Assembly (NCBI GenBank): GCA_011526085.1
Contig: WYBC01000019.1
Location: forward strand, 62,001 to 126,000
Reading direction: 5' to 3'
Source: Lysobacter sp.
Lineage (GTDB): Bacteria > Pseudomonadota > Gammaproteobacteria > Xanthomonadales > Xanthomonadaceae
Length of the DNA stretch: 64,000 nucleotides
Positions 1 to 64,000 of the stretch are shown in pieces. The stretch's first letter is position 1, and each line of letters starts with the position of its first letter. Below the pieces are notes generated by a model. It worked only from the letters and a program-made list of their open reading frames with translations, had not been told where the DNA came from and did no database searches. A program made the translations under genes and the position numbers.

Positions 1-52
1 CGACGGTCGGCCAGGGACGGGGCCCACGCGATACGCCACCGAGAGACCGTTC

Positions 53-322
53 TTGAACGCCGAACGCCACGACACCGCCAATCGTCCCGCCACGCGCACG
101 CCCCTGCGCGAGCATGTCGCGCATTCCGTGCGTCGCTATCTCGGCGATCTCAACGGTTCGGATACCCGCAATCTCTACGACATCGCGCTGCGCGAACTGG
201 AAATTCCCCTGTTCGCGGAAGTGCTGCAGCACTGCGACGGCAACCAGAGCCGCGCCGCGGCGATGCTGGGCATCCACCGGGCGACGCTGCGCAAGAAGCT
301 GAAGGATTACGGCATCGGCTGA
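53..322 (+). CDS. fis: Fis family DNA-binding protein
   Basis: An 89-residue protein, close to the usual length of Fis, a nucleoid-associated dimeric DNA-bending protein that controls rRNA and many growth-phase genes. The C-terminal helix-turn-helix is plain to see: [20 protein letters not shown] at about residues 64-83, the classic Fis-type HTH, followed by a short basic end. The N-terminal part (residues 20-55) has the dimerisation helices. It lies 90 bp upstream of purH on the same strand, an arrangement common in xanthomonads. In enterobacteria fis instead follows dusB; the gene before this one lies outside the window. Confidence 0.9.
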
Positions 323-375
323 TCCGGGCACGCGTCGGCAGACGCCGTGCCGACACCCCGCGCGCGGGCGGCCTT

Positions 376-381
376 TATAAT
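376..381 (+). promoter_or_regulatory. Candidate -10 box for purH
   Basis: A perfect TATAAT lies 31 bases before the purH start codon. Four of six bases of a -35 hexamer (CCGACA, 350-355) are present, with a 20-base spacer that is longer than ideal. The match to the -10 consensus is the main evidence; purH may also be read through from fis. Confidence 0.5.
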
Positions 382-412
382 CGCGGCCTCCTCCGTCCCG
401 CCCCGCCTCCCG

Positions 413-1996
413 ATGACCAGCCACCTGCCCAGCGCCCCGGTGACGCTCCGCCGCGCGTTGCTGTCCGTGTCCGACAAGACCGGCCTGCTCGAACTCGCCC
501 GTGCCCTCGCCGACCGCAACGTCGAACTGCTGTCCACCGGCGGCACCGCCCGGGCCATCCGCGACGCCGGCATCCCGGTGCGCGACGTCAGCGAGGTCAC
601 CGGTTTCCCGGAAATGATGGACGGCCGCGTGAAGACCCTGCATCCGATGGTGCACGGCGGCCTGCTCGGCCGCGCGGGCACCGACGACGCGGTGATGGCC
701 GAACACGGCATCGGCGCGATCGATCTGCTGGTGCTGAACCTGTATCCGTTCGAAGCGGTCTCGGCCAATCCCGACAGCAGCATCGAGGACATCATCGAGA
801 ACATCGACATCGGCGGCCCGGCGATGCTGCGCTCCGCGGCGAAGAACTACGCCCGCGTCGCCGTCGCCACCGATCCCGCGCAGTACGCCGGCATTCTCGC
901 CGAGCTGGACGCCAACGACGGCGCGCTGTCGGGCAAGACCCGGTTCGCGCTCTCGGTCGCCGCGTTCAACCGCGTGGCGCAGTACGACGCGTTCATCAGC
1001 AACTATCTGTCGGCGCTGCAGGACGACGGTGCGCGCGCGCTGTTTCCGGCGCAGAACAACAGCAACTTCGTGAAGGTGATGGATCTGCGCTACGGCGAGA
1101 ATCCGCACCAGCACGGCGCGTTCTATCGCGACCTGTGGCCGGTGCCGGGCACGCTGGCGACGTTCTCGCAGCTGCAGGGCAAGGAACTGAGCTACAACAA
1201 CCTCGCCGACGCCGACGCCGCCTGGGAATGCGTGCGCCAGTTCGCGGCGCCGGCCTGCGTGATCGTGAAGCACGCCAATCCCTGCGGCGTGGCCGAAAGC
1301 GCGAACTGCGCCGACACCTACGAAGCGGCCTATGCCACCGATCCGACCTCGGCCTTCGGCGGCATCATCGCCTTCAACACCCGGCTGGACGGCGCCACCG
1401 CGAAGACCATCCTCGACCGCCAGTTCGTCGAAGTGCTGATCGCGCCCGACTACGACGACGAGGCGCTGGCCTACGCGAAGAAGAAGGCCAACGTGCGCGT
1501 GCTGCGGATTCCGCACGGCGACGGCCGCAACAACATGGACGTGAAGCGCGTCGGCTCCGGCCTGCTGATGCAGACCGCCGACATCCGCGAGGTGACCGCC
1601 GACGAACTGAAGGTGGTGACGAAGCTCGCGCCGACCGCCGCGCAGCTCGGCGATCTGCTGTTCGCCTGGCGCGTGGCCAAGTTCGTGAAGTCGAACGCGA
1701 TCGTGTACGCGAAGGACAGGCGCACCGTCGGCGTCGGCGCCGGCCAGATGAGCCGCGTCTATTCCGCGCGCATCGCCGGCATCAAGGCCGCCGACGCCGG
1801 CCTGGTCGTGCCCGGCTCGGTGATGGCCAGCGACGCCTTCTTCCCGTTCCGCGACGGCATCGACGCCGCCGCCGAGGCCGGGATCGCGGCGGTGATCCAG
1901 CCCGGCGGCTCGATGCGCGACCAGGAAGTGATCGACGCCGCGAACGAACACGGCCTCGCGATGGTGTTCACCGGCGTGCGGCATTTCCGGCACTGA
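413..1996 (+). CDS. purH: Bifunctional AICAR formyltransferase/IMP cyclohydrolase
   Basis: PurH carries out the last two steps of de novo IMP synthesis: formylation of AICAR using 10-formyl-THF, then ring closure to IMP. The 527-residue length fits the family. The N-terminal MGS-like cyclohydrolase domain starts at [20 protein letters not shown] with the STGGTARAI phosphate-binding loop. The C-terminal transformylase has [10 protein letters not shown] (catalytic Lys-His region) and the family C-terminal motif [20 protein letters not shown]. The ATG at 413 is preferred because homology begins just after it; an in-frame ATG at 347 would place the TATAAT promoter inside the gene. Other purine genes in the window are purD (4072) and purC (50531), so the pathway is scattered. 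Confidence 0.96.
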
Positions 1997-2004
1997 TCGC
2001 CGGC

Positions 2005-2517
2005 ATGGCCCCGATCCTCGTCCGCGACGCGACCGAAGCCGATTTCGACCGCATCGTCGAACTGAACGCCGCGGTCGTGCGCGAGACCAGCGCCATGGAC
2101 GCCGCGCGACTGCGGCACCTGCACGCGCTGGCCTTCCTGCATCGCGTCGCGATCATCGACGGCCGCACCGTCGGCTTCCTGCTCGCGATGCGCGACGGCG
2201 CCGCCTACGTCAACGACAATTTCGGCTGGTTCGCCGCGCGCCATCCGCGCTTCGTCTATGTCGACCGCGTCGTGGTCGACGCCGCGGCCGCGGGACAGGG
2301 CGTCGGCCGTCGGCTGTACGACGATCTGTTCGCGCACGCGCGGGAACACGGCATCGATATCGCGACCTGCGAATACAACCTCGAACCGCCGAATCCCGCG
2401 TCGAAGGCGTTCCACGACCGCTTCGGTTTCGTCGAAGTCGGCCGGCAGCACGTCGCCGATGGCACCAAACTCGTCTCGCTGCAGATCGCTCACATTCCGG
2501 ACGCCGTCACCGCATGA
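2005..2517 (+). CDS. GNAT family N-acetyltransferase
   Basis: A 170-residue protein with the GNAT fold, which transfers acetyl from acetyl-CoA to an amine. The strand 4/helix 3 acetyl-CoA loop reads [20 protein letters not shown] (Q-x-x-G-x-G/A type), and the C-terminal part has [19 protein letters not shown], the usual 'A..FY...GF' element. It starts 8 bases after the purH stop and overlaps the next gene by four bases (ATGA), so it is probably co-transcribed with both. The substrate cannot be read from the sequence. Confidence 0.85.
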
Positions 2518-3392
2518 AAACATCGATCATCGACAGACCGCATCGCGCTCCTCGTTCTGACCGCGCGGCGCGCATGCGTCCGCGCGTCGCCTTCGCCATC
2601 GCCTTCGCCGCCGGCCTCGCGTCCCACGCCTTCGCGCTGACGCCGCAGGCGCCCGGTCGGGTCACCGATGCGGAGGCGCAGCGCCTGCTGCGCGAGACCT
2701 ATGGCGAACCGGCGACGCTCCAGGGCGAGTGGCCGGCGACATCCGGCGCCCGCAGCGAAGACGAGATCGCGCCGACCGCGCGCACCGTCTGCGCCGACAG
2801 CGGCGCCGATACCCTCGGCCCGCGCCGCATCGCGGTCTGCACCTCGTTCGCGGACGCCGGCCACGCGCAGTCCGGCGAAGTCGATCTGTTCCTGCTGCTC
2901 GACCCGCGCGGCGGGGAAACGCGGGCGCGGATCGGCGCGCGGGAACGCGGCGTGCAGACCGGCGGCTGGGGCTCGCCCGGCGAAGTGACGTTCCAGGAGA
3001 TCGGCCCGGGGCGCATCGCGTTCGCACTGGCGTCGGGCTATTCGAACATGGGCTGGTCGACCGGCCATGTCTCGCTGTATGACACGGAGAACGGCCACGC
3101 GGAGAGCGACAAGTTCGAAAACGTGCTGTCGATCGCGACCGAGCTGAGCAACGGCGGCGCCTGCGATCCCGACGAAGACCGCGGATGCCGCGCCCGTGAG
3201 ATCGACCTCACCTGCGCGCTGCGCTTCGACCGCAACCGCATCGACGCCGGCCGCTACGCCGTGTCGATCGCGGTCTCGGGCACGCGCGGCGGACGCAAGG
3301 TCGCGCGCACGATCCCGGTGCCGTTCGATGCCGGCCGCTATCGCATCGACCCCGCCACCCTGCAGCGCGACGGCTGCGACGAAGGCTTCTGA
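2514..3392 (+). CDS. Secreted protein of unknown function
   Basis: I do not recognise this 292-residue protein. Its ATG overlaps the acetyltransferase stop. Residue 21 is a second Met (start 2574), and from there the sequence reads as a clean signal peptide ([21 protein letters not shown]), so the real start may be 2574. The mature part has four cysteines in two close groups ([21 protein letters not shown]), suggesting disulphides in the periplasm. Translational coupling to the acetyltransferase upstream and the secreted protein downstream suggests one operon. No catalytic motif was seen. Confidence 0.7.
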
Positions 3393-3402
3393 GGACACCG
3401 GC

Positions 3403-4020
3403 ATGACCGCGATCGCCCACATGGTCCGCGTCGCATGCGCGCTGGTCGTCGCCACGGCGCTCTGCGCGTCGGCGCCGTCTCACGCGCAGGACACGACCGC
3501 CACGGACAATCCGCAGACGCAGGTCTTCGCCGACCAGTTCGCCGCAGGCTGTCACGACATGATCGCGACCTCGATGCCGGAATCGATCCGCAATGACGTC
3601 GGCGAGGGCGCCACCGCCGAACTGATCGCGGAGATGATCGCGGTCGGCCGCGCCGGCATCTGCGAGTGCTTCGTCGACGCGCTGCGCCGGCAACCCGACT
3701 CGGCCATCGGCGCATCCGTCATGGAGAAGATGGAACCGCAGTTCGACGCCTGCATGGCCGCCGCGCTGAAGCCGCGGATGGCCCGCATCTGCACGGAAGC
3801 ACAGCGCAGCGGCGCCGACGACACCGCACCCGACTGCGCCTGTCTGGCGGACGCCGTCGCCGCGCTCGACGACGACGCGCTGGGCGCCGGCGCGAACGAT
3901 CTGTTCGACGTGCTCGATTCCACCCGCGACATCCCCGGCTCCGCCGGTGCGGTCGGCGAGGCCGCGCGACGCTGCGCCCGGCTTCGAGGCCCGGACGACG
4001 GCGGCGCGCAACGCCGCTGA
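3403..4020 (+). CDS. Cysteine-rich secreted protein, unknown function
   Basis: A 205-residue protein starting 10 bases after the preceding gene. Residues 1-29 form a signal peptide ending near SAPSHAQD. The mature part has cysteines in the order C-x(n)-CxC, C, C, CxC, C (CHDM, GICECF, FDACM, RICTE, PDCACL, RRCARL), so it is probably disulphide-bonded in the periplasm. It resembles other small xanthomonad secreted proteins of unknown role; I cannot assign a family. The start at 3403 is chosen because it is the first codon of the signal peptide. Confidence 0.72.
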   Translation: MTAIAHMVRVACALVVATALCASAPSHAQDTTATDNPQTQVFADQFAAGCHDMIATSMPESIRNDVGEGATAELIAEMIAVGRAGICECFVDALRRQPDSAIGASVMEKMEPQFDACMAAALKPRMARICTEAQRSGADDTAPDCACLADAVAALDDDALGAGANDLFDVLDSTRDIPGSAGAVGEAARRCARLRGPDDGGAQRR

Positions 4021-4071
4021 CGCACGCATCCCCATTCCGCATTTCCGTTTCTTTCCGCGAGGATTTCCGTC

Positions 4072-5361
4072 ATGAAGGTTCTGGTCATCGGTTCGGGCGG
4101 TCGCGAACACGCCCTCGCCTGGAAACTCGCGCAGTCGGCGCGCGTCGACGAGGTGATCGTCGCGCCCGGCAACGCCGGCACCGCGACCGAAGCGAAGTGC
4201 CGCAACGCGGACGTGAAAGCCACCGATCTCGACGCGCTGGTCGCTCTGGTGCGCGCCGAAGGCATCGCCGTCACCGTCGTCGGCCCGGAAGGCCCGCTGG
4301 TCGCCGGCGTGGTCGACCGCTTCCGCGCGGAGGGCCTGCGCATCTTCGGGCCCACCGCCGCCGCCGCGCAGTTGGAGGGCAGCAAGGCGTTCGCGAAGGA
4401 CTTCCTCGCCCGCCACGGCATTCCGACCGCGCATTACGCGGTGCATACCGATCTCGATGCGGCGCTCGCCCATCTGCGCGACAAGGGTGCGCCGATCGTG
4501 GTGAAGGCCGACGGCCTCGCCGCCGGCAAGGGCGTGATCGTGGCGATGACGCTCGACGAAGCCGAAGCCGCCGTGCGCGACATGCTGTCCGGCAACGCGT
4601 TCGGCGAAGCCGGGTCGCGGGTGGTGATCGAGGAATTCCTCGACGGCGAGGAAGCGAGCTTCATCTCGATGGTCGACGGCGTCACCGCGCTGCCGATGGC
4701 GACCTCGCAGGATCACAAGCGCGTCGGCGACGGCGACACCGGCCCGAACACCGGCGGCATGGGCGCCTACTCGCCCGCGCCGGTGGTCACGCCCGAGGTG
4801 CATGCGCGGATCATGCGCGAAGTGGTCGAGCCGACCGTGCGCGGGATGGCCGCGGACGGCGTGCCGTTCACCGGCTTCCTCTACGCGGGCCTGATGATCG
4901 ACGCCCACGGCGCGCCGAAGGTGATCGAATTCAACGTGCGCTTCGGCGACCCGGAAACCCAGCCGGTGATGCTGCGGCTGGATTCGGACCTGCTGGATCT
5001 GGTGGACGCGGCGATCGACGGACGCCTGCATGCGATCGAAGCGCGCTGGAACCCGCGGCCGTCGCTGGGCGTGGTGATGGCGGCCGCGCACTATCCCGAA
5101 ACGCCGAAGACCGGCGACGCGATTTCCGGCCTCGACGCGCCGCCGCCGATGGGCGCCAAGGTCTTCCACGCCGGCACCCGCCTGGACGACGCCGGCCGCG
5201 TGGTCACCAGCGGTGGACGCGTGCTGTGCGTATGCGCACTGGGCGAGACCGTGGCCGCTGCGCAGCGCGACGCGTATGCCGCGGTCGCGACGATCGGCTG
5301 GGACGGCGAATTCCACCGCAACGACATCGGCTGGCGAGCGATCGCGCGCGAACGCGACTGA
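4072..5361 (+). CDS. purD: Phosphoribosylamine--glycine ligase
   Basis: PurD (GAR synthetase) joins phosphoribosylamine and glycine with ATP in the second step of purine synthesis. The 429 residues match the family. It opens with MKVLVIGSGGREHALAWKL, the PurD N-terminal signature. The ATP-grasp region has IVVKADGLAAGKGVIVA and the metal-binding segment KVIEFNVRFGDPETQ. A GAGG ribosome-binding site (4059-4062) lies before the ATG. It is followed by a repeat hairpin that separates it from the convergent macrodomain gene. Confidence 0.97.
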   Translation: MKVLVIGSGGREHALAWKLAQSARVDEVIVAPGNAGTATEAKCRNADVKATDLDALVALVRAEGIAVTVVGPEGPLVAGVVDRFRAEGLRIFGPTAAAAQLEGSKAFAKDFLARHGIPTAHYAVHTDLDAALAHLRDKGAPIVVKADGLAAGKGVIVAMTLDEAEAAVRDMLSGNAFGEAGSRVVIEEFLDGEEASFISMVDGVTALPMATSQDHKRVGDGDTGPNTGGMGAYSPAPVVTPEVHARIMREVVEPTVRGMAADGVPFTGFLYAGLMIDAHGAPKVIEFNVRFGDPETQPVMLRLDSDLLDLVDAAIDGRLHAIEARWNPRPSLGVVMAAAHYPETPKTGDAISGLDAPPPMGAKVFHAGTRLDDAGRVVTSGGRVLCVCALGETVAAAQRDAYAAVATIGWDGEFHRNDIGWRAIARERD

Positions 5362-5387
5362 CGCCTCGCACGAGGCGGGAGCCCCCG

Positions 5388-5460
5388 GTAGGAGCGACGC
5401 AAGTCGCGACAGGCTGCGGGAAAGTCTCCGAAAAGCGTCGCGACTTCCGTCGCTCCCGCA
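5388..5460. repeat. REP-like inverted repeat pair after purD
   Basis: Two copies of the genome-typical element (core GTAGGAGCGACG then AAGTCGCGAC) face each other: 5388-5410 forward and 5436-5460 reversed (CGTCGCGACTTCCGTCGCTC). Together they can fold into a long hairpin in the gap between purD and the convergent macrodomain gene, where such elements often end or protect transcripts. The same family recurs at 16201-16847, 33171 and 58044. Confidence 0.8.
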
Positions 5461-5482
5461 GGGGCTTCGGCGGCATGACCGC

Positions 5483-5959
5483 TCAGCGCGACGCCTGCGG
5501 CAGATAGCGCACGATCCGCACGTCGATGGCGGCATCGATGTCGGCGAGGGTTTCGTGCATGAGCCGCAGGGCCTGGTCTTCGTCGAAGCCGCCCGAACCG
5601 GCGCCGATCACCGGAAACGCGATGCTGGCGATCCCCTGGCGCTGCGCCAGCGTCATCGCCGAGCGCACGGATGTCCGGATCGAATACGGCGACGCGCGCC
5701 ACAGCAGATCGATGCCGGCGACATGGAGGATCGTCTTGAACGGCAGGCGCCCGGCCGACGTGGCGACCGCCTCGCCCAGCGGAATCGGGCCGGCGCGGCC
5801 GACCTCGATGAAGGGACGGTAGCCGCCGCGGCGCTTGATCGCGCCCGACACGCCCTGCGGCAACAACAGCCACCACGGGATGATGTTGCGATTCCAGGCA
5901 TTGACGATGGCCTCGACCGGCTGATCGAGCAGATCGCCATCGACGACGGACGCCCGCAT
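5483..5959 (-). CDS. Macrodomain protein (ADP-ribose binding)
   Basis: A 158-residue, single-domain macro protein. Members bind ADP-ribose and often hydrolyse O-acetyl-ADP-ribose or ADP-ribosyl groups on proteins. The family landmarks are present: GDLLDQPVEAIVNAWN near the N-terminus (with the Asn of the binding pocket), LPQGVSGAIKRRGG, and the phosphate loop FPVIGAGSGGF. The motif is NAWNRN rather than the more usual NAAN. It starts 16 bases after the stop of the XRE regulator upstream, so the two are probably co-transcribed, which ties an ADP-ribose enzyme to a dedicated regulator. Confidence 0.88.
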   Translation of the reverse strand: MRASVVDGDLLDQPVEAIVNAWNRNIIPWWLLLPQGVSGAIKRRGGYRPFIEVGRAGPIPLGEAVATSAGRLPFKTILHVAGIDLLWRASPYSIRTSVRSAMTLAQRQGIASIAFPVIGAGSGGFDEDQALRLMHETLADIDAAIDVRIVRYLPQASR

Positions 5960-5975
5960 GCGCGACGGACGGGGT

Positions 5976-6380
5976 TCAGCGGCCGCGCTTGGCGGCCTTG
6001 CCGGTCGCGTGCTGCTTGCCGAGTTCGTCGATCAGGCTGCGCACCAGTTTGCGCTGCGAGGCCGGCAGTTTCAGGAACGCTTCGATGGCGAGCTGATCGT
6101 GCGGATTCATCCGCCACTCGCCACGGGCTTCGCGCACGCGCTTGTCGTCGCCGAACTGCAGTTGCTGTGGTTCGATCGACAGCATCTTGGCGAGGGCGCG
6201 CATGTTGCCCTGTCGCGGCATGGCGCGGCCGTTCAGCCAGCCGGACACGGCCTGCTGGGAGACGGGTTCGCCGCCGAAGCGGGCGAGCAGCCGCACCAGT
6301 TCGGCCGGGCTCTCGCTCATGCCGGCCTGGCGCAGCGCGGCCCGGAGGCGGTCGCTGAAGGCGTCTTGTTCCGTTTTCAT
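5976..6380 (-). CDS. XRE/Cro-like transcriptional regulator (copy 1)
   Basis: A 134-residue regulator with an N-terminal helix-turn-helix (about residues 7-68). The recognition segment reads GGEPVSQQAVSGWLNGRAMP, typical of Cro/CI-like repressors that bind DNA as dimers. The C-terminal half (WRMNPHDQLAIEAFLKLPAS) is shared with the paralogue just upstream. It is followed after 16 bases by the macrodomain gene, which it may control. Its -10-like box ends exactly six bases before the ATG, so the message is probably leaderless. Confidence 0.82.
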   Translation of the reverse strand: MKTEQDAFSDRLRAALRQAGMSESPAELVRLLARFGGEPVSQQAVSGWLNGRAMPRQGNMRALAKMLSIEPQQLQFGDDKRVREARGEWRMNPHDQLAIEAFLKLPASQRKLVRSLIDELGKQHATGKAAKRGR

Positions 6381-6386
6381 GCGCCG

Positions 6387-6392
6387 ACCTTA
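6387..6392 (-). promoter_or_regulatory. -10 box of a probable leaderless promoter, XRE copy 1
   Basis: On the minus strand TAAGGT is followed by exactly six bases and then the ATG, so transcription should begin at or next to the start codon. There is no Shine-Dalgarno sequence. The same geometry is seen for XRE copy 2, thiS and thiG. Confidence 0.45.
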
Positions 6393-6407
6393 GGCCGGCG
6401 TCGCGTC

Positions 6408-6460
6408 GGATGTGAAAGTCGCGGTTGTCGATCACATCCAATCCGTGTTGTAACGCAACA
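6408..6460. promoter_or_regulatory. Candidate operators upstream of XRE copy 1
   Basis: Two dyads lie in the 133-bp gap before XRE copy 1: GGATGTGA (6408-6415) paired with TCACATCC (6432-6439), and TGTTG-TAACG-CAACA (6446-6460). Regulators of this type usually repress their own promoter through such sites. There is no direct evidence of binding. Confidence 0.3.
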
Positions 6461-6513
6461 GATTCGTGGATTCCGGGTGTATCCGGCCCGCGCAAGCTGT
6501 CAGATGATGCAGG

Positions 6514-6909
6514 TCAGGTTTTTTTCGAAGTTGTGGACGACTTCACGAATTCATCGATGACATGACGCAGCAGCTTGCGCTGCGCGGTCGGCAACTGCAG
6601 GAACGCTTCGATCGCCAGCTGATCGCGCGGATCCAGCCGCCACTCCCCGCGCGGTTCGCGGATGCGCTTGCCGTCGTCGCCGTACTGCAGCTGCTGCGGT
6701 TCCATCGACAGCATCTTCGCCAGCGCTTTCAGATTGGCCTGCCTTGGCATGGCGCGCCCCTTCAGCCAGCCGGAAACGGCTTGCTGTGAGACCGGCTCGC
6801 CGCCGAAGCGCGCGAGCAGGCGGACCAGCTCGACCGGACTTTCGCCGAGACCCGCCCGTTGCAAGGCAGCGCGCAGCCGTTCGCTGAACGCGGATTGTTC
6901 ATTCCTCAT
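6514..6909 (-). CDS. XRE/Cro-like transcriptional regulator (copy 2)
   Basis: A 131-residue paralogue of the next gene downstream, with the same order of parts: HTH with GGEPVSQQAVSGWLKGRAMP, then a shared C-terminal half (WRLDPRDQLAIEAFLQLPTA). The tails differ (this one ends in KSSTTSKKT). The ATG at 6909 is preferred over the GTG one codon earlier because it aligns with the paralogue and lies six bases from a TAACGT box. The pair looks like a tandem duplication that has begun to diverge. It is transcribed away from the large gene at 7013. Confidence 0.8.
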   Translation of the reverse strand: MRNEQSAFSERLRAALQRAGLGESPVELVRLLARFGGEPVSQQAVSGWLKGRAMPRQANLKALAKMLSMEPQQLQYGDDGKRIREPRGEWRLDPRDQLAIEAFLQLPTAQRKLLRHVIDEFVKSSTTSKKT

Positions 6910-6915
6910 CACCTG

Positions 6916-6921
6916 ACGTTA
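6916..6921 (-). promoter_or_regulatory. -10 box of a probable leaderless promoter, XRE copy 2
   Basis: TAACGT on the minus strand is followed by six bases and the ATG at 6909, the same layout as for XRE copy 1. Confidence 0.4.
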
Positions 6922-6954
6922 GGCCGGTGCACGCCGGCGTTGGAAAGATATGAT

Positions 6955-6983
6955 TTGTACCGTATCAAACTTTTTGTTAATTT
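6955..6983 (+). promoter_or_regulatory. Candidate promoter for the gene at 7013
   Basis: TTGTAC (6955-6960) and TAATTT (6978-6983), spaced by 17 bases, lie in a short AT-rich stretch that stands out from the GC-rich surroundings. The start codon at 7013 follows about 30 bases later, with a GGAGG ribosome-binding site at 7002-7006. Confidence 0.45.
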
Positions 6984-7012
6984 GCACGACAGGGGAATCA
7001 CGGAGGACGCGG

Positions 7013-9481
7013 ATGCAGACGGCATGGGATGGACCGGAACGACCCGGTGGCGAACAGGGCCAGGAACAAGGCCAGGCACAGGGCCGCAGACAGGACGGCG
7101 GATGGACCGGAACATGGGGCCGGAACCGGCCGCAAGGCGGCCGACACGCGATGTCGCCGCACGTTTCCGGACAACTTCCGCCGGTGGTCCGCGTGCGCGC
7201 GCAGGCGCCCGCGCCACCGGCCGTCCTTCAGGGCGATCCGCCCGCGGAACGCGCTCTCCGGCAGCGCAACGTCGAACAGGAGGCTCCGCCGTTGCACGCC
7301 GCACTCGACTATCGCGCCCGCCGGCTCTGCGCCGCGCTCGACGCGCGCGCCGACACCGGTGCGGATGCCGCGCTGCTCGCCCGGCTCGGTCCGGCCAGCG
7401 CAGGGTTGCTGCGCTGGTGGTGTTCGCATGCGACCTGCCGCATGCGCGTGGACAATTTCAACGCCGTGCAGCGCCAGGCCCTGCTGCACGTCCTGCTCGC
7501 GCACGAAGTGCTGCGCAGCGACGATCCCGGCCTGCTCTTCCGCCGCGCCTGCGATCCGTCGACGCTCGGGAACGAGACCTGCATCGCCGACGCCGCGCAT
7601 CACTGCCTGCGGCTGGCGCCGGGCAGCGGCCTGCGCTGGGTGCTGCAGGCATTGCTGGTCTGGCGCTGGGCGAACGCGTTCGACGCGACCCTTGCGCAGG
7701 CCGATGCGGACACGCGGCCGACACTGCGGCTGCGGGTGATCGCGGCGACGCCCGACCTGCGTCGCCGCCTGCACGCGGCGATCCTGGGCACGGACTGCGA
7801 TGGCCCCGGCGCAGGCGACGATGCGCCGCGCGGCATCGAAGGCAGCAGTCTTCTGCGCCACGCGCGCTTGTTCCTGCCACCGGCGCTGCGCGCGCCGTTC
7901 CACGCCTGGCTGCTGGCGCAGGCCCGCGGCGCCGGCGGCCTGCGCATCGTCGACGGACGCGACGCGGCACCGCAGGCTCCGCGCACGCTGTGGTGCCTGA
8001 TCGAAGAACGCGCCAGCGAAGCATGCACGAGCGAAGCACGCACGATGGAAGCGCGCGCGATCGGCGACGATGCGCACGTACCGGACGACACCGGTCCGCC
8101 ACCGCGGCTGCGGATCGATCTGCAGTGGTCGACGGAGACCGGTGCGCACGCCGGCGGCGATGCGGCGCTCGTCGATGTGCCGCTGGCGCAGGCGATCCGC
8201 CGCGGCGCCTGCAAACTGCCGGCGCTCGAATCCGTCGACACCGCAGGGCTTCCGCTGCCGGCGAAGCCGCCGCGGCGTCCCGGCCTGCGTCCGCGACTGT
8301 CGCGCGCGCATCGCCGTCTGCTCGCGGCCGGACTGGCGGCACTGCGCCAGCGCGAGGCCGCCTTCGCCGCCCTGGATGCCGCCCGAAGGCCGCACCTGCT
8401 GGTGATCTGCGCCACCCCGCTGCTGATGCGCGCGGCGCGACGCTGGCTGATCGACGCGGGCCTCGACGACGACGCGATCGCCTTCGCGGACGAAGCGCGG
8501 GCGGACGGCCCATCGGCGACGACGCGCGCACGGATCGCGGGCCCGCAGGCATCGCTGTGCGACGCGCGGATCTGCGTGGTCGCGATCCTGCGCAGCCATC
8601 GCGACGACGCCACGCCGCGGGCGGCCGGTTTCGCCGCGGTCGCCGGTGCGCCGCTGCTGTGGCCGGAGCCGGATTTCGTCGATCTGCGCAGCGACAATGT
8701 CGAACGCGCCGCGCTGCGACGGCCGCCGCGGCATCTCATCGATGTGCTGTCGATCGTCGACGACCCGCGCTGCCGCGACGCCCACGCGTCGCTGCCGCAT
8801 CTCGTCGACACGAGCGCGGTGCCGGCCACCGACGATCTGTTCGCGGCATCGCTGCGCGAGGATGCGGCCGCGTTCGACATCACCGTGCCGGCGCCGTGCG
8901 ACGAGGCTGCGGGCATGCCCGCGGACATGGGGCTCGATGGACGGCCCGAGCGGCTGAGCGATCTTCCGCGACGCATCCTGCGCGGGCGGCACGCGTTGCC
9001 CGTGGCCAAATCGGTGTACGCGCACGCCCCCTGCAGCGCGCTCGACAGCGGCCTGCGCCGCGCGCTGCTCGAATGCGCGGAGGCCGACCCCGCGATCGAC
9101 AGTCATTGCCTGCTCGATCCGCGTCGCCACGGCATCCGCTTCCGGGAGGCGTGGCTCGCGCATGCGCCGCGGGCCTCCGCGCCGGATCCGCGCGGCTGGC
9201 CCGATGCGCTGGTGCGGACCGCCGACCGCATCTATCTGGTCGAGCTGCAGCCGTTCTGTCCCATCGGCCCGCAACCGCCCGGCCCGGCCGAGCGCGCGCT
9301 GCTGCGCTGGCTGCGGCAGCTCGACGCGCGGCCACCGGATCAGCGCGGGCATCGCCGCTGGTGCCGGGCCGCCGTGCCCGCGCCGCTGTTCTGGTCGTGG
9401 AAACGCAGCGGCGGCGCGCTGTCGGCGCTGCTGTCGATGCTGGCGGACACCACCGCGCATCCCCCGCAGCGCGAGGACTGA
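7013..9481 (+). CDS. Large protein, possibly a decayed type III-like helicase
   Basis: An 822-residue protein with no clear annotation. The start is well supported by GGAGG six bases upstream. The first ~45 residues are Gly/Gln-rich. Several segments recall the DEAD/DEAH helicases of the type III restriction class: ASAGLLRWWCSHATCRMRVD with FNAVQRQALLHVLLAHEVL (N-terminal signature), then HLLVICATPLLMRAARRWL (like the start of helicase domain 2), then a region like motif V/VI, and a C-terminal WPDALVRTADRIYLVELQ that recalls a PD-(D/E)xK core. I see no Walker A loop and no DEAD box, so it should not hydrolyse ATP as a helicase. This is inference from weak similarity; it could be an unrelated lineage-specific protein. 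Confidence 0.55.
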   Translation: MQTAWDGPERPGGEQGQEQGQAQGRRQDGGWTGTWGRNRPQGGRHAMSPHVSGQLPPVVRVRAQAPAPPAVLQGDPPAERALRQRNVEQEAPPLHAALDYRARRLCAALDARADTGADAALLARLGPASAGLLRWWCSHATCRMRVDNFNAVQRQALLHVLLAHEVLRSDDPGLLFRRACDPSTLGNETCIADAAHHCLRLAPGSGLRWVLQALLVWRWANAFDATLAQADADTRPTLRLRVIAATPDLRRRLHAAILGTDCDGPGAGDDAPRGIEGSSLLRHARLFLPPALRAPFHAWLLAQARGAGGLRIVDGRDAAPQAPRTLWCLIEERASEACTSEARTMEARAIGDDAHVPDDTGPPPRLRIDLQWSTETGAHAGGDAALVDVPLAQAIRRGACKLPALESVDTAGLPLPAKPPRRPGLRPRLSRAHRRLLAAGLAALRQREAAFAALDAARRPHLLVICATPLLMRAARRWLIDAGLDDDAIAFADEARADGPSATTRARIAGPQASLCDARICVVAILRSHRDDATPRAAGFAAVAGAPLLWPEPDFVDLRSDNVERAALRRPPRHLIDVLSIVDDPRCRDAHASLPHLVDTSAVPATDDLFAASLREDAAAFDITVPAPCDEAAGMPADMGLDGRPERLSDLPRRILRGRHALPVAKSVYAHAPCSALDSGLRRALLECAEADPAIDSHCLLDPRRHGIRFREAWLAHAPRASAPDPRGWPDALVRTADRIYLVELQPFCPIGPQPPGPAERALLRWLRQLDARPPDQRGHRRWCRAAVPAPLFWSWKRSGGALSALLSMLADTTAHPPQRED

Positions 9482-9575
9482 ACCGCGTCCGGCCGTGCCG
9501 CGCGCACGGGCGGACGCGACAACCTGCTAGGCTCTGCCCGAATCCCGCCGGCACCGCCGGCATCGCGGAGCGCGC

Positions 9576-11495
9576 ATGGCCTACAACCAGTTCGAACTGT
9601 TGCGGCAACGCCGCTTCCTGCCGTTTTTCGTGGTGCAGTCGCTGGGCGCGTTCAACGACAACGTCTACCGTCAGGCAATCATCGGCATGCTGTTCTGGCT
9701 GGGCGTGCCGATCGAGCAGCGCACGCTGTACACGAACCTCGCGCCCGCGCTGTTCATCCTGCCGTTCTTCCTGTTCTCGGCGACCGCCGGCCAGATCGCG
9801 GAGAAGCTGGAGAAGTCGCGGCTGATCCGGATCACCACGACCATGGAAATCGCGATCATGTCGGTCGCGGGGCTCGGCTTCCTGCTGCAGAACATGCCGC
9901 TGCTGCTGGTGGCGCTGTTCGGCACGGGCCTGCAGTCGGCGCTGTTCGGGCCGGTGAAGTATTCGATCCTGCCCTCGGTGCTCAAGCCCGAGGAGTTGAC
10001 CGGCGGCAACGGTCTGGTCGAGATGGGCACATCGATGTCGATCCTCATCGGCATGATCGTCGGCGGCCTGATCTTCACCCTCGCCGGCAGCCACGGCCCG
10101 GTCGCCGCCGCCAGCGCGATCGTGGCGCTGGCCATCGCCGGCAATCTCGTCAGCCGCATGATCCCGCCGGTGGACGCCGGCGCGCCCGACCTCAAGGTCC
10201 AGCTCAATCCGATTCCCGAATCCCGCCATGTGCTCGCGCTCGCGCGCAAGCAGCCGGCGGTGCGCAACAGCATGCTCGGCATCTCGTGGTTCTGGTTCTT
10301 CGGCACCGTGCTCACCGCGCAGTTGCCGACCTACGCGGAGCTGCATCTCGGCGGCGACCAGCGCCTGTATCTGCTGGCGTTCGCGCTGTTCTCGATCGGC
10401 ACCGGCATCGGCTCGCTGCTGTGCGAGAAGCTCTCCGCACGCACGGTCGAGATCGGCCTCGTGCCGCTGGGCGCCTTCGGCATGAGCGCGTTCCTGCTCG
10501 ATCTGTACTTCGCGCGCACCGGCGCGCCGCCGGCCACCGGCCTGACCGTCGCGCAGTTCCTCGACCATTCCGGTGGCTGGCGGATCGCGATCGATCTCAC
10601 CGGCATCGGCCTGTTCTCCGGCCTGTTCCTGGTGCCGCTGTTCGCGCTGATCCAGAGCCGCACGCCCAGGAACGAGCTGTCGCGGGTGATTTCCGCGGTG
10701 AACATCCAGAACGCCTTCTTCATCGTGCTCGCCGCGGTGCTGGCGATCGCGCTGCAGATGGAACAGGCGACGCTGGGCGGGATCACCCTGCCGCTGCCCG
10801 GCCTGAGCATCCCGCAGCTGTTCCTGGCCCTGGCCGTCGCCAACACGCTGGTGGCGATCTGGATCTTCACGCTGGTGCCGGAATTCCTGATGCGCTTCCT
10901 CAGTTGGGTGCTGGTGCGCACGCTCTACCGGCTGCGCCTGCACGGCATCGAGAAGCACATTCCCGACGAAGGCCCGGCGCTGATCGTCTGCAACCACGTC
11001 ACCTACATGGACGCGCTGGTGCTGTCGGCCAGCATCCCGCGCCCGGTGCGCTTCGTGATGTATTACAAGATCTTCAACATTCCGGTGATGCGCTGGATCT
11101 TCCGCACCGGCAAGGCGATTCCCATCGCCGGCGCGAAAGAGGATCCGGTGGTGATGCGTCAGGCGTTCGAGGACGTGGACGCGGCGCTGGCCGACGGACA
11201 GCTGGTCTGCATCTTCCCCGAAGGCGCGCTGACCCGCGACGGCAACATCGCGCCGTTCAAGGCCGGCATGGAACGCATCCTCGCGCGTCGCCCGGTCCCG
11301 GTGGTGCCGATGGCGCTGAAGCACATGTGGACCAGCATGTGGAGCAAGCGCGACGGCCGCCTCGGCCGGATGCGGGTGCCGCGCCGGTTCCGCGCGCATG
11401 TCGAAGTGATGGCCGGCGAACCCGTCGACGGCCGCGAAGCCGGCGCCGCGACGATGGAAGCGAAGGTCCGGGCGCTGCGCGGCGACGACGCCTGA
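9576..11495 (+). CDS. LplT-like MFS transporter fused to a PlsC acyltransferase
   Basis: A 639-residue fusion. Residues 1 to ~410 are a 12-helix MFS carrier of the lysophospholipid transporter (LplT) type, opening with FFVVQSLGAFNDNVYRQAII. Residues ~430-639 are a 1-acylglycerophosphate acyltransferase with NHVTYMD (HX4D catalytic motif) and FPEGALTRDG (block III). The likely role is to flip lysophospholipids to the cytoplasmic side and re-acylate them. In many proteobacteria this fusion continues into an acyl-ACP synthetase (Aas) domain; here it stops after PlsC, so acyl donors must come from elsewhere. A TAGGCT box (9528-9533) may be its -10. Confidence 0.88.
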   Translation: MAYNQFELLRQRRFLPFFVVQSLGAFNDNVYRQAIIGMLFWLGVPIEQRTLYTNLAPALFILPFFLFSATAGQIAEKLEKSRLIRITTTMEIAIMSVAGLGFLLQNMPLLLVALFGTGLQSALFGPVKYSILPSVLKPEELTGGNGLVEMGTSMSILIGMIVGGLIFTLAGSHGPVAAASAIVALAIAGNLVSRMIPPVDAGAPDLKVQLNPIPESRHVLALARKQPAVRNSMLGISWFWFFGTVLTAQLPTYAELHLGGDQRLYLLAFALFSIGTGIGSLLCEKLSARTVEIGLVPLGAFGMSAFLLDLYFARTGAPPATGLTVAQFLDHSGGWRIAIDLTGIGLFSGLFLVPLFALIQSRTPRNELSRVISAVNIQNAFFIVLAAVLAIALQMEQATLGGITLPLPGLSIPQLFLALAVANTLVAIWIFTLVPEFLMRFLSWVLVRTLYRLRLHGIEKHIPDEGPALIVCNHVTYMDALVLSASIPRPVRFVMYYKIFNIPVMRWIFRTGKAIPIAGAKEDPVVMRQAFEDVDAALADGQLVCIFPEGALTRDGNIAPFKAGMERILARRPVPVVPMALKHMWTSMWSKRDGRLGRMRVPRRFRAHVEVMAGEPVDGREAGAATMEAKVRALRGDDA

Positions 11496-11685
11496 CCCCA
11501 CGGGTCGGCGGGCCGACGTGTCAACGGGTCGACGGGTCGGCAGACCGGACTCGACGCGCGGACGATTGCGCCCGACGGCGGAATCGGCACAATGACCCCA
11601 GCGCCCCGCCACGGCCCTCCCGGCGTGCCGGCGGCCTGTCCGCTCCTTCCCTGTCGCCCGACACCGTCGCTTACGGAGATTCGCC

Positions 11686-12000
11686 ATGAATGCCAGCATC
11701 GCCCCCGGCAATGTTCCCAACCACCTCGCCTGGGCGATCATCTCGACGGTGCTCGCCAGTTGCCTGTGCTGCCCGCTGGGCCTGCTCGGCATCGTCGCCA
11801 TCGTCCAGGCCAACAAGGTCAACACCCTGCTCGCGCAGGGCGATCTCGACGGCGCACGCCGGGCATCCGATTCCGCCAAGACCTGGTGCTGGGTGGCCAC
11901 CGCGCTCGCCATCATCGGCGTGGTCTGGAGCATCGGCTGGTTCGCGATGGGCGGCATGTCCTCCTACATGGAAATGATGCAGCAGATGCAGGGCATGTGA
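11686..12000 (+). CDS. CD225/dispanin family membrane protein (copy 1)
   Basis: A 104-residue protein with two membrane segments (about residues 15-42 and 67-90) separated by a conserved cytoplasmic loop. The family pattern is clear: NHLAWAIISTVLASCLCCPL, then GIVAIVQANKVNTLLAQGD, then ARRASDSAKTW. CD225/dispanin proteins include eukaryotic IFITM proteins; the bacterial role is unknown. It has an ACGGAG ribosome-binding site. A DUF2752 gene and a second CD225 gene follow closely. Confidence 0.85.
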   Translation: MNASIAPGNVPNHLAWAIISTVLASCLCCPLGLLGIVAIVQANKVNTLLAQGDLDGARRASDSAKTWCWVATALAIIGVVWSIGWFAMGGMSSYMEMMQQMQGM

Positions 12001-12007
12001 TCGACGC

Positions 12008-12421
12008 ATGCTTGCGCTGAAGTCCCACGAAAAACTGGTCCTGGCGATGGCCGCATTGGCGGCCATCGTCGGTGTCTGGGTGCTGCGCACCCACGACCCC
12101 AGCGCGCCCGGCAATTTTTTCCCGCAGTGCATGTTCAAGGCGATCACCGGTTTCCACTGCATCGGCTGCGGCATCACCCGCGCGCTGCATGCGCTGGTGC
12201 ACGGCGACATCGCCCTGGCCTTCGACATGAATCCCCTGGCGGTGCTCGTGCTGCCGCTGCTCCCGCTGATGCTGCTCGATGCCCGTGGCGCGACGCCGCA
12301 GCCGCTCAAGCCGTTCATGGCGATCGCGATGAAACCCGCGCTGTGGATGGTGCTGCTGCCGGCCTACTGGATCGGCCGCAACCTGCCGTGGTGGCCGTTC
12401 ACGTGGCTGGCGCCGGGCTGA
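12008..12421 (+). CDS. DUF2752 membrane protein
   Basis: A 137-residue integral membrane protein. The DUF2752 signature is present: FFPQCMFKAITGFHCIGCGI then TRALHALVHGDIALAFDMNPL, with the C-x2-C-G-x-T-R-A core. About three transmembrane helices are seen. It begins 7 bases after the first CD225 gene and is followed 39 bases later by the second. In other bacteria DUF2752 genes are often next to CD225/TM2-type proteins, so the three may form one membrane complex; the function is unknown. Confidence 0.85.
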   Translation: MLALKSHEKLVLAMAALAAIVGVWVLRTHDPSAPGNFFPQCMFKAITGFHCIGCGITRALHALVHGDIALAFDMNPLAVLVLPLLPLMLLDARGATPQPLKPFMAIAMKPALWMVLLPAYWIGRNLPWWPFTWLAPG

Positions 12422-12460
12422 GCCCACCGTTTCCTTCCGAGACCTCATTCCGGAACCCGC

Positions 12461-12745
12461 ATGTCCGCGCCCAACCCGCACAGCAACGTCTACATCCCGA
12501 ACCATCTGGTGTGGGCGATCCTGACCACGCTGTTCTGCTGTCTGCCGCTGGGCGTCGTCTCGATCGTCTATGCCGCGCAGGTCGACGGCAGGCGTGCGGC
12601 GGGCGACATCGCCGGTGCCTACGCGGCCTCGGACAAGGCACGCTTCTGGGCGATCATGTCCGTCATCGTGGGGCCGATCCTCCTGCTCCTGTGGTTCATG
12701 CTGTTCGGCGGCATGGCGATCCTGGGCAGCATCGTCGGCCGTTGA
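12461..12745 (+). CDS. CD225/dispanin family membrane protein (copy 2)
   Basis: A 94-residue paralogue of the protein at 11686, with the same two-helix layout: NHLVWAILTTLFCCLPLGVV, then SIVYAAQVDGRRAAGDIAGA, then YAASDKARFWAIM. It carries the CCLPLG cysteines that are palmitoylated in eukaryotic relatives, but whether that matters in bacteria is not known. It is the last gene of the three-gene cluster. Confidence 0.83.
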   Translation: MSAPNPHSNVYIPNHLVWAILTTLFCCLPLGVVSIVYAAQVDGRRAAGDIAGAYAASDKARFWAIMSVIVGPILLLLWFMLFGGMAILGSIVGR

Positions 12746-12921
12746 GCGAACGTTCGTCCGGAACCGGGTTCCGCGCGGTCACGACGACACCGGGCGCATG
12801 GCCGGCGCGGGTACCGACGTTCGGGCCCGGCCGCCATCGGCGCCGGGCCGACCGGCGGATCGCCCCGGCATTCATGCCCGCGATGTTAGAACGGGTCATG
12901 CATTTCCCCAGGCACGTCTCC

Positions 12922-13578
12922 ATGCATCGCCCCATCGTTCTTCTCTGCGCCCTGATCGCCGCCTGCTGGACGTGGACACCGCCGGCCCGGGCGCAGGACA
13001 CGCTGATGAACCGCTGCACCGGCCCGGGCGGCAGCACCATCTACACCGACCGCCCCTGCGACAGCATCGGCGCCACCGCGCGACTGCCGCGCGGCGCCGG
13101 CGCAGGCAATGTCGGCGCGCGCCGCGGCGGCTGCGCGCGATCGGTGCAGGAACTGATCCGCGAGATCACCAACGCCATCGACACCCGTGACGTGAACCGG
13201 TTGGGCGCGGTGTATCACTGGCCCGGACACAGCCCGGAAAGCGGTTATCGCGTCCTCGACCAGTTGCAGGCGATCGTGGACCGGCCGCTGGTGGACATCG
13301 TGCCGCTGCACGGCACCGCGCCCGTGATCGTCGCGGAAGCCGCACCCCGGGCGCCGCTGGCGCCCGCCGCGGATGCGCCGCCGCCGGCCGAACCCGCCAC
13401 CGCAGCAACCGCAGCAACCGCCGCACCCGGCGCGGCCGACACGCCTGCCCGTCCGACCATCCTGCGCCGCGTCCCGGTCGGGCTGCGGCTGGAACAGACC
13501 CTCGGGAACGGCAGCACGCCCTCGCGCACGGTGTTCGGCCTGCGCCGGCACCTCGACTGCTGGTGGATCACCTTCTGA
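12922..13578 (+). CDS. DUF4124-like secreted protein
   Basis: A 218-residue exported protein. Residues 1-24 form a signal peptide ending at PPARAQ. It is followed by a short DUF4124-like motif (CTGPGGSTIYTDRPCDSIG), a Cys-containing 'Y-D/T-P' module of unknown role found in many periplasmic proteins. The middle holds a helical segment (SVQELIREITNAIDTRD), then a low-complexity Ala/Pro/Thr linker, and a C-terminal domain ending in HLDCWWITF. An upstream in-frame ATG at 12898 is possible; 12922 gives the better signal peptide. Confidence 0.7.
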   Translation: MHRPIVLLCALIAACWTWTPPARAQDTLMNRCTGPGGSTIYTDRPCDSIGATARLPRGAGAGNVGARRGGCARSVQELIREITNAIDTRDVNRLGAVYHWPGHSPESGYRVLDQLQAIVDRPLVDIVPLHGTAPVIVAEAAPRAPLAPAADAPPPAEPATAATAATAAPGAADTPARPTILRRVPVGLRLEQTLGNGSTPSRTVFGLRRHLDCWWITF

Positions 13579-13782
13579 CCGCACCGAGACGGCGGAACCA
13601 AAGGCACTGAGACGCCTCTCGCGAACCCGCGCGGGATGCTGCGCCGCGTCTTGCGCGCGCACCGACCGCATGCAAACCATGACGGCGGGCAAGGCGTCCG
13701 GGTCATCCCGACCACCGACCGAGTCCCGACATTGCATCCTCGGCCCGGACGCCGCAATGGAAGGACAGGGAGAGTCAACCGC

Positions 13783-15069
13783 ATGAAACGTTCATCGTTG
13801 TTCTTCGCCGTGGGCGCCGTCGCCGCCGTCGGATTCGCCGCATTCGCGACCCAGGCCGCCAGACCGCCGCTGCTCACCTCGACCAAGGCCACGCCGGCCG
13901 GCCTCACCGCCGACGCCAGCTATCGCGCGCTCGCGGCGGATCGCGCCACCGTCTCCCTGCAACTGGTGCAGGCCGACGCATCGCAGATCGACGCCAAGAC
14001 CGACCGCATCCAGCTCGGCCTGGGCGATGCCGGCACCGCCTACCTGCGCAGCGTCACCCAGAACGCCGACGGCACCGTGGTGTGGTCCGGCACGCTGGGC
14101 CGCGATTTCGGACCGCTGGCCCGGATGAAGAGCGCTTTCGACGGCGAGATCGCCGACGACCCGAAGAACTCGGTGATCATCGTGCGCAACGGCGACAAGC
14201 TCACCGGCACCATCCGCAGCAACGGCGAACTCTACTCGCTGCGCCCGCTGCGCTCCGGCGGCCACGCCCTCGTGCGCGTCGACGAAGCGAAGATGCCGGC
14301 CGACCATCCCGAAGCCGAATACAAGCGCCTCTTCGAGCAGGCCACCAACGCCCGCCTGCGCAGCCTGCGCGACACCGACGCGGTCGAAGCCGCCCCGGGC
14401 ATCGCCAAGGCCAATGCGATCATCCGCGTGCTCGTCGCCTACACGCCGTCCGCGCGCAGCGCCGTCGGCGACATCACCGGCCTGATCAACCTCGCCGTGG
14501 CCGAAACCAACCAGGGCTACAGCAACAGCGGCGTGGCGATCACCCTGCAGCTGGCCAGCACGGTCGCGGTGACCTACACCGAATCCGGCAGCTTCAGCAC
14601 CGATCTGTCGCGCTTCCGCGGCACCACCGACGGCTACATGGATTCGATCCACACCACCCGCAACAGCACCGCGGCCGACGTCGGCGTGCTGATCATCAAC
14701 AACAGCTCGTCCTGCGGCCTCGCCTCGGGCATCGGCTCCAGCGCGAGCACCGCGTTCGCCGCCGTGCACTACAGCTGCGCCACCGGCTATTACTCGTTCG
14801 GCCACGAAATCGGCCATCTGCAGTCGGCCCGCCACGATCCCGCCACCGACCCGAGCACCTCGCCCTACGCCTACGGCCACGGCTACCGCTCGCCGACCAG
14901 CGCCTGGCGCACGATCATGGCCTACGCCTGCAGCAACAACTGCGCCCGCATCAACTACTGGTCCAACCCGGCCAAGACCTACAACAGCCAGGCCATGGGC
15001 ACCACATCGACCAGCCACAACCAGCGCGTGTTGAACAACACCGCGGCCACGGTCTCGGCCTTCCGCTGA
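13783..15069 (+). CDS. Secreted metzincin-type zinc metalloprotease
   Basis: A 428-residue exported protease. It has a signal peptide (residues 1-26), a propeptide-like N-terminal half, and a reprolysin-like catalytic domain from about residue 212 (IIRVLVAYTPSARSAVGD). The zinc site is HEIGHLQSARHD (residues 341-352: His341, Glu342, His345, His351), and the Met-turn is TIMAY (377-381). Cysteines near 311, 332, 383 and 387 probably form disulphides. Related enzymes in Lysobacter are secreted lytic proteases, but the substrate here is unknown. A strong terminator follows at 15096. Confidence 0.88.
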   Translation: MKRSSLFFAVGAVAAVGFAAFATQAARPPLLTSTKATPAGLTADASYRALAADRATVSLQLVQADASQIDAKTDRIQLGLGDAGTAYLRSVTQNADGTVVWSGTLGRDFGPLARMKSAFDGEIADDPKNSVIIVRNGDKLTGTIRSNGELYSLRPLRSGGHALVRVDEAKMPADHPEAEYKRLFEQATNARLRSLRDTDAVEAAPGIAKANAIIRVLVAYTPSARSAVGDITGLINLAVAETNQGYSNSGVAITLQLASTVAVTYTESGSFSTDLSRFRGTTDGYMDSIHTTRNSTAADVGVLIINNSSSCGLASGIGSSASTAFAAVHYSCATGYYSFGHEIGHLQSARHDPATDPSTSPYAYGHGYRSPTSAWRTIMAYACSNNCARINYWSNPAKTYNSQAMGTTSTSHNQRVLNNTAATVSAFR

Positions 15070-15095
15070 CCGCGCATCCGTTGTCCGCACCATCG

Positions 15096-15125
15096 GACGG
15101 GGCCGCAAGGCCCCGTCTTTTTTTG
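15096..15125 (+). terminator. Rho-independent terminator after the metzincin gene
   Basis: A GACGGGGCC/GGCCCCGTC hairpin with a GCAA loop is followed at once by eight Ts. It is the clearest intrinsic terminator in the window. Confidence 0.92.
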
Positions 15126-15148
15126 CGGCGCCCGGCCGGCGGCTGGCC

Positions 15149-15154
15149 TAAAAT
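15149..15154 (+). promoter_or_regulatory. Candidate -10 box for ilvE
   Basis: TAAAAT lies 34 bases before the ilvE ATG, directly after the upstream terminator, so ilvE must have its own promoter here. No good -35 is visible. Confidence 0.45.
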
Positions 15155-15188
15155 ACCGGTCTTCTCGCCCTTCGCCGCGGACACCGAC

Positions 15189-16106
15189 ATGGCCCAGCAA
15201 TACCCCGAATGGATCTGGCACAACGGCAGCATCAAGCCCTGGGCCGACGCCACCACCCACGTGATGGCGCATGTCGTCCACTACGGCTCGTCGGTGTTCG
15301 AAGGCATCCGCTGCTACGACACGCCGGACGGCCCGGTGATCTTCCGCCTCACCGATCACAACCGCCGCCTGTACGCGTCGGCCAAGATCTACGACATGGC
15401 CATGCCTTACGGCCTCGACGAGATCAACGCCGCCTGCCGCGACGTGATCAAGGCCAACGGTTTCACCACCGACTACCTGCGCCCGGTCGCGTACCGCGGC
15501 CTCGGCGGTTTCGGACTCTCCGCCGACACGCCCACCGACATGGCCGTGGCCACGTGGAAGATGGGCCAGTACCTCGGCGCCGCGGTGCTGGAACAGGGCA
15601 TCGACGCCTGCGTCTCCAGCTGGCAGCGGTTCGCGCCGAACACGCTCCCGGCCGGCGCCAAGGCCGGCGGCAACTATCTCTCCGGCCAGCTCGTCGCCCG
15701 CGAAGCGCGCCGCCTCGGCTTCGGCGAAGGCATCGCCCTCGCCTCCACCGGCCTGCTCAGCGAAGGCGCCGGCGAAAACCTCTTCCTCGTCTTCGACGGC
15801 GCGCTGCACACCACACCGGTCAGCGCCGCGCTGCTCAACGGCATCACCCGCAACACCATCATCACCCTCGCCCGCGACAACGGCATCGAGGTGGTCGAAC
15901 GCGACCTCCCGCGCGAATACCTCTACCTCTGCGACGAACTCTTCATGTGCGGCACCGCCGCCGAGCTCACCCCGATCCGTTCCGTCGACGCCCGCCAGGT
16001 CGGCGCCGGCAAACCCGGCCCCGTCACCCGCCAATTGCAGGAATTGTTCTTCGGCCTGTTCAACGGCAAGACCCCGGACAAATACGGCTGGCTCGAACGC
16101 GTGTAA
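15189..16106 (+). CDS. ilvE: Branched-chain amino acid aminotransferase
   Basis: IlvE moves the amino group between glutamate and the 2-oxo acids of Val, Ile and Leu using PLP (fold type IV). At 305 residues it matches the family. Seen are HYGSSVFEGIRCYDTPDGPV near the N-terminus, the PLP lysine region AKAGGNYLSGQLVAREA, and the C-terminal EYLYLCDELFMCGTAAELTP, typical of bacterial IlvE. The gene stands alone between an intrinsic terminator and a large repeat island, and it is convergent with the histidine kinase gene. Confidence 0.95.
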   Translation: MAQQYPEWIWHNGSIKPWADATTHVMAHVVHYGSSVFEGIRCYDTPDGPVIFRLTDHNRRLYASAKIYDMAMPYGLDEINAACRDVIKANGFTTDYLRPVAYRGLGGFGLSADTPTDMAVATWKMGQYLGAAVLEQGIDACVSSWQRFAPNTLPAGAKAGGNYLSGQLVAREARRLGFGEGIALASTGLLSEGAGENLFLVFDGALHTTPVSAALLNGITRNTIITLARDNGIEVVERDLPREYLYLCDELFMCGTAAELTPIRSVDARQVGAGKPGPVTRQLQELFFGLFNGKTPDKYGWLERV

Positions 16107-16200
16107 GCGCACCTCGACCCGCGTCACCCGAAGGCCACGCACCCGCGTGGCCTTCGTCGTTGCGGCGACCAACCGCACCGCGCCCCCACCGCAAGCCCCT

Positions 16201-16900
16201 GTAGGAGCGACGCAAGTCGCGACCGCCTCTTGCCGCCCCCGCGTTCTCACCGCCAGCCCTCTGTGGGAGCGACGCAAGTCGCGACAAACGAAGCCGCACA
16301 CGATCAACCCCAACGACACCCACAAACCCCTGTCATCCCGAACGCGCACAGCGCGGAGGGACCTGCTGTTGCCGTTGCCATTGCCCTTGTAGGAGCGCCG
16401 GCAGGCGCGACCGCATCCCACCGCCGCAGCACCCTCACCGAAGGCCCACTGTAGGAGCGACGCGAGTCGCGACGAACGAAGCCGCACAGCCATCCTTACC
16501 GCACTGCTACCGAAGCCCCTGTCATCCCGAACGCGCACAGCGCGGAGGGATCTGCTGTTGCTTGCGCAAGGGTTTGTTCCGACTTGCGTATCTTTTGCAG
16601 TCGTCTTGCGGTGAGGTTGTTGTGGCGGCAAGAGTCGGTCGCGCCTGCCGGCGCTCCTACAACCGCAAGAACAACGGCAACAGCAGATCCCTCCGCGCTG
16701 TGCGCGTTCGGGATGACGGGATTGGGGGCGTTGCGGTGCGAGTGCGTGTGCGGCTTCGTTCGTCGCGACTTGCGTCGCTCCTACAGTGGGCCTTCGGTGA
16801 GGGTGCTGCGGCGGTGGGATGCGGTCGCGCCTGCCGGCGCTCCTACACACAGCAAGTGCGACAGCAGATCCCTACGCGCCCTACGCGTTCGGGATGACAG
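16201..16900. repeat. Mosaic of three REP-like repeat families
   Basis: The ~840-bp gap between convergent ilvE and the kinase gene is packed with short repeats. Family A (GTAGGAGCGACG...GTCGCGAC) occurs at 16201-16223, 16263-16285, 16451-16473 and reversed near 16760-16785. Family B (GTAGGAGCGCCGG...GGCGCGACC) occurs at 16389-16412 and reversed at 16637-16660 and ~16824-16846. Family C (TGTCATCCCGAACGCGCA then CAGCGCGGAGGGATCTGCTG) occurs at 16331-16371 and 16520-16560, and reversed at 16678-16718 and 16860-16900. Forward copies fill the left half and reversed copies the right half, so the island is roughly mirror-symmetric. No protein gene is seen inside. Confidence 0.9.
16388..16847. repeat. 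101-bp near-perfect inverted repeat
   Basis: The left arm is 16388-16488 and the right arm 16747-16847. By eye the two arms are reverse complements over 101 bases with one mismatch (the CGCGAGTCGC/GCGACTTGCG position). They are 258 bases apart. Each arm contains one B and one A element plus the unique spacer between them (CACCCTCACCGAAGGCCCAC). This is much longer than a single REP palindrome and points to a recent duplication-inversion or copying event. Confidence 0.9.
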
Positions 16901-16942
16901 GCGTCGGGGTGGCGGCGTGTTTGAACGCCGCGGGGGTTCGCG

Positions 16943-18265
16943 TCAATTGCCGAAGGTGAGCGTGGCGACGACGCCTTTTTCCGTGCCGGGGACGACGCGG
17001 ACGCGCCAGCCGTAGAGGGCGCAGAGGCGGCGGACGATCGAGAGGCCGATGCCGCCGCCCTGGGTGTGTTCGGCGTGGCTGCCGCGGTAGCCGCGTTCGA
17101 ACAGGCGGGCGGCGTCTTCGGCGCTGAGGCCGGGGCCGCTGTCGATCACGTCGACCGCGTTGCGGCCGAGACGGACGATCACTTCGCCCGACTGCGTGTA
17201 TTTCACCGCGTTGCCGATGAGGTTGCTGAGCGCGACGGTGACCGCGGCGTCGGGTGCGTCGACGATCACCTGGCCGGGCGCGCCGTCCAGGCGCAGCGTC
17301 AGCGGTTTGCCGCCGAGCTGGCCGCGATGCGCGTCGAGCAGCTGTTCGGCGAGCCGGCCGACATCGGCGGCGCCGTGGCCGCGTTCGTTGCGCGAGAGCA
17401 GCAGCAGCGCGCTGATGAGGTCGGTGCAGTTCTGTTCGGCGCGCTGGATGCGCTGCAGGCGGACGCGGGTTTTCTCGTCCATGTCGGGCTTGGCCAGCAG
17501 CAGTTCCGACGCACCGCGGATCACCGCCAGCGGCGTGCGCAGTTCATGGCTGACGTCGGCGTTGAATTCGCGGTCGCGCTTGACCACGTCGGTGAGGCGT
17601 TCGGCGTAGTCGTCGAGCGCTTTCGCCAGTTCGCCGACTTCGTCCTCGGCGAAATGCGCGGCCAGCGCCTCGGGTTCGCTGCTGCGGCCGGAGCGGCGGA
17701 GGCGCCGCGCCAGTTCGGTCACCGGGCTCATCACGCGCGACGCCGCCCACCAGCCGACCAGCAGCGAGAACAGCGTGAACAGCACCACCGAACCGAAGAT
17801 CGCGCGATTGAACTGCGCGTCGCCGCGGCTGGCGCGGGTCATGTCGTAAGCGAGGAAGAACCAGGCGTCCGGCGTCTTTCGCACCGCGAGTTTGTAGACG
17901 AACGGCGTGCCGTCGGGATTCCTGCCGCTGAGGCGGTGGATGCCGTCGGGCAACGCATGCCACTCGGGGCGATTCAGGCGAACCGATTCGAATTTTTCGG
18001 GCGTGTAGACGAACGCGCGGATCTGGTCGACCGCGAACTGCGGATTGGAGGGATCTTCCTGGAAATTGCGCGCGGCCTCCGCGATGTTGCGGTTCATCAG
18101 GTCTTCGACCAGCGCGTTCTCCACGCGGCTGCGGGTCCACTGGGTGGCGAACGCGAACAGCGAGGTCAGGCCGAAGCCCAGCAGCAGGAACGAGAGGATG
18201 ATGCGACTGCGGAGCCGCCGCCGGTACGCGGGGCGCTGCCGGCGCGGCGGGGCAGGCTCAGGCAT
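16943..18265 (-). CDS. Sensor histidine kinase
   Basis: A 440-residue membrane kinase. There are two transmembrane helices (about residues 22-42 and 156-176) around a ~110-residue periplasmic sensor. Then come a HAMP linker, the dimerisation/phosphoacceptor H-box (FNADVSHELRTPLAVI, His240), the N-box ALSNLIGNAVKYT, and the ATP-lid G-boxes DSGPGL and GGGIGLSIV. It overlaps the response regulator gene by 8 bases, so the two form a cognate pair. The HK/RR pair is of a type widespread in Xanthomonadaceae; the signal cannot be read from the sequence. Confidence 0.92.
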   Translation of the reverse strand: MPEPAPPRRQRPAYRRRLRSRIILSFLLLGFGLTSLFAFATQWTRSRVENALVEDLMNRNIAEAARNFQEDPSNPQFAVDQIRAFVYTPEKFESVRLNRPEWHALPDGIHRLSGRNPDGTPFVYKLAVRKTPDAWFFLAYDMTRASRGDAQFNRAIFGSVVLFTLFSLLVGWWAASRVMSPVTELARRLRRSGRSSEPEALAAHFAEDEVGELAKALDDYAERLTDVVKRDREFNADVSHELRTPLAVIRGASELLLAKPDMDEKTRVRLQRIQRAEQNCTDLISALLLLSRNERGHGAADVGRLAEQLLDAHRGQLGGKPLTLRLDGAPGQVIVDAPDAAVTVALSNLIGNAVKYTQSGEVIVRLGRNAVDVIDSGPGLSAEDAARLFERGYRGSHAEHTQGGGIGLSIVRRLCALYGWRVRVVPGTEKGVVATLTFGN

Positions 18266-18941
18266 TGGTTTCGGGGACGGCGATGCGATACCCGATGCCG
18301 TGGCGGGTCTGGATGAGCGGCACGCCGAAGGGCTTGTCGACGACCGCGCGCAGGCCGTGGATGTGCACGCGCAGGCTGTCGGAATCGGGCAGTTCTTCGC
18401 CCCACACCCGGGTTTCCAGCTCCTGCCGGGTGACGACGGCCGGCGAGGCTTCCATCAGCGCCTGCAGGATCTTCAGCGCGGTCGGGTTGAGCTGCAGCAG
18501 CTTGCCCTGGCGGCGCACTTCGAGGGTGTCGAGGTTGTATTCGAGATCGCCGACGTCCAGCACCCGGCTCTGGGTGCCCTTGCCGCGGCGGGCCAGCGCG
18601 TTGAGGCGGACTTCGACTTCCTGCAGCGCGAACGGCTTGATCAGGTAGTCGTCGGCACCGGAATCGAAGCCGGCGATCTTGTTGTCGAGGGTGTCGCGGG
18701 CGGTGAGCATCAGCACCGGGGTCTGCTTGCGGGCTTCGCCGCGCAGCTTGCGGCAGACTTCCAGCCCGTCCATGCCGGGCAGATTGAGGTCGAGCACGAT
18801 GGCGTCGAACTCGTGGACGATGGCCAGGTGCAGGCCGGTGATGCCGTCGGCGGCGAAATCGACGGTATGGCCGCGGTCCTCCAGGTAGTCGCCGAGGTTG
18901 GCGGCGATGTCCTGGTTGTCTTCGATCACGAGTATGCGCAT
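18258..18941 (-). CDS. OmpR/PhoB family response regulator
   Basis: A 227-residue regulator, first gene of a two-gene operon with the kinase. The receiver domain (1-115) has the acidic pair ED at 7-8, the phosphoacceptor Asp51 (IVLDLNLPGMDGLEV), Thr in MLTARD and Lys in YLIKPF. The winged-helix DNA-binding domain (130-225) ends with IQTRHGIGYRI, the standard OmpR-type wing. The ATG at 18941 is chosen because the receiver begins exactly there. A PhoP-box-like direct repeat lies upstream at 19273-19292, suggesting it may regulate that site. Confidence 0.93.
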   Translation of the reverse strand: MRILVIEDNQDIAANLGDYLEDRGHTVDFAADGITGLHLAIVHEFDAIVLDLNLPGMDGLEVCRKLRGEARKQTPVLMLTARDTLDNKIAGFDSGADDYLIKPFALQEVEVRLNALARRGKGTQSRVLDVGDLEYNLDTLEVRRQGKLLQLNPTALKILQALMEASPAVVTRQELETRVWGEELPDSDSLRVHIHGLRAVVDKPFGVPLIQTRHGIGYRIAVPETNA

Positions 18942-19137
18942 GCGGTTGAATCCTCGGAGGTCGTGATGAGACCCGTCGTGCAGCGAACGGTTCCCGGCGA
19001 TGCCGCACGACGCGCGCACGGGCCGTGCGGCGGCCATTCTGTCACAGGGACGGAATCGCGCCACGGCCGCGGCGCATGCATGCAACGCGCACGGCCGCGG
19101 CCCGGACATGCGATCGAAAAGAAAAAGAACGCGCGGC

Positions 19138-19250
19138 CGAAAAAATGGCCCGGGCGACATGGATCGCCCGGGCCGAACATGGGTGTCACCCCGATCAGCC
19201 GGTTCTGCATCTGCCCCCTGACGAGGATGGGTGGAATGACAGAGATCGGC
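19138..19250 (-). ncRNA. Candidate small RNA or attenuated leader
   Basis: On the minus strand a TAGCGT box (19262-19257) sits 12 bases after a tandem CTTTAA repeat, and about 110 bases later there is a strong intrinsic terminator (19174-19140). Together these define a possible transcript from about 19250 to 19138. It could be a free small RNA, the 5' leader of the response-regulator mRNA ended early by the terminator, or only the tail of rimK transcripts. No protein is supported here. Confidence 0.4.
19140..19174 (-). terminator. Strong Rho-independent terminator
   Basis: Read on the minus strand, GGCCCGGGCGA...TCGCCCGGGCC forms an 11-bp perfect stem with a six-base loop, followed by A and six Ts. 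It lies 155 bases beyond rimK and about 200 bases before the response-regulator start. Confidence 0.88.
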
Positions 19251-19272
19251 CCGGACACGCTACGCCGGGAGC

Positions 19273-19292
19273 GATTAAAGGGCCGTTAAAGG
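19273..19292 (-). promoter_or_regulatory. PhoP-box-like direct repeat
   Basis: On the minus strand CTTTAAC and CTTTAAT are repeated with an 11-base period, one helical turn, which is how OmpR/PhoP-type dimers bind. The repeat ends 12 bases before a -10-like TAGCGT, the distance known for activation by PhoP in enterobacteria. The regulator encoded just downstream (18941) is a natural candidate. Confidence 0.4.
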
Positions 19293-19328
19293 CAGATGAC
19301 AGCCGCTGGCAGCGGCGCAGCCGGGCGA

Positions 19329-20225
19329 TCACGATCGACGGCGTTGCGCCTTTTTGTCTGCCTTTTCCAGATTTTCGATGATTTTACCGGCGACGTTCAC
19401 GCCGGTCGCCGCCTCGATGCCTTCCAGCCCGGGCGAGGAATTGACCTCCAGCACCAGCGGCCCGCGCCGGGCGCGGATCAGGTCGACCCCGGCGACGCCC
19501 AAGCCCAGGACCTGGGCCGCGCGCACCGCCACCCTGCGTTCGTCCTCGCCAGCTTCCACCGCCTCGGCGCTGCCGCCACGATGCAGGTTGGAGCGGAAGT
19601 CGCCCTTCGGCGCCTGTCGCCGCATCGCCGCGACCACCTCGTCGCCGACCACGAAGCAGCGCAGGTCCGCACCCTCCGCCTCGGCGATGAACTCCTGGAC
19701 CAGGAAGTTCGCGTACAGCCCGCGCAGGGCTTCGACCACGCTGCGCGAGGCCGACGGCTTCTCGGTGAGGATGACGCCGGCGCCCTGCGAGCTTTCGTTG
19801 AGCTTGATGACGTGCGGCGGCGGGCCCAGCATCGACAGCAGGTCGACGGTGTCGTCGGGGTTGTCGCCGAACACCGTGACCGGCATGTCGATGCCCTGCG
19901 CCGCCAGCAGCTGATGCGTGCGCAGCTTGTCGCGGGCGCGGGCGATGGCCTCGGCATTGTTCGGGGTGACGCTGCCCATCAGCTCGAACTGGCGCAGCAC
20001 CGCGCAGCCGTAGCGGGTGATCGACGCGCCGATCCGCGGCAGCACCGCCTGGTAGCCGGAGATCGGCCGGCCCTTGTAGTGCATGTCGAAGCCGTCGCTG
20101 GCGATGCGCATGTAGCAGCGCAGCGGATCGAGCACGCGCGCGCTGTGTCCGCGTTCGCGCGCGGCCTCGACCAGCCGGCGGGTCGAATAGAGCTTGCTGT
20201 TGCGGGAAAGGATGGCGAGTTTCAT
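19329..20225 (-). CDS. rimK: RimK-type ATP-grasp glutamate ligase
   Basis: RimK adds glutamates to the C-terminus of ribosomal protein S6 (ATP-grasp fold). The 298 residues match E. coli RimK (300). Seen are [20 protein letters not shown] at the start, the segment [20 protein letters not shown], the ATP-binding [17 protein letters not shown], and the metal-binding [14 protein letters not shown]. The ATG at 20225 is where RimK homology begins; the open frame extends further upstream without similarity. No rimB or other partner is nearby. Confidence 0.94.
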
Positions 20226-20439
20226 GCGGGCGTTCCGGTCGCGTCGGGGCGGCGGCAGCCTGCCCGCTTCAGGCGGCGGCCATGATGACAGTTCCGGCGG
20301 GGATGCGGCGGCCGCGCGCATCGCCTATCGTGCGGATCGTGCACCGGGACGCGCACTGCCGCCCGCCGTGCGCATCCCGGCGGTCCGCGCCGCGCGCCGG
20401 CCGACGGGATCCCATCCATGAGAACAGGGGAGTTCCGTC

Positions 20440-21438
20440 ATGCCAGGCATCACCGTTCAAGGCAATACCAGCGGCTGGACCGATACCGGGATCCATGTGC
20501 GGCAGGGGCAATGGGTTCGCATCACCGCAAGCGGTTGGATCGGTTTCGCCTTCGGCGGCTGGCATCGCAGCCCCGACGGCGTCGACCAGAACGGCCAGGG
20601 TCGCGAAAACGCCAGCGGCAATCACCCCGGGCCGAACCTCGTCAAGAATTCGCTGATCGCCCACATCGGCGGGCATACGTTGCAGGCCGGCTCGAACGTG
20701 GCGTTCCGCGCCCCTGCCGACGGCAACATCCATCTCATCGCCAACGACGATTTCCGTGGCGACAACGGCGGCAGTTGGCAGGTCGAGGTGAATGCGGGCG
20801 TCCTGAAGCAGCGCCTGCTGCTGGTGACCCAGGGCACGATCGCGCCGGCGCTGTCGACATTGATCGAAACGGGGATCGCCCGATTCGCGTCGCTGGTCGC
20901 GGGGCACAGCGACGGCATGGTCGCGCTGCAGATCGAACGGGGCGGACACATCACCGAAGCCGTGGATCCTTCGGACATGGTACCGCCGCGCGATCCCCCG
21001 GACCCCGCTTCCAGCCAGCGGGTCGCCGGCTTCGGCCCGGCGTTCCGCAAACGGCTGGAGCGCCGCGGCGTGCATGCGGACAACTACGACGGCCTGATCC
21101 GCGTCTACGAGCATCCCGCCGGATTCCCCGGCAGCGGATATTGGACCTGGTCTTTCACGCCCGGGCTGACGCGACGGATCAGCTACAGCGCGATTCCGAT
21201 CGGTGCGCTGGCGCGCGAGCCCGATGGCGTCGATGGCGTGCTGCTGCACGAATACCTGCATCAACTGGACTATCGCTTCGAAGACGCCGGCATCCCCGGG
21301 TTCTACGATCCGGACGGCAAGCCCGCCGCACCGCCGATGACGAATCACCAGTTCTACGAACACGTCATGCGCAGACAGATGAACGGCACGCCGCCGCCCT
21401 ACGGCCGCCTGCACGGGATCTTCGGCAAGCTGGGCTGA
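20440..21438 (+). CDS. LecA-like lectin domain fused to an HExxH metalloprotease-like domain
   Basis: A 332-residue protein without a signal peptide. Residues 1-118 look like the galactose-binding PA-IL (LecA) lectin fold: VRQGQWVRITASGWIGFAFG, then GVDQNGQGRENA, then NIHLIANDDFRGDNGGSWQV, including the 'xNDxxGxxxxNxGS' calcium/sugar region. After a linker rich in Pro (181-190), the C-terminal half has LLHEYLHQLDYRF (HExxH with His270, Glu271, His274), typical of a zinc protease active site. I do not know a described protein with this pair of domains. LecA itself is released without a signal peptide, so absence of one does not prove a cytoplasmic site. Confidence 0.68.
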   Translation: MPGITVQGNTSGWTDTGIHVRQGQWVRITASGWIGFAFGGWHRSPDGVDQNGQGRENASGNHPGPNLVKNSLIAHIGGHTLQAGSNVAFRAPADGNIHLIANDDFRGDNGGSWQVEVNAGVLKQRLLLVTQGTIAPALSTLIETGIARFASLVAGHSDGMVALQIERGGHITEAVDPSDMVPPRDPPDPASSQRVAGFGPAFRKRLERRGVHADNYDGLIRVYEHPAGFPGSGYWTWSFTPGLTRRISYSAIPIGALAREPDGVDGVLLHEYLHQLDYRFEDAGIPGFYDPDGKPAAPPMTNHQFYEHVMRRQMNGTPPPYGRLHGIFGKLG

Positions 21439-21477
21439 CACATCGTTGCAGCGGCAAGACGCGACACGCAGCGACAC

Positions 21478-21498
21478 GGCGGCCCCGCAAGGGCCGCC
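21478..21498. terminator. GC hairpin between convergent genes
   Basis: GGCGGCCC and GGGCCGCC form an 8-bp stem with a five-base loop. No T-run follows, so it is a weak or bidirectional terminator at best. Confidence 0.45.
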
Positions 21499-21549
21499 AT
21501 TCGCGATCGAGGAGCGCGACGATGATGAGAACAGCGACGACGCGCGCGA

Positions 21550-22893
21550 TCAGCTCTTGAAGCGTCGCGCTCGATTGATGCCCAGCGCGACCAGCGTGCC
21601 GACGGCGCCCGACAACAGATAAGCGCCGAGCCAGGCCAGCCCGAAGTTCGCGCACAGGCCCAGCGCCACCAGCGGCGCGAACGCGGCGCCGATCAGCCAC
21701 GCGAGATCGGCGGTGAGGGCCGCGCCGGTGTAGCGATAGCGCCGGCCGAAGTTCGCGGTCACCGCGCCCGCGGCCTGGCCGTACGACAGGCCCAGCAGCG
21801 CGAAACCGATGAGGATGAAGGCGTCCTGGCCGATCCGGCCCGCGCCCATCAGGGTCGGCGCGAAACCGCTGAACATCGCGATGCCGATCGCCAGTCCGCC
21901 GAGCGTGCGCGCACGGCCGATGCGATCGGCGATGAAGCCCGAAGCGACGATGCCGCCGGCAGCGATGCAGGCACCGACGATCTGGACCAGCAGGAAGTCG
22001 ACGATCGACTGATCGGAAAACAGCAGGATCCACGACAGCGGGAAGATCGTGACGATGTGGAAGAGCGCATAGCTGGCCAGCGCCGCGAACGCACCGATCA
22101 CCACGTGCTGGCCCTTGGCGCGGAACAGCTCGCCGATCGGCGTCGGCTCCAGCTCCAGTTCGCCCATCTTGCCCTGGTATTCCTCCGCGACCACCAGCCG
22201 CAGCCGCGCGAACAGCGCGACCACGTTGATCGCGAAGGCGACGAAGAACGGATAACGCCAGCCCCAGGCGATGAAGTCCGCCTGCGTCAGGCTCGCGTGC
22301 AGGAACGCGAAGACACCCGCCGCCACGATGAATCCGACCGGCGCGCCCAACTGCCCCAGCATCGCGTACCAGCCGCGGCGTTCCTTCGGCGTGTTCAGCG
22401 CGAGCAGCGAAGGCAATCCGTCCCAGGATCCGCCGAGCGCGATGCCCTGCAGCACGCGGAAGAACGCAAGGAGCGCGATCGACCATCCACCCAGCGTGGC
22501 GTAGGCGGGGAGGAACGCCATGCCGGCGGTGGCGGTGCCGAGCAGGAACAGGGCGACGGTGAGTTTGACCCCGCGGCCCCAGCGCGCCTGCATCGACATG
22601 AACAGCACCGTGCCGAGCGGCCGCACCACGAACGCCAGCGCGAAGATCGCGAACGACCACAGCGTCCCCTGCAGGCGATCCATGAACGGAAAGAACACCG
22701 CCGGAAACACCAGCGCGGATGCGATGCCGTAGACGAAGAAGTCGAAATACTCCGACGCACGGCCGACGACGACGCCGACGGCGATCTCGCCCGGGGCGAC
22801 ATCGGGATGCGCCCGCGTGCCGTGATCGCGCGAGGAAGCGGTGGAGCCCGGCAGGGGCGGGAGCGGAGCGGAGGGAAGCGGGGCGGGACGCAT
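21550..22893 (-). CDS. MFS transporter, metabolite:H+ symporter type
   Basis: A 447-residue permease of 12 transmembrane helices. It fits the MHS subfamily (relatives of ProP, ShiA and citrate/alpha-ketoglutarate carriers): ASEYFDFFVYGIASALVFPA in helix 1, VRPLGTVLFMSMQARWGRG around the first loop, and GIALGGSWDGLPSLLALNTP in helix 4/5. The usual 'GD..GR' loop motif is altered to ARWGRG, and the second-half motif reads IADRIGRART. The substrate cannot be predicted. It is divergent from cyoA. Confidence 0.85.
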   Translation of the reverse strand: MRPAPLPSAPLPPLPGSTASSRDHGTRAHPDVAPGEIAVGVVVGRASEYFDFFVYGIASALVFPAVFFPFMDRLQGTLWSFAIFALAFVVRPLGTVLFMSMQARWGRGVKLTVALFLLGTATAGMAFLPAYATLGGWSIALLAFFRVLQGIALGGSWDGLPSLLALNTPKERRGWYAMLGQLGAPVGFIVAAGVFAFLHASLTQADFIAWGWRYPFFVAFAINVVALFARLRLVVAEEYQGKMGELELEPTPIGELFRAKGQHVVIGAFAALASYALFHIVTIFPLSWILLFSDQSIVDFLLVQIVGACIAAGGIVASGFIADRIGRARTLGGLAIGIAMFSGFAPTLMGAGRIGQDAFILIGFALLGLSYGQAAGAVTANFGRRYRYTGAALTADLAWLIGAAFAPLVALGLCANFGLAWLGAYLLSGAVGTLVALGINRARRFKS

Positions 22894-22955
22894 CGGAAAT
22901 CCGGGGAGGGAACACTGCGAACGTAGCGTGGCAGAGACGCGCCCCGGAAACGATA

Positions 22956-22999
22956 GGACAAAACGTCCAATTTTCGCAGCGGCGCCCGGCCACTACATT
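22956..22999 (+). promoter_or_regulatory. Candidate cyo promoter and operator
   Basis: The dyad GGAC-AAAAC-GTCC (22956-22968) lies just upstream of a -35-like TTTTCG (22971-22976). After 17 bases comes TACATT (22994-22999), a good -10, and five bases later the ATG at 23005, so the message may be leaderless. The dyad is placed as expected for a regulator of the oxidase operon, but I cannot name the factor. Confidence 0.35.
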
Positions 23000-23004
23000 G
23001 ATCC

Positions 23005-24096
23005 ATGTCAATTTCGCCTCCCTCCCGGTCCGCCATGTCCCTTCTTCGCAGACTCCTCCAGATCGCCGTGCTGCTGGCGGCCGCCGGCCTGCTGTCCGGC
23101 TGCGATCTGCAGGTGCTCGATCCCGCCGGCGACATCGCCGCGCGCCAGGGCGATCTGATCGTCGTCGCGACGCTGTTGATGCTGGTCGTGATCGTGCCGG
23201 TGATCGGTCTGACCTTCTGGTTCGCATGGCGCTATCGCGCCTCCAACCAGAACGCGACCTACATGCCCGACTGGGACCACTCGACCCAGCTGGAGCTGGT
23301 GATCTGGGGCGTGCCGCTGCTGATCATCATCGCGCTGGGCGCGGTGACCTGGATCAGCACGCACCTGCTCGATCCGTATCGCCCGCTCGACCGCATCGCC
23401 GCCGGCCGACCGGTGCCCGCCGACGCGAAACCGCTGGAAATCCAGGTGGTCGCGCTGGACTGGAAATGGTTGTTCGTCTATCCGGAACAGGGCATCGCGT
23501 CGGTGAACGAAGTCGCCGTGCCGGTCGACCGGCCGGTGCGATTCCGGATCACCGCCTCGTCGGTGATGAACACGTTCTACGTGCCCGCGCTCGCCGGGAT
23601 GATCTATGGCATGCCCGGCATGGAGTCGAACCTCAACGCGGTGATCAACGCGCACGGCGAGTACGAAGGATTCTCCGCGAACTACAGCGGTGCGGGTTTC
23701 TCGCACATGCGTTTCAAGTTCCACGGCCTGGCCGACGCGGATTTCGAACGCTGGGTCGAGCGCGTCCGCGGCAGCGATGGCGCACTGACCCGCGCGGCGT
23801 ATCTCGATCTCGAGAAACCCAGCAAGCGCGATCCGATCAGGCACTTCGCGCGCGTCGACACGGGCCTGTACGAGGCGATCCTCAATCGCTGCGTCGACAC
23901 CGAACGCCTGTGCATGGACCAGATGATGGCGCTCGACGCCGAGGGCGGACTGGGCCTCGACGGGCTGAACGCGCTGGCGATGCCGCGCCGCGGCGATCCC
24001 CGCCTCGGGCCCTACGTGTCCGCGCAGGTCTGCACCGTGCCGACCACCGGGCCGTCCGTCCTGTCCTCCGCGCTCGGCGGCATGAAATCGCCCTGA
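23005..24096 (+). CDS. cyoA: Cytochrome bo-type quinol oxidase subunit II
   Basis: CyoA is the membrane-anchored lipoprotein subunit of the quinol oxidase that reduces oxygen to water and pumps protons. The lipobox LLSGC lies about 32 residues in, followed by two transmembrane helices and a cupredoxin domain. The copper-binding cysteines of cytochrome c oxidase are absent, as in quinol oxidases (the region reads SANYSGAGFSHMRFKF). It is 363 residues long, with a C-terminal extension. An alternative ATG at 23035 would give a shorter signal peptide. First gene of cyoABCD. Confidence 0.93.
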   Translation: MSISPPSRSAMSLLRRLLQIAVLLAAAGLLSGCDLQVLDPAGDIAARQGDLIVVATLLMLVVIVPVIGLTFWFAWRYRASNQNATYMPDWDHSTQLELVIWGVPLLIIIALGAVTWISTHLLDPYRPLDRIAAGRPVPADAKPLEIQVVALDWKWLFVYPEQGIASVNEVAVPVDRPVRFRITASSVMNTFYVPALAGMIYGMPGMESNLNAVINAHGEYEGFSANYSGAGFSHMRFKFHGLADADFERWVERVRGSDGALTRAAYLDLEKPSKRDPIRHFARVDTGLYEAILNRCVDTERLCMDQMMALDAEGGLGLDGLNALAMPRRGDPRLGPYVSAQVCTVPTTGPSVLSSALGGMKSP

Positions 24097-24153
24097 GACA
24101 CCGCACGCGGCCTTGAGCACGCTGCTCCGAAATCGCTACCGGAATTCCCCACG

Positions 24154-26169
24154 ATGTCCCTCGAAAGCGCCAACGTCCCGCATTCGCCGATCTTCGGGCG
24201 CATGACATGGGAAGCGATTCCCATGCTGCACGACAAGATCGTCCTCGCCACCTTCGTCGGCACCCTGCTCGGCGGCATCGCGCTGTGCGCCGCGATCACG
24301 AAATACCGGCTGTGGGGCTATCTCTGGAAAGAGTGGTTTACCAGCATCGACCACAAGAAGATCGGCATCATGTACATGGTGCTGGGCCTGGTGATGCTGC
24401 TGCGCGGCTTCGCCGACGCGATCATGATGCGCCTGCAGCAGGCGATGGCCTTCGGCGACAACCTCGGCTATCTGCCCCCGCACCACTACGACCAGATCTT
24501 CACCGCCCACGGCGTGATCATGATCTTCTTCGTGGCGATGCCGCTGGTCACCGGCCTGATGAACTACCTGGTGCCGCTGCAGATCGGCGCGCGCGACGTG
24601 GCCTTTCCCTTCCTCAACAACTTCAGTTTCTGGATGACCGCCAGCGGCGCCGGGCTGGTGATGCTGTCGCTGTTCTTCGGCGAATTCGCCGCGACCGGCT
24701 GGCTGGCGTATCCGCCGTTGTCGGGCATCGCCTTCAGTCCATGGGTGGGCGTCGACTACTACATCTGGTCGCTGCAGATCGCCGGCGTCGGCACATTGCT
24801 GTCGGGCGTGAACCTGCTGGTGACCATCGTGAAGATGCGCGCGCCCGGCATGGGCCTGATGAAAATGCCGGTGTTCACCTGGACCGCGCTGTGCACCAAC
24901 GTGCTGATCGTCGTGTCGTTCCCGGTGCTGACCGCGGTGCTGGCGCTGCTGACGCTGGATCGCTACGCCGGCACCAACTTCTTCACCAGCGACCTCGGCG
25001 GCAACGCCATGATGTACGTCAACCTGGTGTGGATCTGGGGCCATCCGGAGGTCTACATCCTGATCCTGCCGATGTTCGGCGTGTACTCGGAGATCGTCTC
25101 CACCTATTCGGGCAAGCGCCTGTTCGGTTATTCGTCGATGGTCTACGCGACGGTCTGCATCACCGTGCTGTCGTATCTGGTGTGGCTGCACCATTTCTTC
25201 ACCATGGGCTCCGGCGCCAGCGTGAACTCGTTCTTCGGCATCACCACGATGATCATCTCGATCCCGACGGGCGCGAAGATCTTCAACTGGCTGTTCACGA
25301 TGTACCGCGGTCGCATCCGCTTCGAAGTGCCGATGCTGTGGACCATGGGCTTCATGGTGACCTTCGTCGTCGGCGGCATGACCGGCGTGCTGCTGGCGGT
25401 GCCGCCCGCGGACTTCGTGCTGCACAACAGCCTGTTCCTGGTCGCGCACTTCCACAACGTGATCATCGGCGGCGTGGTCTTCGGCGCGTTCGCGGCGATG
25501 ACCCACTGGTTCCCGAAGGCCTTCGGTTTCCGGCTGGACGACTTCTGGGGCAAGGTTTCGTTCTGGTTCTGGCTCGCCGGCTACTGGTTCGCGTTCACGC
25601 CGCTGTACGTGCTCGGCCTGATGGGCGTCACCCGCCGCATGAGCCACTTCGAGGATCCCTCGCTGCAGATCTGGTTCCAGATCGCCGCGTTCGGCGCGGT
25701 TCTCGTCGCCATCGGCATCGCCGCGTTCCTGATCTGCATCGTCGTGAGCTTCCGCAAGCGCGCGCAGTTGCGCGATGTCACCGGCGACCCGTGGAACGGC
25801 CGCACCCTGGAATGGTCGACCTCCTCGCCGCCGCCGGACTACAACTTCGCGTTCACGCCGGTGGTGCACGACAACGATGCCTGGTGGGACATGAAGCAGC
25901 GCGGGTTCGAACGCCCGACCGGCGGCTTCCTGCCCGTGCACATGCCGAAGAACACGGCGGCCGGCGTGGCGCTGTCGATGTTCAGCACCGCGCTGGGCTT
26001 CGCGATGATCTGGCACGTGTGGTGGCTGGCGGTGGTCTCGCTGCTCGCGATCGTGGCCTACGCGATCCATCACAGCTTCGATGGCGATCGCGATGACCAC
26101 ATCCCCGCCGACGAGGTCGCCGCGACCGAGCATGCGCGCAGCGAACAGCTGAGGTCCCGCCATGTCTGA
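24154..26169 (+). CDS. cyoB: Cytochrome bo-type quinol oxidase subunit I
   Basis: The catalytic haem-copper subunit, 671 residues with about 15 transmembrane helices; it binds low-spin haem, the haem-Cu(B) centre and quinol. Seen are the first-helix haem ligand region [12 protein letters not shown], the Cu(B)/cross-linked Tyr motif [12 protein letters not shown], the double-His [11 protein letters not shown], and the haem ligands in [12 protein letters not shown]. The C-terminal extra helices are typical of CyoB. It begins 57 bases after cyoA and overlaps cyoC by 8 bases. Confidence 0.97.
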
Positions 26170-26800
26170 GTCCATCGCCCTCGCCCGCACCGACGGCACG
26201 GCGGTTTCGAATCCGTTCCTGGATCTCGAAGGTCGCCATCATCCGGACAACGGCACGCTGCTCGGTTTCTGGCTGTACCTGCTCAGCGATCTGATGATCT
26301 TCGCCTGCCTGTTCGCCGCATACGGCGTGCTCGGGCGCAACTACGCCGCAGGGCCGTCCGGCGCGGATCTGTTCGATCTCCGGCTGATCGCGGCGAACAC
26401 CGCGATCCTGCTGGTGTCGTCGATCACCTACGGCTTCGCGATGATCGCGATGCAGCAGCGTCGACCGCGCGCCACGATCGGCTGGCTGGTCGCGACCGGC
26501 ACGCTTGGCCTCGGCTTCCTGGCGATCGAGCTGTACGAATTCCACCATCTCATCCACCTCGGCGCCGGCCCGCAGCGCAGCGCGTTCCTGTCGTCGTTCT
26601 TCGCGCTGGTCGGCACCCACGGCCTGCACGTGCTGTTCGGCGTGATCTGGTTGGTGGTGCTGTGCGTGCAGATCCATCGCCATGGCCTGACCCGCACCAC
26701 CGTCCGCCGCGTGGCCTGCCTGTCGATGTTCTGGCATTTCCTCGACGTGGTCTGGATCGGCGTGTTTTCCTTCGTTTACCTGATGGGTGTGCTGCCATGA
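26162..26800 (+). CDS. cyoC: Cytochrome bo-type quinol oxidase subunit III
   Basis: A 212-residue membrane protein with five transmembrane helices, the CyoC form of haem-copper oxidase subunit III. Seen are [40 protein letters not shown] and [10 protein letters not shown]. It overlaps cyoB by 8 bases and cyoD by 4 bases (ATGA), which indicates tight co-translation. Confidence 0.95.
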
Positions 26801-27222
26801 CGCATGCAACGACGCCGCACGACGCGCTCGATCCGCACGATCACGCCGACGTGCACTTCGACGACGGCATCCCGCACGTCTCCGCGCGCGAATATCTCAA
26901 TGGCTTCGTGCTGTCGGTGGTGCTGACCGCGATTCCGTTCGGACTGGTGATGACGAAAACGATCTCGAACCCGACGCTGGCGGCGGTGGTGATCCTGCTG
27001 TTCGCCGCGGCGCAGATCGTCGTGCACATGGTCTACTTCCTGCACATGAACACGAAGTCGGAAGGCGGCTGGAACCTGCTGGCGCTGGTGTTCACGGCGG
27101 TGCTGGTGATCATCGTGCTGAGCGGTTCGCTGTGGGTGATGCATCACCTGAACACCAACATGATGCCCGGGCAGCACGAGATGCAGGACATGCCTGCCAG
27201 CACGCCACGGAACACGCCATGA
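26797..27222 (+). CDS. cyoD: Cytochrome bo-type quinol oxidase subunit IV
   Basis: A 141-residue subunit with three transmembrane helices, needed for assembly of the Cu(B) centre. The family pattern is present (YLNGFVLSVVLTAIPFGLVM, then IVVHMVYFLHMNTKSEGGWN, then LWVMHHLNTNMM). The N-terminus is extended and His/Asp-rich (DALDPHDHADVHFDDG). The ATG at 26797 overlaps the cyoC stop; the stop overlaps the SURF1 ATG. Confidence 0.93.
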   Translation: MTHATTPHDALDPHDHADVHFDDGIPHVSAREYLNGFVLSVVLTAIPFGLVMTKTISNPTLAAVVILLFAAAQIVVHMVYFLHMNTKSEGGWNLLALVFTAVLVIIVLSGSLWVMHHLNTNMMPGQHEMQDMPASTPRNTP

Positions 27223-28010
27223 CCGCCCGCGCGCGCACCGTCGCGTTCGGCGTGGCGCTCGCGCTGGCGTTCGCCGGATTCGTGTCCCTGGGCGTCTGGC
27301 AGGTGCAGCGCATGCACTGGAAACACACGCTGATCGCGCGCGTGGAGGCGCGCGTCGACGCCGCACCCGTCGCGCCGCCGGCGCGCGACGCCTGGACGAC
27401 GATCACCGCGGCCAGCGACGAATACCGTCGCGTGGCACTGAACGGGCGATTCCTGCCGGTGCCGGAGACGCGCACCCAGGCGGTCACCGCGCTCGGCGCG
27501 GGCAGCTGGGTCCTCGCGCCGCTGCGCACCGATGCCGGCGACATCGTGCTGGTGAACCGCGGCTTCGTGCCCACCGGTGAAGACGCCGCACCGCCGCCGA
27601 CGGGCCCGGTCCGGATCGAAGGCCTGCTCAGGATCAGCGAACCCGTGGGCGGTTTCCTGCGTCGCAACGCGCCCGCGCAGGACCGCTGGTATTCGCGCGA
27701 CGTGGCCGCGATCGCACGGGCACGCGGATTTTCCGGCGATGCGGTCGCACCGTTCTTCGTCGATGCCGTTCAGGCGCCCGGCGTCGCTGGCTGGCCGCGC
27801 GGTGGCCTGACGGTGGTGACGTTCCGCGATTCCCACCTGTCCTACGCGTTGACCTGGTTCGGCATGGCCCTGCTCACCGCGGTCGCCGGCGCGCGGCTGT
27901 TCGTATTGTCGGGCGGTTTCCGGCAAGATCGTCGCGGACGACATCATGTCGAACGAGATCATGGTGGACGACAGGACCTCGATCATGCCGGCCCGATCCC
28001 CCGCTGCTGA
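27219..28010 (+). CDS. SURF1 family oxidase assembly protein
   Basis: A 263-residue membrane protein of the SURF1 family, which helps to insert haem into terminal oxidases. The family layout is two transmembrane helices at the ends with a periplasmic domain between: SLGVWQVQRMHWK near the start, DIVLVNRGFVP in the middle, and HLSYALTWFGMALLT at the end. It takes the place of cyoE, which is not in the window, so haem O synthase must lie elsewhere. The last ~65 bases overlap the start of the kinase gene, so the true C-terminus beyond the final helix may be unimportant. Confidence 0.88.
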   Translation: MTARARTVAFGVALALAFAGFVSLGVWQVQRMHWKHTLIARVEARVDAAPVAPPARDAWTTITAASDEYRRVALNGRFLPVPETRTQAVTALGAGSWVLAPLRTDAGDIVLVNRGFVPTGEDAAPPPTGPVRIEGLLRISEPVGGFLRRNAPAQDRWYSRDVAAIARARGFSGDAVAPFFVDAVQAPGVAGWPRGGLTVVTFRDSHLSYALTWFGMALLTAVAGARLFVLSGGFRQDRRGRHHVERDHGGRQDLDHAGPIPRC

Positions 28011-29346
28011 CGCGCCGACCGACCGCACGCCCATCGAGCGGGCGCGGCGGCGCCGGGGCGAAGCCGCGCCCCGCGACCGCACCGGGCTGCGCAACATGCA
28101 GCAGTTGATCCAGTTGCGCTGGATCGCGGTGATGGGCCAGGTGCTCACGATCCTGGTGGTCCACTACGGCATCGGCATCGCGCTGCCGCTGCGCTGGATG
28201 CTCGGCGTGCTGCTCCTGCTCGCGCTGTTCAACCTCGCCAGCCAGGTCTGGTGGAAACAGCGCGGGCACGTGTCGAACGCCGCGATCCTGGCCGGGCTGC
28301 TGGTCGACGTCGCCTCGCTGACGCTGCAGTTGCACTTCAGCGGCGGCATCACCAATCCGTTCGTGTTCCTGTACCTGCTGCAGGTCGCGCTGGGCACGGT
28401 GCTGCTGCGTTCGCCGGCCCCCTGGATCCTCGCCGGCGCGACCGGCCTGTGCGTCGCCGCGCTGATCATGCTGCCCTCGCCGATCGAAATCGCCGTGCAT
28501 CCCGGCGGCGGCCTCGGCGACCACTACGTGCAGGGGCTGTTGATCTGCTTCCTGCTGCTGGCCGCGCTGCTGGTGGTGTTCATCAGCCGCATCGGCGGCA
28601 TCCTGCGCGAACGCGACGCCCGCCTGGCCGAACTGCGCCAGCGCGCCGCGGAAGAGGAACACATCGTGCGCATGGGCCTGCTCGCCTCCGGCGCCGCGCA
28701 CGAACTGGGCACGCCGCTGGCGACGCTGTCGGTGATCCTCGGCGACTGGCGGCACCTGCCGACCTTCGAATCCGATCCGGAACTGTCGCACGATGTCGTC
28801 GAAATGCAGGCGCAGGTGGCGCGCTGCAAATCGATCGTCACCAACATCCTGCTGGCCGCGGGCAAGACGCGCGCGGAAGCGCCGGTCGAGACAACCCTGC
28901 ATGCACTGCTCGACGAGATGGCCGAGGAATGGCAGACGCTGCGCGGCCTCGCCGATTTCCGCTACCGCCGGAGTTGCGCCGAGAACCCGCGCATCGTCTC
29001 GGATGTCGGACTGCGGCAGATGGTGTTCAACGTGCTCGACAACGCGCTGGAAGTCTCGCCCGGCTGGGTCTCGCTCGACGCCGATTGCCGCGACGGCCAG
29101 CTCGTCATCGAGATCGCCGACGACGGGCCGGGCTTCGTCACCGACGTGCTCGAACGCCTCGGCACGCCCTACAACTCGACCAAGGACCGACCCGGCGGCG
29201 GACTCGGCCTGTTCCTGTCGGTCAACGTCGCGCGTACGCTGGGCGGCACGCTGACCGCCCGCAACCGGCGCCAGGGCGGCGCGATCGTCACCATGACGCT
29301 GCCGCTGTCCGCCATCGCGCTCGAGGCGCACGACGATGACCGATGA
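27946..29346 (+). CDS. regB: RegB/PrrB-type redox sensor histidine kinase
   Basis: A 466-residue sensor with six transmembrane helices and a cytoplasmic kinase. It has two hallmarks of RegB: the quinone-sensing motif GGITNPF (residues 133-139) between helices, and the H-box SGAAHELGTPLATL (His252). The Cys in VARCKSIV (about residue 294) corresponds to the redox-active cysteine of Rhodobacter RegB. The ATP lid DRPGGGLGLFLS is intact. RegB reads quinone pool state, which fits its place directly after a quinol oxidase operon. The start overlaps SURF1 by 65 bases; Met14 or Met51 are alternatives. Confidence 0.9.
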   Translation: MSNEIMVDDRTSIMPARSPAADAPTDRTPIERARRRRGEAAPRDRTGLRNMQQLIQLRWIAVMGQVLTILVVHYGIGIALPLRWMLGVLLLLALFNLASQVWWKQRGHVSNAAILAGLLVDVASLTLQLHFSGGITNPFVFLYLLQVALGTVLLRSPAPWILAGATGLCVAALIMLPSPIEIAVHPGGGLGDHYVQGLLICFLLLAALLVVFISRIGGILRERDARLAELRQRAAEEEHIVRMGLLASGAAHELGTPLATLSVILGDWRHLPTFESDPELSHDVVEMQAQVARCKSIVTNILLAAGKTRAEAPVETTLHALLDEMAEEWQTLRGLADFRYRRSCAENPRIVSDVGLRQMVFNVLDNALEVSPGWVSLDADCRDGQLVIEIADDGPGFVTDVLERLGTPYNSTKDRPGGGLGLFLSVNVARTLGGTLTARNRRQGGAIVTMTLPLSAIALEAHDDDR

Positions 29347-29902
29347 ACGCACGAACGACGAACGCACGAAAGATCAACGCAGGCTCCTGATCGTCGAGGA
29401 CGACGCCGCGTTCGCGCGCACGCTGGTGCGCTCGTTCGAACGCCGGGGCTACACCGTGCGCCACCTCAGCGGCGAAGACGGACTGACGGCGCTGCTCGAC
29501 GACTTCGCACCGACCCACGCTGTGGTCGACCTCAAACTCGCCGGCAACGCCTCGGGCCTGTCCTGCGTGCAGGCGCTGCACGCCTGGGACCCCGACACCA
29601 TCATCGTGGTGCTGACCGGTTACGCCAGCATCGCGACCGCGGTCGAAGCGATCAAACTCGGCGCCCGCCACTACCTCGCCAAACCGTCGAACACCGACGA
29701 CATCGAAGCCGCCTTCCAGCGCGCGGGCGGCGACACCGAAGTCGAACTGACCGACCGCAAGACCTCGATCAAGACCCTCGAGTGGGAACACATCCACGAA
29801 ACCCTCGCCGAAAGCGGCTTCAACATCTCCGAAGCCGCCCGTCGCCTCGGGCTGCACCGCCGCACGCTTGCGCGGAAGCTGGAGAAGCGGCGGGTGAAGT
29901 GA
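29336..29902 (+). CDS. regA: RegA/PrrA-type response regulator
   Basis: A 188-residue partner of the kinase upstream (overlap 11 bases). The receiver has the ED pair at 21-22, Asp65 (VVDLKL), Thr in VLTGYAS and Lys116 (YLAKPSN). The C-terminal Fis-type HTH (ISEAARRLGLHRRTLARKL) is nearly identical in style to RegA of photosynthetic bacteria. The linker between the two is short, also as in RegA. It probably controls respiratory genes including the cyo operon. Confidence 0.92.
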   Translation: MTDERTNDERTKDQRRLLIVEDDAAFARTLVRSFERRGYTVRHLSGEDGLTALLDDFAPTHAVVDLKLAGNASGLSCVQALHAWDPDTIIVVLTGYASIATAVEAIKLGARHYLAKPSNTDDIEAAFQRAGGDTEVELTDRKTSIKTLEWEHIHETLAESGFNISEAARRLGLHRRTLARKLEKRRVK

Positions 29903-29920
29903 GGTCGCCGTTTGCTTCTG

Positions 29921-30481
29921 TCATTTGCCTCTGTCTTCCTTATACGAAAGACAGGCCTCCACCCACGCCTGCGCGGCGAGTTCATCGAGCGACGGGTCCG
30001 GACGCTCGACGCGTTCGAAATCGGCGAAGCAGCTGCCACCCTTGCCATCCAGAGCGCCGAGCTTGCCGCCGCACAGGCGCAGGGGTCGATCGATGGTGTC
30101 CCAACCTGTCTCGCATTCGATGCGGGTCTCGCTGCCGGGGCGACCGCAGATGCGGGTACGCCGCGCTTCGACAGGCGAAATCGCTTCAGCGATCACCCTG
30201 CCTTCGTAACTGTCGCCCGAGGCGAAGTACGACCAGGTGCCGCAGATCCGCTTTCCGCGCTGCAGGAGCAGGTAGCGGCTGCACTGGTCCGGAGATTCGG
30301 TGCCTGCGCAGGACTGCCAGCTGCCCGCGAACGACGCCGACTCACCGGCATTCGGTTTCGCGTCGACAGCCGCCGTCACCGGCAGTGAGGCAGGCGACGC
30401 CTGCGATACGGACTTCGCGCATCCGGAAGCACCCGATACGAAGGCGAAAAGAACAACGATGCACGACAGCACCCGGATCAT
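29921..30481 (-). CDS. Lipoprotein of unknown function
   Basis: A 186-residue protein with a signal peptide ending in the lipobox SGASGC (Cys21). The mature part is small, with several cysteines, and no known domain (motifs such as GSWQSCAGTESPDQCSRYLL and GKRICGTWSYFASGDSYEGR suggest a lipocalin-like small beta fold, but this is a guess). The start at 30481 is chosen because the open frame upstream runs through the tRNA. It is convergent with regA. Confidence 0.7.
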   Translation of the reverse strand: MIRVLSCIVVLFAFVSGASGCAKSVSQASPASLPVTAAVDAKPNAGESASFAGSWQSCAGTESPDQCSRYLLLQRGKRICGTWSYFASGDSYEGRVIAEAISPVEARRTRICGRPGSETRIECETGWDTIDRPLRLCGGKLGALDGKGGSCFADFERVERPDPSLDELAAQAWVEACLSYKEDRGK

Positions 30482-30683
30482 GTTCCGACCACGTCCGACA
30501 AGACCCGGGGGTCGGGAGACAGGCCGACAAAAGCGGTGAGGGGCGAACCCTTCGACAGGCAAGCGGCGGGCTGTTTTTCGTTCACTTCGTCGATCCTCCT
30601 CATGAAGCCCCGTGGGCTCTGGAGGGGCGACGCGACTTTGGCATCCGTCGCACGGGGGATGCAAGGAGCGGGCCCGTGACCTT

Positions 30684-30719
30684 AGAAACGACAACGGCGA
30701 CCTTTGCGGGTCGCCGTTG
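30684..30719 (-). terminator. Terminator of tRNA-Gly
   Basis: On the minus strand CAACGGCGACC and GGTCGCCGTTG form an 11-bp stem with a six-base loop, followed by TCGTTTCT. It lies directly 3' of the tRNA. Confidence 0.8.
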
Positions 30720-30726
30720 CGGAATC

Positions 30727-30800
30727 TGGAGCGGGTGATGGGAATCGAACCCACGCTAGCAGCTTGGGAAGCTGCAGTTCTACCATTGAACTACACCCGC
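30727..30800 (-). tRNA. tRNA-Gly (anticodon CCC)
   Basis: A complete 74-base tRNA with encoded CCA. The acceptor stem is GCGGGTG/CACCCGC. The anticodon stem GCAGC/GCTGC encloses TTCCCAA, giving anticodon CCC for GGG codons. The T-loop GGTTCGATTCC is canonical. A TACACT -10 box (30816-30811, minus strand) lies just upstream. Confidence 0.96.
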
Positions 30801-30871
30801 GGATGCACCCAGTGTAGCGGGTGCGGTGGGCTCCGGGAACCGGGCGTGGCCCGGGCCGGAGCCCGTCGGCA

Positions 30872-32725
30872 TCAGAACTTCTTGCCGAAGGTGGCGAACA
30901 GGCTGGCGTCGTTGCCGTTGCCCTGCGCGGTGCCGATGCTGGCGCCGATGTCGGCGTCGAAGCCGAACAGTTCGGTGCGGGCGCCCAGCACTGCGGTCAC
31001 GTAGCTGTCGTCGAACTCCAGGCCGGGAACGGCGTAGGGCAGGCTGCCGGCGATCGACTGCGCGCGGGCGAAGACTTCGCTCGGGGCGTCCTCGTGTTCC
31101 TTGTCCCAGGTGACGCGGGCGTAGGGCGCGAGGTGGTCGTTGATCTCGTAGCTGGCCTGCCAGCCGAGGCTGGTGATCAGCGAGTCGTAGCTCTGGTCCG
31201 AGTAGGCCAGCGAGGTGGCGAGGGTCGGCTGGTCTTCGGCGTAACCGTCGACATCGATGCGCTGCACCAGGATGCTGGCCACCGGGCCGTGGGTCAGCTG
31301 ATCGCGCTGGAAGTTCATGCCGGCGTTGACGCCGAAGGTGAGGTTGCTGCCGTCCGGCGAGCCGCTGTGGCTGCGCAGGGCCGGGCCGAGCCACACGTCG
31401 CGGTTCACGTCGTAGCGCAGTTGGGTGTAGCTGAGCTGGGCGTTGGCCCACAGGCGCTCGCCGTACCAGCCGCCGAAGCCGCCGAGGGTGAGGTCGGTCT
31501 GGTCGAAATCGCCGCGACGCTGGCCGAAGTCCTGGGCGTTGCGGCCGAAGCCGCCGAAGGCGCCGTAGACGAAGTTGCCGCTGGTCCAGTCGACGCCGCC
31601 GCTGATCGACGGGCCGATGCCGTCGTACAGGTCGCCGCCTTCGTAACGCTGGAAGTCGGCGCGGGTGTCCACCCACCAGCGCATGCCGTCACCCGCGGGC
31701 TTGCCGGCGAGATGCGCCGAGACGCGGTCGGCGCGGGCGCGACCGACCACACCGGCCGAGTGGCCGAGGATCTGGTTCTGGCGCGGGGCTTCGAGCACCG
31801 ACACCACGTACTGGGCCAGGATCTGGTGCGCGCGGCTGGTCGGGTGCACGCCGTCGGCGAACAGGTAGGTGTTCGGCGCGTCCGGGGTGACGTAGCTGGT
31901 CGGGTTGCAGGTCAGCGAGTTCGCGGTGATCTGCGGCTGGCAGGCGGTGCCGGTGATGTTGGTGAAGCCGTAGGCGCCCGGGTTCGCGGTGATTTCGCGG
32001 ATCAGGGTGAAGGTGTCGATCGGGATCACGCGCAGGTTGTTGGTGGCGAGGCCGCCGAACAGTGCGGTGTTGTAGTTGATGGTCAGCGCGGTGCCGGTGG
32101 CCTGCGCGGTCGCGCCCTGGGCGCGGAACGCCGGGGTGATGCCGAGGTCCGGAATGGTCGGGACCAGGATGTAGCGGGCGCCGGCATTCTGCAGCGTGCC
32201 GACCATGCCAATCTGCGAAGCGACGGCCGAGGCGATGGTGGTGGTCGGATTGGCGCCGGCGTTGGTGATCGCGAACAGATCGTTCGCGCCGCCCCACACC
32301 GTGTACAGCGCGCGGCTGTCGGCGCGGCCGCCGTTGGCGGTGAGGTAGTTGGTGAGCTGGGTGGTCATCGCGGGGATCGGACCCAGCGCGCCGGTGCTGT
32401 TGGTGCCGACGCGGGCGCCGCCGGCGGCGTAGTTGGTGCCGGTCTGGCCGTTGCCGTTGGGGTCGGCGCGGGTGCCGTAGAAGTCGGCGAGGTACTGCGA
32501 CCACACGAAGCCCGGGTTGGTGGTGAACTGGCCGGTGACGGGGCGGACGCTCGCCGGCAGCAGCGGGCGGAAGAAGCCGCTGTCGGTCAGGCTGTCGCCG
32601 AAGAACACGGTCTGCGAATACGGGCCTGCGGCGGAGGCCGGCGCGGCGATCGCGGCGGTGGCGGCGAGCACGGCGACGGAAAGAAGATTGCGGATGGGCC
32701 GCTTGGCCCCACGGTTGGACGACAT
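30872..32725 (-). CDS. Autotransporter GDSL esterase (EstA-like)
   Basis: A 617-residue outer-membrane protein of the EstA type: an N-terminal GDSL lipase displayed at the surface by a C-terminal beta-barrel. The signal peptide ends near PASAAG. The GDSL block is VFFGDSLTDSGFF (catalytic Ser), block III is YTVWGGANDLF, and the catalytic Asp-x-x-His is FADGVHPTS. From about residue 350 there are alternating amphipathic strands ending in LFATFGKKF with a C-terminal Phe, as required for barrel assembly. The start at 32725 is preferred over the upstream Met at 32836 because it gives a clean signal peptide and has a GGGAGTGGG ribosome-binding site. Confidence 0.9.
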   Translation of the reverse strand: MSSNRGAKRPIRNLLSVAVLAATAAIAAPASAAGPYSQTVFFGDSLTDSGFFRPLLPASVRPVTGQFTTNPGFVWSQYLADFYGTRADPNGNGQTGTNYAAGGARVGTNSTGALGPIPAMTTQLTNYLTANGGRADSRALYTVWGGANDLFAITNAGANPTTTIASAVASQIGMVGTLQNAGARYILVPTIPDLGITPAFRAQGATAQATGTALTINYNTALFGGLATNNLRVIPIDTFTLIREITANPGAYGFTNITGTACQPQITANSLTCNPTSYVTPDAPNTYLFADGVHPTSRAHQILAQYVVSVLEAPRQNQILGHSAGVVGRARADRVSAHLAGKPAGDGMRWWVDTRADFQRYEGGDLYDGIGPSISGGVDWTSGNFVYGAFGGFGRNAQDFGQRRGDFDQTDLTLGGFGGWYGERLWANAQLSYTQLRYDVNRDVWLGPALRSHSGSPDGSNLTFGVNAGMNFQRDQLTHGPVASILVQRIDVDGYAEDQPTLATSLAYSDQSYDSLITSLGWQASYEINDHLAPYARVTWDKEHEDAPSEVFARAQSIAGSLPYAVPGLEFDDSYVTAVLGARTELFGFDADIGASIGTAQGNGNDASLFATFGKKF

Positions 32726-32895
32726 GGATCCCACTCCCGGACTGGTGGAAAAACTGGAAGAAAATACGGAAAACCCACGGCGCTCTGTGCGATACGGCGC
32801 CGGATGGTGGCCGCATCGTTTCACGAAGGCTTTCATGACTCAAGTGTGACAGGGCATGGTCGGGCACCCCCGCCGCCCGCGGCGGCGGTTCGGCC

Positions 32896-32901
32896 TAGAA
32901 T
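32896..32901 (+). promoter_or_regulatory. -10 box of a probable leaderless thiS promoter
   Basis: TAGAAT is followed by exactly six bases and the thiS ATG (32908). No Shine-Dalgarno sequence lies between, so the mRNA should start at or next to the A of the ATG. Confidence 0.5.
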
Positions 32902-32907
32902 CCTTCC

Positions 32908-33108
32908 ATGGATATCCGACTGAATGGCGATGCCCTCGCCCTGCCCGCCCCCTGCACCCTCGCCGAACTGCTCGCCACCCAGGGCCTGGCCGGCCGCCGG
33001 GTGGCGGTGGAAGTGAACGGGGAAATCATCCCCCGCGGCCGCCACGCCGATCATCCGCTCGCCGAGGGCGATGTGGTCGAGATCGTTCACGCCCTCGGAG
33101 GCGGCTGA
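32908..33108 (+). CDS. thiS: Sulphur carrier protein ThiS
   Basis: A 66-residue ubiquitin-fold protein ending in the required Gly-Gly (HALGGG), whose C-terminus is converted to a thiocarboxylate and donates sulphur for the thiazole of thiamine. It also has the VAVEVNGEIIPRG segment typical of ThiS. It precedes thiG by 155 bases with a repeat between, and each gene seems to have its own promoter. Confidence 0.93.
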   Translation: MDIRLNGDALALPAPCTLAELLATQGLAGRRVAVEVNGEIIPRGRHADHPLAEGDVVEIVHALGGG

Positions 33109-33170
33109 GCGCATGCATCCGGCCGATGCCGGGATGGCACAGGGTTTGGCGTCGGGAGGGACTGCCGTGG

Positions 33171-33198
33171 TTTGTCGCGACTTGCGTCGCTCCTACAG
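33171..33198 (-). repeat. Single REP-like element between thiS and thiG
   Basis: A reversed copy of the family A element (GTCGCGACTTGCGTCGCTCC then TAC), single rather than paired, in the 155-bp gap between thiS and thiG. Confidence 0.75.
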
Positions 33199-33251
33199 GT
33201 GCTCCAGAACGTTCGCCGTGACCGGGGCGTCCGCTCGGCGCGGCGATGCGC

Positions 33252-33257
33252 GATAAT
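33252..33257 (+). promoter_or_regulatory. -10 box of a probable leaderless thiG promoter
   Basis: GATAAT lies six bases before the thiG ATG, the same spacing as in thiS. There is no ribosome-binding site. Confidence 0.5.
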
Positions 33258-33263
33258 CCCGCG

Positions 33264-34061
33264 ATGACCGCACCCCATGCTTACGACGACGCGCTCGTCA
33301 TCGCCGGCAAGACCTACCGCTCGCGCCTGTTGACCGGTACCGGCAAATTCAAGGATCTCGACGAAACCCGACTGGCGACCGAGGCCGCCGCCGCCGAGAT
33401 CGTCACCGTCGCCATCCGCCGCACGAACATCGGCCAGACGCCCGGCGAGCCGAACCTGCTCGACGTGCTGCCGCCGGACCGTTACACCATCCTGCCCAAC
33501 ACCGCCGGCTGCTACACCGCCGACGATGCCGTGCGCACCTGCCGGCTCGCGCGCGAACTGCTCGACGGCCACACGCTCGTGAAGCTCGAAGTGCTGGGCG
33601 ACACCCGCACCCTGTTCCCCGACGTGGTGCAGACGCTGCAGGCCGCGGAGACCCTGGTCGCCGACGGCTTCGACGTGATGGTCTACACCAGCGACGACCC
33701 GATCCTGGCCAAGCGCCTGGAAGAGATCGGCTGCTGCGCGGTGATGCCGCTGGCCGCGCCGATCGGCTCGGGCCTCGGCATCCAGAACCGGTACAACCTG
33801 CTGGAGATCGTCGAGAACGCGAAGGTGCCGATCCTGGTCGACGCCGGCGTCGGCACCGCCTCGGATGCCGCCATCGCGATGGAACTGGGCTGCGACGGCG
33901 TGCTGATGAACACCGCGATCGCGGGCGCGAAGGATCCGGTTCGGATGGCGCTGGCGATGAAGCTCGCGATCGAAGCCGGCCGCCACGCTTTCCTGTCCGG
34001 CCGCATCCCACGCAAGCGCTTCGCCTCGGCGTCGTCGCCGGTGGACGGGCTGATCGGATGA
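33264..34061 (+). CDS. thiG: Thiazole synthase
   Basis: ThiG makes the thiazole phosphate ring of thiamine from DXP, dehydroglycine and ThiS-thiocarboxylate. It is a 265-residue TIM barrel. Seen are [20 protein letters not shown] at the start, the Schiff-base lysine in LVKLEVLGD, and the phosphate-binding [14 protein letters not shown] and [20 protein letters not shown]. The ATG at 33264 is preferred over 33246 because it fits the family start and the promoter. The stop overlaps trmB by four bases. Confidence 0.96.
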
Positions 34062-34837
34062 CGGGCGCGATTCGCCCACCGCAGGAGACCGATGCGGCGC
34101 GCGCGCACGACCAGCCATTCACGGTCGAACCCGGACAACGCAAGATCCGCAGCTTCGTGCTGCGCCAGGGGCGCTTCAGCCCGGCGCAGCAGCGTGCATT
34201 CGATGAACTGTGGCCGCGGTTCGGGCTGGACTATGCCGCCGGTCCGCGCGACTACGACGCCGTGTTCGGCCGCACCGCGCTGCGGGTGGTCGAGATCGGC
34301 TTCGGCAACGGCGAAGCGCTGCGCTTCGCCGCGAAGCAGGATCCGTCCCGCGATTACATCGGCATCGAAGTGCATGCGCCCGGGGTCGGCCGGCTGCTGA
34401 ACTGGCTGGCGGCGGATGCCAGCGATCATGTCCGCGTCTATCGTCACGACGCGGTGGAAGTGCTCGAACACGACATCGCCGACGGCAGCCTCGACGAAAT
34501 CCGCATCTATTTCCCCGACCCCTGGCACAAGAAGCGTCATAACAAGCGTCGGCTGGTACAGCCCGAATTCGCCGCGCTGCTGGCGCGCAAGCTGCGCATC
34601 GGCGGACGCCTGCATCTGGCCACCGACTGGGAAGCCTACGCCGAACACATGTGGGACGTGCTCGACGCCACGCCGGGCCTGCGCAACGTCGCCGGCGCGC
34701 GCGGCGCGGTCCCGCGACCGGAATGGCGGCCGCAGACGCATTTCGAGACCCGCGGCCAGAAGCTCGGCCACGGCGTGTGGGATCTTCTGTACGACCGCAT
34801 CGACGACGGCGACACGCCCGACGCACGCAGCGACTGA
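34058..34837 (+). CDS. trmB: tRNA (guanine-N7-)-methyltransferase
   Basis: TrmB methylates G46 of tRNAs using S-adenosylmethionine. The 259 residues include an N-terminal basic segment (REMLRQ-like [13 protein letters not shown]), motif [12 protein letters not shown], and the signature [16 protein letters not shown] with catalytic Asp. The ATG overlaps the thiG stop, so translation is coupled; the SLC13 gene begins two bases after its stop. Confidence 0.95.
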
Positions 34838-34839
34838 CG

Positions 34840-36681
34840 ATGGAGAACGCACTCACCCTCACCAGCGATATGCAGCTCGTCCTCGGGCTGACGGTGCTGA
34901 CGATGGTGTTGTTCCTGTTCGAGCGCATCCGCGCCGACGTGGTCGCGCTGGTGGTGCTGGTGCTGCTGGGCCTCACCGGGCTGGTGCCACGCGAAGACCT
35001 GTACAACGGCCTCGCGGGCAACGCGGTGATCAGCGTGATCGCGACCATGATCCTCGGCGCCGGCCTCGACCGCACCGGCGCGCTCAACCGTCTCGCCGCA
35101 TGGCTGCTGCGCCGCGCGGACGGCGTCGAGCAGCGGCTGATCCTGTTCACGTCCGCGATCGCCGGGCTGAACTCCTCGGTGATGCAGAATCCGTCGGTGA
35201 TGGCGCTGTATCTGCCGGTGGCCTCGCGGCTGTCCTCGCGCACCGGCCTGCCGCTGTCGCGGCTGCTGCTGCCGATCGCGGCGGCGATCGTGATGGGCGG
35301 CGGCCTGACCATGGTCGGCAACTCGCCGCTGATCCTGCTCAACGATCTGCTGGTCTCGGCCAACAACAGCCTGCCGTCCGGCCTGATGACGCTGAAACCA
35401 CTGCCGATGTTCGCGCCACTGCCGATCGGCCTGGCGCTGCTGGCCGCGGGGCTGGCGTATTTCCATTTCTTCGGCGGCCAGCGCCTGCACGAAAACGCCG
35501 CCGACGCCGGCGTCACCCCGGCGCGCACCGAAACCTATTTCGCCACCGCCTACGGCATCGAAGGCGAGGTCTACGAACTCACCGTCACCGCCGACAGTCC
35601 GCTGGTGGGGATGTCGCTGCGCGAGACCGAAGACCTGCACGACGCCCCGCTGATCCTGGCCCTGAAGACCGGCAACGAATCGCGCCTGGCGCCGCCGGGC
35701 GACGCACGCATCTGGGTCGGCAGCGTGCTCGGCGTGATGGGCGCGCGGCCGGCGATCGCCGACTTCGCGCAGAACCGCTTCCTGCGCATCAGCGCGCGGC
35801 TGCGCGAGTTCGCCGATCTGTTCAATCCCGCGCGCGCCGGCATTTCCGAAGCGGTGATCCCGCCCACCTCGACCTTCATCGGCAAGACCGCGACCCAGCT
35901 GAAACTGCGCCGCCAGCACAACCTGCGCCTGCTCGCGATCAACCGCGACAAGCAGGTGCTGCGCGAGAACGTGCGCGAGCAGCCGCTGCGCGCCGGCGAC
36001 CTGCTGGTGCTGCACAGCATCTGGACCGACCTGGCGCAGGCCGCGAGCAATCGCGACTTCGTGCCGGTGACCGACTATCCGAAGGCCGAGCAGCGTCCGC
36101 ACAAGTTCAAGATCGCGATGACGATCTTCGGGATCACGATGCTGATCGCGCTGTCGTCGCGCATCCCCGCGTCGCTGGCGCTGATGACCGGCGTCGCCGG
36201 CATGCTGATCACCGGCGTGCTGAAGATGGACGAGGCCTACGCCGCGATCAACTGGAAGACCGTGTTCCTGATGGCCTGCCTGATTCCGCTGGGCTGGGCG
36301 ATGGATTCCAGCGGCGCCGCGGCCTGGGTCGCGGCGCACACGCTGGACCGCCTGCCCGAAGGCACGCCGCACTGGCTGATCGAGATCTCCGTCGGCCTGC
36401 TCACCACCGCGTTCTCGCTGGTGATCAGCCATGTCGGCGCGACGATCGTCATGGTGCCGATCGCGATCAATCTCGCGCTCGCCGCCGGCAGCGACCCCAC
36501 CGCGTTCGCGCTGATCGTGGCGCTGTCGGCGTCGAACAATTTCATGACCGCGTCCAACCCGGTGATGTCGATGATCACCGGTCCGGCGGGTTACACCGCC
36601 AAGGAGCTGTGGAAGGTCGGCGGCCCGCTCAGCCTGCTCTACACCGGCATCGTGGTGCTGGTGGTGAACCTGATGTTCTGA
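34840..36681 (+). CDS. SLC13 family permease with RCK/TrkA-C domains
   Basis: A 613-residue transporter of the divalent anion:Na+ symporter type. The N-terminal half has about five helices including the SNNSLPSG-like hairpin (NGLAGNAVISVIATMILGAG, MQNPSVMALYLPV). A cytoplasmic middle (about 230-430) holds two TrkA-C-type domains (EVYELTVTADSPLVGMSLRE; TSTFIGKTATQLKLRRQHNL). The C-terminal half has more helices with ALSASNNFMTASNPVMSMIT, the second sodium/anion hairpin. The substrate (sulphate, dicarboxylate or other) is not predictable. It appears to be in an operon with thiG and trmB. Confidence 0.88.
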   Translation: MENALTLTSDMQLVLGLTVLTMVLFLFERIRADVVALVVLVLLGLTGLVPREDLYNGLAGNAVISVIATMILGAGLDRTGALNRLAAWLLRRADGVEQRLILFTSAIAGLNSSVMQNPSVMALYLPVASRLSSRTGLPLSRLLLPIAAAIVMGGGLTMVGNSPLILLNDLLVSANNSLPSGLMTLKPLPMFAPLPIGLALLAAGLAYFHFFGGQRLHENAADAGVTPARTETYFATAYGIEGEVYELTVTADSPLVGMSLRETEDLHDAPLILALKTGNESRLAPPGDARIWVGSVLGVMGARPAIADFAQNRFLRISARLREFADLFNPARAGISEAVIPPTSTFIGKTATQLKLRRQHNLRLLAINRDKQVLRENVREQPLRAGDLLVLHSIWTDLAQAASNRDFVPVTDYPKAEQRPHKFKIAMTIFGITMLIALSSRIPASLALMTGVAGMLITGVLKMDEAYAAINWKTVFLMACLIPLGWAMDSSGAAAWVAAHTLDRLPEGTPHWLIEISVGLLTTAFSLVISHVGATIVMVPIAINLALAAGSDPTAFALIVALSASNNFMTASNPVMSMITGPAGYTAKELWKVGGPLSLLYTGIVVLVVNLMF

Positions 36682-36859
36682 CCGGCGCCGAAGCCGTTTT
36701 CCGGTCGCGCGACCGCCCCGGCCCGGACCGCCGGCTACCGGCCGCCATGGGTTTGGCGTAACCTCGGCAGGCATCGAAAAGAGGCAAATTGCAGGTCTCA
36801 GCACGGGTGCCTCCCAGGCATCCAGCCCGATCATCTTCGGACGACAAGGAGCAATCGCC

Positions 36860-37387
36860 ATGACGACTTCCGCCTCATCCCCCGTCGCATCGCCCACCGG
36901 GATCGGTGGACGCATGCTGCATCTGCTCGGGCAGATCCACGGACGCGCCGATCTTGCGCCGGCCCGGATCGAGGCCATGACCGGCCTGCCGGTCGTCTTC
37001 GATCCCGAAAACGCGAACCGCTACGGCGTCGGTACGCCGCTCGACGATGGCTGGGCCTGCAACCTCGCCTCGATTCCGGAACTCGGCGGCGGTCCGCCGA
37101 AGCGCCTGGTCTTCTCCTACGACGATCTGCGCCAAAGGCAGGATGCGACCGTGCCGGCGTCCGCGCCGGCATTCGACGACTTCGCGCGCGAACTGCGCGA
37201 TGCCGGCTATGCGCAGAGCGTCGTCCACGGGCCGCGCGGCGCGATCTGGAGCCACCGGTTCGTCCGCGACGGCGTTGCGGTGGATGTCCACACCGAACGA
37301 GAGAACCCGGCGGCCGATCCCATCGTCGTCCGCATCTCGCGCATCGTCGTCGATGCCTCCAGCGCGACGGAGGTGGGCCATGGCTGA
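36860..37387 (+). CDS. Small cytoplasmic protein, probable immunity/partner of the effector at 37380
   Basis: A 175-residue protein without signal peptide. It is paralogous to the protein at 39412: both have a helical start, then ARIEAMTGLPVVFDPENANR versus ARIEQLTGIPVEFNPDDANE, then DDGWACNLASIPE versus TDAWAYNLVSLPE, and FSYDDLRQR versus FSFDDESRA. It has an AAGGAGC ribosome-binding site and overlaps the next gene by 8 bases. In X-type T4SS effector loci the immunity gene usually lies directly upstream of the effector, so immunity is the best guess; a secretion adaptor is the main alternative. Confidence 0.6.
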   Translation: MTTSASSPVASPTGIGGRMLHLLGQIHGRADLAPARIEAMTGLPVVFDPENANRYGVGTPLDDGWACNLASIPELGGGPPKRLVFSYDDLRQRQDATVPASAPAFDDFARELRDAGYAQSVVHGPRGAIWSHRFVRDGVAVDVHTERENPAADPIVVRISRIVVDASSATEVGHG

Positions 37388-38765
37388 GTTCTTCAAGGGC
37401 CTGTTCGATCGGCGTTCGCCCGCGCAGAAGTCGCTGGACGAGATGCTCGACAATTACGCGAAAGGCGGCACCCAGGCGCATCGCGACACCGCGGACACCA
37501 TCAGGACCGTCCTCGATCATTCGGCGGATCTGAAAGCGCGCACACTGGAGGTGGTCCGCGACGGTCACCTCCGCGGTTACAGCGACCAGGGCGTGCAGGT
37601 GGGCGGCTCGGCGTCCTATCACGTCCACGACCGGTCGATCCGGGTCGGACCGAGTCTCGATCCCAGCCATGGCCAGAACATCCCCATGGAGAAGATGTTC
37701 ATGCTCGGCCACGAAACCGAGCATGCGCGTTCCCTCAAGGGCGTGAATTACATCGAACGGACGCTGGTGCCGGCCATCCAGGCGTTGGCCGACGGGCCCA
37801 GCGACGGCCCGCGCGACTACACGCCGATCGTTTCCGCCTACGTCGAGCGCACGCGCGCGGAAGAAGGCCGCGCGCACCTGGGCGGTTTCAATGCGGTCGC
37901 CTCTTTCCTCATGGAACATCACCCTCCGAAAGCCGGGCAGATGCTGCGCGATCTGTACGAAGCGCATCCTGCCCGGATGGGCGATTTCATCGCCAAGACC
38001 TCGGACAGCGTGCCCGCCACCTACGCGCTCAAGGCCGGGCTGACCATCGGCGAAAACGGCTTGCTGCCCTACAGCGAACAGAACATCGCCGCGATGAAGA
38101 TCCACTACGCGGACAAGGCGCAGCTGGGCGCCGCGCACATGAACTATCGCCAGGACTCGATCGAGTTCGTCACCGGTGTGATCAAGCAGGTCGAGAACGG
38201 TCTGGCCGAACGCAGGATGGAAGACCGCGATTACATCGTCGATCCGACCCGGCTGCAGGCGCATGCGCTGCTGGGACTTCCCGAGGACGGGCGACTGCAG
38301 GCGAAGGGAGCGATCCCGATCGTGCAACTGGACCTGTCCGGTTCCGGGCCCGCGATGGTCGCGCCTCCGGTCCAGCTCGAAGCCCAGCCCGGCGATCCCC
38401 CTTTGTTCGGTCAGGCGCTGGCGAAGGTCGTCGAACATCACCGTACGGACAAGCTGAGCGACGACCCGCAGGAGTTGCGCAATCTCGCCGCATCGCTGGC
38501 GGTCGCGGCGCACTCGCAAGGTCTGACCCGGATCGAGCGCCTGGTGCTCAGTTCGGATTCCACCGGCGTGATCGTCAGCCAGGGAGAAGGCCCGACGCGC
38601 CAGAACGCCCGCGTCGAGGGGCTCGAAGCGATGAACACGCCTGAAGCCACAAGCCTCGCCAGATTGCCGGCGCCTGTTCAAGGCCCGGCGCCGTCGCAGG
38701 ACGCGCAGGCCGCCGTCATGGTCGCCGATTCGTCCGGACAATCACCGAGAAAACAAAGCTCATGA
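37380..38765 (+). CDS. Putative X-T4SS effector: HExxH domain plus XVIPCD-like tail (copy 1)
   Basis: A 461-residue protein with no signal peptide. Residues ~100-250 contain a zinc-protease-like site: MLGHETEHARS (HExxH, 111-115), followed by RAEEGRAHLGGFNAVAS, where Glu161/162 or His166 may be the third ligand. The C-terminal ~120 residues (338-461) resemble XVIPCD, the domain that sends Xanthomonas effectors into the X-type T4SS: DPPLFGQALAKVVEHH, LRNLAASLAVAAHSQGLTRI, VIVSQGEG, NTPEATSLARL, then a Gln/Ser-rich tail. Its partner gene overlaps upstream and a second such pair follows. The toxin activity is inferred, and no secretion machinery is in the window. Confidence 0.65.
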   Translation: MAEFFKGLFDRRSPAQKSLDEMLDNYAKGGTQAHRDTADTIRTVLDHSADLKARTLEVVRDGHLRGYSDQGVQVGGSASYHVHDRSIRVGPSLDPSHGQNIPMEKMFMLGHETEHARSLKGVNYIERTLVPAIQALADGPSDGPRDYTPIVSAYVERTRAEEGRAHLGGFNAVASFLMEHHPPKAGQMLRDLYEAHPARMGDFIAKTSDSVPATYALKAGLTIGENGLLPYSEQNIAAMKIHYADKAQLGAAHMNYRQDSIEFVTGVIKQVENGLAERRMEDRDYIVDPTRLQAHALLGLPEDGRLQAKGAIPIVQLDLSGSGPAMVAPPVQLEAQPGDPPLFGQALAKVVEHHRTDKLSDDPQELRNLAASLAVAAHSQGLTRIERLVLSSDSTGVIVSQGEGPTRQNARVEGLEAMNTPEATSLARLPAPVQGPAPSQDAQAAVMVADSSGQSPRKQSS

Positions 38766-39411
38766 TCGGCCGCACGGGCATGCGCCACCCCGCCGGTCGC
38801 GAGTCGGAATCCGGGCATCGCTCCGGACCGGGACGCCGCCGCCCCGGCGGGCGGTCACGCTGCCATGGCCCACGCCGGAAGGCGGCAATGTTCTGACGGC
38901 TGCACGCACGTCGGCGCTTCCGCGCCGCCGGCCCGCGTCGTTCGGAGACAGGTGGGCGCTCGCATCGTCGTCGATACTGAAACAGCGGACGCTCGAAGCC
39001 ATCGAAAGCGGTGCGGGCCGCGATCGCGGTCGCCGGAACCCAACCGGACACCGAAAACCTGAACAGGCTGCGGCCCATGGAGGCACCGCAGCGCGGGGCG
39101 CCGCCGGATCATGCGCAGTCGCGGCATCACTGAGCCGCAAGGTCCGGCCGCTGGCCGTTCGGGCCCCTTCGCCGCGTTTGGTCATCTGACGGACGTTGTA
39201 CAGTCCGTCGCAAGCCACGACACTTGGATCGCCACCGTCTGCGTTTCCCCCGAGTACCGCATGACGCAGGGTGAAGCCGATCCAGCGCGACTGGCCCGCC
39301 GGCGCATCCGCACCGGCGCCGTGCCGGTCGATGTCGAACGATGCTGCATCCTCCTCCGATGGCGGTACGCGCTTCGCAGCAGGTCCCCCATCCCACCAGA
39401 CAGGTTTTCCC
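38766..39411. other. 646-bp gap between the two effector modules
   Basis: I see no supportable gene here. Open frames on both strands lack ribosome-binding sites and similarity. The only structured element is the dyad at 39188-39209. The gap may carry the promoter of the second module, and possibly remains of the duplication that made the two modules. Confidence 0.5.
39188..39209. promoter_or_regulatory. Dyad upstream of the second effector module
   Basis: GACGGA (39188-39193) and TCCGTC (39204-39209) flank a ten-base centre containing TTGTAC. It lies about 200 bases before the start of the second small protein gene and is a candidate operator. Confidence 0.3.
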
Positions 39412-39900
39412 ATGGATCAGACCAATACCGCCCAACACGCCGAAGACATCGGCCGCCGCGTGCTGCGGCTCGCCGAGAACGTCCGCGGCCCCGACGACAT
39501 CGCCCCCGCGCGGATCGAACAACTCACCGGCATCCCGGTCGAATTCAATCCCGACGACGCCAACGAATACGGCTTCGGCGGCCAGCTCACCGACGCCTGG
39601 GCCTACAACCTCGTGTCCCTGCCCGAAGGCGACCGCAAGCCGTCGCGGATCATGTTCTCGTTCGACGACGAAAGCCGGGCCAACGCCGACATGACGCCGA
39701 TCTGCGCGCTCGACTTCGACGACTACGCCGCGGCGCTGGAAGCCGCCGGTTTCCGCTCGAAGGCGAACCGCGGCCCGCACGACCGCGTCCTGTACTGGGA
39801 CTTCTCGCGCGAAGACGTGTCCGTGCAGATCTACGTGCGCGGCGAAAGCGACGCGAAGGCGGACCACGCCTGCGTCTCCAAACTCATCATCAACGCCTGA
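39412..39900 (+). CDS. Small cytoplasmic protein, probable immunity/partner of the effector at 39912
   Basis: A 162-residue paralogue of the protein at 36860, sharing the motifs listed there. The start is the ATG at 39412, where similarity begins. It ends 11 bases before the effector ATG. It is acidic and has no signal peptide or membrane helix, so if it is an immunity protein the toxin must act in the cytoplasm. The two copies differ enough that each may protect only against its own effector. Confidence 0.6.
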   Translation: MDQTNTAQHAEDIGRRVLRLAENVRGPDDIAPARIEQLTGIPVEFNPDDANEYGFGGQLTDAWAYNLVSLPEGDRKPSRIMFSFDDESRANADMTPICALDFDDYAAALEAAGFRSKANRGPHDRVLYWDFSREDVSVQIYVRGESDAKADHACVSKLIINA

Positions 39901-39911
39901 GGGATACCGAC

Positions 39912-41237
39912 ATGGCCGCCATTCCCGAAGACGTCCTGAAGAAAATGGCCGCGGACAAGAAGGCCGCGGAAACGAAACTGGAGAAGATCCTCTCCGATTT
40001 CGAGAAAGCCCACGACACGAAGACCGAAACGCCCGGCAAGAACCTGCGCGGGCTGCTCGACAACTCGCCGGACCTGAAGGCGCGCATCCTCGATTCGGTG
40101 CAGAAGGGCCACCTCGAGAAATTCGACGTGCTGCCCGCCGGCGCGAACGCCGGCGGCACCTACAGCCCCGACACCAAGACCATCGAACTGCCGGCGGATT
40201 ACCTGAAGAAGGCCGGCAAGGACAAGGCCGCCGCGGCCGAGCTGGTGTTCGTGATGGGTCACGAGATCCAGCATTCGTTCAACAGCACCGTGAGCGACAA
40301 GGCCACCGACGCGTTCGTCAAGGACGTGGGCAAGATCGCGAAGGGCCCCGGCCCGCACGACTACACCAACGCGGTCAAGACCCTGATCCAGAACTACCGC
40401 GAGGACGAGGCCGGCGCCCACATCGGCGGCTTCAACGCGATCGCCTCGCAGGTGATGAAGGACAATCCGAAGGCCGGCCTGAAGGAACTCTACAACGCCC
40501 ATCCGGGGCGCATGGAAGACTTCATCGAACGCAGCGGCAAGGCGCCGAAGTTCAGCTACGCGCTGAAGCCGGGCCTGACCCTGGAAGCCGACAACACGAT
40601 GAAGACCACGCCCGAGAACGTGAAGGCGATGGGCAAGCACTACTTCGACCAGCCGCCGAGTTCGGCGCGGCTCGGCACCAAGGGCAACCAGGACTATCCG
40701 AACTACTACGGCGAATGGGCGCTCAACGTCATCAACGACACCGAGAAGCGCGCGCTGGCCGAGGCCAGGAAGGCCGATCCGAAGGCGGTCGCGCCCGAAG
40801 TGAAGATCGACATGAAATCGATCGGCCTCGACAAGTCGCTGCTCGACACCGGCCTGAAGTTCACCGACAGCAGCCCGAAGAAGCCGAGCGTCGAAGCGCC
40901 GGCCCCGGAACCGGCGCTGTATCGACAGGCGGAAGACGCGCTGAAGAAGGTCGACGGCCTCGGCCTGAAAGGCGAGGAATTGCGCAACGTCGCCGCCGCC
41001 ACCGCGCTGCAGGCGCAGACCTCCGGCATGGAGCGCATCGACGGCGCGCTGCTCGGCAAGAACGGACAGGTCTTCGCCTATCAGGGCGATCCGACCAGCG
41101 AATCCGCCGACCGCATCGCGGTGAACGTCGCCCAGGCCAAGCAGCAACCGGCCGACCAGTCGCTGGCGACGCTGATGGTGCCCGACCCGCAGCAGGCGCC
41201 GGCCCAGCAGCAGACCGCGCGCAGCGTGGGCATGTAG
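39912..41237 (+). CDS. Putative X-T4SS effector: HExxH domain plus XVIPCD-like tail (copy 2)
   Basis: A 441-residue paralogue of the protein at 37380. It opens with a Lys/Glu/Ala-rich helix (1-40), then NLRGLLDNSPDLKARILDSV, which is shared with copy 1 (HSADLKARTLEVV). The zincin site is VFVMGHEIQHSFN (HExxH, 117-121) with YREDEAGAHIGGFNAIAS downstream. The C-terminal XVIPCD-like domain (about 333-441) is a better match than in copy 1: PALYRQAEDALKKVDG, MERIDGALLGKNGQVFAYQG, QPADQSLATLMV, and a Gln-rich end (PQQAPAQQQ). It closes the second module and is followed by a terminator. Confidence 0.68.
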   Translation: MAAIPEDVLKKMAADKKAAETKLEKILSDFEKAHDTKTETPGKNLRGLLDNSPDLKARILDSVQKGHLEKFDVLPAGANAGGTYSPDTKTIELPADYLKKAGKDKAAAAELVFVMGHEIQHSFNSTVSDKATDAFVKDVGKIAKGPGPHDYTNAVKTLIQNYREDEAGAHIGGFNAIASQVMKDNPKAGLKELYNAHPGRMEDFIERSGKAPKFSYALKPGLTLEADNTMKTTPENVKAMGKHYFDQPPSSARLGTKGNQDYPNYYGEWALNVINDTEKRALAEARKADPKAVAPEVKIDMKSIGLDKSLLDTGLKFTDSSPKKPSVEAPAPEPALYRQAEDALKKVDGLGLKGEELRNVAAATALQAQTSGMERIDGALLGKNGQVFAYQGDPTSESADRIAVNVAQAKQQPADQSLATLMVPDPQQAPAQQQTARSVGM

Positions 41238-41262
41238 GCCCTCCGCGATACCGCCATGCACG

Positions 41263-41295
41263 ACGCCCCGCAGCGATGCGGGGCGTTTCCGTTTG
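41263..41295 (+). terminator. Terminator after the second effector
   Basis: ACGCCCCGC and GCGGGGCGT form a 9-bp stem with a six-base loop, followed by TTCCGTTT. Confidence 0.75.
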
Positions 41296-41536
41296 CGAAA
41301 GCGGCGACGCGGGTGCGCTACGCTGTGCCCAGGGCAACGGAAACGCGATGCCCGTCGCCCGGCAGCCGGTCCCGCATGCGCAGTCCAGGACCGGCGCGTC
41401 CGTGGGTGCCCCTCGGGCCAGCGCCGACCCGGACCGCGTTCCGGCAACGGGGTTGCCCGCAGCGACGACCGCACGATCGGCGTCGCCGCCCGCGCGTCCC
41501 GCATCGCGACTCGACATGCATTCAAGGAGAAAGCAG

Positions 41537-42475
41537 ATGGGCAATACCCAAGGCGGAGAATCGAAGACCCTCTCGGGCCAGGCGCTGATCGACATCCTCA
41601 ATGCCCGATCGATGCAGGGCAACTCGAAAAGTCCCGACACCGTGACGTACCAGGGCATCGGCCGATACCTCAACGAGCAGGCCGGCGTTCACTCGGGCTG
41701 GAACCCCTCGCACGCCATCGAGCGCGTCAACCGCTACCACGACGTCGTCGACATGGTCGACAAGATCGGCATGAGCGAGGAAGCCGGCAAGAAACTGCTG
41801 GCGCAGGCCTACAAATCGCTCAACGGTCGCGACCACGCGCTCGAAACCGCGAAGATCACCGACCCGTCGCTGAAACGCGAACCGCAGACCGTCTCCAACA
41901 GCAATGCCCCGAGCCACAGCGACAAACCCTCGCACCCGGAGGAATTGAGCAGGCAGGCCATCGCTCTGGCGCTCAACCCCCACAGCTATTCCTCGCTCAG
42001 CGGCTTGAACGCCGAGAAGCTGCTCGCGCTCGACACCAGGACGCTGCAGGCCGTGGTCCACGCCGACAACAGTTTCGTCGAAAAGACCCAGGGCTACTGG
42101 AATCTGCCGGGCAACCAGCAGCAGGCCACCGCGCTGAACGTGAAGGCCAACTACAACGCCGACCTGTGCCACAACCTCGGTCTGGCCGGACAGACCAACG
42201 CGACGCCGACCGAGGCCTTCGTCAACGGCAAGGACACGCTGCTCAAGGCGGTGAGCATGGGCTTCGACGTCTATGGACAGCACACCGGGCAGCAGCCCGA
42301 CGACAAAGCGCTGAAAGCGTTCGGCCAGGTGGCGATGAGCGTGAACCTGGCGACCAGCGTGAGCACCACCCTCACCGGCCGCGGCGCGGACACCATTTCC
42401 GAGAACACCATGGCCTTCAGCTCCGATGGCCACAGCATGGGCGGCAGCGGCCCCAAGAAGCTCGGCGGCTACTGA
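41537..42475 (+). CDS. Protein of unknown function in the effector block
   Basis: A 312-residue soluble protein that I do not recognise. The start is supported by AAGGAGA seven bases upstream. The N-terminal half is helical (YLNEQAGVHSGWNPSHAIER, EEAGKKLLAQAYKSLNGRDH), then comes a Ser/Pro/His-rich linker (SNAPSHSDKPSHPEEL), then a second helical part ending in a Gly/Ser-rich tail. It has no signal peptide, no HExxH, and no clear XVIPCD. Its place next to two effector modules hints at a related role, but it has its own promoter region after a terminator. Confidence 0.6.
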   Translation: MGNTQGGESKTLSGQALIDILNARSMQGNSKSPDTVTYQGIGRYLNEQAGVHSGWNPSHAIERVNRYHDVVDMVDKIGMSEEAGKKLLAQAYKSLNGRDHALETAKITDPSLKREPQTVSNSNAPSHSDKPSHPEELSRQAIALALNPHSYSSLSGLNAEKLLALDTRTLQAVVHADNSFVEKTQGYWNLPGNQQQATALNVKANYNADLCHNLGLAGQTNATPTEAFVNGKDTLLKAVSMGFDVYGQHTGQQPDDKALKAFGQVAMSVNLATSVSTTLTGRGADTISENTMAFSSDGHSMGGSGPKKLGGY

Positions 42476-42483
42476 TCCGATCG

Positions 42484-42513
42484 CTTCCGGTCGCCGCCCG
42501 CGGCGACCGGAAG
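42484..42513. terminator. Long hairpin between convergent genes
   Basis: CTTCCGGTCGCCGC and GCGGCGACCGGAAG are perfect reverse complements of 14 bases separated by two. There is no T-run on either side; it may act in both directions between the gene at 41537 and trpE. Confidence 0.6.
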
Positions 42514-42515
42514 AT

Positions 42516-43991
42516 TCACAACCCCCGCGCCGCCTCTTCCACCGCGCGGAACAGCGCGCGGCTCTTGTTCATCGTCTCTTCCCATTCCTTCTGCGGGTCG
42601 GAGTCGTAGACGATGCCGGCGCCGGCCTGCACATGCAGTTTGCCGTCCTGGATCACCGCGGTGCGGATCGCGATCGCGGTGTCGGCGTCGCCGTGCCAGC
42701 TGATGTAGCCGATGCTGCCGGCATAGACGTTGCGCTTGATCGGTTCCAGTTCGCGGATCACTTCCAGCGCGCGGATCTTCGGCGCGCCGCTGACGGTGCC
42801 CGCGGGGAACGTCGCGCGCAGCACGTCGGCGTAGCTCAACCCGTCCTTCAGGCGGCCGGCGACCTCGCTGACGATGTGCATCACGTGGCTGTAGCGTTCG
42901 ATCACGAAACGATCGCCGACCTCGACCGTGCCCGGCTCGCTGACGCGGCCGACATCGTTGCGGCCGAGATCGATCAGCATCAGGTGTTCGGCGCGTTCCT
43001 TCGGATCGGCCAGCAGTTCCGCTTCCAGCGCGATGTCCTCGTCGTGCGTCTTCCCGCGCGGACGGGTGCCGGCGATCGGACGCACGGTGACCTCTCCGGC
43101 TTCGAGGCGCACCAGGATTTCCGGCGAAGAACCGACGACCTGGGTGCCGCCGACATCGAGGAAATACATGTACGGGGAAGGATTGAGCGCACGCAGCGCG
43201 CGGTAGACATCGACCGGGCGCGCGCGGAACGGCACCGACAGGCGCTGGCTCAGCACGACCTGGAAGATGTCGCCGGCGCGGATGTATTCCTTCGATTTCT
43301 CGACCGCGGCGATGAAGCCTTCGCGGGTGAAGCCGGACACGAAATCGGCCTCGTTGAGCCCGGCGGTGTCGCGCGCTTCCGGATAGCCCGCCCCGCCCTG
43401 GCGCAGACGATGCGTCAGCTCGTCCAAGCGCCGGTTGGCGCGTGCCCAGGCCTGCGGTTCGCGCGGGTCGGCGTGGACGATGAGATACAGCCGGCCCTTG
43501 AGGCTGTCGAACACGGCCACGTCGCGGCTGTCCATCAGCAGGATGTCCGGCGTGCCGAGTTCATCCGGCTTGTTCGTCGTGCGCAGTCGCGACTCGATGT
43601 ACTGGATGCATTCGAAGCCGAACCAGCCGACCAGGCCACCGGTGAACCCCGGCAGCCCCGCGAGCCGTGGAACCTTCTGCGCGGCGCGCAGCCGTTCCAC
43701 CTCGGCCAGCGGATCGTCGACAACGCGGGTGTCGACCAGCTCGCCCAGTTCGCTGACGAACAGCGTGTGTCCGGCGAAGGCGTACACGCGCTGCGCGGGC
43801 AGGCCGATGATCGAATAGCGGCCGAAGCGTTCGCCGCCTTCCACCGATTCGAAGAGATAGGTATGCGGGCCGTCGGCGAGCTTGAGATAGACCGACAGCG
43901 GCGTGTCGAGGTCGGAGAGCACTTCGCGCACGACCGGAATGAGGGTGTGGCCGTCTTCGGCGTATTGCTGGAACTGTTCGAACGAGATCAC
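42516..43991 (-). CDS. trpE: Anthranilate synthase component I
   Basis: TrpE converts chorismate (with ammonia from TrpG) to anthranilate, the first step of tryptophan synthesis. It is 491 residues long. The feedback region reads TYLFESVEGGERFGRYSIIG. The catalytic half has SPEILVRLEAGEVTVRPIAG, the HDED-like motif (THDEDIALEAELLADPKERA) and LIDLGRNDVGRVS, plus FPAGTVSGAPKIRA. No trpG/D/C is adjacent in the window. A possible leader peptide lies upstream (44112-44038). Confidence 0.95.
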   Translation of the reverse strand: MISFEQFQQYAEDGHTLIPVVREVLSDLDTPLSVYLKLADGPHTYLFESVEGGERFGRYSIIGLPAQRVYAFAGHTLFVSELGELVDTRVVDDPLAEVERLRAAQKVPRLAGLPGFTGGLVGWFGFECIQYIESRLRTTNKPDELGTPDILLMDSRDVAVFDSLKGRLYLIVHADPREPQAWARANRRLDELTHRLRQGGAGYPEARDTAGLNEADFVSGFTREGFIAAVEKSKEYIRAGDIFQVVLSQRLSVPFRARPVDVYRALRALNPSPYMYFLDVGGTQVVGSSPEILVRLEAGEVTVRPIAGTRPRGKTHDEDIALEAELLADPKERAEHLMLIDLGRNDVGRVSEPGTVEVGDRFVIERYSHVMHIVSEVAGRLKDGLSYADVLRATFPAGTVSGAPKIRALEVIRELEPIKRNVYAGSIGYISWHGDADTAIAIRTAVIQDGKLHVQAGAGIVYDSDPQKEWEETMNKSRALFRAVEEAARGL

Positions 43992-44037
43992 GCGGGAAAT
44001 CCTTTCAGAAAATCGAAACGGGAAGGGAAGGCGGCGC

Positions 44038-44112
44038 TCAGCCGCGCCATCGCCCGTGCCCGCACGGTGCGGCCGAGGCCGTGGTTCGATGCTGGAGGAT
44101 GATCCCGTTCAT
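44038..44112 (-). CDS. Possible trpE leader peptide
   Basis: A 24-codon frame (MNGIILQHRTTASA...RWRG) ends 46 bases before trpE. Its ATG lies eight bases after a TAGGAT -10-like box, so a transcript would begin almost at this codon. A Trp codon occurs near the end, followed by a GC hairpin (GCGGC/GCCGC) and a pyrimidine-rich run. One Trp codon is fewer than in classic trp leaders, so attenuation is only a possibility. Confidence 0.3.
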   Translation of the reverse strand: MNGIILQHRTTASAAPCGHGRWRG

Positions 44113-44120
44113 GTCGCGAC

Positions 44121-44126
44121 ATCCTA
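44121..44126 (-). promoter_or_regulatory. Candidate -10 box for trpE
   Basis: TAGGAT on the minus strand, 130 bases before trpE and eight bases before the possible leader peptide. The -35 is weak. Confidence 0.35.
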
Positions 44127-44279
44127 ACGGCTTCGGCCGGCGGTCGCACCTGCGCCATGCCGGCGTCACGGAATCGTCATCGTTCGCCCGGAGAATGGAA
44201 GGCCATCGCAGGGACGACGGACGGAAGCGGGATTGCTTCCACAACACCCGGGGCGGCGCCGCAAGGCGCCGCTCTTTCT

Positions 44280-45233
44280 TCATGCGCCGGACGACAACAG
44301 CGGGCAGGTGCCGGGCAGATGCATCCGCAGCCGGCCGGGCACGCAGACGATCCGGAACGCGGTCGCCTCGACCGGTTCGCCGTCGAGATTCAGCGTGAGC
44401 GGGCGTTCCGCGACGATCTCGATCCAGCGCGACTGCAGGCGGGTGGACACGCGCTCCAGCGCCGCCTGCCGGCCCTCGGCGATCAGCGTGCCGAGCGTGG
44501 CCGCGACTTCGCCCTCGAGCGTCGGCACGAGGGTGAGATCCAGCAGGCCGTCGTCGATGCGCGCGTCCGGACACAGCACCTGCCCGCCGCCGGCCTGGCG
44601 GCCGTTGCCCACGCCCAGCGCGATGAAATCGCCCGACCACGCGAAGTCGTCCGCCGCGAAACGCGCGCGGATCGGCTCGATGCGACCGACGCGGGCCAGA
44701 CCGCTGATGACGTAGGCCAGACCGCCCAGCGTTTTCTTCAACTGCTCGTTGGTCTCGGTGGTGACGACGGTGCCGAACCCGCCCGAAGCGAGATTCGCGC
44801 ACCAGTGTTGCTGCCCGTCTGCATCCACGGACAACAGGTCCACCGCGCGCGGCGGCGTGCGCAGCAACGCGAAGGCGGCCTCCTGTTCCGCGGGAATGCC
44901 GGCCGCGGTCGCGAAATCGTTGGCGGTGCCGAGCGACAGCACCGCCAGCGCCGGCAAGGCCTCGGCCGGCGCGTCGCGCACCGCCAGCGCCGCGGCGACT
45001 TCGCGCAGGGTGCCGTCGCCGCCGCCGGCGACCACCGCGTCGACACCCGTGGCGACCGCTTCGTCGACGTAGCGCGCGGCATCGCCGTGTTCCCAGGTCA
45101 CGCGCACATCGACGCGCATGCCCTCCGCGCGCAGCGCGTTCACCGAGACGCGCAGGGTCTCGTCGGCCGCGGCCTTGCCGTTGAGGATCAGGCCGACATG
45201 CCGTACATCCGCGTGGCGCGACGCGTCAGCCAC
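44280..45233 (-). CDS. yegS: YegS-like lipid kinase (diacylglycerol kinase catalytic domain)
   Basis: A 317-residue lipid kinase of the DAGK/YegS family, phosphorylating a lipid hydroxyl with ATP. The signature [18 protein letters not shown] is clear, followed by [17 protein letters not shown] (GTxNDFA). The C-terminal beta-sandwich includes [15 protein letters not shown]. It overlaps the rpe gene by eight bases, so the two are co-transcribed; the biological link is not obvious. Confidence 0.9.
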
Positions 45234-45915
45234 CGCGCACGGACGCGACCGCCGCCTTCATCCGCGACACGATGCCCGCGTAATCCGCCTGGCCGAAGAT
45301 CGCCGAACCGGCGACGAAGGTGTCCGCGCCCGCCTTCGCGATCTCCGCGATGTTGTCGACCTTCACGCCGCCGTCGATTTCCAGGCGGATGGTCCTGCCG
45401 GTGCGCGCCGCGGCGGCATCGATGCGCGCGCGCACCGCGCGCAGCTTGTCCAGCGCCGAAGGAATGAAGCTCTGGCCGCCGAAGCCCGGGTTCACCGACA
45501 TCAGCAGCACCAAGTCGAGTTCGTCGAGCACGTAGTCCAGCACTTCGACCGGCGTCGCGGGATTCAGCACGAGCCCGGCCTGGCAGCCGCTGGCCTTGAT
45601 CAGCTGGATCGTGCGATGCACGTGACGGCTGGCTTCGGGATGGAAACTGATCAGCGACGCGCCGGCCTTCGCGAAATCCGGCACGATGCGGTCCACCGGC
45701 TCCACCATCAGATGCACGTCGATCGGCGCGGTCACGCCATGTTTGCGCAGCGCTTCGCAGACCAGCGGACCGATGGTGAGATTGGGCACGTAATGGTTGT
45801 CCATCACGTCGAAATGCACCCAGTCCGCACCGGCCGCGAGGACGGCATCGACCTCCTCGCCGAGCTTCGCGAAATTCGCGGACAGGATGGACGGAGCGAT
45901 GACGGTGGGTTGCAT
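45226..45915 (-). CDS. rpe: Ribulose-phosphate 3-epimerase
   Basis: Rpe interconverts ribulose-5-P and xylulose-5-P in the pentose phosphate pathway. It is a 229-residue TIM barrel. Seen are [37 protein letters not shown] (metal ligands His and Asp), [25 protein letters not shown] and [12 protein letters not shown] (catalytic Asp). It is the first gene of the rpe-yegS pair. Confidence 0.96.
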
Positions 45916-46031
45916 GGGCGGGCCGTTGGCAGGAGGGCGTTGGAGGGGCGTAAGAGGGACGTAGGCGGGCGTAGGAGGGGCTTCAGCCCCGAGCCCCAGC
46001 CATTATCCCCCGCACCCTGTGTCGGAGCGAC

Positions 46032-46388
46032 TGTAGGAGCACCGGCTTTCAACAGCCGAAGGCTGGTCAAGGCGCGACAAACAACGCCGCCCGCCCGAAG
46101 CTGCCACGGTAGTTGCGATGCATCTCACCCGGATTCAGGGATCGCCTGCCCCGCATCCGGCGCCTCGTGCTTACCTCGATGCAACAACGGAAACTGCAAA
46201 TTCCTGTTTCAAATCAAGCGCAACGCATTGATGTCGAAAGCATTCCTGGAACCCGGCATCCCCGCACAGCCCCACCTCCCGTCGTCCCGGCTCAGGCCTG
46301 ACCCCGCCTTTCGATAGCCGCTGGCGTCTCCGTCAGCCCTTGGGGGTGAGCCGGCCTTCGACAGCCGAAGGTGGGTCAAGGCGCGACG
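46032..46388. repeat. Two copies of an AGCCGAAGGCTGG element
   Basis: Copy 1 (46032-46080) reads GTAGGAGCACCGGCTTTC, then AACAGCCGAAGGCTGGTC, then AAGGCGCGAC. Copy 2 (46351-46388) has CCTTCGACAGCCGAAGGTGG then GTCAAGGCGCGAC. The same core sits in the loop of the hairpin at 58044-58149. These are REP-related elements in the ~800-bp gap downstream of the large STAND gene; no gene is seen in the gap. Confidence 0.7.
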
Positions 46389-46417
46389 CGCTTCCGCTGC
46401 GGATGTTGGACTGTCCG

Positions 46418-46635
46418 CCCCTCATCTGCCCTTCGGGCACCTTCTCCCTGCCTACGGGGAGAAGGAGACGAGTGCAGGCGCGGGTTCTGTTGCGCAGCGC
46501 GAGTGCTTGATGTCCTTTCCCTCACGCACGCAGAGAAGGTGGTGAGTACCGGCGCGGAATCTGTTGCGCAGAGAACTCGGTTGTAATCCATCTCCCCACG
46601 CGTGGGGAGATGGCACCCGAAGGGCGGATGAGGGG
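46418..46635. repeat. Facing pair of CCCCTCATC...CTTCGGG elements
   Basis: The left element (46418-46464) reads CCCCTCATCTGCCCTTCGGG and ends in the hairpin CTTCTCCC/GGGGAGAAG. The right element (46588-46635) is its mirror: CCATCTCCCC/GGGGAGATGG, then CACCCGAAGGGCGGATGAGG. Between them TGTTGCGCAG is repeated directly (46489 and 46562). The pair looks like a small non-coding mobile or REP-type unit next to the STAND gene. Confidence 0.7.
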
Positions 46636-46723
46636 CCGCGAGCGAAGCCGGAGTTGCCGTCGACAGGCAGACACAGCACCAGAATCGATATGGCCCATGC
46701 TTTTTGGCTAGCGAGGATGGCGC

Positions 46724-49700
46724 TCACCCGGGCGGCACGCCCTCGTCACTTTCTCCGAAAATTCTCGCGATCAGACCCCGAATAATATCTACATCGGGCA
46801 AGCGCTGCCGCTCTGCCTCGGCAAGAGCGTTTTGCAACAGAAGAAATATCTCAGGCCCTTCTTCCAGTCGGCCACGTTTTGCCAACAAGAAAGCAAGATT
46901 AGTACGCCCCCTCATCAATGCTCGGGCATCACCCAAACGCTCATACACCGGCAACACTTCATTGCGCAAAATGTGCAGCGCATCTTCAAGATAGCCTTGC
47001 TGCTGAAGAATATTCGCTATTCGGCTTTGCGTAATGGCAACCAAATGCAAATCGCCGAATCGCTGATATACCGGCAATTGTTCTTCTCTTCGTATACGCA
47101 AAACTTTCTCTATTTCGCCTTGAATATGAAGGATGTCCGCAATCCGACCTTGCGTAGTTACATACGCACGAACATCACCCAGTTTCTCGTGAATCGGAAG
47201 AACCTCATCGCGTAGAATTCGCAATGACTCCTCCGTCTCGCCACGCGCCTGAAAAATTCCTGAAATTTGGCTCTTCGTTGCCGCGTACTCACGCAGATCG
47301 TTTAACCGCGCATACACCGGAAGCTCTTTTTCGTGCCGAATGCGCAATGCCTCATCATAATTTCCACGAACCTGCAGAACATCCGCGACCTTTCCATACG
47401 CAAGCGCTATCTCCCGATCCTTCCCGAATTTAACCGCATATGACACAGTTCTGTTTGCAAAATTTGTCGCGCGCTCCATATCGCCACACCCCAACGCCAA
47501 TTCGCATACAACCAAGCCTATAGCCAGCTTAATTTCTGGATCTGTGCACGCCTCCTGCCACCGATCAAAACAGTCAAGCCAAGCAGCAAGGGGGCCAATT
47601 GCACGGGCATAGTCACGGGCACTCATCAGCTGCAATGTTTCGGGCCGAAATCCCTGGGCCAACCACTGCTCGAGTGCCGAAGACTCACGCTGTATCGTTC
47701 TCCGAGCAGCGCCGACGACGTGCTCGCCCTCTTCCGACAATAGTTGCGCGAACCAATCTCCCATCCGCGCCATCACCGTCGCTACATCCGGCTGAGGCAA
47801 TGCACGCAGAAATTCCGCGACCAGTGCATGCAATCGCACCCGACGTTCGCGCATCTCTCCTTCGCCTACCCACTCCCATTCCAACAAGCTGAGGCGACTG
47901 GCAGCGACGATGCAGGGACCGTACTGGTCTTGCGACAGATCGGTAATGGCAGCGCCGAGAGATTCACCCACGCCTTCGGCCGGCCCATGGGCCAAAGCCA
48001 CCAGTGCCTGCTGCCATTCATTGCGACTGCTCGCACCCGCGCACCATGCTTTCCATGAAATATCGAACGAACTGCGCAAAATTGCGCGCGCCCGGTTCAC
48101 ATGCAAGCTGTGGTCGCCGTATTGCGCGGGCGCCAGATCCAGACCGGTAGCGCGCAGTTCGTCGAGGAATTCCGTAGGAGTCTTGCCCAGACCGAGATGG
48201 CTGGCGGCGATATGCAGGGCCAGCGGCAGGCGGCCGAGCGTTTCGGCCAAATGCTGCGCCTGTGCTTCTGTCGGCACACAGGCGTCTTCACCTGCGGCTT
48301 TGGCCTCTTCGCGCAGTAGTTTGATGGCGTCTGTCATCAACAGCGGCGCCAAATCGACCCGTTTCCAAGCCTGACCGCCGAACTTGCGCACGCGGGCGGT
48401 GACCAGTATCGGGCAACCGGGCAGCCCGTGCACCAGAGCTGCCACCTGCTCGGCCTGGGCATCGCTGTCCACGTTCTCGATCAGCACCAGACGCGGATGG
48501 CCGCCGGGGCCATGTTGCAGGGTAGGCGGCAGATCGCGGCGGACATCGTCGATCGTGCCTCTGACGTTCAGCCGGTCGGCAAGATCGCGCAACAACGCAT
48601 CGGCGCTGCGCACGACAGTCTGGTCTTCGCCCGAAACCAGCACCAGACGCAACACGCATTCACCGGTGGGCGTGTCCGGCGGCGGCAGATAGGCCTGCAG
48701 CCAGTGTTCGGTGATGAACTCCTCCGCCAACCGCGTCTTGCCCACGCCCGGCATGCCGTCGATGGCGCAGCAGATCACGGTGGGTTGAACTCCGGCTCCG
48801 TTGTCCTCAGGCAGCAGCGCCTTGCACAATTGCTTGAGTTCGCTCTCGCGGCCGACGCAGCGGCCAGGGGTCGAGGTGAAAGCAACGGCCGGTTCTGGAT
48901 CGAGCACCAACCACCCATTCCGACTGTCGCGATACAGCCCATCGTGATTGTGCCAATGCCCGTTCGCGGACCATGCCCGGGTCTGCACCCGCACAGGACG
49001 CAGCGGCGCATGTTCGGGCAGCTCGATTTCGATCAGCGACAGCCCGTTGGGGTAATGCTGGCTTTCGTAAAGACAGCCGGCGGCGAAGACGGACAATCTG
49101 CGCTGCGGGTCCGCCCAGGTTTCGATTTTCCCGGTGTGCTGATGGCCATGCAGCAGCAGGCCGAGCCCGTAGTCGGCCATGAGTTGCTTGGCACGATCAC
49201 CATCGGCCAGATCGCCCGGCGGGTGGTGGATCAGACCGATGCTCCAGCCGGGCAGGCGCTTGCCTTCGTGGGTCATCAGCCTGCCGATCTGATCCTCGGT
49301 CAGATGCAATTTGCTGGCATCGTTGTCGTCGCCGGCCAGCCATGCACTGTCGAAACCGATGATGTGCAGCGGTGCGCCGAGGCCGAGATCGAGGGTGTGG
49401 CGATAGCCCAGGCGCGGGTGCGGGTTGCCCGCCTGTCCGGGCAACAGATGCGCGAGACCCGTTTCGACGAGAAAGTCGCGATACGCCTGCTGCCTGGCCA
49501 ACAGTGCATCGCGCGCAGCGTCCTTGAAACCCGCCGGCGCGCGCGACCTCGGCTTTTTACGGCCGGTGGCTGGAGCGACCGACAGCGGATTCTCCGCGAA
49601 CCAATCGCTGAATGCGTGCGGTGCGTTCGCGAGCGCCGGGCGGAGCTTGCGCCACACGCTTTTCATGATCTCGCGATCGATATCGTGATTGCCGGGAACA

Positions 49701-49966
49701 CAGAAGAAGCGCTGCAGCGGACATTCGACCCGTGCCTGCACATTGCGGATCACGTCCTTCAAACGATGGTACTGATCCGCCCTGCCCGACTGCGCGAGAT
49801 CTCCGGTGAAACAAACGAGATCGATCTGGCCGTCTTTGCGGATCTCGGTGAGGTTGCGATCCCATGCCTCGCCCATCACGCGTTCAACGCGGTAGGCGTT
49901 TTCCGGCTTTTCCTTGCCGATATGCAAATCCGACAGATGCAGAATGCGTAGTCGCTGATTGGTCAC
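46724..49966 (-). CDS. Phosphoesterase-NB-ARC-TPR fusion (STAND NTPase, putative defence protein)
   Basis: A 1080-residue protein in three parts. Residues 1-320 are a calcineurin-like metallophosphoesterase: ILHLSDLH (Asp13, His15), FTGDLAQSG (Asp56), VPGNHD (Asn93, His94), IGLIHHPP (His247) and LLHGHQH (His275, His277), all metal ligands intact. Residues ~365-720 are an NB-ARC ATPase: Walker A GMPGVGKT (404-411), Walker B LVLIENVD (493-500), GLPL-like LGRLPLALHIAA (577-588) and MHD-like RLHALVAEFL (711-720). Residues ~815-1050 are TPR-like repeats with a 41-residue period (GxxxEALRIxxEExLPVYxR). The start is the GTG at 49966 with AGGGGAGG nearby; translation further upstream has no support. 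Bacterial STAND proteins are known phage sensors; this combination suggests that target binding by the repeats triggers a nuclease or phosphodiesterase. Confidence 0.82.
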   Translation of the reverse strand: MTNQRLRILHLSDLHIGKEKPENAYRVERVMGEAWDRNLTEIRKDGQIDLVCFTGDLAQSGRADQYHRLKDVIRNVQARVECPLQRFFCVPGNHDIDREIMKSVWRKLRPALANAPHAFSDWFAENPLSVAPATGRKKPRSRAPAGFKDAARDALLARQQAYRDFLVETGLAHLLPGQAGNPHPRLGYRHTLDLGLGAPLHIIGFDSAWLAGDDNDASKLHLTEDQIGRLMTHEGKRLPGWSIGLIHHPPGDLADGDRAKQLMADYGLGLLLHGHQHTGKIETWADPQRRLSVFAAGCLYESQHYPNGLSLIEIELPEHAPLRPVRVQTRAWSANGHWHNHDGLYRDSRNGWLVLDPEPAVAFTSTPGRCVGRESELKQLCKALLPEDNGAGVQPTVICCAIDGMPGVGKTRLAEEFITEHWLQAYLPPPDTPTGECVLRLVLVSGEDQTVVRSADALLRDLADRLNVRGTIDDVRRDLPPTLQHGPGGHPRLVLIENVDSDAQAEQVAALVHGLPGCPILVTARVRKFGGQAWKRVDLAPLLMTDAIKLLREEAKAAGEDACVPTEAQAQHLAETLGRLPLALHIAASHLGLGKTPTEFLDELRATGLDLAPAQYGDHSLHVNRARAILRSSFDISWKAWCAGASSRNEWQQALVALAHGPAEGVGESLGAAITDLSQDQYGPCIVAASRLSLLEWEWVGEGEMRERRVRLHALVAEFLRALPQPDVATVMARMGDWFAQLLSEEGEHVVGAARRTIQRESSALEQWLAQGFRPETLQLMSARDYARAIGPLAAWLDCFDRWQEACTDPEIKLAIGLVVCELALGCGDMERATNFANRTVSYAVKFGKDREIALAYGKVADVLQVRGNYDEALRIRHEKELPVYARLNDLREYAATKSQISGIFQARGETEESLRILRDEVLPIHEKLGDVRAYVTTQGRIADILHIQGEIEKVLRIRREEQLPVYQRFGDLHLVAITQSRIANILQQQGYLEDALHILRNEVLPVYERLGDARALMRGRTNLAFLLAKRGRLEEGPEIFLLLQNALAEAERQRLPDVDIIRGLIARIFGESDEGVPPG

Positions 49967-50027
49967 GCCACACCTCCCCTGTGTCGGATCAGTATGCCGA
50001 AGACCACGGCGGCCGCAAGCGTGGAAA

Positions 50028-50070
50028 CAACAGATGCCCCCGCGCTGCGCCCGTTCGGGACGACAACGGG
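50028..50070 (-). repeat. Degenerate family C element
   Basis: A worn copy of the element seen at 16678-16718 (CAACAGATGCCCCCGCGCTG, then CGCCCGTTCGGGACGAC), in the gap between the STAND gene and the DnaJ-domain gene. Confidence 0.55.
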
Positions 50071-50103
50071 AAGCGAGGCCGCGTACGGCGGATGCGCGCG
50101 GCG

Positions 50104-50433
50104 TTACGGCCGCTTGCGCAGCGTCTTGATCCGGTCGTAGGCGGCGTTGATGTCGGCGGCCTTCTGTTCGGCCTGGCGGCGGAGTTCTTCGGCGACGCCG
50201 GTGAGTTTGTCGGGGTGGTACTGGCTGATCAGGCGGCGATAGGCCTGGTCGATTTCGGCGTCGGTGGCGTCTTCGGCGACGCCCAGCACCCGGTAGGGCG
50301 TGTCGCGCGGGCTCTTGAACCAGTCGGCGTCGAAGACGTGGCCCAGCAGCAGGCCGACGAGGCCGCCCCCGGGGTGGCGGAACAGCAGCCAGCCGGCGAC
50401 GAAGCCGAAGAATTTTCCGTACCATCGGGTCAT
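50104..50433 (-). CDS. Membrane-anchored DnaJ-domain protein
   Basis: A 109-residue protein: a short N-terminal hydrophobic segment ([20 protein letters not shown], like the anchor of DjlA) and a C-terminal J-domain with the HPD motif ([16 protein letters not shown]). It lacks the central TerB-like domain of full-length DjlA, so it is a shortened relative. J-domains stimulate the ATPase of DnaK-type chaperones. It is divergent from purC. Confidence 0.85.
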
Positions 50434-50530
50434 GTCGCACAGTTTACAGGCCCGGGGCGGGGCGGATGCTCTTCCGCGACGGGCCGCGAGCCGTACACTA
50501 GGCGGCCCGACCGCTTCCGATGGACTGCGC

Positions 50531-51460
50531 GTGGCGACCACCCTGCTCGAATCCGACCTCCCCGGCCTGACCCTGCGCCATCGCGGCAAGGTCCGCGATG
50601 TGTTCGACCTGACGCCCGACGCACTGCCACCCGAGGCCCGCGAGTACGGCCCGCTGCTGCTGATCGTGGCCACCGACCGGCTGAGCGCCTTCGACGTGGT
50701 GCTGCCCGATCCGATTCCGGGCAAGGGCGAGATGCTGTGCCAGATCAGCAATTTCTGGTTCGAGAAGACCGCGCACATCCTGCCCAACCATCTCACCGGC
50801 ATCGATGTCGCCGCGGCGCTGCCGGCCGGCGTGGACGCCGCGCTGTACGCGAAGCGCGCGGTGGTCACCCGCAAGCTCAAGCCGGTGCCGGTGGAAGCCA
50901 TCGCCCGCGGTTACCTCATCGGCAGCGGCTGGAAGGATTACCAGCGCACCGGCCGGGTCAGCGGCATCACCCTGCCCGACGGCCTGCGCCAGGCCGAGCG
51001 GTTGCCGGAGCCGATCTTCACGCCGTCGACCAAGGCCGCGGTCGGCGATCACGACGAGAACATCGATTTCGACACGATGGTGAAGACCGTCGGCGCCGAA
51101 CTGGCCGAGCAGGTGCGCGACGCGACGCTGCGCATCTATCGCCACGCCGCGAACTACGCCGCCGAGCGCGGCATCCTGCTGGCCGACACCAAGTTCGAGT
51201 TCGGCACCGACGCCGACGGCCGCCTGTACGTGATGGACGAAATGCTGACCCCGGATTCGTCGCGCTACTGGCCCGCCGACGAATACGAAGTCGGCATCAG
51301 CCCGCCGAGCTACGACAAGCAGTTCGTGCGCGATTATCTGGAAACCCTGGACTGGAACAAGACCGCGCCGGGCCCGCGACTGCCCGCTGAAGTCATCGAC
51401 CGCACCCGCGCGAAATACGCCGAGGCGTTGCAGCGGCTGGCGGGGATTGCGGTGGATTGA
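50531..51460 (+). CDS. purC: SAICAR synthetase
   Basis: PurC joins CAIR and aspartate with ATP to make SAICAR in purine synthesis. This is the longer form (309 residues, like the yeast enzyme) rather than the ~237-residue E. coli form. Seen are [47 protein letters not shown] and [13 protein letters not shown]. The start is GTG at 50531; a nearby ATG at 50520 is out of frame. TACACT (50494-50499) is a probable -10. The next gene overlaps its end by 14 bases. Confidence 0.94.
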
Positions 51461-51989
51461 AGGCGTGCACATCGAGGTCGCAGGCACGCTGACGGTCGAG
51501 GATCTGTTCGCGGCCAACGATATGCAGGAATCGCTGTACCAACGCATCGGGCGGTACATCGATCTCGGATGCGTCGTCGTCGGGACGGGCCTCTGGTTGA
51601 CGATCGCTCCCCGTATCGGCCTGGTGCTTATCGCGCTGGGCATTCTCGACATCATCTGGGTCTGGATGTGGCCGCGGACGATAGGCCCGCGCAGAAACCA
51701 GCGGCTGTTCGACACGCTGACCGATCTTCATGGACAGATCGTGTACGAGATCACCGAACACGGCGTCCGGGTCGTGAATCAAAACGGGAGCACCCGTCAT
51801 CCATGGTCGGAGTATCTCGACTTCGGCGAAGACGGGACTATCTTCGCCCTCTGCCGATCGGAAACCATGATGGAAATCCTGCCGAAGCGATGGTTCCCGG
51901 ATCCGGAAACGATCGCCGAATTCAAGGAATACGCGCTCGCGCAGGTCCTGCGCAACCTCGAATTGGAAACCGCGGCGGAATCCGACTAG
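51447..51989 (+). CDS. YcxB-like membrane protein of unknown function
   Basis: A 180-residue protein. Two close transmembrane helices (about residues 38-58 and 60-76) are followed by a cytoplasmic domain with [20 protein letters not shown] and [20 protein letters not shown], the pattern of the YcxB-like C-terminal domain (a PH-like fold). The function is unknown. The ATG lies inside the end of purC; a GTG at 51465 is an alternative start. Confidence 0.7.
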
Positions 51990-52021
51990 CATCCACCCGC
52001 ACCCTCGACACCGAGACCGCC

Positions 52022-52516
52022 ATGAACACCACCGCCGACCCGCAATTCGCCGACCGCCCCATCGACCGCTGGTTCGCGAGCTATTCCGGCGACCATCAGA
52101 ACGCCACCAACCAGAAGATCCACTACCTCGCGGTACCGACGATCCTGTGGACGGTGACCGCGCTGCTGTGGTGCATCCCGGTGCCGGGCACCTGGTTCGT
52201 GAGCGGGTTCTGGGCGGCGATCGCCGCGTTCGCGGCGTGGATGTTCTATTACCGCGCCTCGCGCACGCTCGGCTTCGGCATGCTCGCGGTGTTCCTGGCC
52301 ATGCTGTGGTTCAACCGCTGGCTGCACGCCGAGATCGGCACGATCCGCCTGCTGCAGCTCGCCACCGCGGTGTTCGTGCTGGCGTGGATCGCGCAGTTCG
52401 TCGGCCACAAGATCGAAGGCAAGAAGCCCAGCTTTCTCACCGATCTGGTGTATCTGCTGATCGGCCCGGCCTGGGTGCTGGCGAAGCTGCTGCGCAAGCT
52501 CGGCCTGAAATACTGA
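52022..52516 (+). CDS. DUF962/Mpo1-like membrane protein
   Basis: A 164-residue protein of the DUF962 family, related to yeast Mpo1, a dioxygenase that alpha-oxidises 2-hydroxy fatty acids. Seen are WFASYSGDHQNATNQKIHYL (the conserved His near the N-terminus), then about four transmembrane helices, then IAQFVGHKIEGKKPSFLTDL (second conserved His and the F-E/G-x-x-P motif). Whether the bacterial protein has Mpo1 activity is not established. Confidence 0.85.
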   Translation: MNTTADPQFADRPIDRWFASYSGDHQNATNQKIHYLAVPTILWTVTALLWCIPVPGTWFVSGFWAAIAAFAAWMFYYRASRTLGFGMLAVFLAMLWFNRWLHAEIGTIRLLQLATAVFVLAWIAQFVGHKIEGKKPSFLTDLVYLLIGPAWVLAKLLRKLGLKY

Positions 52517-52559
52517 TGCGCGCCCGCGCGGCGCGCCACCGCGTCGCATCGGCACCGCG

Positions 52560-53465
52560 GTGACGACAACAACGACGCTCACCGAGCGCGGCCTCGGCGC
52601 ACGCGATTTCGCGCTCGTGCTGCTCGTATGCGTGGTCTGGGCCGGGAATTTCCTCACCTCCGCGTTCGCGCTGCGCGAGGTGCCGCCGTTCCTGTTCAGC
52701 GCGCTGCGCATGGCGCTGCTCGCCCTGTTGCTGATCGCGTTCCTCAAGCGCCCGCCGCGCGCGCAGTGGCCGCGCCTGATCGCGGTGGCGCTGCTCAACG
52801 GCGCGCTGCATTTCGGCACCAGCCTGTGGGCGCTGCGGATGGCCGGCGACCTGTCGTCGCCCGCGATCGTGATGCAGAGCTACATCCCGATGGCGGTGCT
52901 GCTGGCGTGGTGGGTGCTGGGCGAACGCTTCGCCTGGCGCACCGGCTCGGCCATCGCCCTGAGTTTCGCGGGCGTGCTCGTGCTCGGCTTCGATCCGTTG
53001 GTGCTCGACCATCCGGCGTCGCTGCTGATGATGCTGTTCTCCGCGTTCCTGATCGCGCTGGGCACGGTGTTCATGCGCGGCCTGAGCGGCATCGACGCGA
53101 TCAGCATGCAGGGCTGGACCGCGGTGATCGGCATCCTGCCGCTGCTGGCGATCAGCGCGCTGATCGAACCCGGCGGCGTCGCCGCGCTGCGCGGCGCGGG
53201 CCCGGCCGCGTGGGGCGCGGTCGTGTATTCGGCGGTGTTCGCGTCGCTGATCGGGCACAGCGTGTTCTTCGGCCTGGTGCAGCGCCATCCGGTGGTGCAG
53301 GTCACGCCGTATCTGCTGCTCACGCCGGTGTTCGCGGTGGCGCTGGGGATCGTGGTCTGGGGCGACCGTCCCGGGCCGCAGCTGTGGATCGGCGGCGCGA
53401 TGGTGCTCGGCGGCGTGCTCGCGATCGCGCTGCGCGCACGCGCGAAGGCGTTGGCGCGCAGCTGA
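52560..53465 (+). CDS. EamA/DMT superfamily transporter
   Basis: A 301-residue permease with ten transmembrane helices in two EamA repeats (about 15-145 and 155-295). It is of the drug/metabolite transporter type, similar in style to amino-acid exporters such as YdcZ/EamA (LLVCVVWAGNFLTSAFALRE, SAVFASLIGHSVFFGLVQRH). The start is GTG. The substrate is unknown. Confidence 0.85.
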   Translation: MTTTTTLTERGLGARDFALVLLVCVVWAGNFLTSAFALREVPPFLFSALRMALLALLLIAFLKRPPRAQWPRLIAVALLNGALHFGTSLWALRMAGDLSSPAIVMQSYIPMAVLLAWWVLGERFAWRTGSAIALSFAGVLVLGFDPLVLDHPASLLMMLFSAFLIALGTVFMRGLSGIDAISMQGWTAVIGILPLLAISALIEPGGVAALRGAGPAAWGAVVYSAVFASLIGHSVFFGLVQRHPVVQVTPYLLLTPVFAVALGIVVWGDRPGPQLWIGGAMVLGGVLAIALRARAKALARS

Positions 53466-53680
53466 AGCGCCACTCGCGGACAAGGCGCCGCCGCGCGCGT
53501 TCACGCATTCCGGCGCGCATTCCGGACACGCTTCGCGCACGCAGGGCGCGAAAACGCGACACGCATCGAAAAGACGCGCATGCGACGCATCCGACTGTCC
53601 GCTCCACGCATCCGCCTACGTGATTCCGGATGAGGTTCTTCCCGACCGATGGAATGACCACGCATCCCCCGGAGATCACC

Positions 53681-54484
53681 ATGTCGTCCCTGCCCGGCAA
53701 AGCCCTGCGCTTCTGCGCGATCGCCGCATGTTCCGTCATCGTCGCCAATGGCTGCATGCTCGATCGCAGACCGATCATTTCGCCGGGCACCGTCGCTCCG
53801 GGGCAGTACTGTCCGGGCGATACGCTCACCGCGTCCTACGATTTCCTGCGCTTCGCCGGCGGGGTCTGCACGCCGCGCGCGGGGAGGCCCAGCGAATGCA
53901 CCACCGCGGCGCCGACGGTGACGATGACCAGCACGCCCGCATTGTTCCCGCCGACGACGCTGCAGAGCTACCAGAACAGCATCAGCTTTCCCGCGAGCGG
54001 AGACCGCGTGGACGTGAGCTTCGCCTATGGCACGGGCTCGGTCTTCGTGCCGCCGTCGACGCTGCTGGTGAACGTGCGCGACAACACCGACAGCGCCACC
54101 CGCATCATCGGCAACCTCGATACGGCGCTGCCGCACATGGGCCATTGCGCCGCGGGTTTCGCCATCCCCAGCTATGCGCCGGTAGAAGTACCGATGCCAT
54201 CGCCGCGGCTCGGCGTCACCGGCATCTGCAATCCCGCCAGCAACGGCGTCCCGGTCAACCTCACGATCAGCGGCAGCGGACCCGGCGAAAGTTTCCCGGT
54301 CACGCTCGCGCCCGGCGAATGCCTCGACCCGAGCGCACCGGGCGTGCCGGCGTTCGTCGCGAACGCGACCATGATCGGCGTCTCGCCGGCCGGGCTGCGC
54401 TGCGGCCCCGGCGGCGACGGCACGACCATGCCGCAGCCGATCCCGCCGCCGATTTCGACGCTCGTGCGCCAGGCCTGCCGCTGA
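53681..54484 (+). CDS. Cysteine-rich lipoprotein, family A copy 1
   Basis: A 267-residue lipoprotein. The signal peptide ends at VIVANGC (Cys25). It belongs to a local family of three (copies at 54632 and 56380). Shared parts are an N-terminal GQYCPGDTLTASYDFLRF, an early beta-rich domain, a GHCAAG motif (HGGMCAGS in the others), a later GICNPASNGVPVNLTISGSG and an LAPGECLDPSAPGVPAF near the end. The paired cysteines suggest disulphides in the periplasm. I do not recognise the family. It has a GGAG ribosome-binding site. Confidence 0.72.
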   Translation: MSSLPGKALRFCAIAACSVIVANGCMLDRRPIISPGTVAPGQYCPGDTLTASYDFLRFAGGVCTPRAGRPSECTTAAPTVTMTSTPALFPPTTLQSYQNSISFPASGDRVDVSFAYGTGSVFVPPSTLLVNVRDNTDSATRIIGNLDTALPHMGHCAAGFAIPSYAPVEVPMPSPRLGVTGICNPASNGVPVNLTISGSGPGESFPVTLAPGECLDPSAPGVPAFVANATMIGVSPAGLRCGPGGDGTTMPQPIPPPISTLVRQACR

Positions 54485-54631
54485 GCGCATCGACGCGCCG
54501 AAACCGGGCCGCACGATGCGGCGCGGGTATCGGCACGTCGTCGCGCGCCACGCTGCGAACCGTTCCCCGCCGCATCCCCGCGCCATTCCGAACGACCGCT
54601 TTCTCTCACGCGTTTCCACAAGGACATCTGC

Positions 54632-55441
54632 ATGCGCATGCTTCGACACACATGGATCCGTGGCGGCATCATCGCCGCATGCTCGGTCTGGATCGCCACG
54701 GGGTGCATCATCAATCGCGGAGAATTGACCCGCGGCTATGCCGAGCTTGCGCCCAGGGGGTACTGCCCGGGCGACACGATCGCCGTGTCGTACGATTTCC
54801 TGGAAGATCTGCGCTGCCCGACCGGACTGGAAGACACCTGCACCCGCATTTCGCCGACGGTCGCGATCAGCAGCGAACCGATGGTGTTCCCGGCGCGATC
54901 GTTCAGCGGCTACACCGGCAGCTTCACCGTGGCGGCCCCGGACCTGGACCGCTTCAGCGTGCTGTTCAATCCGGATCGCGACGAGGTGTTGATCCCGACC
55001 GAGGAAATCCGCGACGGCAATCGCGTGTTCGTCGGTCGCGACAGCCGCGATCTGACCTATGTCGCGACCCGGCAGGGGCCGCTCGACAACGTGCTCACGC
55101 ACGGCGGCATGTGCGCCGGCAGCGAAGCGGTGAACACGCCGCAGACGCTGCCGGGCCTCCCGCTGTTCTCGCCGAATCTGTTGCTGACCAACCTGTGCAA
55201 CGTCAACGCGGTGCCGGTGATCGTCACGTTGTCCGGCGGCAGCGATGGCGCGACGTACACGCAGGCGCTCGCGCCGAACCAGTGCCTCGGCGAGATGCCC
55301 GGCGTACCGACCAGCACCCGCAACGCACGCGTGGTCGACGTGCGACCGATGACCCCGGATCCCGGCACGCGCTGCACCGCCACCGGGCCGAACATGCCGC
55401 CTCCGCCGCTGCGCACGCGCATCCGCATGCAGTGCCGCTGA
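54632..55441 (+). CDS. Cysteine-rich lipoprotein, family A copy 2
   Basis: A 269-residue paralogue of the preceding protein. The lipobox is IATGC (Cys25). The family landmarks are RGYCPGDTIAVSYDFLEDLR, VLTHGGMCAGSEA, LLTNLCNVNAVPVIVTLSGG and ALAPNQCLGEMPGVPTS. The N-terminal domain repeats the pattern 'SPTVAISSEPMVFPARSF...YTGSFTV', as in copies 1 and 3, suggesting an immunoglobulin-like beta-sandwich. It is followed closely by the first LolA-like gene. Confidence 0.72.
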   Translation: MRMLRHTWIRGGIIAACSVWIATGCIINRGELTRGYAELAPRGYCPGDTIAVSYDFLEDLRCPTGLEDTCTRISPTVAISSEPMVFPARSFSGYTGSFTVAAPDLDRFSVLFNPDRDEVLIPTEEIRDGNRVFVGRDSRDLTYVATRQGPLDNVLTHGGMCAGSEAVNTPQTLPGLPLFSPNLLLTNLCNVNAVPVIVTLSGGSDGATYTQALAPNQCLGEMPGVPTSTRNARVVDVRPMTPDPGTRCTATGPNMPPPPLRTRIRMQCR

Positions 55442-55496
55442 AACGATCGCGCATCGCCGCAGCGTTCCCATTCCCCCTTTCCACCGAGGCATCGCC

Positions 55497-56129
55497 ATGA
55501 CACCGATCCGCACCCTTTCCTGCATCGCCCTCGCGTTGACGCTGAGCCTCGGTTCGGCGCTGTCCGCGCACGCCGGCTCCGCCACCGCACAGTTGCAGTA
55601 CCTCGACAAGACCACCTACAGCGGCGATCTCGCCGTTTCCGTGGATCTGTACGATCCGCCGCAAAAGCCCGGCCAATACGTCGCGCCGAAACGCTACCCG
55701 GCGACCTTGCTGTTCGAACGCCCGGATCGCTTCCGCCTCGTGCTGCGCCCCGGCGCCAAGGACGAATTCCGCGCGGTCGCCGAAGCCGGCATCGTGCGCT
55801 GGAAGGACAGCGCCACAGGTCTGTCGGGCAAGGAAGAAGCCGGCAAGATCGTCGACCCGCTCGTGCTCGCGCTGCTCGGTTCCGCCGGTGAGCTGCTGCG
55901 TTTCAGCGCCGCCAAGGATCTGGTGCTGCCCAAGAGCAGCAAGCTGAGCGGCGCGCGCCTGCAGCCGAACACCTGGGGCACCGGCGTCGAGCAGGGCACC
56001 GCCTGGTTCTCGTCCGAGGGCAAGCCGGTCGGCTTCGAATTCGTGCTGGCAGATGGCACGAAGGTCTTCATTTCGGTCCTGCTGTTCAAGCAGAACGTGA
56101 AGACGACGCCGGGCGATTTCCAGCTCTGA
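55497..56129 (+). CDS. LolA-like periplasmic protein, family B copy 1
   Basis: A 210-residue exported protein with a signal peptide (1-26). The rest resembles the LolA/LolB fold, an open half-barrel that carries acylated lipoproteins or other lipids: TYSGDLAVSVDLYDPPQKPG, then LFERPDRFRLVLRPG, then EFRAVAEAGIVRWKDSATGL, ending KTTPGDFQL. Copy 2 is at 57257. The typical LolA N-terminal AASLL segment is absent, so it is a divergent member. Its place between family A lipoproteins suggests that it may handle them. Confidence 0.7.
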   Translation: MTPIRTLSCIALALTLSLGSALSAHAGSATAQLQYLDKTTYSGDLAVSVDLYDPPQKPGQYVAPKRYPATLLFERPDRFRLVLRPGAKDEFRAVAEAGIVRWKDSATGLSGKEEAGKIVDPLVLALLGSAGELLRFSAAKDLVLPKSSKLSGARLQPNTWGTGVEQGTAWFSSEGKPVGFEFVLADGTKVFISVLLFKQNVKTTPGDFQL

Positions 56130-56379
56130 TCCGGCGGCCGATCGGGCCTGCCGACGACGCGGACACCATCGCTTTCCATGCACAGGGACGTGCTCTCGCG
56201 ATCGACGCAGGCCGATGAGCGCTGCGGCGACGGTCGCATGCGCTCTTCGGGCTGCCGTCCTGCGCAGGTCCTGTCGCGGGCGCTGCCCGCGTTTACCCGC
56301 GGCGCCGTCGCGCAGGACACGGATGCCCACATCGATCCAGGCACTCGACCCTGACCATCGACCATCGAGAGACTTCGAC

Positions 56380-57195
56380 ATGCGACCTGTTTCCCTCGGC
56401 AAAACCCTGCTCGGCGGACTCGCCGCCGGCGTTCTGCTCACCAGCGGCTGCGCGCTGCCGCATGCGGCCTGGCGACCGCCGACCGAAGAGATCGGCCGGG
56501 TGTCGCCGGCGCAGTTCTGCCCCGGCGACACCGTGACCGCCAGCTACAACCTGACCCAGGAACAGCCCTGCGTCTCGCGTTCCGGTTTCGACTGCGCGGC
56601 GCTCGCGCCGACGATCACCGTCGCCAGCACCCCGATGTCGTTCGCGCCGCAGACCACCACCGCCTTCGCCGGCCACGTGGATTTCGTGCCCGCCGCCGAC
56701 AGCGTCGACGTGAGCTTCACCGCGGCATCGGCAGGCCTGACCTATCCCGTCGTCACCATGGCCGGCACCGAAGCGCTGCGCATCCGCACGCTGGTCAACA
56801 ACACCGCGAACACGCGGCGCATCACCGGCGAGATCATGCGCACCGTGAACCACGGCGGCATGTGCGCGGGCAGCACGCCCACACACGCCGACGGCGTGCT
56901 GCCCGGGCCGCCGGCGCTGTCGGCGAACCTGCGCACGCGGCGCATCTGCAACAGCAGCACCGCACCGCTGCGGCTGACCATCGCCGGCGCGCCCGGCGAA
57001 ATGGTCGAACGCGATCTTATGCCCGGCCAATGCCTCGATACCGGCGAGCCCGGGGTTTCGCCGGAGGTGGCGATGGCCCGCACCTACAGCGTGCGCGCGC
57101 TGACGGTCGATCCGATGGCGCAGTGCGGCGCGGTCCAGGGCAGCACGCCTCCGGCGCCGCTGCAGACGACGATCACGCTCGGCTGCGGCATGTAG
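56380..57195 (+). CDS. Cysteine-rich lipoprotein, family A copy 3
   Basis: A 271-residue third copy. The lipobox is LLTSGC (Cys24). Landmarks: AQFCPGDTVTASYNLTQEQP, APTITVASTPMSFAPQ, VNHGGMCAGST, LRTRRICNSSTAPLRLTIAG and LMPGQCLDTGEPGVSPE. The start at 56380 is chosen by comparison with copies 1 and 2; the frame is open further upstream. It precedes the second LolA-like gene by 61 bases, so the A-B unit is itself duplicated. Confidence 0.72.
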   Translation: MRPVSLGKTLLGGLAAGVLLTSGCALPHAAWRPPTEEIGRVSPAQFCPGDTVTASYNLTQEQPCVSRSGFDCAALAPTITVASTPMSFAPQTTTAFAGHVDFVPAADSVDVSFTAASAGLTYPVVTMAGTEALRIRTLVNNTANTRRITGEIMRTVNHGGMCAGSTPTHADGVLPGPPALSANLRTRRICNSSTAPLRLTIAGAPGEMVERDLMPGQCLDTGEPGVSPEVAMARTYSVRALTVDPMAQCGAVQGSTPPAPLQTTITLGCGM

Positions 57196-57256
57196 GCGCC
57201 GGCGCATCGTACGCACGGCACGCATTCCCCAGATTGACGCTTCCACGGAAACGCAC

Positions 57257-57919
57257 ATGAACCCGATCCGCAAACCTTCCCGTGCCCGCACTGCGCTGAA
57301 GCCGTTCGCGCTGTCGCTGTGCCTGGCGCTGACGGCGAGCCTCGCGACGCCGCTGTCCGCGTCCGGCTCGCCCAGCCAGGCGCTGATCGCCATCGACAAG
57401 ACGACCTACAGCGGCCATCTCGAGCTCTACGTCGACCGTTACGATCCGCCCGGCAAGGACGGCAAGCCTGCCGTGCCCGAACGCTATCGCGCGCAGGTGC
57501 TGTTCGAGCGCCCCGACCGTTTCCGCCTGGTGCTGCGACCGGGCGAGTGGAACGAATTCCGCGCCGTCGGCGAAGCCGGCATCGTGCGCTGGCTCGATCT
57601 TGCGACCGGCATTTCCGGCAAGAAGGCCGCCGAAGACGTGACCGATCCGCTGGCGCTGTGGCTGCTCGGCACGGCCGGCGAACTGCCGCGCTTCACCCGC
57701 ACGACCGATCTGCCGCCCGGCGGGATGAAGGGCGGTCTGCACGCCGCGCGACTCGATCCGGACACGTTCGGCAGCGGCATCGTGCAGGCGACGGCGTGGT
57801 TCGACAAGGAAACGCCTGTCGGCATGGAATTCCGATTCCACGACGGATCGAGCGTCTTCGCCTCGATCCTGCGGTTCGACCGCAACGTGCAGACCTCGCC
57901 CGGCGACTTCCAGCTCTGA
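57257..57919 (+). CDS. LolA-like periplasmic protein, family B copy 2
   Basis: A 220-residue paralogue of the protein at 55497. It has a signal peptide (residues 1-36), then TYSGHLELYVDRYDPPGKDG, LFERPDRFRLVLRPGEWNEF, VGEAGIVRWLDLATGISGKK and QTSPGDFQL. The two B proteins are clearly closer to each other than to LolA. It ends the array; a large REP hairpin follows. Confidence 0.7.
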   Translation: MNPIRKPSRARTALKPFALSLCLALTASLATPLSASGSPSQALIAIDKTTYSGHLELYVDRYDPPGKDGKPAVPERYRAQVLFERPDRFRLVLRPGEWNEFRAVGEAGIVRWLDLATGISGKKAAEDVTDPLALWLLGTAGELPRFTRTTDLPPGGMKGGLHAARLDPDTFGSGIVQATAWFDKETPVGMEFRFHDGSSVFASILRFDRNVQTSPGDFQL

Positions 57920-58043
57920 GCGCCTGTTCGACATCTCCGGCGCACGCATCGATCGACACCGTCTCGTTCACCCACGGTGCAAGTCCACGCGCCCGCCGGT
58001 AATCACGCGCTCCGCAAGCCGTATCCGGATGAAATCGGGGAAA

Positions 58044-58149
58044 CCCCTGTGGGAGCGACGGGAGTCGCGACGGATTGCAGGCCTTCAACAGCCGAAGGCT
58101 GGTCAAGACTGTCCGTAGACCGTCGCGACTTCCGTCGCTCCCACAGGGG
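58044..58149. repeat. REP-type long inverted repeat
   Basis: The arms 58044-58073 and 58120-58149 are reverse complements over 30 bases with one mismatch (CCCCTGTGGGAGCGACGG then GAGTCGCGACGG). The 46-base loop holds the smaller hairpin GCCTTC...GAAGGC seen also at 46032. It lies between convergent genes and may stop transcription from both sides. Confidence 0.85.
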
Positions 58150-58243
58150 CTGCGGTGACATGTCGGGCAGAGCGACCTTCAGGCTTCTCTACCGGTGATC
58201 CCGTATGGTCGCCAAGATTCCAGACAATCCCTGAGTCGCGGCC

Positions 58244-59113
58244 TCAGTCCGCGTCCGTCTCCGGGAACATCGCCGCGGTCGGGCGGAAGCCGCGCGGCGC
58301 ATAGCCGAAATCGCGCTGCGCGTCGGCCGGGTCGAACACCAGGTCGCTGCGCATGCGCGCCACCGCGGCCTCGTTGAAATCCAGCGCGAAACCCGCGGCG
58401 TGCGCCGCGGCCAGGATGACGTTGAACACGCCGCCCGGCACTTCGTGCAGCGTCGGCGGCGGCTGCAGCGCCGCCAGCACCCGCGCCACCATCTCGCGAT
58501 AGGCGAGGGTTTCGCCGCCGGGCAGCGCGTAGGCGCGGCCGCGCGCGGCGTCGACATCGAGGCAGCGGAACGCGGCGTCGGCGAGATCGTGCGCGTGCAC
58601 CGGTTGACGCAGGCCGTTCGCGCCGCGCGGCAGCACGATGCGACCGAAGCGGCGCGCGACCGCGGCGATCCGGGTCAGATTGCGGTCGCGGCCCACGCCA
58701 TAAACCAGCGTCGGCCGCAGCACCGTGGCCGATGCGGCGCGCGCGGCCGCGGTCTCGAACACCCGGCGCTCGCCCTCGCGCAGGCGCACGGCGAGATCGC
58801 GTTCCTCGGCATCGGCCGAACCGCGCTTGACCTCGATGCTGGTGGAACCGAAGGCGACGATCCGCGGTGTCCGCAGATCGCTGCGCGCGTACCACTGCGC
58901 GAACAGATCCAGCGGCCCGCAGCTGAAGATCGCATCGGGATGCGGCGGCAGTCCGGCGACCTGCTGCAGATCGCCCGGCAACCAGACCAGTCCGGGCTGT
59001 TCCGCGCGCGGCGTGCGCGACACCGCGTACACGCGCCAACCGTCGTCGCGCAGACGATCGAGCAGCGGCATGCCGACCTGGCCGCTGGCGCCGAACACGA
59101 CTGCGGTCTTCAT
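58244..59113 (-). CDS. NAD(P)-dependent epimerase/dehydratase (extended SDR)
   Basis: A 289-residue Rossmann-fold protein. The nucleotide-binding loop is VVFGASGQVGMPLLDRLRDD, with the atypical SDR pattern GxxGxxG. The usual catalytic YxxxK is not evident; the region reads RPTLVYGVGRDRNLTRIAAV, as in the SDR_a (NmrA/YbjT-like) groups. The HAHDLADAAFRCLDV segment is typical of extended SDRs. The substrate is unknown. Confidence 0.82.
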   Translation of the reverse strand: MKTAVVFGASGQVGMPLLDRLRDDGWRVYAVSRTPRAEQPGLVWLPGDLQQVAGLPPHPDAIFSCGPLDLFAQWYARSDLRTPRIVAFGSTSIEVKRGSADAEERDLAVRLREGERRVFETAAARAASATVLRPTLVYGVGRDRNLTRIAAVARRFGRIVLPRGANGLRQPVHAHDLADAAFRCLDVDAARGRAYALPGGETLAYREMVARVLAALQPPPTLHEVPGGVFNVILAAAHAAGFALDFNEAAVARMRSDLVFDPADAQRDFGYAPRGFRPTAAMFPETDAD

Positions 59114-59123
59114 CGGCGTTCGC

Positions 59124-60542
59124 TCAGAAATACCGGGCGTTGACGGCGAAATGCACGCCCACGCTGGCGGCGTAGCCCAACGCCACCGCCCAGCTCCATT
59201 TCAGATGGCTGAAGAAGGTGTATTGGCCGCGCGCCTGCCCCATCAGCGCGACGCCCGCGGCCGAGCCGATCGACAGCAGGCTGCCGCCGACGCCCGCGGT
59301 GAGCGTGACCAGCAGCCACTGGCCGATGCTCATGTCGGGATTCATCTGCAGCACCGCGACCATCATCGGAATATTGTCGAGCACCGCGGAGATCAGGCCG
59401 ACCAGGATGTTCGCCCGCGTCGGCCCCAGATCGCCGTAGAACCACTGCGAGCCGACCGCGAGCCAGCCGCAGAATCCCAGCGCGCCGACGCACATGATCA
59501 CGCCGAAGAAGAACAGCAGCGTGTCCCACTCCGCGCGCGCCACCTGCTCGTAACTGTCGAAGGCATCGACGTCGCCGGGCGCGCCCTCGCGGTCGAAGGC
59601 TTCCGCCTCGATCCGCTGCGCGGTGCGCGACAAGCGCCAGCCGTAGAGTTTCAGCAGCGCGAGCCCCGACATCATCCCCATGAACGGCGGCAGATGCAGG
59701 AACTGGTGGAAACCGACCGCCAGCGCGATGGTGAGCGCGAACAGCGCCACGATGACGACCGCGCCGCGCTTCGCCCGGACCTCGTCGTGCGCGGGTTCCG
59801 GCGCGCCGTGCGGCACCGCGAAATGCATGCAGACCGCCGGCACCAGCCAGTTCGCCAGCGCCGGCAGGAACAGCGCGAAGAACGTCCAGAACCCGACCCG
59901 CCCGCTCTGCCACACCATCAGCGTGGTGATGTCGCCGAACGGGCTGAAGGCGCCGCCGGCGTTCGCGGCGACCACGATGTTGATGCACGACAGCGCCACG
60001 AACTTCGGGCTGTCGCGACCGACCGCCAGCACCACCGCGCACATCACCAGCGCGGTGGTGAGGTTGTCGATCAGCGGCGACAGGAAGAACGCGATCAGGC
60101 CGGTGATCCAGAACAACCGGCGATAGCCGAAGCCGCGCCGCAGCAGGCGCACGCGCAGCACCTCGAACAGATTGCGTTCGCTCATCGCGTTGACGTAGGT
60201 CATCGCCGCGAGCAGGAACAGCAGCAGTTCGGCGAATTCCAGCAGATAATCGCGGACCGCTTCGTGCGCGAGCCCGGCCTGGCCCTGCTGCGCGGCGACG
60301 ATCGCCAGCACGCCCCAGATCGCGCCCGCGGCCATCATCACCGGCTGCGACTTGCGCAGATGGGTGTATTCCTCGGCGATCACCAGCACGTACGCGGCGA
60401 CGAACAGTGCGACGGCGGCGTAGCCGCCCCAGTGCGCGGTCAGATCCATGTGCGCATCGGAAGCCAGCGCCAGCGTCGGGCACAACAGGGCGAGGACGGC
60501 CGCGGTGGCGGCGTGCGCGCGGCGGCGTGCGGTCGTGTGCAT
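59124..60542 (-). CDS. nhaD: Na+/H+ antiporter, NhaD type
   Basis: A 472-residue antiporter with about 12 helices, of the NhaD family (ion transporter superfamily), which expels Na+ or Li+ in exchange for protons. Seen are VIAEEYTHLRKSQPVMMAAG, FLSPLIDNLTTALVMCAVVL, NAGGAFSPFGDITTLMVWQS and ISAVLDNIPMMVAVL. The ATG at 60542 is chosen over a TTG at 60566 because it has GAGGGA upstream and gives a signal-like N-terminus. A TACACT -10 box lies upstream. It sits 255 bases downstream of nhaA. Confidence 0.92.
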   Translation of the reverse strand: MHTTARRRAHAATAAVLALLCPTLALASDAHMDLTAHWGGYAAVALFVAAYVLVIAEEYTHLRKSQPVMMAAGAIWGVLAIVAAQQGQAGLAHEAVRDYLLEFAELLLFLLAAMTYVNAMSERNLFEVLRVRLLRRGFGYRRLFWITGLIAFFLSPLIDNLTTALVMCAVVLAVGRDSPKFVALSCINIVVAANAGGAFSPFGDITTLMVWQSGRVGFWTFFALFLPALANWLVPAVCMHFAVPHGAPEPAHDEVRAKRGAVVIVALFALTIALAVGFHQFLHLPPFMGMMSGLALLKLYGWRLSRTAQRIEAEAFDREGAPGDVDAFDSYEQVARAEWDTLLFFFGVIMCVGALGFCGWLAVGSQWFYGDLGPTRANILVGLISAVLDNIPMMVAVLQMNPDMSIGQWLLVTLTAGVGGSLLSIGSAAGVALMGQARGQYTFFSHLKWSWAVALGYAASVGVHFAVNARYF

Positions 60543-60616
60543 GCGGAGCGGTTCCCTCGTCGACAACCGTCGCAGTGTAGCGTCGACGATGGCGCTGGCC
60601 TATGTTTGTCTGGTTG

Positions 60617-60647
60617 CTGAAATACCGCCTTCCATGCGGTATTTCAG
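60617..60647. promoter_or_regulatory. 12-bp perfect dyad upstream of nhaD
   Basis: CTGAAATACCGC (60617-60628) and GCGGTATTTCAG (60636-60647) are perfect reverse complements around a seven-base centre. It is AT-richer than its surroundings and lies about 75 bases upstream of the nhaD start, with no T-run to suggest a terminator; it is a candidate operator. Confidence 0.45.
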
Positions 60648-60725
60648 ATCGTCCATCCGGCGCATGTCCGGATCGGCTCACGACGAATCAATCGCTTACG
60701 CGCTTGTTTCGCCGGCGCAGCCCGC

Positions 60726-60754
60726 CATGGCTGCGTGAGCATGGCTGCGTGAGC
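60726..60754. repeat. 14-bp tandem duplication
   Basis: CATGGCTGCGTGAG is repeated twice head to tail in the nhaA-nhaD gap. It has no known role. Confidence 0.7.
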
Positions 60755-60796
60755 AGGCCGCTGAAAACCCGCTCCCGCAGGTCTTTCGGCAGCCTG

Positions 60797-62029
60797 CTAC
60801 GACGCCGGCTTCGGCAGCGTCGCCCGCAGCCACAGATAGCCGGCCACCGCGGCGATCACCGATGCGCAGAGCACGCCGAGCACGCTGCTGTCGGCCAGTG
60901 CCGGCGCGGCTTCGAACGCCAGCGAGGCGATGAACAGGCTCATGGTGAAACCGATGCCGCAGAGCAGGCCCAGGCCGACGACGGCCTTGAAGTCGAGCCC
61001 GTCGCCGAAGCGGGCGATGCCGGTGACGTGGCCGAGCAGCGCCGCCAGCACGATGCCGATCGGCTTGCCCAGCAGCAGGCCCAGCGCGATGCCCAGCGGC
61101 ACCGGCGCCAGCACGTCGCCCGGCGCCACGCCGCCCAGCGCCAGACCCGCGTTCGCGAACGCGAACACCGGCAGGATGCCGTAGGCCACCCACGGATGCA
61201 GCGCGTGTTCGAGATGTTCCAGCGGCGAATGTTCGATCTCGTCGTCGACCGCATCGTCCTTGCGCACGTGCGGGATCATCAGGCCGGTGACCACCCCGGC
61301 GAGGGTCGCATGCACGCCGGACTTCAGCACGCACACCCAGACCACCACGCCGAGCAGCAGGTAAGGCGTGAGCGAACGCACGCCGCGGCGGTTCAACAGC
61401 GCCATGATCGCGATGGCGACGCCGGCGGAGACCAGCGCCGTCGTCGACAGGTCGCTGGTGTAGAACACGGCGATGATGACGATCGCGGCGAGATCGTCGA
61501 GCACCGCGATGGTCGACAGCAGCAGTTTCATCGCGACCGGCGCGCGCGAACCGAGCAGCGAGAGGATGCCGAGCGCGAACGCGATGTCGGTCGCCGCAGG
61601 AATCGCCCAGCCCTGCATCGCCACCGGGTCGTCGCGGTTGATCGCAGCGTAGATCAGCGCCGGGCAGGCCACGCCCGCCAGCGCGCACAACAGCGGCTGG
61701 ATCAACTGCGCACGGCTGGACAGCTGGCCGCTGAGCACTTCGCGCTTGATCTCCAGCGCCACCAGCAGGAAGAAGATCGCCATCAGGCCGTCGTTGATCC
61801 ACAGCAGCAGCGGCTTGGCCAGATTCAACTGGCCCACGCGCACCTGCACCGGCAGTTCGCGGAAACCGTCGTAGAACGGCGACAACGGCGAATTCGCGAG
61901 CAGCATCGCCAGCATCGCGGCGCCGATCAGCAGGATGCCGCCCGCGGCCTCCAGCCGGAAGAATTCCTGCAGCCCGCGCACCGCGCGCGAAGGCAGACCC
62001 GTCGCGCGCGCGTCGCGATCCGTCGTCAT
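60797..62029 (-). CDS. nhaA: Na+/H+ antiporter, NhaA type
   Basis: A 410-residue antiporter with 12 helices. The NhaA core is plain: GWAIPAATDIAFALGILSLL, with the twin-Asp ion site in IAVLDDLAAIVIIAVFYTSD, and LSGQLSSRAQ/EIKREVL typical of helix IV surroundings. NhaA exchanges two protons for one sodium under alkaline or saline stress. It begins four bases after the CaCA gene, so the two are co-transcribed. Confidence 0.95.
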   Translation of the reverse strand: MTTDRDARATGLPSRAVRGLQEFFRLEAAGGILLIGAAMLAMLLANSPLSPFYDGFRELPVQVRVGQLNLAKPLLLWINDGLMAIFFLLVALEIKREVLSGQLSSRAQLIQPLLCALAGVACPALIYAAINRDDPVAMQGWAIPAATDIAFALGILSLLGSRAPVAMKLLLSTIAVLDDLAAIVIIAVFYTSDLSTTALVSAGVAIAIMALLNRRGVRSLTPYLLLGVVVWVCVLKSGVHATLAGVVTGLMIPHVRKDDAVDDEIEHSPLEHLEHALHPWVAYGILPVFAFANAGLALGGVAPGDVLAPVPLGIALGLLLGKPIGIVLAALLGHVTGIARFGDGLDFKAVVGLGLLCGIGFTMSLFIASLAFEAAPALADSSVLGVLCASVIAAVAGYLWLRATLPKPAS

Positions 62030-62033
62030 CCGA

Positions 62034-62984
62034 TCACCGCGCCAGCAGCAGTTCGGCCACGACCCACGCGACGAACGCGAACAGCAGCACCCAACCTTCG
62101 GGGCGACTGATCTGCAGGTCGCGGCGCAGCATCGGATACAGCAGCAGCGACGCCGCGAGCGCGGCCGGCAGCTCGAAGCCGACGAAGGAGGTGGGAATCG
62201 GCAGGTCGCGCAGCGCGGCCATGCCGCCGACCACGATCAGCAGATTGAACAGGCTCGAACCGATCACGTGGCCGACGACGATGTCGCCCTGCCCGCGGCG
62301 CGCGGCCGAGACCGCGGCGACCGCTTCCGGAAGCGCGGTGGCGATGGCGACCACGATCAGACCGGTGAGCACCGGGCTCAGACCCCACGCGGTGCCGACG
62401 ATGGGCACGTGCCGCACCAGCCACAGCGCGCCGAAATACAGCAGCGCGGCGCCGATGGCGAAGCGGATGAGATTGAGACCGAGGCCGTCGCCGGTCTTGA
62501 GGAATCCCGAAAGCGCATCCTGCACTTCCGGCGTTTCGCGGCGGCCGAGCACCAGCGCGACGGCGACCACGATCGCGAACGCGATCACGAAGATCAGGCC
62601 CTCGACGCGCGTGAGCACGCCGTCGAAGCCGAGCGCGATCAGCGCGATGGTGGCGAGAATCAGGCAGATCAGCAGCGGCGCCAGCGCGCGCCAGCGCACC
62701 AGCAGCGGCGCGGCGATCGCCGCCAGACCGAGGGTGAGGCCGAAATTGACGATGTTGCTGCCGATGGCGTTGCCGAGCGCGAGATTCTGGCTGCCGACGA
62801 CGAAGGCGCGGGCATTGACCGCGAGCTCCGGGATCGACGTGCCGAAGGCGACCAGCAGCAGGCCGGTGGCGAACGGCGACCAGCCGAAGCGCCGCGACAG
62901 CCCGGACGCGCCCTTCAGGATCGAGTCGCCGCCCAGCGCGAGGAACAACAGCGCCAGCAGGCACCAGCCCAGTGACAGGATCAT
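62034..62984 (-). CDS. CaCA family Ca2+/Na+ (or H+) exchanger
   Basis: A 316-residue YrbG-like cation exchanger with ten helices in two inverted repeats. The alpha repeats are GLLLVAFGTSIPELAVN and GLIVVAIATALPEAVAAVSA, holding the two essential glutamates, followed by GNAIGSNIVNFGLTLGL and GHVIGSSLFNLLIVVGG. It heads a two-gene operon with nhaA, and with nhaD nearby forms a cation homeostasis cluster. Confidence 0.93.
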   Translation of the reverse strand: MILSLGWCLLALLFLALGGDSILKGASGLSRRFGWSPFATGLLLVAFGTSIPELAVNARAFVVGSQNLALGNAIGSNIVNFGLTLGLAAIAAPLLVRWRALAPLLICLILATIALIALGFDGVLTRVEGLIFVIAFAIVVAVALVLGRRETPEVQDALSGFLKTGDGLGLNLIRFAIGAALLYFGALWLVRHVPIVGTAWGLSPVLTGLIVVAIATALPEAVAAVSAARRGQGDIVVGHVIGSSLFNLLIVVGGMAALRDLPIPTSFVGFELPAALAASLLLYPMLRRDLQISRPEGWVLLFAFVAWVVAELLLAR

Positions 62985-63044
62985 CGCAGCGTCTCCCTTG
63001 GCATCGTCCGCCCGATTCTATGCCAGACCGGCGGGACGTGCGCC

Positions 63045-63671
63045 TCAGCCGCAGCCTTCGACGTAATCGATCTGCGGCGGGACACCGATGCGCCAGGCGA
63101 CGATCGCATCACCCGCATCGGTCTCGAACACGAGCGCGGCAGGACCGCCGGCGGAATCCTGCGTACGCAACGTGCGCGCGCCCTCGACGTATTTGTGCGG
63201 CATCGACTGCATCGCGGGATACAGGCGCGCGAGGTCGTCGGCGGACATGCCGACCTTGCCGCCGCCGGGCGCGAGGATCGCATCGCTGCGCACGTCGATG
63301 CGCGCGAACTTGCCGCCTTCGAACATGAAGGCGAAGGGGAACGGCGGTGCGCCGCGCGGTGCCGGCGTCAGGAAGTAACAACCGCCGGCATCGTCCGGTG
63401 CGCCTTCGAGCGCCTTGCCCCAGGCCATGCGCACGGCTTCTTCGTCGGCGCCGAAAGGCGCGGGTCCGAAACCGGCGAACGTGATGGTGCCGGCCGCGGG
63501 CCGCATGCCCGGCACGGCATCGACCGCAGGCGGCATATCCGTGGCGGCGGCGGCAGGCGGCGCGTCGACGGCAGGCGTCGTCGCGGGCGCCGCGGGCGCC
63601 TCGTCGCGACAGCCGGGAAGAGCGACCAGAGCCGCGGCGATGAGAGCGGGGATCAGGATCGGCGTGCGCAT
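63045..63671 (-). CDS. Lipoprotein of unknown function
   Basis: A 208-residue protein with the lipobox ALPGC (Cys21), an Ala/Pro-rich linker (about 22-60), and a mature domain with GPAPFGADEEAVRMAWGKAL and GGCYFLTPA...ARIDV, ending YVEGCG. The pattern resembles small xanthomonad lipoproteins with a beta-rich PASTA/YmdC-like domain, but I cannot name it. The start at 63671 is where the signal peptide begins. Confidence 0.72.
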   Translation of the reverse strand: MRTPILIPALIAAALVALPGCRDEAPAAPATTPAVDAPPAAAATDMPPAVDAVPGMRPAAGTITFAGFGPAPFGADEEAVRMAWGKALEGAPDDAGGCYFLTPAPRGAPPFPFAFMFEGGKFARIDVRSDAILAPGGGKVGMSADDLARLYPAMQSMPHKYVEGARTLRTQDSAGGPAALVFETDAGDAIVAWRIGVPPQIDYVEGCG

Positions 63672-63774
63672 GCGACGGCTCCAGCGAAGGGGTCGACACA
63701 GGGTAAACCGCCGCATCGCGGGCCGCGATGCGGCGTGCGGATCGCACGACCGGCCATGCGCCGTCGCGCATCCT

Positions 63775-64000
63775 TCACGACATGAAATGTTTCCGCAGTC
63801 CCGCCCAGCACTGCTGGTAGTCGCGCTGGCGATGCGCGGCGTCCAACGCCTGCTGCGTGGGCCGCAGCGTCGCCCGGGTTTCGAACATGAAGGCCATGGT
63901 GTCGCGGATGTAATCGGGCTTCGAGGTATCGCTGTTCGACGCCTTCTCGAAGGTCGCCGCGTCCGGGCCGTGACCGGTCATGCAGTTGTGGATCGAACAA
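63775..64000 (-). CDS. hmgA: Homogentisate 1,2-dioxygenase, 3' end
   Basis: The last ~75 residues of HmgA, cut by the window edge. The segment [20 protein letters not shown] is the family's active-site region (His ligand and the HGPD motif), followed by LKPDY-like [17 protein letters not shown]. The enzyme opens homogentisate in tyrosine catabolism. The rest lies beyond position 64000. Confidence 0.88.

What the first reader, a model, noticed from the sequence alone, without database searches (positions are those of the whole stretch)
46724..49966. Phosphoesterase-NB-ARC-TPR protein as a candidate new defence system
A single 1080-residue gene joins a calcineurin-like phosphoesterase with all metal ligands (DxH, GD, GNHD, HH, GHQH), an NB-ARC ATPase with Walker A, Walker B, GLPL and MHD-like motifs, and about five 41-residue TPR-type repeats. 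Established knowledge: bacterial STAND NTPases (Avs, bNACHT and relatives) detect phage proteins through a C-terminal repeat sensor and fire an N-terminal effector. Here the effector would be a phosphoesterase, probably acting on nucleic acid or nucleotides. The gene sits alone between housekeeping genes (rpe-yegS and the DnaJ gene/purC), flanked by repeat islands, as is usual for defence inserts. The anti-phage role is inference.
Basis: partly seen in the sequence, partly recalled or inferred. Interest (0 to 1): 0.86.

Follow-up and report, generated by a model that had tools for sequence, protein, structure and literature searches.

The report
NLR-like phosphoesterase immune receptor gene
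A bacterial gene joins a phosphate-cutting enzyme, a molecular switch of the plant-resistance-protein type and a repeat sensor; it is most likely an anti-virus alarm protein built like one already shown to protect bacteria, with a different switch and a sensor that seems to evolve as a separate module.

Summary
The gene is real: minus strand, 46724-49966, 1080 codons. It encodes a calcineurin-type metallophosphoesterase (MPE) with all metal-binding motifs, an NB-ARC/AP-ATPase module (profile matches AfsR, plant NRC/Roq1 and APAF1 structures) and a C-terminal TPR solenoid. It behaves like an accessory gene: 2 of 10 congeners carry it, one at another locus; the rpe-dnaJ site lacks it in the 9 other genomes with both neighbours on one contig; it is 61-68% identical where purC and rpe are about 90-95%. 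The full architecture turned up in one genus of those sampled. This gene is not DS-8 (NB-ARC, far below that model's cut-off): a new variant. Unexpected: the sensor third differs in composition from the rest of its gene, and its 41-aa TPR unit recurs, nearly identical, behind other N-termini, suggesting a sensor cassette evolving on its own. No defence gene was found beside it. Anti-phage role and substrate are inferred.

The parts
46724..49966 (-). whole gene, 1080 codons, GTG start
49972..49980 (-). Shine-Dalgarno AGGGGAGGT; conserved with the two congeneric copies
49991..49998 (-). GGCATACT, a short block resembled in the two congeneric copies just upstream (-10-like by eye; the consensus scan reported no sigma-70 site)
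48932..49966 (-). metallophosphoesterase effector, residues 1-345
   Evidence: Pfam; model pLDDT 76.4, pTM 0.82; fold matches
48167..48862 (-). NB-ARC/AP-ATPase nucleotide-binding module, residues about 369-600
47657..48166 (-). winged-helix-like/arm region with RLHALVAEFL in the MHD position, residues about 601-770
   Evidence: domain name inferred
46757..47599 (-). TPR solenoid sensor, residues about 790-1070 (41-residue units at 858, 899, 940, 981, 1022)
46724..47653 (-). compositionally distinct 3' part of the gene (GC3 0.48 against 0.73), change-point at codon 771
46417..46636 (.). imperfect inverted repeat downstream of the gene (arms 46417-46466 and 46587-46636)
   Evidence: pattern from one arm has a single match in the genome
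46042..46387 (.). 37-nt direct repeat pair downstream (46042-46078, 46351-46387), 2 matches in the genome

Best explanation
It is a single-gene bacterial NLR-like (STAND) immune receptor. The TPR solenoid senses an infection-derived ligand, probably a phage protein; ligand binding releases the NB-ARC module from its ADP-bound resting state so that it takes ATP and oligomerises; this brings the N-terminal metallophosphoesterases together and switches them on. The esterase then cuts a phosphodiester that infection depends on or that the cell cannot live without, most likely a nucleotide (class III cyclic-nucleotide-phosphodiesterase-like), less likely DNA in the Mre11/SbcD manner, stopping phage growth, probably at the cost of the cell. 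Shown here: the three modules, complete active-site motifs, dN below dS, patchy distribution at two loci. Inferred: ligand, oligomerisation, substrate, defence.
For: All five MPE motifs present; in 22 aligned sequences D56, H247 and H275 are invariant and N93, H94, D95, H277 nearly so (D13 and H15 are invariant too, but 21 of the 22 were fetched by a scan whose pattern holds those residues). MPE model: Rv0805 Z 20.4, GpdQ 20.0, purple acid phosphatase 20.0, SMPDL3A 18.7-19.0, Mre11 16.2-18.1 (rows within 1 are tied; Foldseek order similar). NB-ARC profile: AfsR 6.9e-18, NRC1 3.8e-6, Roq1 1.1e-4, APAF1 1.4e-4. dN/dS (NG86) 0.31/0.93 in the MPE and 0.24/1.15 in residues 346-800 between G000 and G005. 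Accessory behaviour: 2 of 10 congeners; absent from the rpe-dnaJ site in 9 of 9 other genomes with both neighbours on one contig; G005 copy elsewhere, beside a YfbK-type vWA gene; gene 61-68% identical against purC mostly 90-92.5% and rpe 92-96%. Among named MPE models the DS-8 (63.1 bits) and DS-9A (52.7) anti-phage models outscore CpdA (28.7) and SbcD (28.1); PADLOC effector 66.1 and PDC-S60 58.1 bits. DS-8 is validated and needs MPE and NTPase residues. The nearest MPE outside the genus, L030, sits in a SAV_2336-MPE-TIR-TIR protein.
Against: No defence genes beside it: trpE, yegS-like, rpe, dnaJ-like and purC by Pfam, 0 of 10 neighbouring proteins matching PADLOC. No match in 50,697 phage records or in three viral-contig scans. 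The DS-8 match covers only the MPE (positions 1-272 of 994). The best solved NB-ARC match is a transcription regulator (AfsR), not an immune protein. The best fold match of all, Z 25.3, is an integrative model (9a6c_B, YYDD-YYDB) that says nothing on substrate. The NB-ARC part could not be modelled with confidence. Walker B is E-N rather than D-D and the MHD place reads LHA. The MPE tree backbone is weak and L030 has a long, uncertain branch.
Confidence: 0.68

Rival explanations
1. AfsR/MalT-like signal regulator: the NB-ARC-TPR module answers an internal metabolite or protein and the esterase adjusts a cyclic-nucleotide pool in normal physiology, not in defence.
For: Best solved NB-ARC match is AfsR; fold of the esterase resembles cyclic nucleotide phosphodiesterases; lone gene among housekeeping genes.
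Against: No DNA-binding domain among Pfam matches up to E 1; not found in 8 of 10 congeners and at two different loci, unlike a core regulator; more diverged than its neighbours.
Confidence: 0.14
2. Defence against plasmids, competitors or non-self conspecifics (allorecognition-like) by the same receptor mechanism, as for fungal TPR/WD NLRs.
For: Homogenised TPR units in relatives resemble fungal NLRs with highly conserved repeats (passages of PMC4986451).
Against: The validated bacterial MPE-STAND acts on phage; nothing here tests plasmids or kin.
Confidence: 0.1
3. A decaying or non-functional import: the open frame persists but the diverged, AT-shifted repeats show loss of function.
For: The four clear repeat units are only 42% alike on average (31% with the degenerate fifth) and GC3 falls to 0.48.
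Against: Frame intact over 1080 codons, motifs complete, solenoid still predicted with confidence from residue 869 on, dN well below dS in all three parts (dS at or near saturation).
Confidence: 0.08

Closest known systems
DS-8 (DefensePredictor, PMC13092281; NCBIfam NF053861)
   Same: One protein, N-terminal metallophosphoesterase plus STAND-type NTPase; MPE homologous over positions 1-272 of the model; SMPDL3A among the fold matches here and the authors' comparison for DS-8.
   Different: DS-8 has NACHT, this has NB-ARC and a TPR array; 63.1 bits against a cut-off of 790; no match beyond the MPE.
Calcineurin-STAND fusions predicted by Kaur et al. 2021 (PMC8195603)
   Same: Calcineurin-type domain as one of several interchangeable N-terminal effectors on STAND NTPases (passages).
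   Different: The passage seen concerns STAND-FGS proteins with NACHT, MNS or nSTAND1 modules; NB-ARC with TPR is not in the passages read.
NB-ARC-TPR proteins with other N-termini: L028 (trypsin), L029 (no Pfam effector)
   Same: NB-ARC 36% and 31% identical and the same kind of 41-aa TPR unit (one visible in L028 before the contig ends; three in L029).
   Different: Different or no recognised effector; in other families of the class.
AfsR and plant NLRs (NRC1/2, Roq1), APAF1
   Same: NB-ARC/AP-ATPase module.
   Different: Different N-terminal output domains; plant NLRs carry LRR, APAF1 WD40 sensors (recalled).
MPE-nSTAND6 protein P0002 of congener G003
   Same: MPE 27% identical, STAND, C-terminal repeats; DS-8 model 110.4 bits in its MPE.
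   Different: nSTAND6 (199 bits) instead of NB-ARC; other repeat type.

Membership tests
Metallophosphoesterase (calcineurin-like) | Five metal-ligand motifs and the fold | tested here: met
NB-ARC / AP-ATPase STAND | Walker A, Walker B, RNBS-B, GLPL in order | tested here: met
   Walker B reads E-N; motif names recalled
NB-ARC / AP-ATPase STAND | Pfam NB-ARC gathering score by this protein itself | tested here: not met
   19.0 against 23.5 bits; two homologues pass and the profile finds AfsR/NRC/APAF1, so it is called NB-ARC-type by homology
NB-ARC / AP-ATPase STAND | MHD motif | tested here: inconclusive
   LHA at 712-714; LHP and IHP in the two aligned homologues
NB-ARC / AP-ATPase STAND | C-terminal superstructure-forming repeats | tested here: met
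   TPR_12; solenoid
DS-8 anti-phage family | NF053861 full-length score above the curated cut-off | tested here: not met
   63.1 against 790 bits, MPE part only
DS-8 anti-phage family | NACHT domain | tested here: not met
   no NACHT match up to E 1 in Pfam
Avs / AVAST | match to a PADLOC Avs model | tested here: not met
   the four matches up to E 1 are an effector, PDC-S60, TPR and PDC-S73
Anti-phage defence system | protection in a phage challenge | not testable with these tools
   needs a bench test
Anti-phage defence system | patchy distribution at more than one locus | tested here: met
Anti-phage defence system | clustering with other defence genes | tested here: not met
   0 of 10 neighbouring proteins match PADLOC; the G005 neighbour is a YfbK-type vWA protein, the rest of that contig read by eye only

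The most novel reading that the evidence does not exclude
The 41-residue TPR unit is a transferable sensor cassette shared by bacterial NB-ARC/STAND receptors with different N-termini (MPE, trypsin, an unrecognised or CHAT-like one, none). It exists as arrays of near-identical units that then diverge unit by unit; the window copy is such a diversified array, grafted onto or evolving apart from a more conserved MPE-NB-ARC chassis. That would be a bacterial counterpart of the concerted evolution of fungal NLR repeats.
Probability: 0.35. Interest if true: 0.62.

Novelty: new variant of a known kind. Interest (0 to 1): 0.47.

Why it matters
It extends the freshly validated metallophosphoesterase-STAND defence design from NACHT to the NB-ARC branch, the one used by plant resistance proteins and APAF1, and gives a matched set for testing what the esterase cuts: one gene, complete motifs, congeners without it. 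If the sensor array really evolves as a separate, homogenising-then-diversifying cassette, bacteria would share with fungi a way of renewing NLR specificity, and the window/G005/G053/G341 genes are the material to test it.

Tried and rejected
Prophage or phage origin: no match in phage records or in three viral-contig scans; not supported, though the scans start from short peptide patterns. tRNA- or RNA-linked insertion: the only tRNA in the window is tRNA-Gly at 30727, and there is no Rfam match in 44-52 kb. Dispersed-repeat insertion: the downstream repeats match only this place. Diversity-generating retroelement as the cause of the diverged repeats: no second copy of the repeat DNA in the genome, so no template repeat was seen; no search for a reverse transcriptase was made. 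The single genome-contig scan chose its patterns in the HLSDLHIG stretch, so it reached MPE relatives only and says nothing on NB-ARC relatives. Whole-protein alignment with L032/L033 was poor in the ATPase region and was not used for a model. Single-sequence model of residues 349-1080: NB-ARC part under pLDDT 50. The promoter scan found no sigma-70-like site; its shuffles gave 1.1 on average. Papers: full-text searches for metallophosphoesterase + STAND + anti-phage + tetratricopeptide, calcineurin-like phosphoesterase + NACHT + phage defense and NB-ARC + phosphoesterase + bacterial + phage gave 0 papers in the held library, which lacks most subscription journals; one search also gave 0; some searches gave listings, of which five papers were opened (passages of PMC7159879, PMC8195603, PMC10907252, PMC4986451; passages and section 7 of PMC13092281).

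Rows dropped before counts: G009 is left out of the rpe-dnaJ gap count because its contig ends inside the gene; L051 was used neither in the tree nor in the structure alignment, and loci from the genome search were kept out of the latter. In the repeat comparison four genes were measured; L028 (contig ends in the first repeat) and a G053 unit with unread bases were not.

Full report
WHAT IS THERE. The frame is real and intact: 1080 codons on the minus strand, 46724-49966. A longer mechanical frame exists upstream, but the GTG at 49966 follows AGGGGAGGT, and the same start context (CACAGGGGAGGTG) is shared with the copies of two congeners, while little beyond about 30 bases upstream is. Residues 1-345 are a metallophosphoesterase (Pfam 7.8e-17). 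Its five motifs are complete; in 22 aligned sequences D56, H247 and H275 are invariant and N93, H94, D95 and H277 nearly so. D13 and H15 are invariant as well, but the relatives were fetched with a pattern containing them, so that is no evidence. The AlphaFold2 model (mean pLDDT 76.4, pTM 0.82) matches Rv0805, GpdQ, purple acid phosphatases, acid sphingomyelinase/SMPDL3A and, somewhat lower, Mre11 structures. The top row in both lists, Z 25.3, is 9a6c_B, an integrative model titled YYDD-YYDB; its enzyme activity is not known to me. A fold does not give the substrate.

The middle is NB-ARC/AP-ATPase. This protein's own Pfam score is below the cut-off (19.0 against 23.5 bits), a result against a quick assignment. 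But a trypsin-NB-ARC protein (L028) and an NB-ARC-TPR protein (L029), 36% and 31% identical over the region, pass it, and a profile of four sequences finds AfsR (6.9e-18), NRC1, NRC2, Roq1 and APAF1 among solved chains. The C-terminus is a TPR solenoid of about seven predicted hairpins, confident from about residue 869, with five units in the 41-residue register, the last degenerate.

MOBILITY. Among 10 congeners, 2 have the gene: G005 (64% over residues 4-1016) and G009 (68% over 3-357, cut by a contig end); a third, G003, matches only in an MPE of another fusion. In the family sample 3 of 395 genomes and 1 of 54 genera have it at 1e-30; in the class sample only the window genome of 369 has MPE plus NB-ARC at 1e-20, two others matching the NB-ARC part alone; in the phylum sample only the window genome of 398 at 1e-15. 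The samples overlap, are drawn from larger groups, and score few candidates per genome, so rarity is a limited-sensitivity statement. The rpe-dnaJ distance is 4191 bp in the window genome and 17, 20, 96, 159, 293, 294, 992, 1008 and 1145 bp in the nine other genomes with both genes on one contig. G010 has there an outer-membrane beta-barrel gene, and the G001 and G003 stretches look alike by eye; so the site holds varied cargo. G009 has the gene beside dnaJ; G005 has it elsewhere, beside a YfbK-type vWA gene, its rpe-dnaJ site being short. Neighbouring purC is mostly 90-92.5% identical across the genus (86% over a 107-residue fragment in G005) and rpe 92-96%, the MPE 61-67%. The gene's first 790 codons have GC3 0.72 against 0.86-0.90 in nearby genes. 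Against an island: the neighbours are trpE, yegS-like, rpe, dnaJ-like and purC, and none of 10 neighbouring proteins tried matches PADLOC.

THE SENSOR IS A SEPARATE MODULE. GC3 falls from 0.73 to 0.48 at codon 771; none of 1000 codon permutations reaches the observed contrast (largest 74.5 against 119.8), and GC3 falls in 10 of the 11 amino acids tabulated, E rising. In G005 it ranges 0.63-0.88 along the gene and is 0.80-0.83 in the TPR part. Divergence from G005 (NG86 dN/dS) is 0.31/0.93 in the MPE, 0.24/1.15 in the middle, 0.39/2.03 in the C-terminal part; YN00 gives dS 1.35, 1.60, 1.85, a weaker contrast, and dS is at or near saturation. The four clear repeat units of the window gene are 42% identical in protein on average (31% with the degenerate fifth); those of G005 95% (98% in DNA), of a STAND-TPR gene in G053 90% (94%), of the G341 gene 84% (85%). 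Each window unit is 56-66% identical to the G005 unit but only 34-49% to its siblings, as expected if all diverged from one homogenised unit, though a shared TPR consensus would look similar. The unit is nearly the same in G005, G053 and G341, with different N-termini; the G053 N-terminus reads by eye like CHAT but has no such Pfam match at E 0.01, whereas an Azospirillum plasmid protein annotated as CHAT matches the window's TPR part at 41.9% beside a recombinase and TniQ/TniB genes. An array replaced or diversified apart from its chassis explains this; amelioration, relaxed selection or a low-GC donor of the C-terminal part remain possible. Homogenised repeats are described for fungal NLRs as a route to rapid change (passages of PMC4986451).

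WHAT IT PROBABLY DOES. Among named MPE models, those of anti-phage proteins score best: DS-8 63.1 bits, DS-9A 52.7, then CpdA 28.7 and SbcD 28.1, all below their cut-offs. In a tree of 27 MPE domains it groups (100/98) with the MPE of a Rubrivivax SAV_2336-MPE-TIR-TIR protein, apart from SbcD-like and short stand-alone enzymes, though the backbone is weak and that row's branch is long. Other MPE relatives are fused to an HSP90/GyrB-like ATPase (L048) or to long tails, with a sub-threshold TPR match in L033 only. On plasmids, an MPE protein of Sphingomonas (found with the G003 protein) lies near a recombinase, a DNA methyltransferase and an HNH gene, and the Thiodictyon one beside an integrase and an IS91 transposase. 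DS-8 (section 7 of PMC13092281) is a single protein with a metallophosphatase and a NACHT domain; mutating either of two catalytic residues or the ATPase residue abolished defence, and its substrate is unknown. Kaur et al. list calcineurin among the effectors displacing bDLD3 on STAND proteins (passages of PMC8195603). Hence the design is known and validated; the NB-ARC plus TPR form is not in the papers that three searches reached.

VERDICT. A new variant of a known kind. The sensor-module evidence is the part a specialist would not expect.

Noticed in passing
39111-41237, + strand: The C-terminal part matches X-Tfes_XVIPCD (57.1 bits), the tail of antibacterial type IV secretion effectors, behind a zinc-protease-like HExxH stretch (by eye); it hints at a Xanthomonadales host (recalled).
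   Followed up: partly
L025:10069-13563: Congener G003 carries another MPE-STAND fusion, MPE-nSTAND6, 1164 aa, with near-identical long C-terminal repeats (by eye); DS-8 model 110 bits in its MPE.
   Followed up: partly
L030:6255-9980: Rubrivivax gene SAV_2336-MPE-TIR-TIR, 1241 aa: an effector stack with the closest MPE outside the genus.
   Followed up: partly
L044:3298-7164 and L048:7971-11495: MPE fused to a long region; in L048 it matches an HSP90/GyrB-like ATPase, L044 was not scanned but its MPE pairs with that of L048 in the tree; a Bacteroidota and a Bacillota genome.
   Followed up: no
L014:9990-10502: The G005 contig ends inside almost identical TPR units (four measured), so the true array length is unknown.
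   Followed up: no
L018:1810-2646: A 278-aa outer-membrane beta-barrel gene (OMP_b-brl, 41.3 bits) fills the rpe-dnaJ gap in G010 where the window genome has the receptor; similar sequence by eye in G001 and G003.
   Followed up: partly
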